NCBI GenBank assembly: GCA_004369085.1
Contig: ML210250.1
Span: 36,790 to 100,789 of the forward strand
Direction: 5' to 3'
Length of the DNA: 64,000 nucleotides
Source: Coprinopsis marcescibilis
Taxonomy: Eukaryota; Basidiomycota; Agaricomycetes; Agaricales; Psathyrellaceae
Shown: piece after piece, positions 1 to 64,000 of the stretch
How the letters are laid out: every line of letters starts with the position of its first letter
How positions within the stretch are numbered: the stretch's first letter is position 1
Translations under genes and position numbers: made by a program
Notes under the pieces: generated by a model
The model's database searches: none
What the model saw: only the letters and a program-made list of their open reading frames with translations
Told to the model about the DNA's origin: nothing

Positions 1-1578
1 TGGTGGTGGAGGACGATCAGCGTTTGTTGTTGGGCGTGCAGGCGATTCTCCTGTACGTTCCAACGACATAATACTGGGGCGATGACAGTACCAGTACACC
101 AGAGCCCGGATTGCAGCCAAGAAAACACTTGGCCAATATCTGGTAACCTTTCACACAGGGTTCGCTGACAGTCGGTTCTGACCGCATTGCAGCCATGCAA
201 GGGCATGTTTGTAGCCTGCTTTCATGGCGCCTGCCTTGACCTCCAAGAGAGCGAAGGATCTCGAAGACCTGGGAGTTTGATTTCCAGCCCGTTGCAAAAG
301 TCGTTGCTGGAGCGATCGTCGGTTGCCGGGGAGTTTCCCCAGTGAGAGTCTGCGAGTTTGGGTTAACCATCTTCGGCACCTAACGAATACAGTTAGCAAG
401 GATGCACTCACCATAGTTGCATCCCGCGCATGGCGAGAGTAGCCCGCCTCGTTTCACACTCGCGGTGCGGTGACTACGCCACGTCGAGTCTGTTAACAGG
501 CTCCCCTCCGACCATCAGTGGTCGACCCGGATTCGATCTGGAATGGATGAAGGAACGAGTGGATTACGAGTACAATGGATCCAAAGAGAGTTTCAAAGCA
601 TCCACCCGTAAACCAGGGCCCCTAACACGCCACCTGAGTTCAAGAGCGAATGCGCCCACGAGCCATGCTACCAGAATGCTGAACGCAATATTCCCTTGTC
701 CCTCTCGAGTCTAAGCCACAATGAATAGATAGAGAGGGAATCCAATAGGAATCAAAGCAGCCTGCACATGGCAGACCGCCGACACGCCATCTGCCCACAC
801 GACTGTCCAAATGAAACCCGCATCAATGATAGAAAAAATATGAACGAACTGTAAAAGCCAATCTTCTCCTCCTCTCTTGTCCCCCGTCATCCCGACAGAA
901 TGTCCGGGCAAGAAAGAAAAAGAGGGAAAGGGATGAGATGCAGAGAAAGGAGCGACGAGCCCCAAGGCCAAGCCGGCCACCATCTCATCACAGTCCCATC
1001 CTCGACCACTCACCAAACTCCAATTACACAGTCTACCGTGTTAAGGATCATATAGCACCGCAGGATACCGCTTGGAGCTCATCGTTGAAATTTTCGTATC
1101 GTTGAACTCGAAAGTCTACCGCTGAGGGTTGGCGTTGATGTTGGATACAAGAAGAGGAAGACCTGCCACACGAGCGATGGAGCTTGGAACTGCACAGCCA
1201 CGACAATCTAATCTAATCTAGTCACGTCTAAATCCTGATTATGTTCAGCGCATCTTATAGAACCAACCTACCGATGTCCCACTGGGCCACGCAGCATGCG
1301 ACTCCGGTCTATATGAAATCGTCATACTTGTACTAACGCCCTCTAAGGTATCCTATTAGGCCAGGATGTGTAGCTTGGAGATCAACGATGAATCAGGGTC
1401 GAGCCGTTGAGACAACAGCTGATCAATTATCGTGTACGGTTCTCTTGGGGTGGCAGGCCACCGCAGCACAGACTCGAGGGGATGCGTTAATCTCGGGGGT
1501 GCTGGTTTGGACGCAGATGAACAGTAATATATTATTACTACTTAGTTTCTTGCTCAGGTATGCCGCCATATAGCTAGG
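1..1578. repeat. Left part of segmental duplication copy A, no gene seen
   Basis: No convincing gene is visible. The stretch is a diverged copy of about 11400-13560. For example, the text around 590-760 (a run reading like 'catccacccgtaaacca' followed by 'atgaatagatag') matches 12095-12230, and 1125-1220 matches 12700-12820, in the same order and orientation. It is the 3' flank of the 7TM gene that follows on the minus strand. Open frames here lack splice logic and family resemblance. Confidence 0.6.
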
Positions 1579-2962
1579 TTAAACATTACTATTTGTATGG
1601 CGCGACGTCGAGTCTGCAGAGGCTTCGATTTCAACCCTCACCGGAGGTTTCCTCGATTCTCCAGACAACTGGTTGGAGTTGCCGCTTGGAGACTGGCTTG
1701 GGTCAGTAAGGATGGTGGTAAGCTGCGGGTAAGAGTTCATGCCGGTGGTAGTAATCCCTGATATTCCAGTTCCCTTTGCTTGACTCGTAGAGATAGCACC
1801 GGATGTGTCTGTCGCTGCTCGCACCATTAGCCAAGGTTCGTGCGTTTGCAACTCTCACACACCGTCATCGCTCTCGTCTTTGGAGTTGTCACTGCCATTG
1901 TGGCGCTTTCTATTTCTCCAAACTCGATATAGATAGGTGACGAGAACCAAACTGTTGCACGTTAGAAGAGCCAGAATAACCTGGTTGAAGTTTGTGATTC
2001 AGCAGAAGGGAATATCATAAAGGCTGTAAACGGACCTGAAAATTGCCGCTAAAGGTGATGGGGATTGAGTTAAACGTCCGCATCATTTCGCGCGGATAAT
2101 TCATGAGCTGAACAATGTGAACGGCGTGGAGAGCTTCGACAGCGACGAGAGAGGTCCCAAAAGCGAAACACGCAATGACCACGTTCCTGTCGGCCTTTGG
2201 GAGTTTCATTCTCGAGAGAATGTAGCTCGGCCAAGCAGCGAGCCATACGGTCGCGGCGATGCCAACTGTAAGGTAATGTGGTTCACAACTGTATCGTTCA
2301 GGCTAATCGCATGGATTGAACGTACGTGTTAGTTGCACAATTGCTGTCCGTGTGGTATAGACACAAGCCTCGGAAGGTCGCGCTGGTAGTGGGACCCCAC
2401 AGAGGAAGATTGTGGAAAGCAGAACCGCGATAAGCATGAGCACGAATGCGCAGAAAGAGCCTTGAGAGATAGTTTTGTTGACCCCTGGCGGAATTATGCG
2501 AACAGTAGTGACGAGGATGGAGAATCGCGCAGTCCTAATATAGTCAGTTGATGCGCCGACATAGCTGAGTTGATCCTACCAGATGGATAATGGGGTGATA
2601 AAGAATGGAATCCAGCTAAGAAAGTTCTGGACGACTTCGGAATATGTGTCTGCCAAGATAGTATATCAGCCAGAGAAGGTCGCGTGAGTTGTTCTTGCAT
2701 ACCGCGTGGTCTCAGAATATGGCAGATGTAAAATGCAGCTATGAAAGCCACAAAAAGGGCGGATACGAGCGCCCAGAAGTCATCCCACCACAGTTGCTGC
2801 CTTTTGAATCGATGGTACAGCCGAATACACGTCACGAGTATAGAGAGAAAATGAAGGGAAACCACGGCCGCTTTGTTCGGAGCCTACAATGAGCCCCTGA
2901 CGTGACATAATGACAATGTAGCACTCACTAAAGGCACTGTTTATGGCTTCCAGCGAGGCCAT
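1579..2962 (-). CDS. Rhodopsin-domain-like seven-helix membrane protein (copy R1)
   Basis: Predicted integral membrane protein of about 345 residues in seven exons, resembling the fungal rhodopsin-domain (Fung_rhodopsin) family by its Arg-Leu-Tyr-His-Arg-Phe then LWWDDFWAL segment. The start ATG at 2962 begins a short exon (MASLEAINSAF). A phase-1 donor gtgagt is then joined to an acceptor 'caaag' just before the CGGCCGTGG that opens helix 1. Later segments include IIPPGVNKTISQGSF, MKLPKADRNVVIACFAFG and MRTFNSIPITFSGNFQ, then a Ser/Thr/Pro-rich cytosolic tail ending at the stop at 1579. All exon joins agree in phase with the copy at 44907, and no stop or frameshift was found. Ligand and role are unknown; the family is fungal and mostly uncharacterised. 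Divergent from the TPR-CHAT gene at 4205. Confidence 0.75.
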
Positions 2963-4204
2963 GGTTGGCGTTAGGGGTAGCACCAGAATTCTACATACCC
3001 GTTGAAAAGCAAGGATGCGAAGACTTTATAGAGTATAACTTACCATACTCCTGGGTGCACTTTGCGTAAGATGATCTGGCAGTGAGCTCTCATGTGAGCG
3101 CTGCGGAAGGTATTCTGATGAATTCAGAATGCCGGACCCTAGGTAAAATGCTATTTATAGTAAGAATAAATGCAGTGTATACACATTCGCTTGACATGTA
3201 GTGTACACACAGGAGTTCAGGTTGAGTCCAAGGGCGGAAGGCATGTGAATCGGAACCTTTTTGTCTTTGTAATGCCCTGAACAGGGTCGGAGGCACCAGG
3301 AGTCCTCAGGCAAGTTGCCCTTCAGCCCGGATGGAACTCTAGGGCTTATAGATGCCTTCCGCACGGCCGCAGGTCGTCCCACGCAGAAATTAAAATCGAT
3401 TACCTTTGTCCACTGTTCCCAAACTGCTGGGTACTGCTTTCGTAACATCACGTAATACTTCTTCGTCCGTGTCCTACTCGACAGTCTCGACTCACTCATA
3501 CAAGTACCATGTTAGCTGTAGCGCCGAAACTGAGCTGGGTTCAACGGTCACATCTATCCAGGATCTCCATCTCATGGGCAATTGATCTTAGATCCAGGTA
3601 TAAATTTTACCTTCCGTTATCGCTCAGACAGACTCAGGCTCTGAGCCAACGGTCTCTACCGTGCTGAGAAATGCAAGCAACTTCGGAGGTAATTGTCAAA
3701 TCAGCGCTCTGGAGGGCAGCATCTAGGCTGATGGAGACGTCCAATATTAATAGTAGTACTAGTAGTGAATTTACTTCTCAGTGACAGGTCCGGCGTGCAT
3801 TTGCAAAAGTGCTGGCAAACGCCGACAAACTTGAGTCTTGGTCTGGTAGGTATGGATTCCGTGCGTCATGCGCCCCACATCTGCACAGTGCGAGCTCCAG
3901 TCGCTCCAGAAACTCTATACTGTGCGCCCATGTTTGTATGAACAACCGTATATAGAAACATGCGGGGTAGCTCCACGGTATTGTGGAACTACCCTAAGGC
4001 GGGTATCCGGCCATGTACCTTGCTGTAGTATACAAGGTGGGACGCACCCGCACTATAGAGATGGAGTGCTGCGAAGGAGCCACTTGCGTCACACAGTATA
4101 TAACTTTCTGGAGCAGCCTATTATAATTACAGTTTTGCAAACCAGACATCCGAGCTACTCTATCTAACGCATTCTACACCGCGGATACCACACCACAGAG
4201 ACCT
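2963..4204. repeat. Shared 5' flank of the 7TM cassette; no gene
   Basis: Gene-free. Up to about 3660 it is the upstream flank of copy R1 and is strongly similar to 14964-15960 (for instance the stretch around 3540-3640 and that around 15840-15950), and in inverted orientation to 44330-44900. The rest, to 4204, is the spacer before the TPR-CHAT gene; it has an AT-rich stretch at 4095-4130 but no defined promoter motif I can name. Confidence 0.55.
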
Positions 4205-7200
4205 ATGGATCAGTCGACTGACATCGGCGGTATAATGAAGGACGCCAAGAAGGGGATGGACACCGACGCTCTGCAAACGGCCATCAAGCTCTTGAAGCAA
4301 ACTATCGATAATCACGATAGACAGATTGATGAGCACACACGAGCAATAGCGAGCTGCCTTATCATGAGGGCCTTCAACATGCGCTACTCCCGCTTCGGTT
4401 GGGTGGAAGATCTGGATCTATGCCAAAAGTACCTCTCAGGATGGGAAGCGCCCATTAACAGTCTCAGGGCAGTGCAAACGGTGTGTGGGCCTGGTTGTCG
4501 GTCGAAGCTGATATCTGAACTGACGGAAGACAATTCAGTTAAAGAGCGCTACGTCCCAGGCCATCTCGGTCTGTCCGTCACGGGTTAGGGAGGCCTACGA
4601 TCTAATGGAGAAGCATCGCGCGTCTATAGATATTGACAAGATGGATTACGCGATCTGCATCGCATGTGAGGCACTCGCTTCCGAAGAGGAGAACGACCCC
4701 TCCCAGAGGTGTCAGATGCTGCTTGCATTGGCAAACGCCTTTAGTCTGAAGGCGGTGCAACAAGGCAATGAAGGACGGGAGGATCTAGACCTGGCGATGG
4801 AGCAGCTTGGCGATGCGAAAGAGCTGCTAGGCGGCGTGGGGCCCCTAGCTGGAGTAGTCGCCACATCGATGGCACATATAGGATGGATGATGTTCCTGGA
4901 ACACGGGGACCTCAATGGGCTTGCAGAAGTAAGCGACGCTAATCAGTGGGAGGGGAAGGATCCGATTTGCCGGATGGGGAAAGATCTTCACGCCCGCGGT
5001 ACCAGAATGATTCAAGAAGGTTGTTACCAAATCGACCAGGCTATTCATCTCCTTCGAAGTGCACTTGCCCACAGACTCCCACCGCACGTGCGACGTGCAG
5101 AGACCTTGACAAACCTCGGCTACGCCCTCCTCACTCGATATCTCATAAAGGGTTCCGATGAAGATTTGAAGGATGCGATCGAGAGTTCTCGGGAAGCCAC
5201 AGATATTCGACCTCCCCCCAACCCGTATCACGACTCATCAGCCACCAACCTCTCTCGTGCCCTCTGGGTGCGATACGAGTCCATCAAGAACCCTGACGAC
5301 CTCGACATCTCCATTTCGCTGTGCCGTAAAGTACTTGAAACGACCCTCGGCTTCGACATCGACCTAGCCACCCTACTTCACAACCTCGCACGAGGTGTCT
5401 TCGCTCGATTCAGCGGCAATGGATCAATTGAGGATTTGGAAGAATGCCTCTCCGCAAATCGACAATCCTTGGTAGCGTTGAACGAAACGCACAGCCAAGA
5501 CTCCCACCTCCACGGAGACATTTGCAACAACCTCTCGGATGCACTTCGGGCCAGGTTCCAGTTGCAAGGCAGCTTCGCTGACATGGAGGAGTGCATCGTC
5601 CTTGGGAGGCAGGCACTTCTCACAAGGCCGATTGGTCATCCAGACCGGCATAACACGCTCGATAACCTGGCGGAATGCTTGCATACTCGTTTCCTTCGCC
5701 GGGGTGACTTTGAGGATCTTAGTGAATGCATTTCCCTATCACGAGAGTCACTCAAGTGCCAGCCATATAACACGAGTCCACCCCGCAATCGCCGACGAAC
5801 GATGATCTGTCTGGGCCAGTACTTGCTGAAACATTTTCAGGCAGTGTCCCAGGACATGTTGCTCTTGGACGAGTCTATTCGAGTTCTACGTGAGGCGCTG
5901 GAGCATTATCCAGATCTTCCACCGGATGTGCCGGTGCTGGCGGCCCTCGCGGGATCCCTTTCGGAGCGCTACCAGACCCGCCGGGACGTGAACGATATTG
6001 AAGATGCAGTTGCGCTCTTTCGTCAAGCGCTAGCATTGGCGCCACCATCAAGTCCCCGTTACCCGTCATCTCTCAGCAACCTGGGAGCCGCGCTGTATCA
6101 CCGCTTCGAGGCAAAAGAGGATCCGGGGGATATTGAAGAGGGTATTATGTATCTCCAAAGGGCTTCCTCTTCGATTAATGCCGCCCATTATCATTGGTGC
6201 ACAGTCCAAGGAAGCCTCTTTTCAGCTCTCCGCGCCAAGTACTACCGGACGGGCCTAGAAGAACATTTTATGGAGGCATACAGCGTCATCGAGGCAACTG
6301 CCCAAAACGATGCAGGGCCCCTCTTGGAACGGTTCCGACTGTCTTGGATGTGGGGAAACTTTGGTAGAGCACGCGACCACCCTTCCACAATGGACGCCTA
6401 TCGCTATACAGCAGGGTTACTCCCCACCCTTGCCTCCCTCGATCTAACGCTATCCCAACGCCAAAACATTCTCAAGCTTTCATCCGATTTTGCAAACGAG
6501 GCTGTCCTGTATGCTATCGGAATCAAAGAACTCGAAGCAGCTGTTGTATTTTTCTCTACAGCTCGTTCGGTCTTCTGGACCCAGGCACTTCGTCTTCGCA
6601 CCCCCGTTGATAACCTAGCATCGTTCGATCCAGGACTCGCCGATGAATATCGCGCCGTGTCTCGACAGTTGGAGGCCGCTAGTCACGGAGGTGCTGCTCA
6701 TACAGACGATGCTCCATCTCGTTACTCGGATTCAACAGGGACATACTCGCTTGCACAGCGGCGCGACAAACTGCTCGATCGTATCAGGAACATCGAAGGT
6801 TTTCAAGATTTCCTCCTCCCTCCAACTTTCAACACCCTCAAGGATGCTGCACGACACGGCCCTGTTGTTTTCTTAAACTCCACCCCTGGAGGGTGCGATG
6901 CGGTTGTCATGAACGCCGGTGGATCTTTGCTTCACGTCCCATTACCCAAAATCACGCACGCCAAGCTGCATATGCTCAAGCGAGCGGTTCAGGAGTTGGC
7001 GCGGGGAGAACGAATCTGCACGGAGACTGTGCGTGATATAGATGATGGTCTGCTGGAGACTTATCGACTCAAGGCTCGCCGAAAACGAAGTCACTCAACG
7101 GACGATGACTTTCGTTTCATTTTGACTGTACTATGGACGGGGGTTGTCTTTCCTGTTGTAAAGGGTCTCGGCCTTCAGAAGGTAAGAGTGCCCATCGCTA

Positions 7201-8097
7201 AATGAATGCGTATGTTGTACTAACTCTCGAGGCGACTAGACCGATGCGCCTGTAAGAATATGGTGGTGCGCGTCTGGCGTATTCTGTTTCCTACCGATCC
7301 ACGCGGCTGGCGACTTTATGTCCGACGGTCCAATCACTTGCCTACATGACTATGTCATCTCTTCTTACTGTCACTCGCCTCAGGAACTCCTTACGCCACC
7401 CCCTGAAGCCTTATCCGATTATAAAGTCCTGGCCGTGATCGAACCAGAGGCCACAGGGATAGGCGCCGGTCCCCTTCCCAACACCTTGGACGAGCTCGAT
7501 AACATACGACGCCATATCCCCAGTCACGACAATCTGATACATTACATCGGGACAGGCGGCCCAAGTAAGTCAGCCACCAACGAAGATGCACTGAAGGCCA
7601 TTCGACAATCCTCCTTCGTTCATTTTGGCTGCCATGGGCTACAGCACCCGACAAACCCTCTGCAAAGTACGCTTTGCCTCAGCGGCGGAAAGCTGACGAT
7701 GAAGAAGATTATTCGAGAATGCCAAACATCGACGCCGTCGTTTGCGTTTCTCAGTGCGTGTCAAACAGCCATGAACGACGAGGATCGCCCGGACGAGTCT
7801 CTAAATCTTACCGCCACTATGATGTTTGCCGGTTTTAGAAGCGTCATTGGAACTATGTGGTAAGTTTTTGAGGGTTTCCAGCCCAAGTAGTCTCTGATGC
7901 AAGTATCTAGGTCGATCCACGATGCAGATGCACCGATAGTGGCTGATGTCTTTTATCGTTACCTGTTTCGCCATAGAGAGGAGATGGCCCCAGTGATTAC
8001 TGATGCTGCCAAAGGTCTGAGCCTTGCTGTGAAAGAGCTGAGAGATCAAGGAAAACACTTCAGTCGTTGGGTGCCGTTTGTGCATTTTGGATTGTGA
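4205..8097 (+). CDS. TPR-CHAT protein (caspase-like CHAT peptidase with tetratricopeptide repeats)
   Basis: Four exons fit in phase: 4205-4480, 4539-7181, 7240-7859 and 7911-8097, giving 1,241 residues. An N-terminal helical part (to about residue 150) is followed by many degenerate TPR units of the type LGxALxxRYxxxGxxEDLxxAIxLxRxAL to about residue 650, a linker, and a C-terminal CHAT domain. CHAT is a caspase-fold (clan CD) protease domain. The expected His is in HFGCHG (about residue 1105) and the expected Cys in FLSACQTA (about 1147), followed by the family signature AGFRSVIGTMWSIHDAD. Both catalytic residues are present, so activity is plausible. Fungal TPR-CHAT proteins are common in Agaricomycetes with unknown substrates; bacterial ones act in regulated proteolysis, some CRISPR-linked. 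Start chosen because a related N-terminus is repeated at 13246. Confidence 0.85.
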
Positions 8098-8329
8098 TAA
8101 GCAAACGATTGAAATGCAAATCGAATGATAATCATTGGCAAGCTTCTGTTTGGAGCTAACGTGCTGTTATACATAAGAAACATGCAGACGTGCCAGCGGT
8201 AGGGAATAAAGCTTGAGCCGGACACAAAGAATTAGCCTCCGCATGGGATCGAACCGGCGACGTCCCAATCGAGCACGTCCTTCTCACGGATATCCCAACC
8301 TATTGTTGTTACCCTCATTACAACATCGC
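8098..8329. other. Intergenic with tRNA-like B-box, conserved with copy B
   Basis: 3' flank of the CHAT gene, closely matched by 17427-17660. On the minus strand at about 8235-8285 it contains a perfect-looking pol III B-box (GGTTCGATCCC) preceded by a possible anticodon-like hairpin. No acceptor stem could be closed, so it is not called a tRNA gene. Confidence 0.35.
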
Positions 8330-8440
8330 GAGACACTCATACTTACTACACGCGTTCGTCCCTTTCCGTCGTTGCAGAAACCACCACATATGGTCGGAGA
8401 AATGCCCCGGCAACTACGACGATCGCTTCACCCATAACTT
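8330..8440 (+). pseudogene. F-box gene scrap (internal piece)
   Basis: About 110 bp aligning with 18429-18510 inside the F-box gene at 17789: both read 'acactcatact...acac gcg..cgtccctttcc..c' and then 'catatggtcggagaaa' or a near match. The rest of the F-box gene is absent and the sequence passes into unrelated DNA. It marks the right edge of duplication copy A, where the F-box gene has been lost. Confidence 0.6.
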
Positions 8441-8754
8441 TGAAGTGGGCTGGATATCAGTTCTTCACTCTCTGGGAGGTCAAACCAGGCGCCAGGAAAT
8501 CAGCAATGCGGTGAGAACCGACTGTCTGCGTTAACTTTCTAATCCCAGACTCCAGATCTTCATCATCATCCTCCTTCGACCTTACCGTCCTCAACTCGTT
8601 CGGGCCCTCACCCATATCTCTCTTCTTCCTCATCCCTTCCCAACCCAACCCGCTCTCCCTCAATCCTGCTCCTCCTCCTCCCTCTTCATCCTCCTATACG
8701 ACCCTTTCAACCCCGCTTCGAGCCACCGACTGACATTCCCCCTCTTATCTGTAG
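8441..8754. other. Pyrimidine-rich spacer before the amidohydrolase remnant
   Basis: C/T-rich sequence ending in a good acceptor (cttatctgtag at 8744-8754). It is probably intron or rearrangement junction sequence between the F-box scrap and the first recognisable amidohydrolase exon. No gene seen. Confidence 0.4.
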
Positions 8755-10261
8755 AACGTCCACGCAATCGGCGATCGCGCCAACGGCCTCGTCCTAGACA
8801 CCTTCGAACTCGCCCTGCACAACCTCGGGCTGGCAAACTTCACCAAAGGTGCGCATCCGCTCCGGCCCAGACTGGAGCATGCGCAGGTTATCTCGCGGAG
8901 ATGGGTGGTACGTGTTGTTTTTCTTATTCTTGATTTTCTCCCCCTTCTATTCCCGTTCTCGTGTTATGCCATCCTGTTTGGTTTGCATGGGATCTTGGTG
9001 GTGGTTGGTGGGAGCGTTCTGCACCCTGGCCCGCGAGAGGGCGAGTCGTGTTCTTTTTTGTCCTTGTTCATTCGTTCATTCATTCGTTGCGCTGTTTGCG
9101 GGAGTCCTTGCGCTTTGGCACCCGGTAGTCTGGTATTTTGTCATCATCTGGTGCTTCTTTGGTTGTGGTGGTCCGATGGGGACAGGACGGTACGAAGATA
9201 CAATGGGAAGGGGGTGGTACGATGAGGAGAGGGTGTGCTGGGCGACGGTGGTAGGAGCTTGTGGGAACATTGGGTGTGCTGGGTTCGCATCTGTTATTGG
9301 TCTCGAATAAGTTATTGGTCTCGTTGCTGTTCCTATCGATGCCGTCCCTGGTTTTCGTGGAACGAACGGAAGCTTGGTGGTTATTCCGACAGCACGAATT
9401 GCAACCCCTCTTTTTATCCTCATCTTTATCTCTATCTTTCTCTACACCTCCACCTACGTCTCTTCATCCTATCCCTATCCTCTTCTTCGCCACCTTTTAT
9501 GCTATCCTCTCCTCTCTTCCCCCTCCTCTCTCCTCCGTTGTCCTTCCGGTAACTTACCCCCTCTTGCGTTCTTAACAGTGATGGCAAGCGTCCAACCATC
9601 GCATGCGCGAGTGTTCTTTTAGTCAATCGATTGGTGAACTGGGATCCCTGACGTTTATTTCTTGGTGGTGGTTAGGCTTAGCGATATATGGTTGGTAAGT
9701 TATTACTTGGAGCTCGTTTTCATTCTGGGTTTATTTTTTTGCATTTGCTGGGTGTCCTCTATTCGTTTCTTCTTCGTACGGTCTGCGGCGATGTACGCCT
9801 CTGCCTCTGATCCGTGTACCGGTTTGGACCTGGGGAGAGTTTCCGTGTATCTGAAAGTGGATTCCCCCATCCACACGCATCTGCCTGCCTGCGTTCTTGA
9901 CTTTCTAAGATCCTTTATTTCCCTTTCCTTTTCTGTACCCCTTTACGCCTGATTCGACCCTTTAGCATACCGATGCCATGCGTACCCTACTGGCGCGTTT
10001 TCGCCCGCTCTTTTGCCTCCTGTTCTCGTGGACCCTTATCCGGCAGTCTTATCACCGAATTTAAACTTATAACACTATCCGTTACCTAGGGTCCCGACCG
10101 CGTGAAACAGTTGTACTCGTTCCAGAGCCTGCTCAAAGCGGGTGCGAGGCTGACGTTGGGATCTGACCTCCCGGTAGACGACATTGATCCGCTGGCAGGG
10201 TTCTATGCTGTCGTTACGAGGAGATTGGGAAGGATGGGACGAGTCCGCAGTCCTGGATGGT
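8755..10261 (+). pseudogene. Amidohydrolase family 3 (YtcJ-like), partial
   Basis: Scattered exons of a metal-dependent amidohydrolase_3. Exon 8755-8907 encodes NVHAIGDRANGLVLDTFE and ends in RLEHAQVIS. A piece near 9579-9606 encodes VMASVQPSHA. A 19-nt piece at 9676-9694 (LSDIWL) joins in frame with 10094-10260, which encodes GPDRVKQLYSF, ARLTLGSDLPVDDIDPL and FYAVVTRR. These are the family's HAIGDRAN, EHAQ, QPxHA and GSDxPV motifs in correct order, including metal-site histidines. The N-terminal half and the C-terminus after SPGW are missing, the spacers (about 670 and 400 bp) are long for this genome, and the 8907/9579 join is out of phase unless a small exon is hidden. Most likely a truncated relic; a working gene with long introns cannot be excluded. 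Confidence 0.6.
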
Positions 10262-13245
10262 GGTAAGTGTTTTTGTTTTTTATTTGTTTCGTTGGCGCTT
10301 TGCTTTTTTCGTTTTCGGTTTCGATTTTGACTTTGCTTTGCTTTTGATTTGCTTCTCCCGCTTGTCCATTTTTTTTGTTTTGTGTTTTGTGTTTTGTGTT
10401 TTGTGTTTTGTGTATGGAATCTGGGCGGGTTGGCATCTAGCCCTCGCCCCGTCCTATTGCAAGTTTCCGTTTGTGGGCTCTTGGTTCTTTATCTTCCGAG
10501 CGGATTAGCTCATCCATCCATTCAGTTCGTTTCGTTCTGTTCCGTCATTTGTTCATTCATCGTTCATCTTCCTTCGCATATCGTTCGACCCTGCTTTCTC
10601 ATTCCCGATCGAATTCCGGTTGGCCTCCGTGGCCGTGGCCGTGGACGTCTGACAACTGACACCAGTGGGGGGTGGTCAAGGTCAAACGCACACATGCACA
10701 CACGCTGTGTACACATCACCGTAGCGGTCGTCGTTGGCTAAACCCTACCTTCGCCGCATAAAGCCTCTTACAAGGTACAAACATGAGCAGGGGAAGTAAC
10801 AGAGTTGAGTAGCCACTGAACACCTCATGCCGTCTGTTACCCTTAGTTCACTTGGCGATTATATAGTGAGGCGTAGTAGGTAGTGATGATGGAGCACAGT
10901 CCTACCACCACAGAATCGTGATGCTTCTTCTTCACTCTGTACCCATAGCCAGTTAGAACGAGTACTAGGGATATTGATAGATTGACAGTGTGTGCAACGT
11001 TGACAGTAGTGAGGCAGAGCCCAGCAGTTGCGCAAGCAACCATGAAGTTCCGACTGGGATGACTTGACTCGGTATAAGCAGAAGGCTGGAAGCACCACCT
11101 GCCAAATGACAGAGAGGATGTAGATTACTGATGCACTGTGAGAAGCCGACACTCAGAGAATGTGCATGTGAGCGTCAGCGCGGTTGTGTTTTCTTGGAAC
11201 GTCACATACGAGGTTGGTCGGTGGGACAGGGACGCCGCACATGAATACCTTTGACAAAAGTGCGCCAATCCAAAGGAAAAACCTTTGCGATTGCAATATA
11301 AGTGTGAAGACAATAACCCCGTCCCTGGAGGGTCTCTGAGAGCACGAGCTGGTCCTATGGCGAGGTGCGGATGTCGTCGGGTGTTCGGAAGCACCGGTGT
11401 AGAGGGTGATTGAAGACGATCACCGCGTTTGGGTTGGGCGTGGGGTTTCCTGTCCGTCCAGGCAACAGCGTACTGGGGTTGAGACAAGGTCAGTAAGGAC
11501 ACCCAAGCCCAGGGAAAGAAGCAAAGAACCACATGGATGAGAGGCAAGATGATTGCGTTTCGAGCTCAGTGGAACAACGTAATGGGGCACCCATGACGCA
11601 GCATAGAACACACACTATGCGGTGCCCCCCAGGGCCACAACCACTCCTCATGGCAGTCATCATTATTCTCCATCCAACTCTGATCCCGACCACAAATCCC
11701 ACTCCGGACTCTCAAACACATCCCAGAACGGTCTTCAGAAAATAAACCCCCAGTCTTGGTCCCCGGATACACTGCGACTTGAAGAGTGGATGGTGGAGGA
11801 CGATGGGGACTGAGCGAAGGAAGACGGGAAGAACGAGCGACAAAGAGAAAGTACCAATAGGAGGAACGATGAAGACGGGAAGAACTGCGAAGCGAAGACC
11901 GGAGCCGCGTCTGAGCACACCCCCAGTCGCTGGACCGAACCTCAGCACCACACCACACCATGCAGTCGACTCTCGACCTCTCGACAAGAGCTCCTCCAAC
12001 CGTTGACAACACTAGTCGTCGTGATTATTCCGTGAGTGCGAACGGGTTTAGGCACAGGCGAAGCCAAAGCACGGGGAAACGAACCTGAAGGAGGCTTCGA
12101 AGCATCCACCCGCAAACCACCGCCCTTGAGAGTGAAGTCAAGAATGAAAAAGCGGACGAGCCAATTTTGAATGGTTATTCCCCTGCTTCCTTCGAGTCTC
12201 AGCCACCATGAATAGGTAGGGAGAGAGCGATGAGGATGGGGATGGGGTTCGTACTGGCTTGCACACACCGACGTGCCATTGACGCACAACGGCCCACCCC
12301 TGCAAACCACTGCCCCCTAAAGCAAATAGCTAAAATATGTAAAAATGAACGAACGAACCGACTGTGAATATCAAACAATCATCTCTTGACCCCCATCTCT
12401 TGACTCCCATCTCTGCAGTCACAACTGGTCCTCCACGTACATTCCCGTGGGTCCCAGCTCATCCCGCCAAAAGACTCCAGATTCCAGAGAAGAAAAGAAA
12501 ACAGGGAAAGGAACGAGATTGTATATGGCCATTTTGGGGGCAAGGCAAGGCAAGGCAAGACAAGACGACCACCAACCCGCCTACCCACTCACACAAGCAC
12601 GCCTCCAGGCTCCAGTTAACCGGTCAAGTAGCACCACGGCCCACAGCGGCACAGCCTATAGGTCCAAGGTTCAAATGTCGTATCATTTGACTCAGAAGTC
12701 CGCTGAGAGCTTTCCACGCGAGTGTTGGCGTTGATGTTGATTGGATGCAAAAGAGGAGGAGAGGAAGGGAGGACGGCAACCGCGATTGGTGCACAGCCTC
12801 AATGATTTGATCTAATCTGGTCAGTCTTATCACCGCATCTTATCTTAGCGAACCGACTGCCCCTAAACCCACGGTTCATGCTCGAGCCATAAATGAAATC
12901 GTGTGCTTTGGCCTGCTTTGGCATTCAAACGGGGTGATCTATAGCGCCTATACCAGCCGACACTCGAGACACTCGGATGTGGACTTTGGAGACGAATGAA
13001 TAATTAGACAGGTCGAGGCAACGACTGATCGTCTGATAGACAACTCGAGGGCCGATTTGTTAATCTCTGGAGTGTTGTTCTGGCCCATTTACAGAAACTG
13101 TGGGACTTGGAGCATGGGATTTCCATGTCATAGTCAAACATCAACCATCTACGTACGGTTTCTCCACTGCTGCATATGTAGTTGTACCAGTGTCTTCAGA
13201 CTTGCATATCGACCAAGTTGAAGCTATAAAGTCGCCCCAAACAGG
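10262..13245. other. Gene-free region; left part of duplication copy B from about 11400
   Basis: From 10262 to about 10740 it is T-rich with a (TGTTTTG)n run. From about 11400 it is the diverged counterpart of 1-1560. Several open frames exist on both strands but show only low-complexity or proline/serine-rich text and no family motif. 12538-12560 is a short CAAGG repeat run. Confidence 0.45.
10376..10413 (+). repeat. (TGTTTTG)n short tandem repeat
   Basis: About five heptamer units of TGTTTTG following a T-rich tract, adjacent to the end of the amidohydrolase relic. Confidence 0.8.
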
Positions 13246-13290
13246 TATGGATAAGTCGAGTGAAATCGTTGGTATAATTGAGGACGCTAA
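13246..13290 (+). pseudogene. Scrap of the TPR-CHAT N-terminus
   Basis: Fifteen codons starting MDKSSEIVGIIEDAK correspond residue for residue to the N-terminus of the gene at 4205 (MDQSTDIGGIMKDAKK), then a stop follows immediately. It sits on the far side of the 7TM gene from the CHAT C-terminal scrap at 16985. This fits a CHAT copy split or lost when the 7TM cassette settled here. Confidence 0.55.
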
Positions 13291-13586
13291 GTGAATGTGT
13301 GTAGTGTGTGCAAGTGACAATAGGGTAAGAGAAACACACTGAGAGAATATATTCAATATTGGATTGGACGGCGGGGTCGACTAGTATATACTATGTCTAC
13401 TCAAAGTCCAACTGCCTTGCATGGGAAATTATAAGAATCGTATTAGGTTCGATGTGCGGATCTGAGTCACGGTCCTTTGCTCTCCCTCAATAGGAGAGTT
13501 CCACCGTTCTGCGGACAATGACATGCACAGTTACTGACTGTGCCAGTGTGAAGTATGACGTCTTCGATACAGAGGTGCTAGCTAGG

Positions 13587-14963
13587 CTAAACACCACTAT
13601 CTGCATGACGTGATGTCGAGTCCGCGGAGCCTGCGATTAGAACCCTCACTGGAGGTTTCCTTGAATCTCCAGACAGCTGGTTGGAGTTGTCGCTTGGAGA
13701 CTGGCTTGGGTCACTGAGCACGGTGGTTAGCTGCAAGGAGGAGGTTATCCCGGTGGTAGTGACCCCAGATCTTCCCGTTCCCCTTCCTTGGCTTGTAGAG
13801 GTAGTGCCGGATGTGTCTGTCGCACCATTAGCGAATGAACGCGCCGACAAATTGTCATTCTAACACACCATCATCGCTCTCGTCGCTGGTGGAGTTGTCA
13901 TTGCCATTGTGGCGCTTTCGATTTCTCCAAACTCTGTATAGATAGGTAACGAGAACCAAACTGTTGCATGTTAGGAGGGGCAGAATAACCTGGTTGAAGC
14001 TTGAGATTCAGCAGAAGTGAGATCCCTAAAGGCGAAAAACGGACCTGAAAATTGCCGCTGAAGGTGATGGGAATTGGGTCGAACGTCTGCATCATCTCGC
14101 GCGGAAAGTTTATCAGCCGAACGATATTAGCGGCATGGATAGCTTCAACTGCGACGAGAGATGTCCCGAAAGCGAAACACGCAATCACCACGTTCCGGTC
14201 GGCCCTTGGGAGTTTCATTCTCGAGAGAATGTAGCTCGGCCAAGCAGCGAGCCATACGGTCGCGGAGATGCCAACTGTGAGGTAATGTAGTTCACAATTG
14301 TATCATTCAGACTAATCGCATGGATTGAACGTACGTGTTAGCTGCACAATTGCTGTCCGTGTGGTATAGCCACAAGCTTCGGAAGGTCGCGCCGGCAGTG
14401 GGATCCCGCAGAGAAAGACTGCGGAAAGTAGAACCGCAACGAGCATGAGCACGAAGACGCAGAAAGAGCCTTGAGAGATAGTTTTGTTGACCCCTGGCGG
14501 GATTATGCGAATAGTAGTGATGAGGATGGAGAATCTCGCAGTCCTAATAGAATTAGTAAAATGCATCGACGTAGCTGGGTTGACCCTACCACATGGCTAA
14601 TGGGGTGATAAAGAATGGAATCCAGCTAAGAAAGTTCTGGACGACTTCGGAATATGTGTCTGCCAGAGATGTCAGCTTGAGAATGTCTTATGAGGTTCCT
14701 GCCTACCGCGGCTTCTCAGAATGTGAGAGATGTAGTATGCAGCTATGAAAGCTGCAAAAAGGGCGGATACAAGCGCCCAGAAGTCATCCCACCACAGCTG
14801 TCGCCTTTTGAATCGATGGCAGAGCCGGACACACGTCACAATTATAGAAAGAAAGTGAAGGGAAACAACGGCCGCTATAGTAGGAGCCTACAATGAGCGC
14901 CAGACGTGACATGTCAAAGTAGGACTCACTAAAGGTGCGGTTTATGTCTTCCAGCGAGGGCAT
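13587..14963 (-). CDS. Rhodopsin-domain-like seven-helix membrane protein (copy R2)
   Basis: Paralogue of the gene at 1579, in the same orientation and exon structure. The first exon starts at ATG 14963 (MPSLEDINRTF), with a phase-1 donor gtgagt and an acceptor 'ctatag' directly before CGGCCGTTG. Helix-1/2 text reads VTCVRLCHRF and LWWDDFWALVS. Further on are NKTISQGSFCVFVLML, MKLPRADRNVVIACFAFG and the Ser/Thr-rich tail ending at 13587. Predicted length is about 345 residues. I found no inactivating change; one Tyr-to-Cys change lies before the LWWDD motif. The flank upstream of the start (14964-15960) is shared with copies R1 and R6. Confidence 0.72.
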
Positions 14964-16984
14964 GGTTGGCTTTAGGGTTAACACCAGAACACTACATGCC
15001 AGTTGAGAAGGAAGGGGGCGACGACTTTATATACATACCATACTCCTGGGTGGACTTATCGTAAGACGATCTGGCAGTGAGCCCTCATGTGTGTGAGCGC
15101 TGTCGAAAGTATTCAGAATGCCAAACATGGCTAGGCTGTGGGCATCCGAGTTTTATTTATATCCACTTGAATGAATTCAGTCGATTAACGTTTGCTTAGC
15201 AATACACACAGCATTCCAGGTCGAGTCCGAGTGCTGAAAGCATGTGAATTGGAGCCTTTCAGAATCGATGGAAGGCCCAGGCCCTGAACAGGGCCAGAGG
15301 CACGAGGCCTTCTCAGGAAAATGTACCACTGCCCTTCAACCAGGATGGACCTCCAGGGCTTACAGTGCTTGGCGTAATGTTTTGCACAACGAAGTTTGTG
15401 CAAACGGTTTGACGTGCCACGAGAGCGCCGTTTCACACCTCTGCTGCCCGGCAAGTGCTTTTTTTTAGCAGAGTCCCCATGGACACGGCTTTTGAAACTC
15501 ATCCTAGGCTGTATATAACCCCTTATATCTCTGGTATCGAACCAACATATCCAGTTGCAACTTCCCGTTCAAAGAAAGAATCGATAAAATTTTGTGGACC
15601 GTAAAGCGTGACATTGGCAGTCACATTTGATCTGAAAGTTGAAATTCGCAAAACGCGTTGAAGACATTATGCAAAGCTCTGTAAAGATGCCTTCCGCAAG
15701 AACATTGATTACCTTTGTTCACCGATCCCAAACTACTGGTATCGCTTTCGTAACGTCAGGTACATAAGTATGTAAGACTTCTCCGTCCGTGTCGACGGTC
15801 AACTCAGTCACGGACTACTACATCGTAGCGCCGGACTCTGAGTTGGGTTCAACGGTCACATCTATACAGGATCTCCATCTCATGGGCAATTGATATTAGA
15901 TCCAGAGATAAATTTTACCTTCCTTTATCGCTCAAACAGACTCAGGCTCTGAGCCCAGCCATTCAGGGTTCTACGGTGTTGGTGTGATTTTGAGCGGCAG
16001 ATATGATTCAACGGATGGCAAGAGATTTGCGGCATGCCGGCAAGGATCTGAAATGCCGGAGCGTGCTGAGAGATGGAATAATCTACATACATTAAAGACT
16101 CAAGGAGTCGTAAGTACGAAGGCTAAATAATCGAGCGGCCGTACATACCCAAACGAAACCGGTGGGTACCGTCAGTCCATAGTATCGTCTGCTGAATCGC
16201 ATGAGAAATATTGCATGTAAGTTTATTTTGTACATAGTACGTATGTACACCAAAAGTGACCGCCAAAATGATAGGGGGATGACGAGAAGAGTTCAGTGTG
16301 ACGGATTTCTTTTTAAATGCGATGCATTCAAAAGAGCGCACATATGAAGGCCAAGAGTCGAGCCGTTTGCTTCCAGCAGGATGGTGCACCAAGTCACAGG
16401 AATAACCTCGTTCAGCACTCGTTCAGTGATTCCAACATCAACTGCTCCCATTCTGGCACCATCCAATCCCTCCATGCACCAATGAACCCACCCAGCGCCA
16501 TGCATCTGAGGACACTGGGACACTGGGCACTGGGCACGCAGCCATACGAATAACAACTCGCCCTCCAACTGCGGAGAATAGTGTGGCAAGATCTCGGAGG
16601 TGGCGGAGGGTCATGGGTCATGGGTCATGGGTCATGGGGAAGGGAATTCTGAAAGGAGGATTGATTCAAAACGACGAAGGCGAAGAAAAAGATGCGACGG
16701 CATCATATGCTCAGCACCCAACAACATAACATACCACCTCAGAGGTTAGAACCCGAAGTCGGGCAACCGTTGTAAGAAAGCATAGAATCTCGTACCGCGC
16801 GCGTCCCAAGTCTTGTCACCCAGCGAACATTCCATCTCGTTCAGTCCAGCCACGACACTTGTACAGCCCAGTCAGTATACGTGCAGTCCGTAGTCTGCAG
16901 TCTGCAGTCCCTGAAGGCGTCGATGAGAGTCCTGGCTCAGTACCTGTTTTCGAGGACGATGAGCAGGATCATCTATCCACCCAA
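14964..16984. other. 7TM cassette flank and gene-free spacer
   Basis: 14964-15960 matches the upstream flank of R1. 16110-16260 matches, in inverted orientation, 44090-44230 upstream of R6. A (GGTCATG)4 run lies at 16610-16638. No gene is supported. Confidence 0.5.
16610..16638 (+). repeat. (GGTCATG)4 tandem repeat
   Basis: Four near-perfect heptamer copies in a gene-free stretch. Confidence 0.85.
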
Positions 16985-17426
16985 CCAACGTTTGATCATC
17001 ATTTGTCTCAGCGGCGGCAAGCTGACGATGAAGAAGATCATTCGAGAATGCCAGACATCGGCGCCATCGTTTGCGTTTCTCAGTGCGTGTCAAACAGCCA
17101 TGAACGACGAGGATCGCCCGGACGAGTCTCTAAATCTTACCGCCACTATGATGTTTGCCGGTTTTAGAAGCGTCATTGGAACTATGTGGTAAGTTTTTGA
17201 GGGTTTCCAGCCCAAGTAGTCTCTGATGCAAGTATCTAGTTCGATCCACGATGCAGATACACCGATAGTAGCTGATGTCTTTTATCGTTACCTGTTTTGC
17301 CGTGGAGAGGAGATGGACCCGGTGATTACTGATGCTGCCAAAGGTCTGAGCCTTGCTGTGAGAGAGCTGAGAGATCAAGGAAAACATTTCGGTCGTTGGG
17401 TGCCATTTGTACATTTTGGATTGTGA
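16985..17426 (+). pseudogene. TPR-CHAT C-terminal fragment (copy B)
   Basis: Nearly identical to 7658-8097 of the intact gene, including the intron (17189-17239) that interrupts the Trp codon of GTMW. The fragment begins just after the catalytic His motif (HFGCHG is absent). It keeps the Cys motif FLSACQTA, so it cannot be an active CHAT protease. The codon completed across the intron now reads Cys instead of Trp (GTMC-SIHD). Upstream sequence is unrelated, and no start or TPR region is attached. The high similarity compared with the rest of the duplicated block suggests a late duplication or gene conversion. Confidence 0.8.
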
Positions 17427-17788
17427 TAAGCAAACTAGATTGATGTACAAATTGAAGGTTACTCATTGACAAGCTTCTGTTTGGAATAGGAATAAACGTA
17501 TTCTTAGACAAAGAAAAATGCAGACGTGCCAGCGGTAGGGAATAAGCTTGAGCCAGACGGGACACAAGAAAACAGCCTTGCGGCGGGATCGAACCGGCGA
17601 CATCCTATCTGGCACATACTTCTCACGGGTATCCGCCCAATCATTGCTCGATCGTTGCTTTGCAGTTACCCTCAAGTTACCCTCAAGTTACCCTCATTAC
17701 AAGCCTCGTGGATACCTATCTCGCTATTCATCGCTCTTTGCAAGCACAACCACCTCCTGCAGAACTCTGATCTCAAAACTGCGGAAAT
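17427..17788. other. Spacer with tRNA-like B-box and short CAAGTTACCCT repeat
   Basis: Matches 8098-8330 of copy A. Carries the same minus-strand B-box-like element (about 17578-17630) and a small tandem repeat 'ttaccctcaag' at 17665-17695 just upstream of the F-box gene. Confidence 0.4.
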
Positions 17789-19351
17789 ATGTCGTTAGCA
17801 CCATGTGGCCAACATGAAAGGAGCTCAATTCTTCGTCAGATCGCAGAGCAACGGACGCAGCTCATGACTTTGAAAAATACGGCTGGGATCCTTCAGCAAC
17901 TGCTGGATGAAGTTCAGGGCCAAGTTATCCGAACACAAGGCGGCATATCAGCGCTGGAGAACCTCCTTCCACCCATCCTCAATCTCCCATACGACATCAC
18001 GCGGGAAATCTTCCTTCATTGCCTCCCACCCAACGAGGGGTGTAGTAAAAGCACACAAAAAGCACAGCAGCTCGCCCATGTCTCTCGGAAATGGCGGTCT
18101 ATTGCACACACTATCTCGGAATTCTGGAGAACACTTCACGTCAAGTTCGATTTCAACGAGGAGAACTACGACCGCGAGGGGCCCGCGACAGCCCGGCACA
18201 TTTCTACTTGTATTCATCGCTCGAAGGGAGGCCCAGTCGCGTTGAAGCTGATGACGGGCAAGCATCTCCGAAATTTCGCGATGAAGGAAAGCGTTACCTT
18301 TGACCACCACCACCCCTTCCTTGTTCGAGCCGTCACCTCCGTAGGACATCGTCTGACAAGCTTCATCTACACACATTTCTATCCTCCCGACCTCCACGCG
18401 ATTCCAGTTGGGACTTTCGGCTCGTTGGAGACACTCATACTACACGCGGCCGTCCCTTTCCGCCAGTGCATCAACCACCAAATATGGTCGGAGAAAGGCC
18501 CCGTCAAGGCTTTTTTGGATTCCCCATCGCTGAGGCGGGTTGGATTGAATACATCATACTACATCGACATGGTTGACGGTCGCTTCACCAACTGTGTTCC
18601 GCTTCCCTGGGGACAACTCACCCACTTCATCAACGTCGACAACAGTATCGATGACTCCGCAAACAATGAAGCATTCCTCGTCATGGAGCTTCCTCGGTGC
18701 AAGAGGCTCCAATATCTTGCACTTGGTTTGGGCGAATCGCAACTCATAAACTGGGAAGCCCTTCCGACGACCACCGTGACCATCCCAAACTTAAATTCTC
18801 TCACCCTATCGACCATTGGGGGCGACGAGGCCGATAAGTGGAGCGAATTAGTCTTTCGCAGATTTGTCTTTCCGAGCCTGCGAGCACTCAGGCTTGACGG
18901 GCCTTGCTTGGATGTGTACACCAACATGCCGGGACGCCCATCCATGCTTTCGCACCTGTTGCAACTCGACAGGCTTAGCCTATTTTGCTCGCTCCCACAC
19001 CAGACAGAGCTGCTGAAACTGTGCTCATACACACCCAACGTGAAAACTCTCGACGTCCACCAGCCTATCTCTCGATACCCAGTCCTTTGGGACATACTTT
19101 CCTCTGACGTGTTGCCTCTTTTGACTACACTGGTAGTTGAAGCAGGAGCAGCTGAAATTTCTCGCGGTACCATCGACTATGTGCAATGCCGGACCCTTGA
19201 TTGCCCCCCGGACATTGCACAGCTCGCCAAACTAGTTGTGTACGCGGAAGTTGCCGAGAAGTTTGAAACTCCTGGGTTCCTCAAACTCGCAATACTTTGG
19301 GAAACTTTTCGCTGGAAAAACACGCGCGTTATACCGAGGGTGACTCGTTGA
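17789..19351 (+). CDS. F-box protein with leucine-rich C-terminal region
   Basis: A single open frame of 520 residues. An N-terminal helical stretch (IAEQRTQLMTLKNTAGIL, coiled-coil-like) precedes an F-box-like motif at about residues 65-110: ILNLPYDITREIFLHCLP, then AHVSRKWRSIAHTISEFWRTL. The remainder is a leucine-rich, weakly repetitive region. Agaricomycete genomes carry hundreds of such proteins, expected to be substrate adaptors of SCF ubiquitin ligases. The last 15-20 residues look frameshifted: a different frame continues past the stop to 19442 and encodes LWVDKDSELREWKDIG, the counterpart of FLWMDRDPYLEGWKEVG at the C-terminus of the paralogue at 37446. Either this copy lost its proper end by an indel near 19300 or a small intron is missed. 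Confidence 0.8.
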   Translation: MSLAPCGQHERSSILRQIAEQRTQLMTLKNTAGILQQLLDEVQGQVIRTQGGISALENLLPPILNLPYDITREIFLHCLPPNEGCSKSTQKAQQLAHVSRKWRSIAHTISEFWRTLHVKFDFNEENYDREGPATARHISTCIHRSKGGPVALKLMTGKHLRNFAMKESVTFDHHHPFLVRAVTSVGHRLTSFIYTHFYPPDLHAIPVGTFGSLETLILHAAVPFRQCINHQIWSEKGPVKAFLDSPSLRRVGLNTSYYIDMVDGRFTNCVPLPWGQLTHFINVDNSIDDSANNEAFLVMELPRCKRLQYLALGLGESQLINWEALPTTTVTIPNLNSLTLSTIGGDEADKWSELVFRRFVFPSLRALRLDGPCLDVYTNMPGRPSMLSHLLQLDRLSLFCSLPHQTELLKLCSYTPNVKTLDVHQPISRYPVLWDILSSDVLPLLTTLVVEAGAAEISRGTIDYVQCRTLDCPPDIAQLAKLVVYAEVAEKFETPGFLKLAILWETFRWKNTRVIPRVTR

Positions 19352-20040
19352 CGAGGGCTCTGTGGGTGGACAAGGATTCAGAGCTGAGGGAGTGGAAAGA
19401 TATTGGGGTAATCTTGAGTACCACATGTCGTTCAAGTGTAAAATAATCAAAATGCGGTTATGTCTATACCTAAGAGCAGGTGTTTCGAATCATCTTGTTG
19501 CTCGTTGACCCTAACGTAGTGGCAAAACGGCCTCTTGTCTATGGCTACTATAGTTTACCGCGAGTCCTAAAGTCTATTTCCACGCAAAATTCCAAATCCA
19601 TCAGATACTTATCACCCAGAGGCCGATTAAATCGCCTGGTATACGTACATGACACTCCTTGGCCTTGTGACCCAATCTATCATTAAGACAAATCTGGGGT
19701 GATACCAAGGTGATTATGATGATTGTTGAACTGCGTTATTACTTATCCGGTGAACGTTTGTTGCCTGTTGACGTTTTTGGGTGGATAACCTCGAGGCGGC
19801 CCCGCCCTGAACCAATCCTTTTTCTTCTTCCCTGCTACGACTCACCGAAGGAAATCGACGCTCGGTTGACCCACTACGCATCAAGAGCAGGCTTGGACGG
19901 GGTGGAGGACACGCCTCAAGAAATCTTTCGAGCCATCCTTGGATGCTCCTCAGCCCGATAACATCTTTGAACACCACACACAGTAATGTGAGGAGAAAGT
20001 AGAGGGCGGCACCAGAGGAACAGAGGGCCCGGTTCGATTC
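19352..20040. other. Intergenic, nothing recognised
   Basis: Apart from the out-of-frame F-box tail (to about 19442), no gene or repeat is seen. Confidence 0.4.
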
Positions 20041-21963
20041 ATGTCGTGAGTCCGGGTCTTCTCTAGAATGAATTTCCTCTGTCGTGTCCTGATAATCGCT
20101 TTATCACGCGGAATAGAAAAACCTTTTTTAACGATTCTTATAATCTTGATGACCCTCGTGATGCTATAGAGGTGCTGGAGGGGACGCAGGCTGTTGGGTA
20201 TAGCTCAGGTACGCTTTGGTCCTACACAGTATGGGGTATTGGCATTGAATCGACGCGGTTGGGATTCAGTCGCGTCCTTGACGTTCCTTCTCTACGACAT
20301 CCTTATCACTTTTGATGACGAGGTCGAAGCTGTCTGGCCGTACGTCTCTACTTATCACTCGAGTCTGCATTGAATGAACTGATAGTGGAACATACCACAG
20401 AAACCGGCTGACCCTTACTAAAATGATATTCTTTTTCATCCGATATTTCCCTCTTTTCCTTCAAATGTGCGTCTTCTCCTCAGAGCTTGCGATACGTGCC
20501 GCTCATCCTATGAATGACTTGATAGCTCGACGCTGTTCATTGGGACGCCACCATTCACGTTCACAGCCCGCGACTGCTACATCTGGAATGTCTACCAAGC
20601 GCTGGCGTCGCTCCTCATCATCTCGGCGGTGGATTACATCCTGGTCCTACGAGGTGCACATCTACTATCACTTTTCTCTCCTCATTGCTCCTATTCCCCT
20701 TCCCCTTCTCCTCCCCCGTCTGCCCCCATCATTATTTCTTGGCTTTTGGTCGTTTCCCCCATGTGCTTACGCTCGTTCCCGTCCCTAGTCTTCGCTCTGT
20801 ACGCTGGCAACAAAGCAGTGAAGATCACAACCACCATGCTCTATTTTGCCGAAATCATCACGATAAGCATCGGACTCGGCCTGAGCGTGCCAGAATTCAC
20901 GTTCGACGAGTATTGTACGATCTTGGGGTCGCCCACGACGTTCCTTATTTCTGCGTGAGTGCTTTTTACCTCTTTCCCCTTTCCCCTTTCTTTCCGTCAT
21001 TTTCACGGTGTTTCGGAGGATTGGGCAGACAGACAGACAGAGGGCTGACGTGTACTTATGCTTCCTTTCCTTCCTTTCATATTGTAGGGGAGCGCCGATT
21101 GCGTTCCAGACAGTCCTGTTTGCGCTGACGGGGTGGAAGTTTTTCCAAGCTGCGCGGAGTGGGTGGGGGAATGTGCCGATCATCAACCTCTTGATGCGGG
21201 ATGGGTCCTGGGCGTTCATGCTCATTTTCTGTGAGTATCGCTTTATCGGTTTGTAGAGGTTGTGTTTGGAGTTAACGTGGTGTGTTGGGTTAGTGACCTT
21301 GTTGAGTGAGGCGGCCTTGTATGGGTTCGCGCCGAATGCGTATACGGATATCCTCTATGGGTGCGTACTATGTGGACTTGGTGTATCAATAGTATTGGTC
21401 GGTGCTTACTGATGATTTTGGTTTGGTTTGGGTAGGTGGCTGAATACTGTGTTTGCATTTTGCGTGAGTCTCTTTCTCTCGATTCGTGATTTATGATGTA
21501 GAGGAAAATTGGGAGTTGATTCTGAGCAACGTTCAAACTTACTTATCTACAATGTGACTCATAGGGCTACCGCATCCTCCTTAACCTCAACACCCTCAAC
21601 CGGCCCTCCTCGTCAGGCCGCATCCGGATGTCGCGGGGCTCGAGCGGGACGCGGACGGCGTCGCTTGTCACGGGTGCGGAGATGATATTCACGTCGCATG
21701 TGCATACGGGGTATGATTTGGGGGGGACGACGGGGATGATGTCAGATGGGGATGTGGATGTGAATTTTGTGGATGCGGATATGGATGATGATGATGTGGG
21801 TGTGGGCGCGAATGGGGAGGATCGGCTTAGGGAGGTGGAGGCGGAGAGGCGGACGAGGAATGTGTTTAGGATGAGGGATATTGGGAGTGGGAGTGGTGGG
21901 AGTGGTGGGAGTGGGAGAGGAAGTGAGACGGGAAGTGGAGAAAGGGCTGGTGGGGAAGTCTGA
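20041..21963 (+). CDS. DUF6533 seven-helix membrane protein (D1)
   Basis: Multi-exon gene with the DUF6533 hallmark YDILITFDDEVEAVWP in helix 1/2, followed across introns by TKMIFFFIRYFPLF, CYIWNVYQALASLL, VDYILVLR-VFALYAG, a helix with LYFAEIITISIGLGL, APIAFQTVLFALTGWKFFQA, LMRDGSWAFMLIF and a Ser/Gly-rich tail. A start is proposed at ATG 20041 with a 5-nt first exon (ATG TC, donor gtgagt). This joins at 20117 to give SKTFFNDSYNLDDPRDA, matching the spacing in the family, but the start is the weakest part. The C-terminal tail contains Asp-rich and (Gly-Ser)n runs, the latter from simple GGGAGTGGT repeats. DUF6533 proteins are numerous in Agaricomycetes and of unknown function; seven helices make a receptor-like role possible but unproven. 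Confidence 0.75.
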
Positions 21964-24900
21964 AGTTGAGTGGGTGCTCGAATATCGCGTTACTTAAAAT
22001 TCTTTGGGATTTGTGTTTGCCATATTGGGATAATTGTCATGTTTTGGCTTGGGCTTTTTTGGAGTTCACAATTGCTCGATATGCGATGGTTTTACATGAG
22101 GTTAACAGAGGGTAGAGTGGGATGTCTTGGCGTTTTCTGGTTGTATTTGCTATGTGAGGTCTTGACGGGACTGCAGGAATGGGATGCGGGGCTGGGAATC
22201 GAACCCTCGTCCTCTGGCCCTCGAGTAACGCGACTCGAGGTTCGATCCACGCTGATGTCGAGTTTCCTCGCCCCATAATTCAAGCACTGGTTAGAACGTA
22301 TTAAAATTTACGCATGAGACAAGTCTCTTGAACCTATATGGGCGTTTCAAATGTATGGTTTGAAATTTTACTATAAATGTACCGGTTGTTTCGAGGACCG
22401 AAGCCTGATACTGATAAAAATTAGATGGACGGGGACAATGGATATCCTCTGACTCGGGAGATTGGGTGTAGTGGCACCGAGGGTAACCGGGGGATGTGGA
22501 TCCTAATTTGAATAGATATGATTAAGATTTAGCTAGAAGAGCGCTCAATACGAGATTCAGTTAAGCTTCACCTTGCTTGTTGTAGTAATGCTAATTGTGA
22601 GCGTTCGCCCAAGTCGGTCGGGGGAAGAAAGGGTTAGTGGTATAAATACAAATACCCTAGTGTATGATGGTGCACATGGTAAGGTATGTGTTAGTATTGG
22701 GTTTAGTACTGAAGAAGCATCCGGTTGACTTGAGGCGGTAGCAAAACAGAAAAATCAGCGGGGTAGGGATCAACTGATACTAGTTAACTAGTGTCGCTAG
22801 TGACCGGTGACCAAGGGGCCATATGGCTTCTGCTTCATACATGCACTTTCTCTTTGATACCTCGATACCAAGTGATGTGCTGTGCATGCGTACATGTACT
22901 TAGACTCGGGTCTGGATTTACGCCGGGCTTGGGCGGTTAAGTTGCATGTGCAAGAGGTTCGATGCGGTGTAATGGGTAATGGGACTGGTGACTGGTCTGT
23001 TGGATCTTGCGGTGGAGCGGTGCGGTGGTTTGGTGCCTGTAGGGCCGGAGAATGTGCGTCGTAGTTGATTGTTGGAGACTGGAGTGAGTTTATCCGAGGA
23101 TAAGGCCGTTAGCGTACATGCGTACCTACATAGCATTGCGACTGCTTAACTTGACCACTTAAACGACCTGAATGAATTGGATGGGGTGGGGTGGCAACCG
23201 AAGAGGTGTAGCAGCTATCTGACCATATGGCATGTACTCTGCTGACGGCGTGGGGGCAAGTGTCGGTGGGTAAATGTAAATGTAAATGTAAATGTAAATG
23301 GCAGCTGGCGATGAATGATTGAACGGTCCAGGGAAGAGGCCGCCGCCGTATGAAATCTTTCACTGGAATCTCGGAGGGTGAATGAATGACTCGGATGATC
23401 CGTGCAGGTTAAAAATTAACATCTAGTACTGACTAACATGCACCTTTGAGTATGTACAGCTTTTTTATAGCCGGAGCAGCAAGGGCTCGTCGGACGAGGC
23501 CGCTTAGTGTTGTATCGTCGGAGGAGTGGGATACCACATTAAGTACTCACAAAGCTGTATCTTGGAGTCGTACTACTTACTTGCGTATTCTTATTTACCG
23601 CGTTCCGCTGATAGACAGCGTCGTTAATAATAGGTGTGTAACTTTTAACAGAAAGTAGGAAAGACAGACAGAAGGCGATGTTGGACAGATGCTAGTTGAC
23701 GCCACCGTGACAGTGCACTTGGTATTTATGTGGTCCTAATAGATCGGGTGGATGGATTAATGAGAGTAAGGTTGAGATTAAGGGGAGGGATGGATCTGTG
23801 CCGTTGATGTGGTGAATATGAATAGCTGTTCAACTTATTGGAATGTTCAAACTTTCAATAAACTCTTGGTCTCGAGTTGCTGTTGAGTGGTCTCAGAGGC
23901 GTGATGTGGTGAGTTTGACATTCGGACTGGATGCAAAGGTTAAAGATTTCAGGCTGAACGCTGACTTGATACTGCGCGAGGCTCGAGAGTCGGAGCTGAT
24001 GGAACTGCGCACAGTATGTACATATGTACCATTACCACAGCTCGGGCAGTGTAGGCTGTAGCTGCTGAGACGAGCGCAGGGAAGATGATAGATATTTATG
24101 TGGGTGGAGTTCCAGGTGGAGTGAAAGAGGGAGGACTACGAATCAGTTACATAGTTCTAAATTCCTAATTGTGTTGCGATGGTGGCGGCAGGGTGATGGG
24201 GGCAACACATTGGGCCAAAATAGAATTCGGAGATTCTGCCGTTGACATCATCTCCGTCTGTCCGTTGTACATGGTAGTCTCCATGCAGAACGCGCGGGTG
24301 ATCCTCGAACCTGGACCGACTCAGATATGTAAGTATCTACTATCCAACGTCCCAAGTTACGAGCCCACATGTAGGTTTGACCGGTGAATGCAAAAGTGCA
24401 AACGCCGCTCGTTCCGTTGCTAATTATGAAGCGGAACACATGTGGTGGTGATGGGAGAATTTAGCATTTTGAACAGGTTGTGGGATTGGAAGGTGTGATA
24501 AGGTGAGATCGTAGTTGATGGATGGAAGATGGGAGATGGAAGTTTGAGGTGGGTGTGATGGATGGAGTGTCTGGATCAGTGGTTGCGGAGTGGATGCAAC
24601 CGGTGGGTGGGTTGAGAGTCAAGACAATGGAGCTCGGTGAACTTATAATCAAGTGTAAGGGCGCCTCGGAGCGGGAGTTTATGTACTTGGGCGTTATAGT
24701 ACTCGCCCCTGGAAGGCACGGAGGTACGGGATTCGTATGTAACAGTATGTAACCACATACGTCGTCGAATTTGCCGGGTAGCCGACGGTGCCCGGCCGTG
24801 CGGGGTACATTTCAATATATATCCTGGGATGAATGAATGTCGGGTGGCGGATATGAACGTTGAACGCCTCTGAAAGAAGAAGGCATATAAAGCGAACAAC

Positions 24901-25522
24901 AAAACACAAGGTTTCACTGTTTATAACGAATACGTTGGTTTATGTTGTTCTTGTCTGGAAAAGGGCCATTTACGCGAGTGTGCCTCAGACTCAGAGCGCC
25001 ACCGAGGTTGCATCAGAGGTTGCGATGATCGTGTCGATGAAATACAGAGATGTTGGGAGAGGGAGGAATGAGGTGAAATTAGGTGGTTGACAAGCCATGA
25101 CAGAGAAGACGGTCGAGGAAGTACATAATAAATTCGCGGATTAACGAAGGTGGTAGGGGACAATGTGGACGACGATGTCAAATTCATGGACGACGAAACG
25201 CCGTTCCCAGGGAGATAGAACCAGAAAACTTACCCCGATCTGGAAAAACGTGGGAGGGAAGCGCAAAAAGGGCAAATCAATTACGTAAAAGCGGACAGAT
25301 GTGCGAAAATGGATGGGTTTTGGGCGCAAAAATGGGAATATCTTGTTTGATGGATATTTTTCGTGATCACTCGTGATCTCTTTTCCGGGTGTGACTTTAT
25401 GTGAGGTTCTTCTCTTGACTTCCCGCCCCTTTGACAACGACTGCCTTGACGGTTGAAACCGCCCAACGTTTTATTTCTCTCTTTAATACCTTTCTCTCTA
25501 TCTTCTCTAGTCTATTCACAAA
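21964..25522. other. Long gene-free spacer upstream of G-alpha
   Basis: About 3.5 kb without a supportable gene. It holds a palindromic, tRNA-like stretch at 22190-22275 (rejected as a tRNA), an (AAATGT)n repeat at 23274-23300, and a pyrimidine-rich 5' leader just before the G-alpha ATG (25470-25520), typical of well-expressed fungal genes. Confidence 0.5.
23274..23300 (+). repeat. (GTAAAT)n microsatellite
   Basis: Four hexamer units of GTAAAT in a row in gene-free sequence. Confidence 0.9.
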
Positions 25523-26997
25523 ATGGGTTGCGTCCAGTCCACCGGCGTTGACGACGAGGCAAAGGCCCGTGAGTATGGGACTCCTGTTTCCGTGGAGAAG
25601 AGCTGACGGATATGGCTGCAGGAAATGACGAGATTGAGAACCAGCTGAAGCGAGACAAGATGATGGCGAAGAACGAAATCAAGATGTTGTTGCTGGGAGC
25701 TGGAGAGTCGGGCAAGGTCAGTTCAGGCTGCTGCATTCCGGGGCGTACCTGACAGTTGGTGCAGTCGACAGTGCTGAAGCAGATGAAGCTTATCCATCAC
25801 GGAGGATACTCTGAACAGGAGAAGGATTCATACAGGGAAATTATCTTTTCCAATACCGTTCAGTCTATGCGGTGAGCAGAGTCAGTTTGTTGGATAATGT
25901 TTTGTATTCAGCTCTTTGTAGTGCTATTCTCGATGCCCTGTCACAGCTCGACCTCAGCCTGCAACCGCCCAACGACGCACGACGGGCGACCATTCTGGCT
26001 TTGCCTGGGCAAATCGAGGCTGACGTGCTGCCCCGCGACGTTGCTGACGCCATCCGAAACCTCTGGCGCGATCCCGCAGTCAAGGAGGCCGTCCGCCGCT
26101 CGCGCGAATTCCAGCTGAACGACAGCGCAGTCTACTACTTCAACGGCATCGACCGCATTGCTGCCCCTGGCTACATGCCTACGGATCAGGATATCCTTCG
26201 CAGTCGAGTCAAGACGACGGGTATCACCGAGACGATGTTCAAGGTTGGCGACTTGACGTACAAGCTCTTCGACGTCGGTGGACAGCGAAGTGAACGTAAG
26301 AAGTGGATTCACTGCTTCGAGAACGTCACCGCGCTCGTCTTCCTTGTCAGTTTGAGCGAGTATGACCAGATGTTGTACGAGGACGAGAGTGTGGTATGTG
26401 TCGTTTGCTGTCCTTCTCCGCTGTCGGTCGCTGATTGCTCGGTCTCTCGCGCTCTAGAACCGCATGCAGGAGGCCTTGACCCTCTTCGACTCAATATGTA
26501 ACTCGCGGTGGTTCGTCAAGACATCAATCGTACGTTCCCCTCCTTTCGCTCGTGCCCGAAGCGTTCATGAGGAACTAACGGCTTGCGCTCCCACACGCAC
26601 ATGTAGATATTGTTCTTGAACAAGATTGATCTGTTCGCCGAGAAGCTTCCAAGATCACCTTTGGCTGATTACTTCCCGGATTTCAACGGAGGGGACAATT
26701 ACGATGCCGCTTGCGACTATCTCCTCCACCGCTTTGTGTCGCTCAACCAGAGCGCTGCCACGAAGCAGATTTACGCACACTATACGTGTGCAACGGATAC
26801 TCAGCAAATCAAATGTGCGTTACCGCTGTCTTTCCGATTGTTCGGAGATGGAATGCTGACAGTTGTATTTTCTTTCTTTCCCTTCCCTCCGCGTTCGCAT
26901 CATCGCGATTTCGTTGTGATTGGTAACAATAGTCGTGTTGAGTGCGATCCAGGATATCCTCCTCCAGCTGCACCTGCGGGAGTGCGGTTTGCTATAG
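25523..26997 (+). CDS. Heterotrimeric G-protein alpha subunit
   Basis: Seven exons join cleanly in phase: 25523-25568, 25622-25716, 25765-25871, 25922-26393, 26458-26529, 26607-26814, 26933-26997. They give 354 residues, the standard length. MGCVQS at the N-terminus is the N-myristoylation and palmitoylation signal. GTPase motifs are all present: P-loop GAGESGKST, switch I with RVKTTGIT (the ADP-ribosylatable Arg), switch [18 protein letters not shown] for guanine specificity, and TCATDT. The protein ends CGLL, with the Cys at -4 as in Gi-type (pertussis-sensitive) and fungal group I subunits. It should sit on the inner face of the plasma membrane, coupling seven-helix receptors to cAMP or MAP-kinase signalling in mating and growth. 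The gene symbol is left blank because fungal naming varies by species. A pyrimidine-rich leader precedes the ATG. Confidence 0.96.
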
Positions 26998-27934
26998 TGC
27001 GCCGGTCTCGCTTCGAGCATGTGGTGCTTTTGGGTGCACAGCATGTGTTGCTCATCATACCCGAACCTCTCCCTCTTGCGGTATCCTCCCCTCTCTCTCC
27101 TGTTCCGTTCATTTCTTACTATCGTTCATTCATTTCATTATTCCCATTTCATTTTAGGTCTCGTTTATTTCTGATCACTGTTCTGTTTGAATATCCAATA
27201 TCTAATCGTTGTTCCTAGTACCTAGCTACCCCTATTTTGTTGGCGAATCATTTAGGAATTCAATTTTACCCGTACATAGTACTGTATGAATTACGTATTG
27301 CGACTACTTACCTTCCTGTCGCTGCTGTCGCTTACTACGTACTCTTTCTCTGTCTCTGTCGTTTGACCGTCTCGCCTCTCGCTTGTCTCTTGTACACACA
27401 TGCATACATACGCCGAACCCATCTTGTACATATCCTCGCTCTCTCCCTCTGCCATTCGCGTTACACCACCTCCACCCCCTCTTTTTTACGAGTTTGGCAA
27501 CACCACACACCCCAGTTTTTTTCTGGTACAGATGCCTTACGCTCTTTTAGTCTCGTCGCTCGTTTGCAACCTACTGCTCTGTCTGTCCTTTTTTCTCGCC
27601 TTTTTTTGTATTGGAAAAAAAATAGTTTGTTAGTGTTCGATATGCATTATCTATCGGGTGTGGTTCTACTGTCTGTCCCTGGTTTGTTGGTTGGAAGTTT
27701 GTGTGGGGAGGCGGGAAGGCGGGGTGGGGCGGGGCGGGACCAGGCACGCCCTGGCCAGGAGGGATACACTGGATTCGACCCGCCTTTTTCTTCCCTCTGC
27801 AGGTTCCCGATTTCAGACCTGAAGGCCTGACGGCTTCGGGTGTCCGCCGCTTCTTCGCCGCTGGGCTTGTGCTCTTGGTTCCTTGTGGTTCCATGCTTCC
27901 GACTTCCGATGACGTCTGCGTCTGCGTCTGCGTC

Positions 27935-27975
27935 TTCCCTCTGTCCCCTCTGTCCCCTCTGTCCCCTCTGTTCCC
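27935..27975 (+). repeat. (CCCTCTGTC)n tandem repeat
   Basis: Three to four copies of CCCCTCTGT with small variation inside a pyrimidine-rich tract. Confidence 0.75.
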
Positions 27976-28429
27976 TCCGTCCCCTGTTCAGTTTGTTCGC
28001 TTTGGGACACCACCGGAAGAATGGAGTGCACCTGCCACCTTTGATCTGAATCCCGGTCCGCGTTGGTACCCCGCGCTTGCTCCCCGCGGCCATCCAGGAT
28101 TGTATGTTGACAGAGGGGTTCGTGGAACCATGGATGTCTTTGTTGGTTGTGAGGGTGGGGGTTGGTGGGTTGGTGGGTAGGTGACGTGCTGTGGGTGAGT
28201 GGGAGTATGGGCGGGTGTGGGTAAGCGGGTTGGGTGTCGTTGTTGTTTGGTTCGCGTGGAGATCCATGTGGGTGTGGGTGTATGGAAGGGGACATGGGAA
28301 TTGGTGGGTACGATGAGGAGGGGGTGGTGTGATGCGAGGGTTGGAATGTGGTATGTAGCATGGGTTGGTGTTGTTTCGGTGTATGGCTTGTGTTTTCTTA
28401 TAATTATCGGCGTGCGTGTAGTTACCCTT

Positions 28430-28452
28430 TCTTACTTTCTTACTTTCTTATT
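28430..28452 (+). repeat. (TTTCTTAC)3 tandem repeat
   Basis: Nearly three octamer copies in gene-free DNA. Confidence 0.8.
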
Positions 28453-30789
28453 TATTCTTGTCTTGGGACTCGTGTATGGAATTATATGAACGAGTTTGCT
28501 TGTATCTATGGGTTGTGTTGAATGGGAATGGGGTTTCTGCTGGGTGTTAATGGCTTTAGACTGGGGAAAGTTCCAAGTGGAAGGGGGTGGGGTACGGAGG
28601 GGGATATTGCGCAAGTGGTACAACACCGCCGTGTCCGACTATTAGAGATGTTCTTCGTACTTCTGGGTGCAAGGTGATAACTGGAATTGGAACGTTGATT
28701 CGGCATGTCAGAAGAAAACTCTGAGGGATGTTCGAACGTTTATTTTGGACATTACCCATGTACTAGTATATATTGTTATTTGTGAATGGTATGGTTACTA
28801 GTCCTAGATCTGGTTTCCGCTGAAAAGCGTTGGTCTGTTATACTTGGACAGGTCGGCGTGTGGATTACGGGAGTCGAGACGCGCTGTTAGTTAGTTTAAG
28901 TATATACACGTCGGAAGCCTGAATGTTGGGTGTGGATATAGCTGTTCTGGAGCGTCACGGTTGTTGGATTTCTTTTGGGTAAGAAATACGGAGGAAGGGT
29001 TGGCCTTGAGTACCTTTTATGAGTGAAGGAACTTTTAGTACTGCTCGCGACATCTATACAAGGCCCATACAATGCCATAGACTCGCATGACGTCAATAGG
29101 ATGAAGCAATGAGCTTATGTACTAGTATCTTTTGATTCTTGTAAGCATACTGGATACGGTGATTGAACGTGTAGTAGGAGAGAGTATCATAGTACAGCCT
29201 GTACAGGACTCATACGAAGATTCTATCTACGGTACCAAGCGACGTCATAACCAATTTGAACTTTAGAATCTCTCGTTCATTGTAGTGGGATATGCCTTGG
29301 ACCGATAGGAGAGGTTTTAGGCGCACCTAACTGGGAGAATTTTGTGGCCTACGCTTTGGCAATGATATGTGAAAGCGAAAGTGTCTGATGTAGAGTGCTA
29401 AGGTACGACCAGACAGTGACAGCGAACCAGCACGGGCGTCATAATTTCTGTCCGTTTGGGGTTCTCGGCGAGTGAGAGAACATTCGTATTCATTGGTTTT
29501 ACCGTTAAGCGCCCCAGGCTGATCAACTGTTTGGCTTCTTTTGTGGTTTCAAGTCTCGACAGAGCTGAGAGCGCGACTGGACCTCATGCATCATACTTTA
29601 ACTTTGCACAGTTCAAAGAGGGTGATACCCCTGAGTCTGGACAAGCAGTGCAATGACTTTTGTGGATTTGCATGTGGGCTCTTACTCGGCTGAGGGTAGC
29701 GCTCATCATGTATTATGAACGCGCCAGTCACCTCGACAATAAAGACGTAGACTGTGGAGGGTGGTGGAACTGATATGACCGGCCGTCTATCGGGCTTGGC
29801 TTCGTTGAAGGAGGGCGGCGGCTACTTTAAAAGTCTTAATGAAATGGGAGTATTCCGGCTGCCGAGCCTTATCTCAAGCTCTGTTCCTGACCAAGCATTG
29901 CATTCATTCAACCTCGCAGAACCTCGGCGCTGGGCTTTAGAAGCATTGGACCAATTTCTGAACAATTGCCTAAGGAAGACCACTGAAATGTGATTATATT
30001 TTGCTCAATCGAATTGCAACTAACACGCATCCGTAATGGTAACAAGGGATGAAGATGTGTCAGGGGGAAATGTTGGATCGAGGTAGAGTAAACTTTGATT
30101 TGTGTGACTGAAATGGCAAGCGCAGCCGTTTGTGAATGATATCATGACCGTTTATGTACTAGAGTATGTATGCGAAGTGCTAAGAGTTTGCTTTTAGCAC
30201 CGAATGGGCCGATTCGGGGTTCGCGATTGGAGGAAGATTTAGGGTTCCATGTGCTAGGCGTTTGTGAGGTCCGGCGATAAAATATTCGCGGAATACCCAA
30301 GGAATACCCACAGGAAATTATTGCTGATGATGAGCATAACCAGCACAATTCGATCGAGGTTTCTTGATTCCCTTCCACACCCGCCGTTCCCCTTCTGCCC
30401 CTGCTTTCGCGGGCGTGCTCAGCGAGGTTGAAGTTCGACCGTTTTGGTGTGGCTGTACTGGTGAGAGATAAGATTTCCCCCCGCACATCTGGATTCTGGT
30501 GCTGACACTGGCTGCGAGGAGAACATCCGGGGCGGACTGTAGGAATTCGTGGAAAGGATACCTAGGGGTTCTGAATCCCTGTTGAAGGCACGTCCACGGG
30601 CATGCGGAGGGAATATTGGCGATTTCGATGCTGTACGTCTTCGCGTTGTCCATTCCCGCGCCTTTGCTGATCTCTTCAATTCCCGATTTACCGACAGCAT
30701 ATCCCTCAATACGACGTCGAAGCTGAGCACGCAATACCCGCCCCCGACATTCAAACGCTCTTTCGACCTTCTCCCTTTTGAATTGAGAC

Positions 30790-32266
30790 AACATGAGAAT
30801 GCCATCTCGCCCGAGTACATAGCAGGGACGAATGCTGTCGGGTACAGTGCAGGTACGTTCATGCGGGTGGCGGAGGAATTTCTCGTAGAGACTGATCGCT
30901 ATTTTGACAAGTGGCCTCGATGGTCTTTCTCATTTACGATATTATGCTCACTATGGATGACGAGGTGCGTTCCATTTGGCTTTCCACCCTTGGCGAGCGT
31001 CTGGTTGATTGGCGGCGGGTGTAGGTCACTTTTATCTGGCCGTGAGTCTTGTCGATTTGAAGAACGCTCAGGGACTTATGAACAATCGACAATCTTGAAC
31101 GTAAAGGATCCCCTGGAGCTTCACCAAGCTGGTCTACTTCTTTCTTCGGTACTTCACGGTTGTCCTGCACATGTGCGTAAAAGCTACAGACGTCTAGGCT
31201 CTTCGGAGGTGTGGCTGACAGTGTCCGGTCGGTTCTCAGAACTACCTTGTTCCTTGGGACACCGCCATTCACCTTCACGGCAAGCGAATGCTACATTTGG
31301 GCGGTGTATCAGGCTTTAGCTTCGACGCTGTTGATCGCATCGGTGGACTATATCTTGGTCATGCGAGGTATGTCCCCTGTCTTCCATTCAGCTGATTGCT
31401 GACACGCCCATAGTCTTCGCTCTTTACCCCAGGGGTAAATTCGTACGCTATGGTGTCGCGCTGCTGTATGTGGCGGAACTGGTCACTGTTACAATCGGCT
31501 TTGGCTTCGGGGTTCCCCAGCTCGTTTACGACGAGTACTGTACGACGATAGATGCACCGAACACGTTTACGATCGCGTCGTACGTTCGCGTCTACCGCGT
31601 TCCTGATGTATCGAGCTAATCCTGCGGTATATACAGAGCGACGCCCATTGCAGTTCAAGCCTTACTTTTTTTCTTGACGGCATACAAGTTTGCACAGGCG
31701 GTAAGGAATGGGTGGGGAGATGTTCCCCTGTTGAGGCTTCTGATGCGGGACGGAACCTGGGCATTTTTTCTCATCTTTCGTGAGTCTTTTTTCTTCGTGT
31801 AGAGGTGAGCCTGCTAATTCCCGCTGTTACGTAGTCGTCCTGGTTGGAGAAGGTATTCTATTTGGGTTCGCGCCTGAAGCTTACACGGCTGTTCTCTATG
31901 GGTGGGTAATTCTTTGTTCTTAAAAGGCTTCATGCGACCATTACTCAATCGAGCGCAACCATGACAGATGGATGAATACTGTGTTTGCGTTTTGCGTGAG
32001 TTTTGTGTGCCCCTCTAGTGTGAGCCACATGTCTAAATGTTCTCCAGGGCTACCGTATCCTCCTCAACCTCAATAGCGCGGGCAGCGGTCGTGGCCGCAG
32101 TAGCACGATGGTCACCAACAACCCCACTACTGGTCCTGATATTCAGTTTACCTCGCACATCTACACCGGTCAGGACGACGAATCATATCCCATGGCTGCT
32201 ATAACTGTCTCTGATGACAACGTCCGAAACGCAACGAGTGTCCAGACCAGCTCCGGAGATGCTTGA
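30790..32266 (+). CDS. DUF6533 seven-helix membrane protein (D2)
   Basis: Paralogue of the gene at 20041 with matching exon order. The first recognised exon encodes GTNAVGYSA (compare GTQAVGYSS). Next come VASMVFLIYDIMLTMDDE, an intron, VTFIWP, WSFTKLVYFFLRYFTVVLHM, ECYIWAVYQALASTLLIA, SVDYILVMR-VFALYPRGK, and ATPIAVQALLFFLTAYKFAQA with LMRDGTWAFFLIF. The last exon encodes GYRILLNLNSAGSGRGRS and ends at the TGA at 32264-32266. The initiator was not found in frame upstream; by analogy with D1 it may be in a tiny 5' exon, so the left end is approximate. No internal stop was seen when introns are removed. Confidence 0.7.
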
Positions 32267-32874
32267 TGGTATAACCTCCAAGGTTTCGCGTCGTGTGATG
32301 AGGGATGCCTTCAGGGGATTGGGTGACGACCCGGTTCAGCGAGAGTGGTCACGCGCTCTACTGTAGTCCGCGGCCAGAAGGATGTGGGTATGAAGCGGGA
32401 CGAAATGTGATGTCGAGCCTCGTTGTCCCGTCTGGCCCGTTGGTTCCACACGAGCTCGGGCGAGGCCTCAGGGATGGGATGCTGGGAGCGCGAGAACCCT
32501 AAGAGGCATCAGTCCAAAAACGCAGATATTAGCGGTGGATCTTGTCGGGACCAAGGTTTCTGCCGTATAGGCCTGAGACATGGGATGCTTGATACCGGAC
32601 ACGTCCTGGTTACTAATGTTGTGTCTAGGTTTGGGTGACTTGGATGGACAAGTGCCTATTGGCACTCAATGTGATATATTATTGCGCGGCCATTATGCCG
32701 GGATGCGACCATACATGTAAATGATGTAATAGTAGTTAAAATTTGTGAATGGATGGGTTGAGTAGACGTGTATGTAAAGGTGACCGTTAAAAGACCTTAT
32801 GGTGAGAACATGAAATAAAAATAGACCATAATGTAAATCCCTGAATGCGGGGCGACGAGAGCATGGTGAGGTTT
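32267..32874. other. Spacer between convergent DUF6533 genes
   Basis: 3' regions of two convergent genes; nothing else recognised. Confidence 0.5.
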
Positions 32875-34582
32875 TTAGGATATCCAATTTTCTCTATTTT
32901 GTATATGTGAGTCTCCGTCCTCTATAGGCTGCATCTCTATGGCATCTGTAGTATGATTGGGGGAGATGTTACTCTCGATAATGCTCGTGAAGATGTTTGC
33001 GGTTGTTACTTTAAGCCCGTTGGTGTTGGTCAACAGACTGGCCCGGGGGCCTCGTTTGCGGTACTGGAAGATGACGAACATGACACGGTTGCAGAGGATT
33101 GATTCGGCGACATATAGGGGACGGGTTAGAACGCCTTTGTAGATTCCGTTCTAGGATGTGAATGTCAACGAGAGTGAGGGTAAGAAATATATGCAGAGGG
33201 GGCTTACCGGGATGCGAACTTCAGGTAGAACCATGTTGAGCAGTGCCAAGACTGAAAGGGTGGAGAGTATGAGGCGTTGGCATAGACGAAGTAAAAGGCG
33301 AGGCTTACGAAAGATGATAATGGAGTACAGGACGCCTGCGGTGTTGTGTGAGTTGTGGAAGGTTCGCTGAGACGCGCTCGGTTAGTCTCACCGTTACGAT
33401 ACAGCTGAATAACCCATGATGAGTTGGATCCTCGAACTACAGAAGCGGACAAATGAGGGGAAATTATCGTGTCTTAGGAGGCAGGAGCACCTACTGTGTT
33501 GGACCGCTTTGAAGAGCAGAGCTGCGACGGTAACTGGCGTGGAGTCGGTTTAGTTGTTCGATAAGAGGGACAAAAGTACGAAATTACCTCCTTCCGTTAG
33601 GCAGACCAGGAGGAAGCGGTACCTCACGAGGCCATGGTCTTCCCCTACTCCGCAGACTCCGTTACGTGCTGGATCTAAGCTCATCATTCAGTAGAAGAAC
33701 CGTCGAGGAAAAGAAATAGGCGAACATTTGATAACGTCCCATTGGAGGTGTGTGATCACAATAGATGCAACAATTCTGATCTGGGTGAAGGGGCGGGCCA
33801 TTAGAGACGATGTAATGTTTTAATCCGCTGGACGCACTATGTGGATGACGAGCAGAGGTATCACAATTATCCGTCGATTACCCCAAACAGCGCACGTTTG
33901 CATATAGACGATGACTGGTGGGGTGAGAGAGGCGTGTCAGGAATGCCTTGCGGGGGTGGGATTATGAACGTACTCGACGAAACACTTCCTGAAAAGTTGG
34001 ATATCCCTGTGTAGGAACGTCAAATATATTTATGATCTTTCGAAGGCAAACCACATACATATTCCTGACTTGAATAGGTGCCCACAGCTCTGGATAGCAG
34101 GGTTATTGTATCAGTGCTCCGACAAACAGCGGTGATGTGAATTCACCCACAATCGTAGTCTCGGACCTGGAGAGGGTGACTGAAAGAGAGAGGTTAGTCA
34201 TCTTCTATCTAGATTCAAAAACCAGTTACCGACATGAAAGGAGTAACGCATGCCCCACAAACACCAGGTACCTGTTGAGATAAAAGAGAAGGAGTCCAAT
34301 GGACCATCGACTGTTCCACACATATTTGGCCTGCACTCTCGGATTTACATAAGTCGCGTACTAACACAAGAGCTGTGATGTTCCTCACCTCTTCGTCCAG
34401 GGTGCAAAGGTAGTCGTATACCTAATAGAGACCCATCAGTCAAATGAGTGTTTTTTGCATGGGGAAGGGCCTGGAGTCACTGGACTTACTACGACAACGT
34501 AGCAGGATATGATCAGAAGTTTGATGTTGAAGAGTGCTTGATAAATCTCGGTTATCTGCTCAACCTGGTCGCTCGGAGCCAT
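32875..34582 (-). CDS. DUF6533 seven-helix membrane protein (D3)
   Basis: Minus-strand, intron-rich. The start ATG at 34582 gives MAPSDQVEQITEIYQALF, then a hydrophobic helix LLIISCYVV. After an intron comes the family hallmark VYDYLCTLDEEV, then YVWNSRWSIGLLLFYLNRYL, YMQTCAVWGNRRIIVIPLLV, FLLVCLTEG and TVAALLFKAVQHS. The last exon ends with FQYRKRGPRASLL and a polar tail, with the stop at 32875. Order and motifs match DUF6533. It is more diverged from D1/D2 than they are from each other. Middle exons (33100-33400) are hard to join, so the intactness of that part is unproven. It points toward D2, so the two genes converge. Confidence 0.65.
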
Positions 34583-35634
34583 AGCTGGAGGATATAAAGA
34601 TTTGAGAGTGTCGTTGGTTGATAAAGAAGGAGCACTCGGCGGAGAGTGGTCTGGACTTGGACGTCTCTGCTCCTCTTCTATGAGAAAACCGCTCTGTGCT
34701 CTGCGGCATGCAAGGTTAAGTCTTGGAGGGCGCCGTGCTGGCTGGTATGGTGGCGGAAATACGAGAAATCGACGAGGTGAGAAAATGTAGAGACCGCAAG
34801 ACTCCGGCATCTCAATTCATTGGCATCATGTGTAAAGCACTGAGCAGACGCGAGGAACGGCGCCTATCCCGATGAAGAAGGTCCTTGGGGGTATGCCGAT
34901 CGGCCGTTGTAGACACCATGAGAATGTCTTGGTTCCTGCAAGGTTCCTGCTATGTACTTGCAGATTAGGAGGTGTTCTGAAATTTAGTGATCCCGAGAGT
35001 GCCTTCATGTCCATGGGATAGTTCGGTACCGAGCTTGTGCAGCAAATCGTTTCATCTCACCTTCCGGAGGGAGTTGTGTGGGCTAGCGTTAAATCTAAGC
35101 GGTTGGAAGCCGGTGACTCTGAGGATAGAGGTGACGCGGTCGCGGTCGCGGTGGTACGGTAGGGGTTGTGCCGGGACTGTGGAAGCCAAGTCTCGGGGGC
35201 ATTGGCCCGTTATGCTGGGCGTGGCAAAGTGTGGCATCTGTGCTTGATATGTGGAGTTAACCCTGATTCTTGTGCGCGGAGAAATCCGAAAAGAATCAAC
35301 ATTAGACCATTCGGGTGGGGTTCGTTCTCACCTCAAACTTCCTCTTTGCCCTCAGGGTACGTAAGCACTACAGATGTCCAGGTCAACCATCGCACGGTCT
35401 TCGCGGCTTGCAGTTGGGAAAAGGTGTCTGCAGTCTACTTGGAACGATCTCTTGTCACCCCTACCCTGTCAACACCAGGGTTTGACGCCTTTCAGGCACT
35501 CGACATCTCCTCAAAAGTTCATGAAGCGGGGCTGCATTCAGAGCGTCCAGCAGATTTAGACCCCACATCCCAACTCGAAGCCATATCCCACCATCCCTCC
35601 AGATAATCACATTCATGAAACACGACCTCTGATC
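34583..35634. other. Intergenic, nothing recognised
   Basis: Divergent promoters of D3 and the 7TM gene R3 should lie here. Open frames exist but without family motifs. Confidence 0.4.
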
Positions 35635-37020
35635 ATGCCTCCAATCCCCAGATCGCATGTCTGTGAGTTATCGCTGCAGTGTTACTCTGTGGTCAATGTC
35701 CTTAATCCGTTCCTTGTAGATGGATATATTGGCGGTTACGCGGTAGCGATCTTGACGACATTCATTCGGCTAGGCCATCGACTTGTAAGGCGCCAATTGT
35801 GGTGGGACGATCTGTGGGCGTTTGTGGCGTTGCTTTTCACGTTCTGTAGTATCGTCGTGTACTTGTTCCTCAACATTCCGGAAAATCGTAAGTTCTGCCT
35901 TCACCGTCCGGGTTTCTAGCTCATCTGCTTCTCCAGCCGCAGTACAGTATGCCGACAATATGGTGTTCTCGTCCTTCTTGGTATGGTCGTCGTTCTTCTT
36001 CCATCCAGCAATCATCTGGTAAGCAAGGCCTAAAGGCTGCCACACTGTCTGTTTGACCCATTGCTATAATTAGGTCGAGCCGCTTGTCGATCCAGGTTAC
36101 GGTCATCCGTTTGCTACCTCCTGGGCTCAACAGAACGATTTCGAAGTATGCATTCAGCTCATTGATCGCCATGTGGATCTCCGTCTCCATTGCGAGAGTC
36201 TTCTACAACGGTACTATTGTCCCCGCTATCCCCCAGCAACCATACTCCCCCATTCCTTCTGTGGTATCCCTTGCTTGTGAGCCATGTCTCTGAAGTTTAT
36301 CTAGATTAACGCTAACTGCAAGCCATTGTGGCAGTCGATGTCGTTGGGACTGGATGGCTTATTGGATGGCCCGCTTACATCCTCGTTCGAATGAAGCTAA
36401 GACGACCTCATCGTCGGCTACTTCTCGTATGTTTCTCTTCCGGCGTACTTTTAGGAGTTACCAACATCCTTCATGGTGCTGACCTAATTGTGGCTACATC
36501 TTGGGATCGTATCACTGTAACCGGACACCTGGAGGTAGGTTATTGAAGCGATATCTCTTGGTATGGGCGCTGAACTTGATCCTAGCTCATGCTCTCGTTA
36601 GTCCTATCCAACGTCCTAGTACTTGCGACCTATATATACCGAGTCTTTCGAGCATCCTCAACCTTGTCTGACGAATCCGATACGGAAAGCTCGTCTGGCC
36701 AACGTTCGACGTCGAAACGTGAAGGTGAGGCCCAGTTCTATTTTGACACATCGTTATTCTGAGCTCTCTTGGATGCAGTCCCTGATACTCTTGGGGTTGT
36801 TACTCGCACACGATCGGTCATGCCACCATCTAACGGCACTATGGAATCCTCTATCGGCCCTCTCACGACCGTATATACTAGCGGGGATGACCACTCTAGC
36901 CCTGATTCCAGCCGAAGAGTTGGAGTCTCCGATACCGAATCAAATCCTTCGTTCCTTACGAGCCGAGGCCCAACAGATTCTAGCCCATTTGCCACTCAGC
37001 AAAACTCAGCATCTTCTTAA
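35635..37020 (+). CDS. Rhodopsin-domain-like seven-helix membrane protein (copy R3)
   Basis: Divergent paralogue of the 7TM family. Exon 1 (MPPIPRSHV) ends in a phase-1 donor gtgagt and joins to YGYIGGYAVAILTTFIRLGHR, then LVRRQLWWDDLWAFVALLF. Later exons encode SSRLSIQVTVIRLLPPGLNR, VGTGWLIGWPAYILVRMKLR and LMLSLVLSNVLVLATYIYRV, with a Ser/Thr-rich tail ending SSPFATQQNSASS. Intron positions and phases agree with copies R4 and R6. Conserved features are the Arg in helix 2, LWWDD, a proline in the PPG(L/V)N loop, and RMKL before helix 6. No disruption seen. Confidence 0.75.
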
Positions 37021-37445
37021 GGTTGTTTAACCATGCACACTCTCTTCCCTGCTTCCGTGTCCGATATTATAGATAATTGTTGTACGTAATGGAAACTACA
37101 CGTTCTTTGGACTCAAACCCATTGGGCTCTGTCATTCATAGTGCATTTCAAGATCGTTTCATCGAGGTCCAACAGGAGTAGAGCAGGGACAAGCAAGATT
37201 CGAATCTGTTGCCTTACTCCGCCCTTCTCGGGTACCCTTCCATTCCCACCAATTGAAAGATGAGCGCCGTTTCAGCAACCTCCCCGGGTTTCCGGAACCA
37301 CCATTGCGGGCGCTCTTCAAGTTGACAAGGGTCTCGGGCCCTCGGCTGGCTTTAACAGTACCTAGTATTTGAGCTCCGCATAATTAATGCAGATCGGAGC
37401 TTTTATTTACGTGGTTAGGCTGACAGCAACGACGCCACCCAGTGA
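37021..37445. other. Intergenic, nothing recognised
   Basis: Short spacer between two plus-strand genes. No gene or repeat seen. Confidence 0.5.
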
Positions 37446-39258
37446 ATGGCTCGAAGACGCCGCTGCACTCAAGTAGGCATCTCCATCGACTTTTTCGGTA
37501 AGAATACTCAACGGTCGTGTTTAAGATCTCTAATTACCTGGAATATTAGAATAGAATTATCGTGCCTGCTTTTACCGAGGCAGGCAGATCGCCAAGCGCG
37601 AGTTGGCGAAACATCGAACAAAATTACACCCAATTGAAGACGAAATGCCCGCATTATCTTCAAAGTTCGGCCAACCTCGTGAGCAGTACGCTCAGACAAA
37701 CCTGGACGCCGCACAATGGTGCAACCTCCTTTCCCCAATCAACAACGCCCCAGAAGAGATATTGCAGGAGATTTTCCTATTGTCTCTCCCCGACCCTCAT
37801 TGCAATGCCTCGCCCTCAGGCAAGCAAGCTCCGCTGCAGCTCATGCATGTCTGTCGCCTCTGGCGATCCATAGCATCTCAATTTTCTCCGTTGTGGCGGT
37901 GGATGCGACTCGACATATTGGAGAAGGATCTGGACATTTCCTCATTCCATCACGTCTCATTGTGGCTTACTCGCCCTCAAGGAGCTCCTGTCGCCCTCCA
38001 CATCTCAGTCTCTGCCAATTTCCCTAGAGCCCACCTTAGAGAACCCGAAATAACGAAGCTCATACACGACGTATCGATGTCGGTCGGGATTCGTCTCACG
38101 GCGCTGACCCTCACTCGGATCCCTCTAACTCAACTTCACTCCCTGCCATCTGGGTTGTTCCCATCGTTGGAGACGCTCGTCTTATCAACCATACGATCAA
38201 GCCACGAGTCCCGTCGACTCCATACTTTTAACTGGGCGGAGAAGGGGCCCGTGTTGACCTTCTCCCAGTGCGGAGCCCTGAAGAGAGTTGCAATCAGCAA
38301 CCAGTTCCAAGTACATGTTCATTCGGGGGTAGCCTCCGTCGCACTTCCATGGGGCCAGCTAACCCACTACGTTGCAGTGGGCAACGAAGATGATGCCATC
38401 CCATTCTTCCGCCATGCCCTCCCACTTTGCAAAAACATGACATATCTCTGCATATCCCTGACGGAAAATGACATGGGAAGAGTGCGAACTGACTTGTGGT
38501 CCAGTTTTACTCGAGTGACCCTCGACCATCTCACCTGTCTCACCATTTACACATGGCAGGTCTTTGACGGCGTCCTGAGCTACCCCGACTTTTTCGACCA
38601 ATTCGACTTCCCCAACCTTCGTAGCCTTCGATTCGACACTTCCGAGACGTTTCCTAACGAATGGCCACCCACCTCCCAACAACGTTTCTTCAAAAAGATT
38701 CACGATCTCAACAAACTCGAATACCTCTCACTCGTGAGCGTCTTCGGAGACTTTGACAATTTCGTACACCTCTTCTCGGCCACCCACAGAATCACCACCC
38801 TCGACGTCCAGATATACAGAAATTTCGAAAACCTATTCGAAGCCCTGACTTTCCATCGTGACCAAGATGGCGAGCAAAAAGGTCCTTTGCCCAGCTTGAC
38901 GACTCTTATCCTCGAGCTTTCTGATACAAAGTTCTTGGAGGAAGGGCAGGGGGAAAGCATCGATTCAGATCTTTTTATCGAATTCCTCAAGTCCCGAACC
39001 ACTGGCCGTCGGTCGAAGGAAACAACTCTCTCTCGCCTCGTTCTATATGCAGCTCATGGCGTGGATCTCGACGAGTCGGAAGACAGTAACATGTTTTTAT
39101 TGAACATTCTGGACTTCTGCTCTACAATCGATGGCTTCACGGTTGAGAAGAGGTTAGTAGACAAGGAGAGGGAGAACAGGAGGGAGTTCCTCTGGATGGA
39201 TAGAGATCCTTACCTAGAAGGGTGGAAGGAAGTCGGGGAACTCGGCGTCTGGCAGTAA
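37446..39258 (+). CDS. F-box protein with leucine-rich C-terminal region
   Basis: Proposed two-exon gene of 576 residues: 37446-37497 (MARRRRCTQVGISIDFF) and 37580-39258, joined in phase to give FGRQIAKRELAKHRTKLHP, which aligns with RQIAEQRTQLMTLK of the paralogue at 17789. F-box-like motif at about residues 80-130: INNAPEEILQEIFLLSLP then MHVCRLWRSIASQFSPLWRWM. A long leucine-rich region follows, ending FLWMDRDPYLEGWKEVGELGVWQ-type C-terminus. Likely a substrate adaptor of an SCF ubiquitin ligase; the target is unknown. The long exon alone starts with TTG in frame, which is why an upstream exon is needed. Confidence 0.8.
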
Positions 39259-40155
39259 GCCTCAGGGTCACCCTGGATTTCTGCTGTCGACTGATATACA
39301 CCGTGTTCCCAGGCATTATGCTTTGGGACATCGCCCAAGAATATGTGAATATGTAATTTCACTTTGTGGTTTGACATGTACTTGTTTGTGGATCTCGATG
39401 CGGTGTCCTAAAACTCTTCTGCATCCAAAAGACCTGACGAGTTCAAGATCGTTCCGTACCATCTCGGACCACGGCCTCTCAGTGGCTCATTCGGAGTCAC
39501 TGTTTGTCTATGATGCGTACGCTTTAGGTTATATGATCAATTGAATTGAATTGAATTGAATTGCAAAGGCTGGTTGGTATGCCAGTGCAAAGCGACTATC
39601 GGAGCTTCGCAATCGATGTTCCCCCAGGGACGATTTGGGACTCCGAGAGAGATGTTAGAACTCAATAGCGTTGTGCATGGAGAGATACATAAACAACGCA
39701 TGTAAAAGCTGTGAACTCTGTGAAAGCGCCGCACATCAGGGTTACGTTTCGTCGGGAACAGAGGCGGGGACCTGAAGCACCATTTAAACTTTTACCATTC
39801 CGTTGGTGCGGCATACTGGGCGCTCTGATCCCCTCAGACACAAGCTGTCGTCTTGACGCCAGCAAGTTTGGCCTCCCCTCGACCGTATACCAGCCACGGC
39901 ACTGTGTTAGGCTCAACTTCAGCACAATCTGCGTGAATGCCTTGTGGGTTGATCTGTATGCACATTCTTGAAGTGTAATCGAAGAGGGCTCATAATGCAC
40001 CAAATCATCAGCACGTGAACAGTGCACAGGTGACAACGCAGTTTACGCAATCGACGGCCACAGGTCCGGAATCGGAACAGCAGGGGAACCTGCTCATCGC
40101 GCATATCTACCTTGGTCGCCTTGACCAGAGCCACCAACTATCCCTCGCTCGTTTC
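39259..40155. other. Intergenic with (AATTG)n microsatellite
   Basis: No gene recognised. A pentamer microsatellite lies at 39537-39563. Confidence 0.5.
39537..39563 (+). repeat. (AATTG)5 microsatellite
   Basis: Five uninterrupted AATTG units downstream of the F-box gene. Confidence 0.95.
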
Positions 40156-41578
40156 ATGCTTTCTCCAATCCAGGTTGCTTTCGGTGTGTTTTCCTCTGTG
40201 TGGTCGTAACGAGACCTCAGCTGACCATGCTCTCTCGTTTACAGTGGTCGTTGTCGCTCTTTACCTTCTTTGCGCTGTCCTCACCTGCATCCGCCTCGCC
40301 CATCGATTTCAACGGAGTCAACTATGGTGGGATGACTTTTGGGCAGGCCTGGCTGCCTTGAGCGGGACTTTCATCGCCGGACTATACATAGCAATTGTCC
40401 TGATCAAGGACAGGCGTAAGTCATTCCCGCCTCAAGTCTTTCGATGACACTAAACGTCCAAAGGAGAACTACCCCAGATTACGCAGAGCTTTTTAAACTG
40501 GGCAGGGTTTTTCGGTAATACTGTGTCAACTTGGTGCGCCTTCGTTTCCTTGCATCGCTGTCGTCGCTGTAGTTCTCACTGAGTTGTAACACATCCAGGG
40601 CCGCGCGATACTCCATTCTCACCACGATCATTCGGATACTGCCTACCGGAGCAAATAGAGCAATAACGAAAGTGTCGTTTTGCATTATGGGTCCAATGTC
40701 GCTCGCTATCATCTTAGCACACATCTTCATGTGTGGATTACCAGTACCCTCGTCAACCACAGCATGCGGCTTGCCAATTCGCAGCATCATCCTTCAGCTC
40801 ACTTGTGAGCCACAGTTCCTGCTGCACGGTGCACCTCACTCACTAAACCACTATGCGTTATCACAGGTGGCCTCACAGCGATCGCCTGGCTCGTAGTGTG
40901 GCCAATATACATCCTATGGCGCATGAAACTTCCAAGGACCCATCGCAACTTGATTGTCGCCTGTTTCGCGTCCGCCGTGTCCCTTGCTGTGATTGAGATA
41001 CTCCATGCCAACTTCCTTGTCAAATTCTCCAACACCCCAACAGAGGTTTTGAGATCCCCTGCGTTCAACCCGGTCCCATTGACCTTCACGGGGAACTTTC
41101 AGGTTGGTCCCCTTCTGTCATCTCGTGGCTCGCTAGCCTAAGCCTACCACGCAGTCGATATTTGCAATGTTCTGTTGTAACAACTTGGTCCTTGTCACCT
41201 TCATGTATCGAATCTGGCGCAACAAACGGGACGGCTCAGAGGGTGAAAGCGAAACCGAGACGTCCTCGGACAAGTCATCGTCGGGTGAGTGTCTTCTGAT
41301 TAAGTGGTAGCTTGGACAACACGCACACAGTCTAACCAAACACCTTCGCCGTTGCAGTTATCTCTGGAGGAGCGAATACAAGCGATAAAACAGGAGACAG
41401 CAATCCAAGTCGCAGTACGACCATGGGAATCTTTTCTTCCGAGTTATCACATTTCACGACTGTTCTCACCAACTCCCAGGACGACCAGTCCGCCAGTGTT
41501 CCGTCAGATCTATCCGCTGTGTCAGCATCAGTTCATAAAGTTCGGATACATGATTCAGGGGATGGTTCTCGCAAATAA
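40156..41578 (+). CDS. Rhodopsin-domain-like seven-helix membrane protein (copy R4)
   Basis: Start ATG 40156 (MLSPIQVAF). A phase-1 donor gtgtgt joins to VVVVALYLLCAVLTCIRLAHRF, then QLWWDDFWAGLAALSG. Next exon uses acceptor 'ccaaag' to give ELPQITQSFLNWAGFF. Helix segments ILTTIIRILPTGANRAITK, MKLPRTHRNLIVACFASAV and LTFTGNFQ-SIFAMFCCNN follow, then an acidic tail (GESETETSSDKSSS) and a last exon ending SGDGSRK with the stop at 41578. Exon phases match the other copies. It is intact, and between R3 and R6 in divergence. Confidence 0.75.
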
Positions 41579-42179
41579 GTGAAGGGAGGGACCTGGGATG
41601 GGGAATTCTAAAAAGACTTTCGCTATGTTGTTTTTGTTGCTTTCGATAGCCATGCCCCGTTAATTAGCTTTCTTATGTGTTTTAAGTATTTTATAATATA
41701 CCTCAGGAGTCAGGATTGGCATATTTCTAATTATCAAACGGTCGGCCGTACGCTCGAGGTCAAATTCTCAAATCTGCGACAAACTTGAACGTCAACCGCA
41801 TTCCAACGCACTTTGACAAGGCGTATTGTTTCAATTTACATCCACTCCATACTGCTGCAGCGTTTTATGTGTCACTGAATGCTCGGGGGGGAATCTCTGG
41901 ACTATTCCCGTCGATCGGCGGACTTGGTTGGCACCGAACAGCCCTGACATATATTCGACCCGGAATCACAGCTGTACTTTCAGCTAGTTAGAACCAAGAA
42001 AAGCCTGAATGGGTGGCTCAGCGCCTGATTATAGTTGGATGATACTAGTAAATGCAAGCGAAATCGATCTCTGGATCAAAGCTCAGATGTTTCGGCTGAG
42101 TTAGGCTTGGGCGTCAAGTATTGTCCGTTAAACCGAACTGTGCGGTCCGTTGCATAAGTAGTACGTACTTCAAAAGGTG
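41579..42179. repeat. Spacer; 7TM cassette flank from about 42000
   Basis: Text around 42005-42110 is shared with 44325-44420 (the upstream flank of R6), showing that the pseudogene R5 and R6 descend from a tandem duplication. Confidence 0.5.
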
Positions 42180-43367
42180 ACAACTGTGGTGGGATGGCCT
42201 CTGGGCGCTTTTATCTTCCCTTCTTGTGGCTTTCATGATAGTATTCTATATCTCTCAAATTCTGAGCGACCGCAGTAGGCACAACGACTTTGGAACCTTC
42301 TCAGTCAGACACCTCTGACAGACATAGAGTCTCAAACTCACTCAGAGCTTTCTTAGCTCGATCCATTCTTTATCACTCAATTAGCCATCTGGTAGGAACA
42401 CCCCGACTACGTCTACGCATTTACTAATCCTTGTAGGACTGCAAATTTATCCATCCCCGGTACTTGTATAATTCCACCAGGGGTCAGAAAAACTATCTCT
42501 CAAGGCTCTTTCTGCGGCTTCGTGCATATGCTCATTGCTGTTCTGATTTCCAAAGTCTTCATCTGCAGAATCCCGTTGGCGGCGCGACCTTCCGAGGTTT
42601 GTGTCTATACCCCGCGGACCGCAATTGTCCAGCTAACACGTACGTTCATTCTGTGTATGATGTGATCAGCCTGAACGATACAATTTTGAATGACTATACC
42701 TCACAGTTGGTATCGCTGCGACCCTATGGCTTGTTGCGTGAACCAGCTACATTCTCTCGAGGATGAAACTCCCAAAGGCGCATCAGAATATGATCATTGC
42801 GTGTTTCGCTTCGGGACATCTCTCGCTGCAGTCGAAGTTATTGATTCTGTCGATATTGTCAGACCAATAACTACCCTCCGGATATGATGCACACGTTTAA
42901 CTTTATCCCATAACCTTCAGCCGCAATCTTCGGTATGATTATAGGGCTCTCACTTCTGCCCACTCTCGAGCTTCAAGCAGATTTTTTTGGCTCTTCTCGC
43001 CTGCAAGAGTTTGGTTCTCGTTACCTATATATATAGAATCTGGGGAAACCGAAAGTGCAACCAGTGTCCAGGCCACCAGTGACAGGAACAATGACGGTAT
43101 ATGACCATAGGAATCGACCTTGTACAAGATGCAACAGATACATCTGGTGCTGTCTCAACACGCCGAGGAAGGGGAACTGGAAGATCTGGGGTCACAACCC
43201 CAAGCGTGAACTCCACCCCGCAGTTGGCCACCGTCATTACTGACTCAAACGAGCCTCCACGCGACATCTCTCACCAGTTCTCTGATGTATCAAGGAAGCC
43301 GCCAGTAACGGTTCCTATCGAATATTCCGCGCAATCGACGCTGCGGCGTGTAGCCAGCTACGTTTAG
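42180..43367 (+). pseudogene. Rhodopsin-like 7TM pseudogene (copy R5)
   Basis: Close relative of R6 with clear lesions. The first exon and helix 1 are gone: the copy begins at QLWWDGLWALLSSLL, with the second Asp of LWWDD changed to Gly. A later exon still reads IIPPGVRKTISQGSFCGF. Helix 5/6 text VGIAATLWLVA hits TGA where Trp stands in R6. MKLPKAHQNMIIACFASG then shifts frame. The Ser/Thr-rich tail exon (43123-43367) survives. Multiple independent lesions make it a relic rather than a sequencing slip. Confidence 0.8.
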
Positions 43368-44906
43368 TCTAAGTAGTGCAGGGATATTGGTTTGGATTGA
43401 CACATCCTCTGCGTTCGCTGGACGTGCGCGCTCGTCTCCAACATAATAGTAAGGAATGAAGACAAGCGAGTTGATTGGTTCCTCAGAGCCTGTGATGCGC
43501 CGTGCGATATCGCTATCCCACACTGGTGCAGTCACCTTTTCATGCCATCGTTCCTAAGTACATAGAAGATTTGGACCCACACAGACTCGCGCGTCTCCAA
43601 GACTTCCCTCTCAACGCACTGACATGGAAATATGCTCCGGGCCGACAGTGTCGGAGCACTGCTAGAAGCTGACCGCTTCTGCGGGGTAAAGTGACCGTGG
43701 CTGAGATGTGAAAGCTATGTCTAAGACCTATATTCTTCTCGCTTTCCTGAGCCAGTGGACCCACAGCTGGATTAGATTAGATTGTGGCAGTGCTACTTAT
43801 TGGGAGCAGCGTGACAGGAGCCTGAGCCAGACCAGCAGCCAGCTGGCAGACAGAGACCGTGCCTGGATTGTCTCATTGGACGTGCAGGCTGCATCAGGTC
43901 TAACTCGTCGCTCTCTAGTCCAAATATAAGTAATTCCCGATAAGGGCGGAGCTCTAGCACCGTGAATGTCGACGTCGGAACGATGGCTTGAACGTGGCCG
44001 CAATGGATCATAAGGCCAGAGATCTACAGATTCTACGCGAATCAGCCTGGGTATGTGCAAAATAAACTTACATACGATGGTTCTCATGCGTGTAGGTCTA
44101 CATAATGACTGGTTGTGCGCGCACGATGCTCTGGACTGACGGTACCAACCTTCCGGTCTCGTTTGTGTACGGCCGCTCGATTAATTAGCCTTCGCGACTG
44201 TCTAGACTGCGACTCCTTCAATATGTATGTATATTGTTTCATCTTCTCAGCACTGCTTCGGCATACCACATCCTTGGCAGCGGGCCGCAAATCTGTTGAA
44301 GTTCTTTTGACACCCGTTGGACCCTGAATGGTTGGCTCAGAGCCTAAGTCTGGTGGAGCGATAAAGGAACGTAAAGTTGATGTCTGGATCTAATCTCAAT
44401 TTTCAACTTCAAGGTCCGGCGAACTACGAGTAGTGGCGAAAAATTACTTGATGTTACGAAAGCGGAATCCAGCAGTTCGGGAACAGCGAACAAAGGTAAT
44501 CAATGCTTTCCTCCCGCTTGAGACGACCTACCGTTCGGTTGAAGTGCAATTACAGATGTATTGTCCGAAGAATTCCTCGTGCCTCTGGCCCTGTTCCGGG
44601 CCTTTCGTCGATTCGGGAATGTTACAATTCACATGCTTTCAGCACTCGGACTCGACCTGGAATGCTGTGTGTAAGTATTGTCAAGTAAATGTGAATAGAA
44701 TAGACCAATGAATTCATTGTGACATAAATATTCGGCATTAATATTCTGAATTCATCAGAATACTTTGGACAACGATGAGCAATCACTGCCAGCTCATCTT
44801 ACGAAACGTCCACCCAGGAGTATGGTAAGCATATACTCTATAAAGTCGTCGCCCCCTTCCTTCTCAACGTGCATGTAGTGTTCTGGTGTTAAGCCTAAAG
44901 CCAAGC
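43368..44906. repeat. Duplicated flank with MFS first-exon remnant
   Basis: 43480-43690 matches 46390-46560 downstream of R6. 43955-44010 (GTCGACGTC...GGCCGCAATGG) matches the first MFS exon at 46815-46840, and 44130-44180 matches 47035-47065 in its second intron region. So a 7TM+MFS unit was duplicated and the MFS copy here decayed to scraps. From 44325 the upstream flank of R6 begins, which is shared in inverted orientation with R1 and R2. Confidence 0.55.
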
Positions 44907-46264
44907 ATGGCCTCGCTGGAAGACATGAAAAGCGCTTTTAGTGAGTACTACTTTGACATCGTGTCATGTCTGGGGCTCATTGCAGGATCCGACTATGTAT
45001 AGCGGCCGTGGTTTCCCTTCATTTTCTCTCTATAGTTGTGACGTGTGTCCGGCTGTATCATCGATTCAAAAGGCGACAGCTGTGGTGGGATGACTTCTGG
45101 GCGCTCGCATCCGCCCTTTTTGCAGCTTTCATAGCTGCATACTACATCTCTCATATTCTGAGAGGCCGCAGTAGGCAGAAACAATTCATAAGACGTCCTC
45201 AAGCTGACATCTCTGGCAGACACATATTCCGAAGTCGTCCAGAACTTTCTTAGCTGGATTCCATTCTTTATCACCCCATTAGCCATCTGGTAAGATCAAC
45301 GTAGCTAGGTCGACGCATTTACTGACTCTATTAGGACTGCGCGGTTCTCCATCCTCGTCACTACTGTTCGCATAATTCCGCCAGGGGTCAACAAAACTAT
45401 CTCTCAAGGCTCTTTCTGCGGCTTCGTGCTTATGCTCATTGCTGTTCTGATTTCCAAAGTCTTCCTCTGTGGGATCCCACTGCCGGCGCGACCTTCTGAG
45501 GCTTGTGTCTATACCACACGGACAGCAATTGTGCAGCTAACACGTACGTTCAAACCATGCGATTAGCCTGAATGATACAATTGTGAACCACATTACCTTA
45601 CAGTTGGCATATCCGCGACCGTATGGCTCGCTGCTTGGCCGAGCTACATTCTCTCGAGAATGAAACTGCCAAAGGCCGACAGGAACGTGGTCATTGCGTG
45701 TTTTGCTTTCGGGACGTCTCTCGTCGCAGTTGAAACTATCCATGCCGTTAATATCGTTCGGCTGATGAACCACCCGCGCGATATGATGCGGACGTTCAAC
45801 TCAATTCCCATCACTTTCAGCGGCAATTTTCAGGTCCGTTGTTCGCCTTTAGGGTTCTCACTTCTGCTGAATCTCAAGCTTCAACTAGGTTATTCTGGCC
45901 CTCCTAACATGCAACAGTTTGGTTCTCGTTACTTACCTCTACAGAGTTTGGAGAAATCGAAAGCGCCATAATGGTAATGACAACTCCACCAGCGACGAGA
46001 GCGATGATGGTGAGTGAGAATGACAATCGGACGCGTTCATTCGCTAATTGTGCGACAGACACATCAGGCGCTATCTCTACAAGCCAAGGAAGTGGGACGG
46101 GAAGATCTGGGGTCACTAACACCGGGATGAGCTCCTCCCTGCATGTTACCACCGTCCTCAGTGACCCAAGCCAGTCTCCAAGCGACAACTCCAACCAGCT
46201 GTCTGATGATTCTAGGAAACCTCCAGTGAGGGTTCAAATCGAGGCCTCCGCGGACTCGACATAA
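44907..46264 (+). CDS. Rhodopsin-domain-like seven-helix membrane protein (copy R6)
   Basis: Reference copy of the family here. Seven exons add up exactly: 44907-44940, 45003-45170, 45220-45289, 45335-45543, 45604-45833, 45889-46009, 46059-46264, giving 345 residues. N-terminus MASLEDMKSAF; helix 1 AVVSLHFLSIVVTCVRLYHR; LWWDDFWALASALF; VVQNFLSWIPFFITPLAIW; VRIIPPGVNKTISQGSF; VGISATVWLAAWPSYILSRM; ACFAFGTSLVAVETIHAVNI; then VILALLTCNSLVLVTYLYRV and an acidic, Ser/Thr-rich tail. Located in the plasma membrane by inference. It is an inverted near-copy of R1 and R2 and lies head-to-tail before the MFS gene. Confidence 0.82.
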
Positions 46265-46753
46265 CGTCATACAGACAGTGGTGTTTAGCCTAGCTAAGAC
46301 GACCGCATAAGGGAGCAAGAGACTAAGTAGAGCTAATTGATTGATTGTTCATAATATGTGTCGTGCCGAGCGGTAATCGATTCCACTTGATATCTAAGAC
46401 GTCATATTTCACACTGGGGCAGTCACCTGTGCATGTCATTGTTCTCAGAACGTTGGGGCCCACTCAGCCTCGCATGTCTCAATGGCTTCTCTTTATCAAA
46501 GCACTGACATGGAACCTGAAATTATCCGGGCCGCCACACCATTATTGATCTGATTGCTTCTTAACCCCTCCCACTGAGCAAAGCAACCGTGGCTCAGAAC
46601 CACACATCGAACCTATACGGTTCTTATCGTTTCCCATGCAAGTCAGTTGAACCTAGAGTAGACATATATAGTCACCATCCAATCCAATATACTTCTCTAT
46701 GTGGGTTTCTCTTGCTCTCTTCTCACTCGCACCCACTGCACCCCTTCACTATC
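46265..46753. other. Spacer between R6 and the MFS gene
   Basis: Duplicated at 43480-43690. No gene. 'tatatatag' at 46665-46673 is about 80 bp before the MFS ATG and could serve as a TATA element. Confidence 0.4.
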
Positions 46754-49353
46754 ATGACTTCGGAGAAGGATGTCGTAACCGAGGAAAGGCGGAACTCGAC
46801 AATTGTACAGGCGCGCGATGTCGACGTGGCCGCAATGGTCATGGACGACAATTTTGAGAACGACCTTACCCCAGAGATATCTGAAAAACTGAGGTATCGA
46901 TACCGCTTGGTGCATGGGCAATAATCCTGCTAATACACGCCTTTAGACGCAAAATCGATTTGCACATGATGCCTTTAATGTGCTGTACGTCTCCATTACT
47001 ACTCTGCGCGCGGACGAGCTCTGACTGACAATACGAACTGTCCAGTTTCGTTTGTGTGCGACAGTCTTACTTTGTGAAGCACTTCGTAATCTGAGTCGGA
47101 CTGACATACCACATGCTGTATAGTTTGATGATTGCGGACCAGGTTGTGGTTGCACAGTCCGCAATCCTTGGAATATTGTGAGCGACAATTGAACGTACAT
47201 ACCTAATGCTGACTTGCACTTGTCGCTCAGCGAAGGAGCAAGTCTTACTCAAAACCAGTTTAACTGGCTTGCGACTGTCCTGTACATAACTATCATGGTC
47301 TTCGAGGTACGAGTGCTTAGCGTCAGATTCTACTTTTATCGAACTGAAGCTTAACGCGCCCTCAGTATCCACAAAACCTTGCCCTTCAAAGGTATCCAGT
47401 GGCGAAGTGGATGAGGTGGGTAATTCCTGGGGCTCTCATGAGGTGAAGTGGAGCTGACGAGTCACAGCGTAAACATTTTTATCTGGTCCATTGCACTCCT
47501 TGCGCACGCAGCATGTAAATCGTTTGGGGCCCTCGTTGCGTGTCGCATTGTAATGGGAATGTGCGAGAGTACGTGATATCTCCTTCGGCCGGCTGTCTAC
47601 CACGCTCACGGGATTATGGTCGACGAAGGTGTCATTCTTCCCGGATTCATGATCGTAACTTCAATGTTCTACACGCGTAGTGAACACACGCACCGCGTGG
47701 GCCTTTGGTGTAAGCCCCTTATCTGTTACTCGTGTTACTGTATAGACATGAATAACAAAGCTTGTGCAAAGACATGGCGGGGATGTGTGGTAGTAGCTTC
47801 CTCGGATTTATCGCGGCGGCACTACTTTACGTTCCGGAGGTATCGAAGCACTTCTTTTTGCTCATTCAATTCATTTCGCTGACACTTTGACTAGAGTTCC
47901 CCCTTGATGCCTTGGCAATGGTAAAGCTCATTCGTTGCAAATTACCCTTTCCGATAACTCACTCAGCCATTATTCTATAGGATGATGATCATCATGGGCG
48001 TGGTCACTTTCCTTTTTGCCATCGTCTTTGTGTAAGTCTCCGTCGTTGACCAAAGGCACGGACTAACACGGCAAATTCTGTCAATAGTGTGTTCTTCCCT
48101 GACTCTCCAACAACCGCACGCTTCCTCACTAAAGAGGAACGGGTTTGGGCTGTTCAAAGGATTCGTGTAAACCAGACTGGAGTAGAGAACAAACGATGGA
48201 AGAAGGAGCAGTATGTCCATCTAACCCTCTTGCGCGAGCTGCGAATATTGTCCAATAACTCATAAAACAGGTCGATGGAAACGATATGGGACTTGAAGGT
48301 TTGGATTATGGCTGGGTTTGGATTCGTTTCGTGAGTGTTAAACACGTTCTCTCGAGGGTGAGATGTATAACTCATACTCCCCTTAGCCACGTCCCAATCT
48401 CCGTAGGTCCCGCGCAAACAAAGCCATCATAGTCCGAATAATCCTGAGTGCCCATGACTGGGGTCCCACAGATGTCGTTCCAAAAGCAAATTATCGTCAG
48501 TCAATTGGGATTTAGCCCGCTGTCCACGACCCTCCTGAGTTGCGCAGATGGCGCAATCACCAGTAAGCGATACTTAATTGGCTACTTTTCTGAAGCTGAC
48601 CGACATTCGCATCGCGCAGTCATCGGAATTCTCATAGGCCTATGGATCGCCTCGCGTCCATACATTGGAAGAGGTTATGCGACAGTGATAACTTCAGTCC
48701 CACCTTTCCTTGGGGCAGTTCTTATCAATGTTCTTCCGCCGAACAACAAAATAGTGTCCTTGTTCATGTACTGGCTCTCTTGTGAGTGAGCTCAGGTCGT
48801 GGTGTGATCGTCCTCAATAAATTAACCAAATGCTAGATTGGGTGATGGTTCCTTATACGATTTTCCTTGGGTGGATTGGCTCCCTGGTCGCTGGACATAC
48901 CAAGCGTGAGTGTCGTCATTGAGCGTTGTCCGTATTCATTGACGTAATCGTCAAACAGGAATCACGACAAACACCATAGTCCTCATATCTGCCTATCTCG
49001 GAACAGCCGTAGGGCCGTTTATGTGGAGAAAAGAGTACCAGCCAAGGAACAGAATTCCTTGGCTCATCATTGCGCTTTGTGTGATTGTCGGAGCTTTGAT
49101 GTTATTGGCCTTGCGGATTATGCTCTACTTCGAGAATAAGCGCCGAGACAATCAACCGCGCGATACCTCGTACGACGAAATGTACATGAAGAAGGAGGAA
49201 GAAGATGGTACCATCATAAAACAGCGCGTAGATAAGGTACGACTTCCTCCGTACTATTCACTGTGTAGTGAAATGCTGACCAAAGTCTTCGATTCTCAGG
49301 CTTTCCTCGATCTCACAGATAAGCAGAACAAGGACTTCCGCTATCTTTTGTAA
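46754..49353 (+). CDS. MFS transporter, Dal5/allantoate-permease type (anion:cation symporter family)
   Basis: Intron-rich gene beginning MTSEKDVVTEERRNS. Exons in order encode LRRKIDLHMMPLMC, SLMIADQVVVAQSAILGI, GASLTQNQFNWLATVLYITI then MVFEYPQNLALQRYPVAKWM, GVILPGFMIVTSMFYTRSEH and GLWC, MCGSSFLGFIAAALLYVPE, FFPDSPTTARFLTKEERVW with RIRVNQTGVENKRWK, FQKQIIVSQLGFSPLSTTLL, IGILIGLWIASRPYIGRG and ISAYLGTAVGPFMWRKEYQP. The terminal FLDLTDKQNKDFRYLL is the family's usual C-terminus. Twelve helices are expected. Relatives carry organic anions such as allantoate, nicotinate, pantothenate or vitamins; the substrate here cannot be read. The Asp-Lys of the usual helix-1 LDK motif is Asp-Gln (IADQ). 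No stop in the proposed exons. Confidence 0.85.
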
Positions 49354-50051
49354 TCGCGGCTCACGACAAGTGGTTCAGACATCCATTGTTATGTAGATTT
49401 GTGTCCCAGATATGGCTCTTTTACTACTTAAATAAATGATTCGACATTTGTAGAAATTGGGGGAGTGATAAAGAACTTTTGATTAGCACTTGTCCACGAG
49501 CTAGTAAAACAACTTTCCAAATAGGTTGTTCCCAGATGGAGTAGTCCGCGGGGATACCCCAGGCGCGTGTACTGACTGGGCTGGCTCGGTCGCGTCGAGC
49601 TGCTAGGCAATGGGCACAGGCAAAGGGTGTGCCAGTATGACTGGGTAGCACAGCCACGGGCTCGATCTAATCTACATAATCTAATCCAATCGGGCGGGGC
49701 GGTGGTACTGTGACCTGGGTCGATTGAGAAGTCCAGTTAAAGCGCAAACAAAGATAGAACAGGCGCTAAATTCATGAAATCCAGAACACCCTCAAGGCCT
49801 CGTGGTTGGTTTGCACATTTTTCACTCCATAATAACATTGGGAACACACACAGTCACCAAATTTACAAAGGGAGCCGACCACTGTCCTTCGATATTGGAA
49901 GCGGGCCAGAGAATAAGAGTCATGTACTGGGCGAGAAAAGGGAAATAGAATACGAATACAAAGGGACCGTTGAGAACAGCCACGCGTTGATTGAACGGGG
50001 CAACCTAGTCCTGCCTCAATTGCTCGTTGGAGTCCGGGATGGTGGCGGGCT
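49354..50051. other. Intergenic; repeat 6 remnant of the RHHPGH gene at the right edge
   Basis: Contains a dispersed GATTAGATT-type element at 49648-49690 (minus). At about 50010-50060 (minus) an out-of-frame copy of the RHHPGH repeat (VEARHHPGLQRAIEAG) lies just past the S1 stop. No other gene seen. Confidence 0.45.
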
Positions 50052-50711
50052 TCAACCTCTGCAAGTAGTTTTATTTAGCAGCTGACAGCATGACTCGGTC
50101 AAAGACACATACTGGTTGGGGTCCTTTATGCCGATGTCCAAATTGTGTCCAGGGTGATGGCGGGCATCGAGTCGTTCTGGTCCTTAATCAGTGGGTAGCT
50201 TGAGGCATGATACGGATGTGTCTCACCGTTTCGCTTCAGGTTGTATGATTTATCATCATGACCAGGATGATGACGCGGATCAAGTTCAACTAAGGGGTAC
50301 CAGGCGGGTCAGGTTAGATTTATGTTCGGCGTATACCTCTGCCATTAAGCTTACTGTCTGGGATCTTAACGCCAATATTACCAATGGGTTGGTCAGAGAT
50401 TGCGTGTCCTGGGTGATGTCTGGCGAACAGCTCGTCTAAATACATCTCCAGAATCAGCACGGTACAAAGCGGGAGCTCGTGAATCTTACCGGCTACATCG
50501 CGCCTTGGGTTCCCAAAGCCCAGATCCAAATTGTGGCCTGGGTGGTGACGACGCTCAACCTCTAGATCTGCGGCAGCATGAATGAAGCTACCACAAAAAG
50601 GGGAGCGCATCGAGAAAGCTCACCTCTCGGAGACGTAACAGGAGCAGGAGCGGCGAGAACTGTAGACACCAAGGTCAAGGAGAGAGTCAAAAAAGAAAGG
50701 GTGAACTTCAT
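50052..50711 (-). CDS. Secreted RHHPGH-repeat protein S1
   Basis: Not a family I recognise. Exon 1 (50624-50711) encodes a signal peptide (MKFTLSFLTLSLTLVSTVLA, cleavage near AAPAP). Then come one-repeat exons 50490-50567, 50355-50435, 50227-50289 and one starting at 50182 (or 50176). Every intron is phase 1. The repeats read VERRHHPGHNLDLGF, LFARHHPGHAISD, LDPRHHPGHDDK and LDARHHPGHNLDIGI: a variable acidic lead, a basic residue, His-His-Pro-Gly-His, then a variable tail. Dibasic sites (ERR, NPRR, LKR) could be Kex2 cuts. Reading through the last exon gives a stop at 50052. A TATA-like element lies 64-73 bp before the ATG. Possible roles are a processed peptide precursor or a metal-binding secreted protein; both are inference. 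Confidence 0.7.
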
Positions 50712-50743
50712 GGGGAGGATGAAAAACTAGGCTGAACCAAGAG

Positions 50744-50784
50744 TTTGCTGAGGCTATTGTATATTTACTTAGCCTTTTTATATA
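50744..50784 (-). promoter_or_regulatory. Promoter/leader of S1 (TATA-like box plus shared leader motif)
   Basis: On the minus strand TATATAAAAAGGCT occupies 50771-50784, about 70 bp upstream of the ATG. The leader motif CCTCAGCAA (50745-50753) is shared with the S2 leader, suggesting common origin and perhaps co-regulation. Confidence 0.5.
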
Positions 50785-52095
50785 AACGGGGAGGACGCCA
50801 AGGCATTTCAAGAGTAGGCAGTCATCTCAGCCCAGCTTGATACCGCGATAACCGAGCACTGGTGACCGATATCTTGTAGAGGCCGCTAACGCACGGGGAT
50901 CGACAGCCTGGAAATTACGGGTTACTCACATGCAGACCAAGGCGACACTTGGCAGGATTTTCCGCATCTATTTTTCCGCATTTTAGTCATGCAATTCTGG
51001 AGCAGCTCGCGTATGAGGAGCTCTCCCTGTCACGGCCTCGGCCTTGATAATGTTGACTTGTGAGGAACATGAGGGATGAATCCTGGCTTGCAAGAATGAG
51101 GCATATCCGCTGGGATGTCTATCAGGGATAACGTGGTCCGATTGGGGCGTGTAAGCACTGCAGCTTCAAAGAAATTCGATGATTCTCGTTGAGGATCAGT
51201 GCGGCTCAGGCTGGAAATTGAAGGATGCCAGCCTCTGTTAGTCAAGACCGAAGCAGAGACACATAGCAACTAGGTGTGTCTTACTGTGCTTGAAAGGAGA
51301 CAGACATGGTCGCCATAGGCTCTGATATAAGCTTGTCCGTCGTAGCGGAAAACCGAGGGTGTGGAACATCAATTGGATTTGTCGCACAAGTCATTGTCCT
51401 AACGTACCTCAGAGCATAAAGGCGGTTACTATCTCGGGTTCCTGAAAGTGCATATGGCAATCAACGTCGCCAAGCGAGTAAGTAAGCGGTCTCAACGCCA
51501 TGACCGTAGGCCGAGGCATATATGCGCTGAGGAGAGTCAGAGGTCCAGGGTTCCCTGTCTGTCAGATACGTGATCGCGTTGCTCTGACATTTGGATCAGT
51601 GGGCTCCGAGTTTAAGCTGAGCCCAGGACCCGCTATCATGAAACCTCGCATCACAAAGTTGCCAACTTCAAAGACTTTTTAGACAGGAGAAAACGTATGG
51701 GAGGAGGTCATATCTACGTTATCAACACCGTCATCATGCAACTCAAACCTTGTTATTCGTGTAGCACTTGATTTGACCACATGTCAAATCTATCTCACAG
51801 CCAGCTGCGAGCGACGTTTCACGCGTATATGATCTCTTGGCCACTCAACTGCTAGTCTGTTACGAAGCTCTGACATCCACTGTTGCTTGTGACTCGCAGG
51901 AACGGAATCAGAGACTTCAAGTTGTTCAGATAACTTGTTCGGATAAGGAGAGGGGTACATTCATGAGAACACCAGCTGGGTTGGCTGCCTATGTACATAC
52001 ATGCATGTCTGTGCATAGAGCGAATTATAAAACGAAGTAATACATTGGTACGAATCGGCGAATGCCGTGTCAATAAACAGAGTCTAAATACATTC
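50785..52095. other. Intergenic between the two RHHPGH genes
   Basis: About 1.3 kb without a supportable gene. Small open frames (for example minus 51030-51269) lack a signal peptide, repeats or splice context. Confidence 0.45.
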
Positions 52096-52967
52096 TCAGA
52101 CTGCGGGGAATGGAAGAAATCGGCGAACCCGACGTCAGTATGGAGGATGTTGAGCTCGTAACTGCCGGGACTCACCACTGTTGGCCTTAACGCCGTGGCC
52201 TGGATGATTGCGGCTCTCAAGAGTCAAGTCTAGTAGAAGAAAGCGGTGACCCCAACGTCAGTATCGACTATTTTGCGCTCGGATCGGTCGGGCTCACCAT
52301 TATTGGCTTTAACGGTGTCGTGACTACGTATCTGAACCTCGGCATTGTCATGGCCTGGGTGATGACGGCGCTCAAGGCCCAAGTCTACTGGAAGAAATTG
52401 GTGAACCTAACGTCAGTATCGTGTATCTTGGGTTCGTATCGGCCTAGACTCACCACTGTTTGCCTGAACGGCGTGGCCTGGATGATGGCGGCCCTCAAGA
52501 GTCAAGTCTAGTAGAAGAAAGCGGTGATCCCAACATCAGTATCGACAATTTTGCGCTCGGATCGGTCGGGCTCACCATTATTGGCTTTAACGGTGTCGTG
52601 ACTCCGTATCTGGACCTCGGCATTGTCGTGGCCTGGGTGATGACGACGCTCGGCGGGCAAGTCTAAGTAATAATCGGTTAAAGCAATGGCTGTTAATAAA
52701 CATGAAATGTCGTACTGGGCAAGAATTTCCCGCCAGAGGTGGTGGGAAGGTCGCCAAGCTCGGTATCGCGTCTATCAAAGTTTCCAGTGTGGTTTCGAGC
52801 CTCTAACTGCACGATCTCTGTATGGAGGGAGTTATTACCAGTACCTCGAAGGGGGTCCGAGCTGGCGACTGACCTCGCTTTGGAGACGCGACATTGTGAG
52901 TAGGGGCTGCGAGTACAGCGGGTACCAGAGATAGAGACATAATCAACAAGGATAAGGAGAGTTTCAT
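52096..52967 (-). CDS. Secreted RHHPGH-repeat protein S2
   Basis: Seven exons, all separated by phase-1 introns: 52874-52967, 52716-52817, 52576-52662, 52454-52507, 52298-52387, 52176-52229, 52096-52100. The total is 161 residues, with every junction in frame and a clean TGA. Exon 1 is a signal peptide (MKLSLSLLIMSLSLVPAVLA) ending ASPKR, a likely Kex2 site. Exon 2 has the divergent unit LEARNHTGNFDRRD. Exons 3 and 5 encode ERRHHPGHDNAEVQIRS followed by HDTVKANN. Exons 4 and 6 encode DLTLEGRHHPGHAVQANS and DLTLESRNHPGHGVKANS. The basic residue before each His-x-Pro-Gly-His could be a protease site, giving several histidine-rich peptides. No cysteine is present. Paralogous to S1 by signal peptide, intron phase and motif. 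Function unknown. Confidence 0.8.
52176..52662 (-). repeat. Tandem duplication of a two-exon unit inside S2
   Basis: Two copies (about 52176-52387 and 52454-52662, each with its inner intron, joined by another intron) are highly similar over both exons and introns, with a unit near 275 bp. The long exons (87 and 90 nt) are almost identical, as are the short ones (54 and 54 nt). Confidence 0.85.
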
Positions 52968-53014
52968 GGTGAAGATGATGGGCCGCTTGTGGAATGCTTT
53001 GACGATGCAATGGG

Positions 53015-53052
53015 TTGCTGAGGATTACATCAAGTTATCCAGCCCTTTTATA
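53015..53052 (-). promoter_or_regulatory. Promoter/leader of S2 (TATA box plus shared leader motif)
   Basis: TATAAAAG on the minus strand at 53045-53052, about 80 bp before the ATG. CCTCAGCAA at 53015-53023 is the same leader motif as in S1. Confidence 0.55.
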
Positions 53053-54274
53053 CAGCCCTAGGCCGTCCATGGCGTCTTCGTCGCAAGGGTATATTACAAA
53101 AGGCAAGCAGTCAGCAGCGGCTGAGAGAGACTGTACCTACGAGGGCCGAGAACTGAGATTGTTGCAGAATTGTAGCGATAAAAGGTAGATTCCTCCGCTT
53201 CAACACTTGGAGAAGCCACCAATCGGTGATAATGGTGATAATTCTGAAGCCATCCGAGGGTCGGACGTTCTTCCATAGGAGTTGGCATGATTTTTGTCAA
53301 TAAATCCTCAGTGTTTCAGGGACTGGGACCCACCCTGTCAGGGCTTCGGCAATGATTTTTGATCGTTGACGATCCCTTGGCGGGGGTTGACTCAGTGAGC
53401 TAGTTAGGCTTACAAAATGAGGCACTTCTGCCCTTCGGCGGATACTTACTGTACTGGCCATTGCTATTCGGTCACAAGTTACAACGTGGGCCGGCAGGCA
53501 TGAAGCTTCTTTCTGCCAGACGTGCGATCATGAATATTAGATTCCATGGCGCTAAGGAGGGACAAGAAATACCATTTCATTCTCTTTCTGCGTATTTCTA
53601 ATCTCAATCGGTACTCGATCGACGTTCGTGCAAAGAGTCAATACTTTGGTTTGACTCGGAATAGTAGTGGCGCAATATTCGGGGATTTGTCAGCATATAT
53701 TGATGCGCATATCCCGCCGTTTCATGCACACTAGCGGCGGGCAGGGGCGGCAGGTATGGGCGGCTTCGGCACAACACTAATTCGGAATTAGGGACTTCGT
53801 GTCTCTCCAAGAAGGGCGTTAGAACACGGATATATACCACATTGGTGAGTAATTTGTCTCTATACCCATGGCCGCAGCCCGACTCAGGTACGCAGGCATG
53901 CGCAGGGTTAAGTCTGGGAAATCTCGGTCGATAAAGTTCTTCCGTCGAAGGAGAAGCAGCCAAGGTGCTCGAACAGCCCTGGATACTCATATCACCAGTT
54001 TCAATCTCGTTGACGTCAAATGGCTTTTCCTCTGACTGAGTGTACTCTGATCAAACTTGTATTTCAAAAACTAATGTAAGTATGCTATAAAAACACTGGG
54101 CATCCGTTACAAATCCTGTTAAAAGTCAACAGTCGGCAAACTGAGGGAAACACAAAGGAAAGAGGCAGTGATAATGCGTCGCAATATCTTCGCCCAAGGC
54201 TCTGAAGCCTTTGATCGAGTCATTTACCGTCGGAAACCGTTCCACAAGACACTACTGAGCATTCCGCTCTGCTA
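53053..54274. other. Intergenic, nothing recognised
   Basis: No gene or repeat I can support; several short frames on both strands look random. Confidence 0.4.
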
Positions 54275-54718
54275 TCAACCTACGTTGCAAATCCTCTTCC
54301 TTCTCGTTTTAGCGCGTTTGAACCTGTTTGCTTGGCGTTGATAATCGTCCATGACTGGCCTTTCGGCCAGAGCCATCCCTTCGGATAGCGCGATCATCTC
54401 ATCAGATAACTTACTCAAGCCCATCCTAGCCCGGATAATGCGCTTCTGCGATCTTTCGATCGAGCTCCCGAAGCTGTGAAGATGCTCCACAAGTATATTG
54501 TGTATCATCGGCTCTGTGAATGAGCAAATGTTTCTCTCGAGAACGCCGTGGTCGATTAGGACCTGCCGAGCCTCCTCTGGGAGTTCGCGATAGCTCTTGC
54601 CATAATAGCTGTATGATGCTGGCTTGTAAGGCCCGGCAAACATTGGGATGATGAATCTGAGTGCTTCGGAGTTGTTTGACAAGGCGAAAGCCAGCGACGA
54701 GGTTGGGGCATAAATCAT
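54275..54718 (-). CDS. Hypothetical protein, 147 residues
   Basis: A single open frame from ATG 54718 (MIYAPTSSLAFALSNNSEAL) to a stop at 54275. A TATA box (TATATAAA on the minus strand, 54791-54800) lies about 75-80 bp upstream, the same spacing as in S1, S2 and the laccase, which supports a real gene. The protein has no signal peptide. It has a central EEARQVLIDHGVLERN region predicted helical, and a basic C-terminus rich in Arg and Lys (RQANRFKRAKTRRKR), which could be nuclear-targeting. I do not recognise a family. Confidence 0.5.
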   Translation of the reverse strand: MIYAPTSSLAFALSNNSEALRFIIPMFAGPYKPASYSYYGKSYRELPEEARQVLIDHGVLERNICSFTEPMIHNILVEHLHSFGSSIERSQKRIIRARMGLSKLSDEMIALSEGMALAERPVMDDYQRQANRFKRAKTRRKRICNVG

Positions 54719-55107
54719 GGACTGGCGGTCAGCTAGGGGCAAAAACAGAGTGGGGAAGAAAGGTGAGGGGCATTCACAGCTTAACAGCAGTTTATATAGC
54801 TCCCAAAGTCACGGTCTAAGCAACCTTACAATTTGCAGACAAAGCGGTTGTCGATGCGGTTGCCAATGAGTATCGTTAGTCATCATGGTTCACAATTGTC
54901 CTTCAAACGACCTTGGCGACCAAAGCAAATGATACCTTCTGGAGCTGAATTCTTGAACGAAAGCATTTCGGAGAGCAGACTTGACGGATATTATTGGCGT
55001 TGCCGTGGAGTTGAAGTTTGAGCTCACCGTGGGCGTAAGAGACAAGCGCGAGAACGCCCAATTAAAGGCAAACACTGTGATTCGTGCAAGCCCGGCAATT
55101 GCCGAGA
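54719..55107. other. Divergent promoter region
   Basis: Spacer between the hypothetical gene (minus) and the MAPR gene (plus). It holds the TATA box of the former at 54791-54800. Confidence 0.5.
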
Positions 55108-55723
55108 ATGCTTGAACTCAAGACAATCGTGACCTATGGAGGCGCTTTGCTCATTCCCCTTGTCTTTCTCATCTACAGAGCTCGTTCCAAGGCAGAGACG
55201 CCCGTAGCTCCTGCGGAAACTCAGGATAAACCGCTGAAGCCCATTATGCAGCCACCTACAGACGTTTTGGATCCGCCCAAGGACGACCCGTACACCCCGG
55301 AAGAGCTTGCGCAGTACGATGGCGCAGACCCTTCAAAACCTATCTACGTGGCTATCAAAGGCGACTTTGGGACCTTTCAATTACACTTTGCGATGCTAAC
55401 ACTGTAGGACAGGTACAATATTCGACGTGACTCGCAAGAAGGACGTGTACGGACCCGGGCAATCATACCACATTTTCGCTGGGAAGGATGGGTCCAAAGG
55501 GCTTGGGATGTCGAGTTTGAAGCCAGAGCACGCAATCTCAGACTATAGTACTCTCCCAGAGAACGAGATGAAGGTTCTCAATGACTGGCACAGCTTCTTC
55601 AGGTGTGTTGCGAGTTTCCTCCCGCCTTCCGCATTGTCGCTGACAATATGCTGTTTCCGCAGTAAGCGTTACAACATCGTTGGTCGTGTCGTTCCCTCAA
55701 CCTCAGCCAATGCGTCGCTGTAG
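55108..55723 (+). CDS. MAPR/Dap1-like cytochrome-b5-fold heme-binding protein
   Basis: Three exons (55108-55360, 55413-55602, 55663-55723) give 167 residues. An N-terminal membrane anchor (IVTYGGALLIPLVFLIYRA) is followed by a proline-rich linker (about residues 25-60) and a cytochrome-b5-like domain: YTPEELAQYDG, PIYVAIKG-TIFDVTRKKDVYG, YHIFAGKDGSKGLGMSSL, LNDWHSFFSKRYNIVGRV. This is the membrane-associated progesterone receptor family, which binds heme through tyrosine; fungal Dap1 supports P450 steps of ergosterol synthesis at the ER. The tyrosines of VYGPGQSYH are present. The first intron has no GT at its start: it fits only a GC-AG intron (gcgact...ggacag). Convergent with the laccase gene. 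Confidence 0.9.
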
Positions 55724-56484
55724 AAGTCGCACTGGTACTACTCACCTCTTTTATTTGCTGCTGCCGTTTGTTTTCGAATTCGCCGAATATCCAACATTTT
55801 ATGCGTTCCATTCTCAATCGACTCAATTTAGCGACAACTTTAAGGGAAACCTTTCTGGCCATTTCTACTGCCAGTTTACCCACCAAATTCCAGCTGATTT
55901 CTCATCTCGATTCTGATGGCTTGCCGATTCGAACGCTGGGCTTGCCAGTTGTCAGCTCGATTAGATTAGATTGTGGCTGTGCTAGGCAGGTCCTTGGGCC
56001 GGCAAATGTGATGGCTCCCGAAAGTAAGCGATTTTCTGGACCATTACAGGAAGCTCATCCATCCACCTTTCGAGCACAAGGAGATGAGACACGCCTAGCA
56101 AGTGAAGCACAGGCAACCTCAACTCGATGTATACTTTGGAGGCTCTCAAAAAAGATATCTGTAAGTCGTCTTGTCAATCACCCCCCATTGATCTTTTGTT
56201 TCTCGTCTCATATCAACTACCGAGCCGCTAGGTTCTTGCTGTCCGGAATTACTTATGCTTACCTAGTCACTGCGACTCCGGTGTCCATCGGAAGTGGAAG
56301 GCTGCTCAAACGAATATGCAAAATAACCAAATCCATTGACGTTCGATTCAACCAGTACAGGCAGTATAAATACATTGCGCCAAGGGTATTGCTAACCCTG
56401 AGAAACGAACATGGAGAACCATCTGTCCAGCCGAGCGCATTGTCGTACCGTGCAGGTACTTTATGCAGGATGTATCCAAGGTGC
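55724..56484. other. Spacer between convergent MAPR and laccase genes
   Basis: Contains a dispersed GATTAGATTAGATTGTGG element at 55955-55984. A 300-codon plus-strand frame crosses into the laccase 3' end and is rejected as a gene. Confidence 0.5.
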
Positions 56485-58752
56485 TTAGGTACCGTGAGGA
56501 AGGGTGTTGTAGAGCGGGCAGAGCCCATCCCATGCGGCTGCATCAAAGTGTCAGCGAAGAAATACATCCGTTCGAAGTTCAAGGACTTACTTGGCGGGTT
56601 GAAGGCGGCGACGCTCGGAACATCCTCAGCAAACACAACCGAGAGACCCCTGTGGAGGAGAGAGGAATGAGTCAGCGATGATCAGGGAAGCCGAAGCACG
56701 AGCTGGCTTACAAGACCAAATGCCAATCAATGTGGCTGGAGAATGAAAGTTTGTCAGACAAAGTGAGCGGTGATCATTAAGGGACGGTGGCGTACCAATG
56801 CATGATCCAGGGACCAGCATTGTCAGTGCGGAATCGGATGGTGACGTTGTCGCTGGCTCCACCAATGCTGACAACGTCGCGGACAGGGGGGTTGACAAAG
56901 TTGTAGGTCGAGCTTCCGGCGCTGCGGACAACGTGGAAGGCATGCTGGATTGGGTAGGGAAGTTAGACTCCAAGGCCAGTAAGAACGAGTCGGAGACTTA
57001 CACCGTGAAGATGCATTGGGTGCTAGGAATGGAATGATAAGAACAGGAACAAGAGCGGAAATAGGATAGCCAAGGACTTACAGGGTTTCCGGCCGCACCT
57101 GGCATGGAAAGCTCGATGTTCGAGTTCTTGGGGAGGACGTAAATGCTACCGGCAGGGAGCAAGTCTTGAGCGGTATGGGCTCCGCTCATAATCTGAAGCA
57201 TAACAGGAAGAGTGGGCTCGTCGAAGGGGGCGCCGTTGACGTGGAACTTGAGTGTCGGGCCATTGAACGCGATCTGGAAGTTGATGGCGACATCAACATC
57301 GCCCAGGGTAAGTCCGCCGGGCATAGGGTGGCCCAAAGGTCTCAGATTCGCCTCGTTGAGCGGGTTGCTGTCCGGAGCCTGTGCAGTAACTGGGTCGACT
57401 GCGGGTGCACCGATGTATCGCAAGATAGCAGAGTTGCGGCCACCAGTGAAGCCTGCGGCGCCAACGCTGGGGTCGGACCTGACCCAGTAGTTATCGACGG
57501 GCTGGTTGGCGTTGAGGATGAATGAGTAGCGCTGGCCGGCAAAGATGCGGATGGAGTCGACGGTATGAGGTTCGTGGTTGACTGAGTCGACCTCGATGAT
57601 GGTCTATTCGAGTGCGTCAGTCTCTATACAGCTCACGTTTTCAGGATGAGAGGCTTACCATGGTGTGTCCGTCGATGGAAAATTTGTAGTTGGGATTGCA
57701 GGAGAGGGAGACCAGACGCATACGATAGCGCCTTCCTCGACGGACGTGGATCACTGCGAGTGGAACAACGGGACCGTCAACGTAACGGCCCTTTCCGTTG
57801 ATAAGAGTAGAGTCGGGAGCAGGGACGAGACCAGCAGAGGGAGCGGGAGCGTGATACCTGAGACTCTGGTCAGCATCACAATCGTACACTGTTCAATAAG
57901 AGCGCTTACCAGTCGGCAAGGGTGATAACCGTGTCCTCTGGTGTTAAATGCATATGTTAGTGAAAGTACCTCGACTTCGTTGAAGGAGAAATATGTACCG
58001 TTGTCAACGTCGTATCTGTATGATCGCCGTTAGCATCAGGAAGGGAATCAGAGGCCGGCTTGCACACCTGAAACGATGGGGATCAAACGGGTCGTAGACG
58101 ACCATGGCACCTCTCAAGCCGTCACAGTACTGGGACACTATATGTCACATCAGCGCCAACGTCATCCTTTGAAAGGTATGAACTCACAATAATGAGAATG
58201 GTACCAGAACGTTCCAGCCTGATTTTTGGCTCGGAACTTGTAAAGGAAAGAATGTCCAGGCGAGATGGGACATTGGGTGACACCAGCAGGGCCATCAGCC
58301 CAGGCGCTACCAGCTTGCAAGAAGCCATGCCAGTGCTGAGATACTCCTTTAGAAAGCGGTTTGAAAAGTAATAGAGAAAGTACGAACGATGGAGGTGGCG
58401 CGAAGCATGCTAGTGTCTGTAAGTTGATCGACCGTGTTCAGCATGAAAGTGCCGCCCTACGATTAGGATTAGTTGGGACATCGAATAATAGCGAAAGGAT
58501 GGAGGCATGCCTTGATATTACGAATCACAGGGCCAGGGAACGCGAGGGAGCTCGCAGTTGCACCAGCAAGGACGCCGCTGAGCAGACGTTGAGCGTACGC
58601 GCATGGGTTCGGGATAGAGCGCAGACTTACGACCGGCTGAAGCCATCGGGAGCGACGTTAGAGTTCCCGATGATGAGGTTGGCAATAGGGCCGATTGCCC
58701 CCCAAGTAAGGGGGACAAAAGGCAAGACGAGAAGGGAGGCAAGGTTCAGCAT
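56485..58752 (-). CDS. Laccase (multicopper oxidase)
   Basis: Intron-rich gene whose exons give a full laccase of about 520 residues. ATG 58752 starts the signal peptide [18 protein letters not shown], then mature [22 protein letters not shown]. Copper signatures: L1 [16 protein letters not shown]2 FWYHSHY then [10 protein letters not shown]3 HPMHLHGH with [11 protein letters not shown]4 [19 protein letters not shown]. The residue ten after the T1 Cys is Leu, so a medium-potential (class 2) copper site is expected. The C-terminus is [17 protein letters not shown]. It oxidises phenols with O2 and acts outside the cell in lignin or humus attack, pigment or detoxification. A TATA box is at 58813-58818 (minus). 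The HL-VLG junction uses a donor gtaagc four bases inside an earlier gt. Confidence 0.93.
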
Positions 58753-58812
58753 AGAGCAGACGTAGCAGAGGGGTTTCCAGCAGTCTGAAAAATAGCAAAA
58801 ATTGACAGAGCG

Positions 58813-58818
58813 TTTATA
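58813..58818 (-). promoter_or_regulatory. TATA box of the laccase gene
   Basis: TATAAA on the minus strand about 60 bp upstream of the ATG, in a position like those of S1, S2 and the 54.7-kb gene. Confidence 0.5.
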
Positions 58819-59328
58819 ACTGCTGCGCTGCTCAGGTACAGGCCCGCTTCAAGACCCAGAAGCCGACATCCGACAGCTCGCACGAGCGCCGATGGTCTTG
58901 TTTCGGAAAAGAGGGATGTAAGAAACTTGGAAAGATTCTAGAGAGCAAAAATGCGATCTCCCCCATTGGGATATCTGAGGATAGGTCCTGACCATATGCG
59001 TTAGATCCTGTTAGATCTCACCTGGGTTCGGGGTATGACGTAAAGCTGCGCCCCAGGAAGCGCCCAGTCTGATACTTACAAGCGACAGAGCCGATCGCCG
59101 CCATTTTCAAGAAGACGTAAAATCAGAAAGCAGGCACGCAGCATTGTACCTACTACTTTTAGACTTTGGGGTATGAAATAATCCGCGCCGTACATTCTTT
59201 TCGAGACAGGTTTTAGATCTAAGGAACGCGCCATCGGATAAACGGTGCGATAAAATCAGATATATACCCCAAACCACATTGTGGAGATCTTCAGACTCGC
59301 CCACTTTCTCAACTTTTTATCGCCCATC
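58819..59328. other. Divergent spacer between laccase and the small secreted protein
   Basis: 'gatatatacccc' near 59260-59271 could be the TATA element of the gene at 59329. Nothing else recognised. Confidence 0.4.
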
Positions 59329-59699
59329 ATGCAATTCAAGATCCTTGTTGCGTTCGCCGCCCTCTTCGCTGCCCAAGTAGTAAGTCTGGCTCGCCTCCCA
59401 TCTCAAAACACGTGCTTACGAACTAAGGTTCATGCAGCTGAAGGTGATGTGCACACCGTGATCAAGGTTGTGCCCGCTATTATCGACGTAGAGCCCTACC
59501 TCGTCGAGGTCACAGAGACCGTTGTCTACACGTAAGTCTGCGTTCCAATTCGACGTTGTGCACTTGTTAAAATAATCTGTGTAGGCAAGGACCGAGCATC
59601 ACCGCCACCTATGCTACCGTCATTCCTACCCTGATCGATGAGACCATTGTGTATGGGGACGACCAAGCTGCGGCAACACCAGCGCCTGAGGCTCAGTGA
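59329..59699 (+). CDS. Small secreted protein, 89 residues
   Basis: Three exons (59329-59379, 59428-59531, 59585-59699) join in phase. Signal peptide MQFKILVAFAALFAAQV is followed by a short Val/Thr-rich mature protein with two related halves: VIKVVPAIIDVEPYLVEVTE and ATYATVIPTLIDETIVYG. It ends in an Ala/Pro-rich tail (AAATPAPEAQ). There are no cysteines and no GPI signal. It could be a cell-wall or surface-active small protein; no family recognised. Splice sites are canonical. Confidence 0.7.
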
Positions 59700-60972
59700 G
59701 CGTATCAGAAACAGAAAGGCGCCGCGTTATGTGATTGGATCAGCGCGTCGTTAGCAGTAGATAAGATTTGTGGCTCGTGTTATCTGATAATCAAAGGAAA
59801 TTCATTTTTGAAATCGTGTCGGATCTTAGGCTTTGAGCAGCTCTGTCATGTGGTCTCGTGTTCTGAACAGGTCTGAACTTGTCAGGAAATTTGTATTAAG
59901 GAATGAATAGAAATGCACCAGAGGTTTAGATTAAAACAAAGAAATCAACGGCGCTGTCGTCTGTCGGAAACCGGTGCCGCATGGGTAGAACGGTTGAGAT
60001 CGCCATGTCAAAAAGAGTCTGGACTGAAATTTGGGCAAATGCAGCCACAAGGTGCACATAGAATACATCCAAGGTCGTTGGGGCAAAGTTCGTGGAATTG
60101 AACAACGATCAGTCAAGTTTCAATTTTACAGTGCCTAGACGCATGAACAGAATCAAAACCCTTTAGAATCGTCTCATTAACATCGTCATTATTAACCGGG
60201 GATGTTATTAGGGCGCAGGTCTGAGCAAGAATGCCTGACCCCCAGTCTTACCTCAGTGTCGTGGCCGTGGATTCATCGTGTTCGGTGGTACGAATACTAT
60301 AGGGAGACTCTGAAGTCTTGGACAGAGTCTGACAGACTGAGCAAGGTATGCGCAGTGAGCAACTGGTATTGCCAGCGATAGGTGAAACGTCTAAGCGTAC
60401 CTTCCAAGCTCGAGATGTTTATCAAAACGCGGCCTACACCTGTATGGAACAACACAACATAGCCGCCAAGACACGCCTTCACATGGCGGCAGGGGGTCTC
60501 TTTCTGTGTCGAAGGCACTTATATCTACTGATACAGTGACTAGCTTGTGAGCACGCACTCTGGAGACCCACGGACGCACACCGTACATTGTACCCCTAAA
60601 AGCCGCCGGTCACTTCGTTACTGGTCGAGTGTTTAGATGTCACGAGTGCAGCGGAGGCCGCAGAGTCGTGCCTGTCAACTGAACGTATGAGTCGGATACA
60701 TAACCGGTAATAGGTATTCCTTGAGATATCGTGAATACCAGACACCACTTGCTAAGGCCAGCGCTGGCCAGCGCCAAACAATCCAACTCAGCTTCCGCGA
60801 ACTTTGAGCCGGGGTGAAAGGCGCGTAAAAGGCTCAAAGCCAAAAGGTGTTGTCTCAGAACTCCGATTTCGTGGGACTCGGACCTTACCGAATCCCGATA
60901 TGTATAGAAATTCATACCGGCAGCCAGCGGCAGCCCCAGCCGAGCCGGAGTAGATCTGAGCATGTTTTCTGA
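59700..60972. other. Intergenic, nothing recognised
   Basis: No supportable gene or repeat in about 1.3 kb. Confidence 0.4.
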
Positions 60973-61179
60973 TTATCCCGTCAGAGCCTCTGAGGGTTTG
61001 ACTTTACTGTTCAGGTACTCTGTTATGTCTGATAGGTACATCTGAATATGAGGCATCTTTCCCACCCCTGCCTTGATTACATCAAGCCGCATGGTGAACC
61101 AAATATCAGGAGGCGGGCCCTCAAATGTACGCGTACGAAGAGGCCGTCGGACAAGTTGGGGAATGGAGAACCATCGCAT
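60973..61179 (-). CDS. Short hypothetical ORF, 68 residues
   Basis: ATG 61179 (MRWFSIPQLVRRPLRTRTFE) to a stop at 60973. The only support is a TATA-like box (GGATATAAAAAGG on the minus strand, about 61213-61225) roughly 40-45 bp upstream. No signal peptide, family or conserved exon structure. Could equally be the first exon of something longer or a chance frame. Confidence 0.25.
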   Translation of the reverse strand: MRWFSIPQLVRRPLRTRTFEGPPPDIWFTMRLDVIKAGVGKMPHIQMYLSDITEYLNSKVKPSEALTG

Positions 61180-61874
61180 GTGGTACAACAGACTCTGGGT
61201 TTTTGAGGACCTATATCTCCCCTTTTTATATCCAGGAATGTGCGGGAGACTAAGTTGTGAAACTGTGAGTCACTGACTCATTGTATCTAGAAATTTGACT
61301 CCAAATACCGTCAAATTGTTGTAGTTTAAGGATACCCTTGTCGCAGGTGGGCGCAGGAAGCATCCGACTTTGAATCTGGCATATTCTTCGGGCTGGATGG
61401 TGTCGTCGACACCGCGGGGGACAGAGAAGGAAGAAGTCGCTTAACACCTGGGGTATGGAAAGAATCCACCTTATCCATATCTTCACCTCGACGGGCTGGC
61501 TTCGGGTATTCAGTGTATTAATCTTGCATTGCGGTCCGACGCGACGCTGGGCCACAATGACCGTTAAAGTCCCAGTGCTTCTGCCAGAGTCGCAGCGTCC
61601 AGTTTACCCATGCGTACCTTGCTGATTCTTCTCCCCTTCAATTTAAACTATTCACTTTGAAGCCTCTATACGACAGTTCCATTTGAATTTTGGCCTTCAT
61701 GTTATGTACTTGAATCTCGAGTTCCACGTCAGCTGGGCATTATCATCTGGCACTTCCTTACTCAAAACGAGATGGAGGCTCGCCGAAGTTTATGCTCGAG
61801 GGATATGTATATATATATATAGATAGGTTTGGGCGGATATCGCTTTTCTCAGCAGTCCTTAACTGTTTAGAATC
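61180..61874. other. Intergenic; promoter of the GH11 gene with (TA)n
   Basis: A (TA)n tract at 61804-61821 lies 55-70 bp before the GH11 ATG and looks like its TATA region. Confidence 0.5.
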
Positions 61875-62558
61875 ATGAAGTTTGGCGCGTCCCTCGCCGT
61901 CGCTGCCGCTGCCCTTTCTGGCTCCCTTGCCGCTCCACTCAACGCTTCTGACGCATCTATCCACAGCGGAACGCCTAGCGTGAGTGGCGTCCACGGCGGC
62001 TACTATTACAAACCTCGAAGGCGGTACTTACAGTCTCGCATGGTCTGGAAACAACGGTACCCTGTTCGGCGGTAAAGGATGGAACCCCGGTGTAAGCGAG
62101 CGGTAAGCAATTCTTCTCGGACTCCTTGTCCGCACTCTAGCTTAACCAATTGCACTACGCACAGAGTAGTAAAATATAGTGGCAGTTTCATTCCTGACGG
62201 CAATAGCGACCTCTCCCTTCGTGGCTGGACACGTAAGGTCGAGTACTACATTGTTGAATTCTACGGAACCCGCAACCCCGCCTTCACCGCGAGGCGAAAG
62301 GGGTCCGTCACCTGCAACGGGGCCAAGTACGATATACTTTCTGCCTGGCGCCACAAGAAACCGTCAATCGAAGGCACTCAGACCTTTAGGCAGTCCTGGT
62401 CAGTCAGGACCCCCAAGCAAGCCCTCGGAGAAGAGGTCAGCGGCTCCGTCGACAATCAGTGCCATGTCGGCATGAAAATAGGATCGCAGCACGACTACCA
62501 GCTCGTCGCCACGAAGAGTCACCGTGGCTCTGAGTCTGCTCAAATCACCATTTCTTAA
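61875..62558 (+). pseudogene. Decayed GH11 endo-xylanase
   Basis: Begins with a good signal peptide (MKFGASLAVAAAALSGSLA) and GH11 text HGGYYY. About ten residues including the usual SFWTD stretch are missing and the frame shifts by +1 near 62010-62025. The second frame gives NLEGGTYSLAWSGNNGTLFG then GKGWNPGVSER. After an intron (62103-62164) comes VVKYSGSFIPDGNS, then VEYYIVEFYGTRNPA (nucleophile Glu kept), RKGSVTCNGAKYDIL, KPSIEGTQTFRQSWSVRTPK, a shortened CHVGM and SQHDYQLVATKSHRGS. In GH11 enzymes the last of these reads ATEGY, where Glu is the acid/base. Here it is Lys, so the enzyme would be dead even if the frame were whole. Likely a relic of a cellulose-binding-free xylanase. Confidence 0.8.
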
Positions 62559-63177
62559 TTATGAACTTTGTATTCGAAGTTGTGACGTCTATCCTTGTTG
62601 GTCCTTCTGTACTAGGGTCCGTCGAGCGTTTAAACAGATATAAACGGATTGCTTGATTTATAGATTATACATTACCGATGAATTGGAGGAAGTAAGGTGT
62701 GGCTGCGCGGGATTCGATTACTATTGACCAACAGCTTGTCCGAATAAACAAGACTATACGCTGACTTTTTTCATCTCAAGACTGAAGGTCACGCAATGGA
62801 GGCCAGTTATATTTCTGGTAATACGTCGTTTGCAAAGTGTTGATTGCTGAATCGCGGCCTTGGGTTTTTAAATTTTGATTACTATCTGCAAAAGCCCGAT
62901 TCTGTCTCAGTACTTGAGCTGGCTCTAGCATTTGTAATTTGAGTGCGCGTGCAAAGTGGAACTTAAGGTTGGAGCGGAGATAGATTGGGTTGCAATGTTT
63001 TGATGACCCTGAGATACTAACAGCGAGACCATTGTCCCGTTCCGTTCAGTACCATCTTGCTAAAAGGACTATATCCAATTCTTCGCTACTGGAAATCTCG
63101 AAAGCTTCTTTGAACCTCGGCTGTCTCCATTCTTGGATAACAACGACTCAGTACCAGACCATCTTTCACCCTCTGTC
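62559..63177. other. Intergenic, nothing recognised
   Basis: AT-rich spacer without gene signals. Confidence 0.45.
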
Positions 63178-63683
63178 ATGGACGATATCGAAGAAATTTC
63201 AACCCTGGCAATCGCTCTCGACAACACCAATACCAACACCGCCCTCCCTCAATCCGACGAAATCAAGCGCCTCAGAGGCGCCATGCACCGCGAACGTGCC
63301 ATGCTCTCTGCTCTCAAGTCACCCATCCGCGAAGTTCCGTCCGAGATCGTGGCAATAATCATTGAGCTGGCATTGTTCTCCGACCGCGGCATGTTGGACG
63401 CGGATGGACGGCGGACTTCCGCAGCCTCCGTGCGGTGTCAAGACAGTGGCGAGAGACCGCGTTTGCGACGCGAAACCTGTGGGCACGATTGAAGGTCGAA
63501 CTGGACTCCCCAACAGAGGGCCCCGCGTTTGACTGGCCGGGTCGACTCTCAAGGTGGTTTGACAGAGCTGGAAAGGGAGCGCCACTGGGGATTGAGCTAC
63601 TGGGTTGGGGTAGAAGGATGGATCTCGACAAGCTGTTCGCGTTTATTCTCGACCCCCGCTGGAGCTGTGTTGAAAGCCATTGA
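63178..63683 (+). pseudogene. F-box protein fragment
   Basis: ATG 63178 (MDDIEEISTLAIALDN) leads into AMHRERAMLSALKSPIRE and the F-box-like VPSEIVAIIIELALF, then shifts frame near 63405. The other frame continues with the second half of the F-box, LRAVSRQWRETAFATRNLWA, and a short piece ending at 63683. The leucine-rich body is missing. It is a member of the same F-box type as 17789 and 37446, but not close enough to align beyond the motif. Confidence 0.65.
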
Positions 63684-64000
63684 GCGCAGCAAATGCGCAG
63701 GCAAGCAGGAGGCCAATGTATACGACTGGGTAGGACATATTTACCTTGTAATATGAGGTAGTTTAGAGTTTGCTTATAGCTTAGCAGGTGGTAGTTAAGA
63801 GGCAAGAGAGATAATTCGTATAGGGCTAAACTACAGCCCTTATATACCTATTCTACAAGCGTATTAGTAAAACAAGTTACACGCTACATGTGATAAGTAA
63901 ATATATAAATAGACATTGCTAGAATGTTCCAGCATAGTCTAGACTCATGTATGAGTCGGTATGAGTAATAATGACGCAAGTGGATGCGTCATGGTTTGTA
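63684..64000. other. AT-rich end, nothing recognised
   Basis: AT-rich sequence with 'tatataaatag' near 63902. No gene. Confidence 0.45.

Follow-up and report, generated by a model that had tools for sequence, protein, structure and literature searches.

The closest described systems are the kexin-processed repeat precursors (KEPs) of Agaricomycetes, which are small secreted precursors with a signal peptide and a basic residue before their repeats (PMC9769878, PMC7329392, PMC6339444), and published screens for them cut at dibasic sites (PMC9769878; PMC7329392). Three kex2 genes are stated for Coprinopsis cinerea and other agaricomycetes, and several products of three C. cinerea KEPs made in Pichia apparently arose from cleavage at a single Arg (PMC9769878). 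The Kex2 motif has been described as Arg at P1, Leu, Ile, Val, Ala or Pro at P4 and a variable P2, with the expanded form LxxR; Lys is the most favoured residue at P2, followed by Arg, Thr, Pro, Glu and Ile, and Asp is unfavourable at P3 (PMC8528282). At yeast-type Kex2 sites, acidic residues are recognised at P1' (PMC2515848). The expanded motif is also found in Kex2-processed pro-domain effectors, where LxxR marks the removal of an N-terminal pro-domain (PMC8528282). From the point of view of gene architecture, schistosome micro-exon genes are comparable, since they join a signal peptide to short symmetric exons of 6-36 bp in genes for secreted proteins, an arrangement that suits splice variation (PMC5825161). 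Two of the KEP papers (PMC6339444, PMC7329392) mention neither "intron" nor "exon" in their main text, and a literature search returned no paper joining "KEX2-processed repeat" with "intron" and "exon". Judged by title or by the beginning of the abstract, no fungal precursor with one repeat per exon was found, and none of the mentions of HHPGH concerned fungi, judged by title.

The two genes considered here come from Coprinopsis marcescibilis (Agaricales, Psathyrellaceae), as identified by protein search, and both are listed at NCBI as hypothetical proteins. They are neighbours on the minus strand, S1 (52967-52096) and S2 (50711 to about 50052), in a window of 64,000 nucleotides (the whole stretch of DNA that was analysed), and the locus sits on contig C105 (genome size 36.3 Mb), the NCBI contig of the pair having 100,789 bases. 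The initial annotation had proposed a gene pair in which a predicted signal-peptide exon is followed by small repeat exons, and this was confirmed, with corrections, by hand splicing and by the NCBI model of S1. The features are the following, with the evidence for each in brackets.

52874..52967, minus strand: S1 exon 1, predicted signal peptide and short pro-segment ending SPKR, MKLSLSLLIMSLSLVPAVLAAPTHNVASPKR (hand splicing, NCBI protein, hydropathy peak)
52716..52817, minus strand: S1 exon 2, degenerate copy LEAR-NHTGN and an RR downstream of it (hand splicing, copy alignment)
52576..52662, minus strand: S1 exon 3, copy AERR-HHPGH (hand splicing, copy alignment)
52454..52507, minus strand: S1 exon 4, copy LEGR-HHPGH (hand splicing, copy alignment)
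52298..52384, minus strand: S1 exon 5, copy LERR-HHPGH, recent tandem duplicate of exon 3 (hand splicing, repeat period)
52176..52229, minus strand: S1 exon 6, copy LESR-NHPGH, recent tandem duplicate of exon 4 (hand splicing, repeat period)
52096..52100, minus strand: S1 exon 7, final residue and stop, fitting the last V of the NCBI protein (hand splicing, NCBI protein)
50624..50711, minus strand: S2 exon 1, predicted signal peptide and short pro-segment ending SPR (hand splicing, NCBI protein, hydropathy)
50490..50567, minus strand: S2 exon 2, copy VERR-HHPGH (hand splicing, NCBI protein, copy alignment)
50355..50435, minus strand: S2 exon 3, copy LFAR-HHPGH (hand splicing, NCBI protein, copy alignment)
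50227..50289, minus strand: S2 exon 4, copy LDPR-HHPGH (hand splicing, NCBI protein, copy alignment)
50113..50176, minus strand: S2 exon 5, copy LDAR-HHPGH, a stretch that the NCBI model reads in another frame (hand splicing, copy alignment)
50005..50058, minus strand: S2 terminal ("sixth") core copy VEAR-HHPGL, or alternatively a frame-shifted tail (hand splicing)

The first five introns of S1 are GT..AG introns of 56, 53, 68, 69 and 68 nt, all in phase 1, and a last intron of 75 nt leads to the tiny exon with the stop. All five internal exons (102, 87, 54, 87 and 54 nt) are divisible by 3 and of phase 1-1. A branch-like YTRAY site was present in four of those first five introns; it was absent from the first intron of S1 and from that of S2. 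The NCBI model (FA15DRAFT_51795, 160 aa) has all 159 hand-spliced residues and, in addition, a V encoded by the last exon, so the same structure is obtained from an independent annotation. The 161-residue protein previously reported for S2 was probably this S1 model, its label differing from the present one. At the N-terminus of S1 a hydrophobic 12-mer reaches a KD value of 2.38, compared with 0.01 at most in the remaining protein; in S2 these values are 2.02 and 0.61. AlphaFold2 run on the single S1 sequence gave no confident fold (mean pLDDT 40.9), a low value from one sequence being weak evidence. In the degenerate copy of S1 (52716-52817), R-N-H-T-G-N, an N-glycosylation sequon, N-H-T, replaces the core.

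In S2 the introns measure 56, 54, 65 and 50 nt (phase 1) and the internal exons 78, 81, 63 and 64 nt, three of the four being divisible by 3. The donor of exon 5, GTATGT, is in phase 2, whereas the acceptor before the terminal copy needs phase 1; therefore, no GT-AG intron can join the terminal core (exon start 50058) in frame. The end at 50052 given earlier is the stop that is reached by reading through the last intron. Judged by eye from the sequence, the 3' end of the gene may consist of such a read-through to 50052, or an acceptor shifted by two bases may place the terminal copy in another frame. The NCBI model of S2 (154 aa) retains introns 2 and 4, both of which are open when retained, so the exon structure given for S2 is tentative. 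The rule of one core per exon with phase 1 on both sides applies to nearly all exons, the donor of S2 exon 5 being the exception. In each of the nine joined internal exons the core starts after four to six full codons, and in the unjoined S2 copy after three. S1 carries five core copies, one of them degenerate, and S2 four joined copies and one unjoined, where KEPs are defined by at least three similar repeats.

The core is more frequent at this locus than chance would give. Exact RHHPGH with CGN codons for Arg matched six times in the searchable part of the 36.3-Mb genome, always at the locus (backwards control, one match), and S2 exon 3 holds a further, seventh copy with AGA for Arg; with any Arg codon all seven matches were again at the locus. 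DNA coding for HHPGH matched 17 times in the genome, seven of them at the locus, with five matches for the backwards control, and the ten sites elsewhere were rejected as copies since none has Arg before the core. When up to three mismatches were allowed to the CGN-type RHHPGH pattern, 21 matches were found in the window, ten of them at the locus, whereas 100 shuffled versions averaged 8.77 (sd 2.85) and never exceeded 15. Used as a DNA query, the 3-kb locus matched only itself, so a wider gene family in this genome was rejected, and in protein searches of the genome all matches (five of five for S2, six of six for S1) were to the own exons of each query.

Protein searches among 5.8 billion proteins with S1, S2 and a two-sequence profile found no relative in another species. 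The S2 query gave one match among 8 candidates, S2 itself, and missed S1; the S1 query gave two among 278, S1 and, at E 0.57, S2; and the profile retrieved the same two among 839. Since the two sisters scarcely retrieve one another, the sensitivity of these searches is limited and distant homologues could be missed. Together with Pfam and NCBIfam scans, they agree with the earlier remark that no known family has this core. The one profile resemblance of note, below threshold, was to pro-TRH (PF05438), the top Pfam profile, with 22 bits (E 1.5e-4) for S1 and 13.4 bits (E 0.067) for spliced S2. This match was lost in all four core-shuffled versions of S1 and was kept, weakly (E 0.11), in one of the four spacer-shuffled versions; therefore, it needs both the core and its context. 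Weak profile matches to Rv0078B (E 0.29) and MinC (E 0.051) were set aside as chance.

Over the ten copies, Arg, the second His and Gly of the core are invariant, Pro is kept in nine, and the first and the last His in eight each; the first is replaced by Asn in two copies and the last by Asn or Leu in two. In eight of the copies, leaving out S1 exons 5 and 6 as recent duplicates, the core had a pS of 0.85 and a pN of 0.09, compared with 0.77 and 0.75 in the four following codons and 0.76 and 0.50 in the four preceding ones, ratios that serve as a guide only because the copies were picked by motif, which lowers the pN of the core by choice, and because synonymous change is near saturation. Per-column values agree with this pattern of core and flanks. 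As the core codons differ mostly synonymously, it is the peptide core that is selected, and a cause at the nucleotide level, such as a splicing signal, was rejected because synonymous positions vary. Moreover, the position of the core varies little in exons defined by splicing while its codons vary, which argues for selection on amino acids and against recent copying or a DNA signal. S1 and S2 are a real, selected pair of predicted secreted repeat precursors, found so far in this species only.

The origin of the pair was examined in the signal codons and in the upstream regions:

52968..53060, minus strand: S1 upstream region with TATAAAA, which aligns with the S2 upstream region
50712..50790, minus strand: upstream region of S2, in which TATAAAA and CCTCAGCAA are shared with S1

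Over the first 22 signal codons, S1 and S2 differ by 14.5 synonymous changes in 18.7 sites and by 9.5 non-synonymous changes in 47.3. Because the signal codons match and the upstream motifs TATAAAA and CCTCAGCAA are common to both, S1 and S2 are taken to have arisen as a tandem pair long ago. Additionally, a recent duplication took place inside S1, in which two exons recur together with two introns at a period of 278 bases (1.9 copies). In this duplication (52176-52662), introns 3 and 5 differ at 3 of 68 bases, exons 3 and 5 at 9 of 87 and exons 4 and 6 at 5 of 54; gene conversion or selection for change is possible where the introns are more alike than the exons.

The residues preceding the ten cores are LEAR, AERR, LEGR, LERR, LESR, VERR, LFAR, LDPR, LDAR and VEAR. 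The basic residue noted earlier is an Arg in every copy and part of a dibasic pair in three; the other seven sites are monobasic LxxR or VxxR, which departs from the dibasic pattern published for KEPs. P1 is Arg and P4 aliphatic in all ten (seven L, two V, one A), as in the expanded Kex2 site. In the modelled proteins, P4 belongs to LIVAPM for nine of nine core Arg and for 6 of the 22 other Arg or Lys (Fisher p 0.00025, for copies that are not independent). By contrast, P2 is among the listed favoured residues in four of the ten sites (three R, one P) and is otherwise A (four), G or S; P3 is Asp in two of the ten, and P1' is His or Asn. The proprotein-convertase P-domain was found at three genome loci, in four matches; two of these contain stops, which is expected where introns are read through. 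The number of loci agrees with the agaricomycete count of three kex2 genes.

The reading that best fits these results, to which we give a probability of about 0.55, is that S1 and S2 are KEP-like repeat precursors processed by kexin mostly at monobasic sites, and an old tandem pair. The Kex2-type processing suggested in the initial annotation is thus retained as the best fit to the signal-like N-terminus, the repeats, the basic residue and the P-domain loci, but with few dibasic sites and with P2 and P1' mostly not those preferred by Kex2, the fit resting on the aliphatic P4 of LxxR. The likeness to KEPs lies in the small, presumably secreted precursor, the predicted signal peptide and the basic residue before the repeats, and convertase-domain genes are present in the C. 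marcescibilis genome as well; unlike KEPs with KR or RR, both genes have mostly monobasic LxxR, unconserved tails after the core and an exon of its own for each copy. LxxR is shared with the pro-domain effectors, but here it stands before every repeat. Schistosome micro-exon genes are similar in architecture, but the internal exons of S1 and S2, at 54-102 nt, are longer.

We infer secretion, cleavage, the identity of the peptides and a role toward other organisms. The predicted signal peptide would send unfolded S1 and S2 precursors into the secretory pathway, where kexin would cleave behind the Arg of the [L/V/A]-x-x-R that directly precedes each core, and also at a few dibasic sites. Several short peptides beginning with HHPGH or NHPGH would be released, and trimming by carboxypeptidase would follow, as in known KEPs. 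Selection would keep the core while the tails behind it drift. New copies would be gained through duplication of the whole exon-intron unit with the frame kept, such duplication being frame-safe because nearly all exons are of phase 1-1. Against kexin, peptides cut at the core Arg alone would have long unconserved tails, P2, P3 and P1' misfit, and the NCBI model of S2 is spliced differently. A further suggestion, possible though unlikely, is a modular precursor of symmetric exon cassettes, in which exon skipping would alter how many HHPGH peptides are made, and in which mix, with the frame intact; its release at LxxR would be invisible to KEP screens limited to dibasic sites, and such genes may form a class of peptide genes so far uncounted.

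The protein might instead stay whole and, secreted and disordered, serve through its many His residues as a metal binder or as a surface protein, with the repeats providing many binding sites. The metal-binding alternative had been raised earlier from the many His residues, of which there are 15 in the 160 residues of S1 and 12 in the 125 of spliced S2, with no Cys, and the middle His of the core is kept in all ten copies. Nothing was found in its favour beyond this His content: the first and last core His are each replaced in two copies, yet the Arg before them never varies. Arg is not a usual metal ligand. An aliphatic residue three positions before the core Arg is likewise present in all ten copies, and the Pfam and NCBIfam scans gave no match of S1 or S2 to metal-binding families. 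An intact metal-binding protein seems unlikely.

Processing could be real and yet be carried out by another monobasic protease, for example an aspartic protease of the yapsin type, or outside the cell, a reading that overlaps with the kexin one. The poor P2 and P1' would suit it, and yeast has a yapsin specific for monobasic sites (from a title in the reference list of PMC2515848), but the conserved aliphatic P4 is a preference of Kex2 (PMC8528282), and we consider another protease quite unlikely.

It also seems rather improbable that these are lineage-specific genes without a function, or with a lost one, and that S2 at least is decaying. The protein searches found no homologue outside C. marcescibilis, the terminal copy of S2 is out of frame, its NCBI model retains introns and the copy in S1 exon 2 is degenerate. 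However, across copies and both genes the core combines near-saturated synonymous change with little amino-acid change, the signal codons changed mostly synonymously, and TATAAAA is common to both genes.

Pro-TRH resembles S1 and S2 in repeating R-x-H-P-G within a secreted precursor. Its defining core is [KR]R-Q-H-P-G-[KR]R. A TRH-like prohormone releasing xHP-amide tripeptides that mimic the animal hormone is nevertheless far-fetched, as both proteins score below the 27.8-bit cut-off, the NCBI model of S2 gives no match at E<=1, and Gln before HPG and a basic residue after Gly are absent from all ten copies. Since the residues that define TRH are missing, the resemblance is read as convergence of repeat prohormones. 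A genome search for the amidating-enzyme domain Cu2_monoox_C gave no match, but no control matched either, so this result is uninformative. Dikaritin RiPP precursors of the ustiloxin type also join a signal peptide to kexin-processed repeats, as proposed for S1 and S2, and were rejected because the core has no Tyr and no match to UstYa (DUF3328, PF11807) falls on contig C105; the eight PF11807 matches of the genome are on contigs C59, C72 and C280.

Other features were observed in the window. A long gene judged by eye to be TPR/CHAT-like (4524-7863, plus strand) is followed, at a distance of about 9 kb, by a near-copy of its 3' portion (16776-17192, plus strand), and the antisense ORFs beside them (7801-8166 and 17130-17462) resemble each other. 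Four membrane-protein ORFs look alike by eye (2494-2883 and 13898-14302, minus strand; 40034-40447 and 45576-45971, plus strand), those at 13898-14302 and 45576-45971 being near-identical, which suggests a dispersed gene family. An exon of a multicopper oxidase, probably a laccase (Pfam Cu-oxidase, E 7.4e-18), is located at 56998-57603 (minus strand), and an ORF resembling a G-protein alpha subunit, by eye, at 25815-26501 (plus strand).

Published surveys of fungal secreted peptides look in annotated proteins for repeats bounded by dibasic sites. Because of the short exons, the possibly mis-spliced model of S2 and the mostly single-Arg sites, gene pairs like this one would tend to escape them. 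Should the peptides exist, their HHPGH core would be new among secreted peptides and strongly conserved, and it would come from a mushroom genus in which C. cinerea offers tools for peptide detection and gene knockout.
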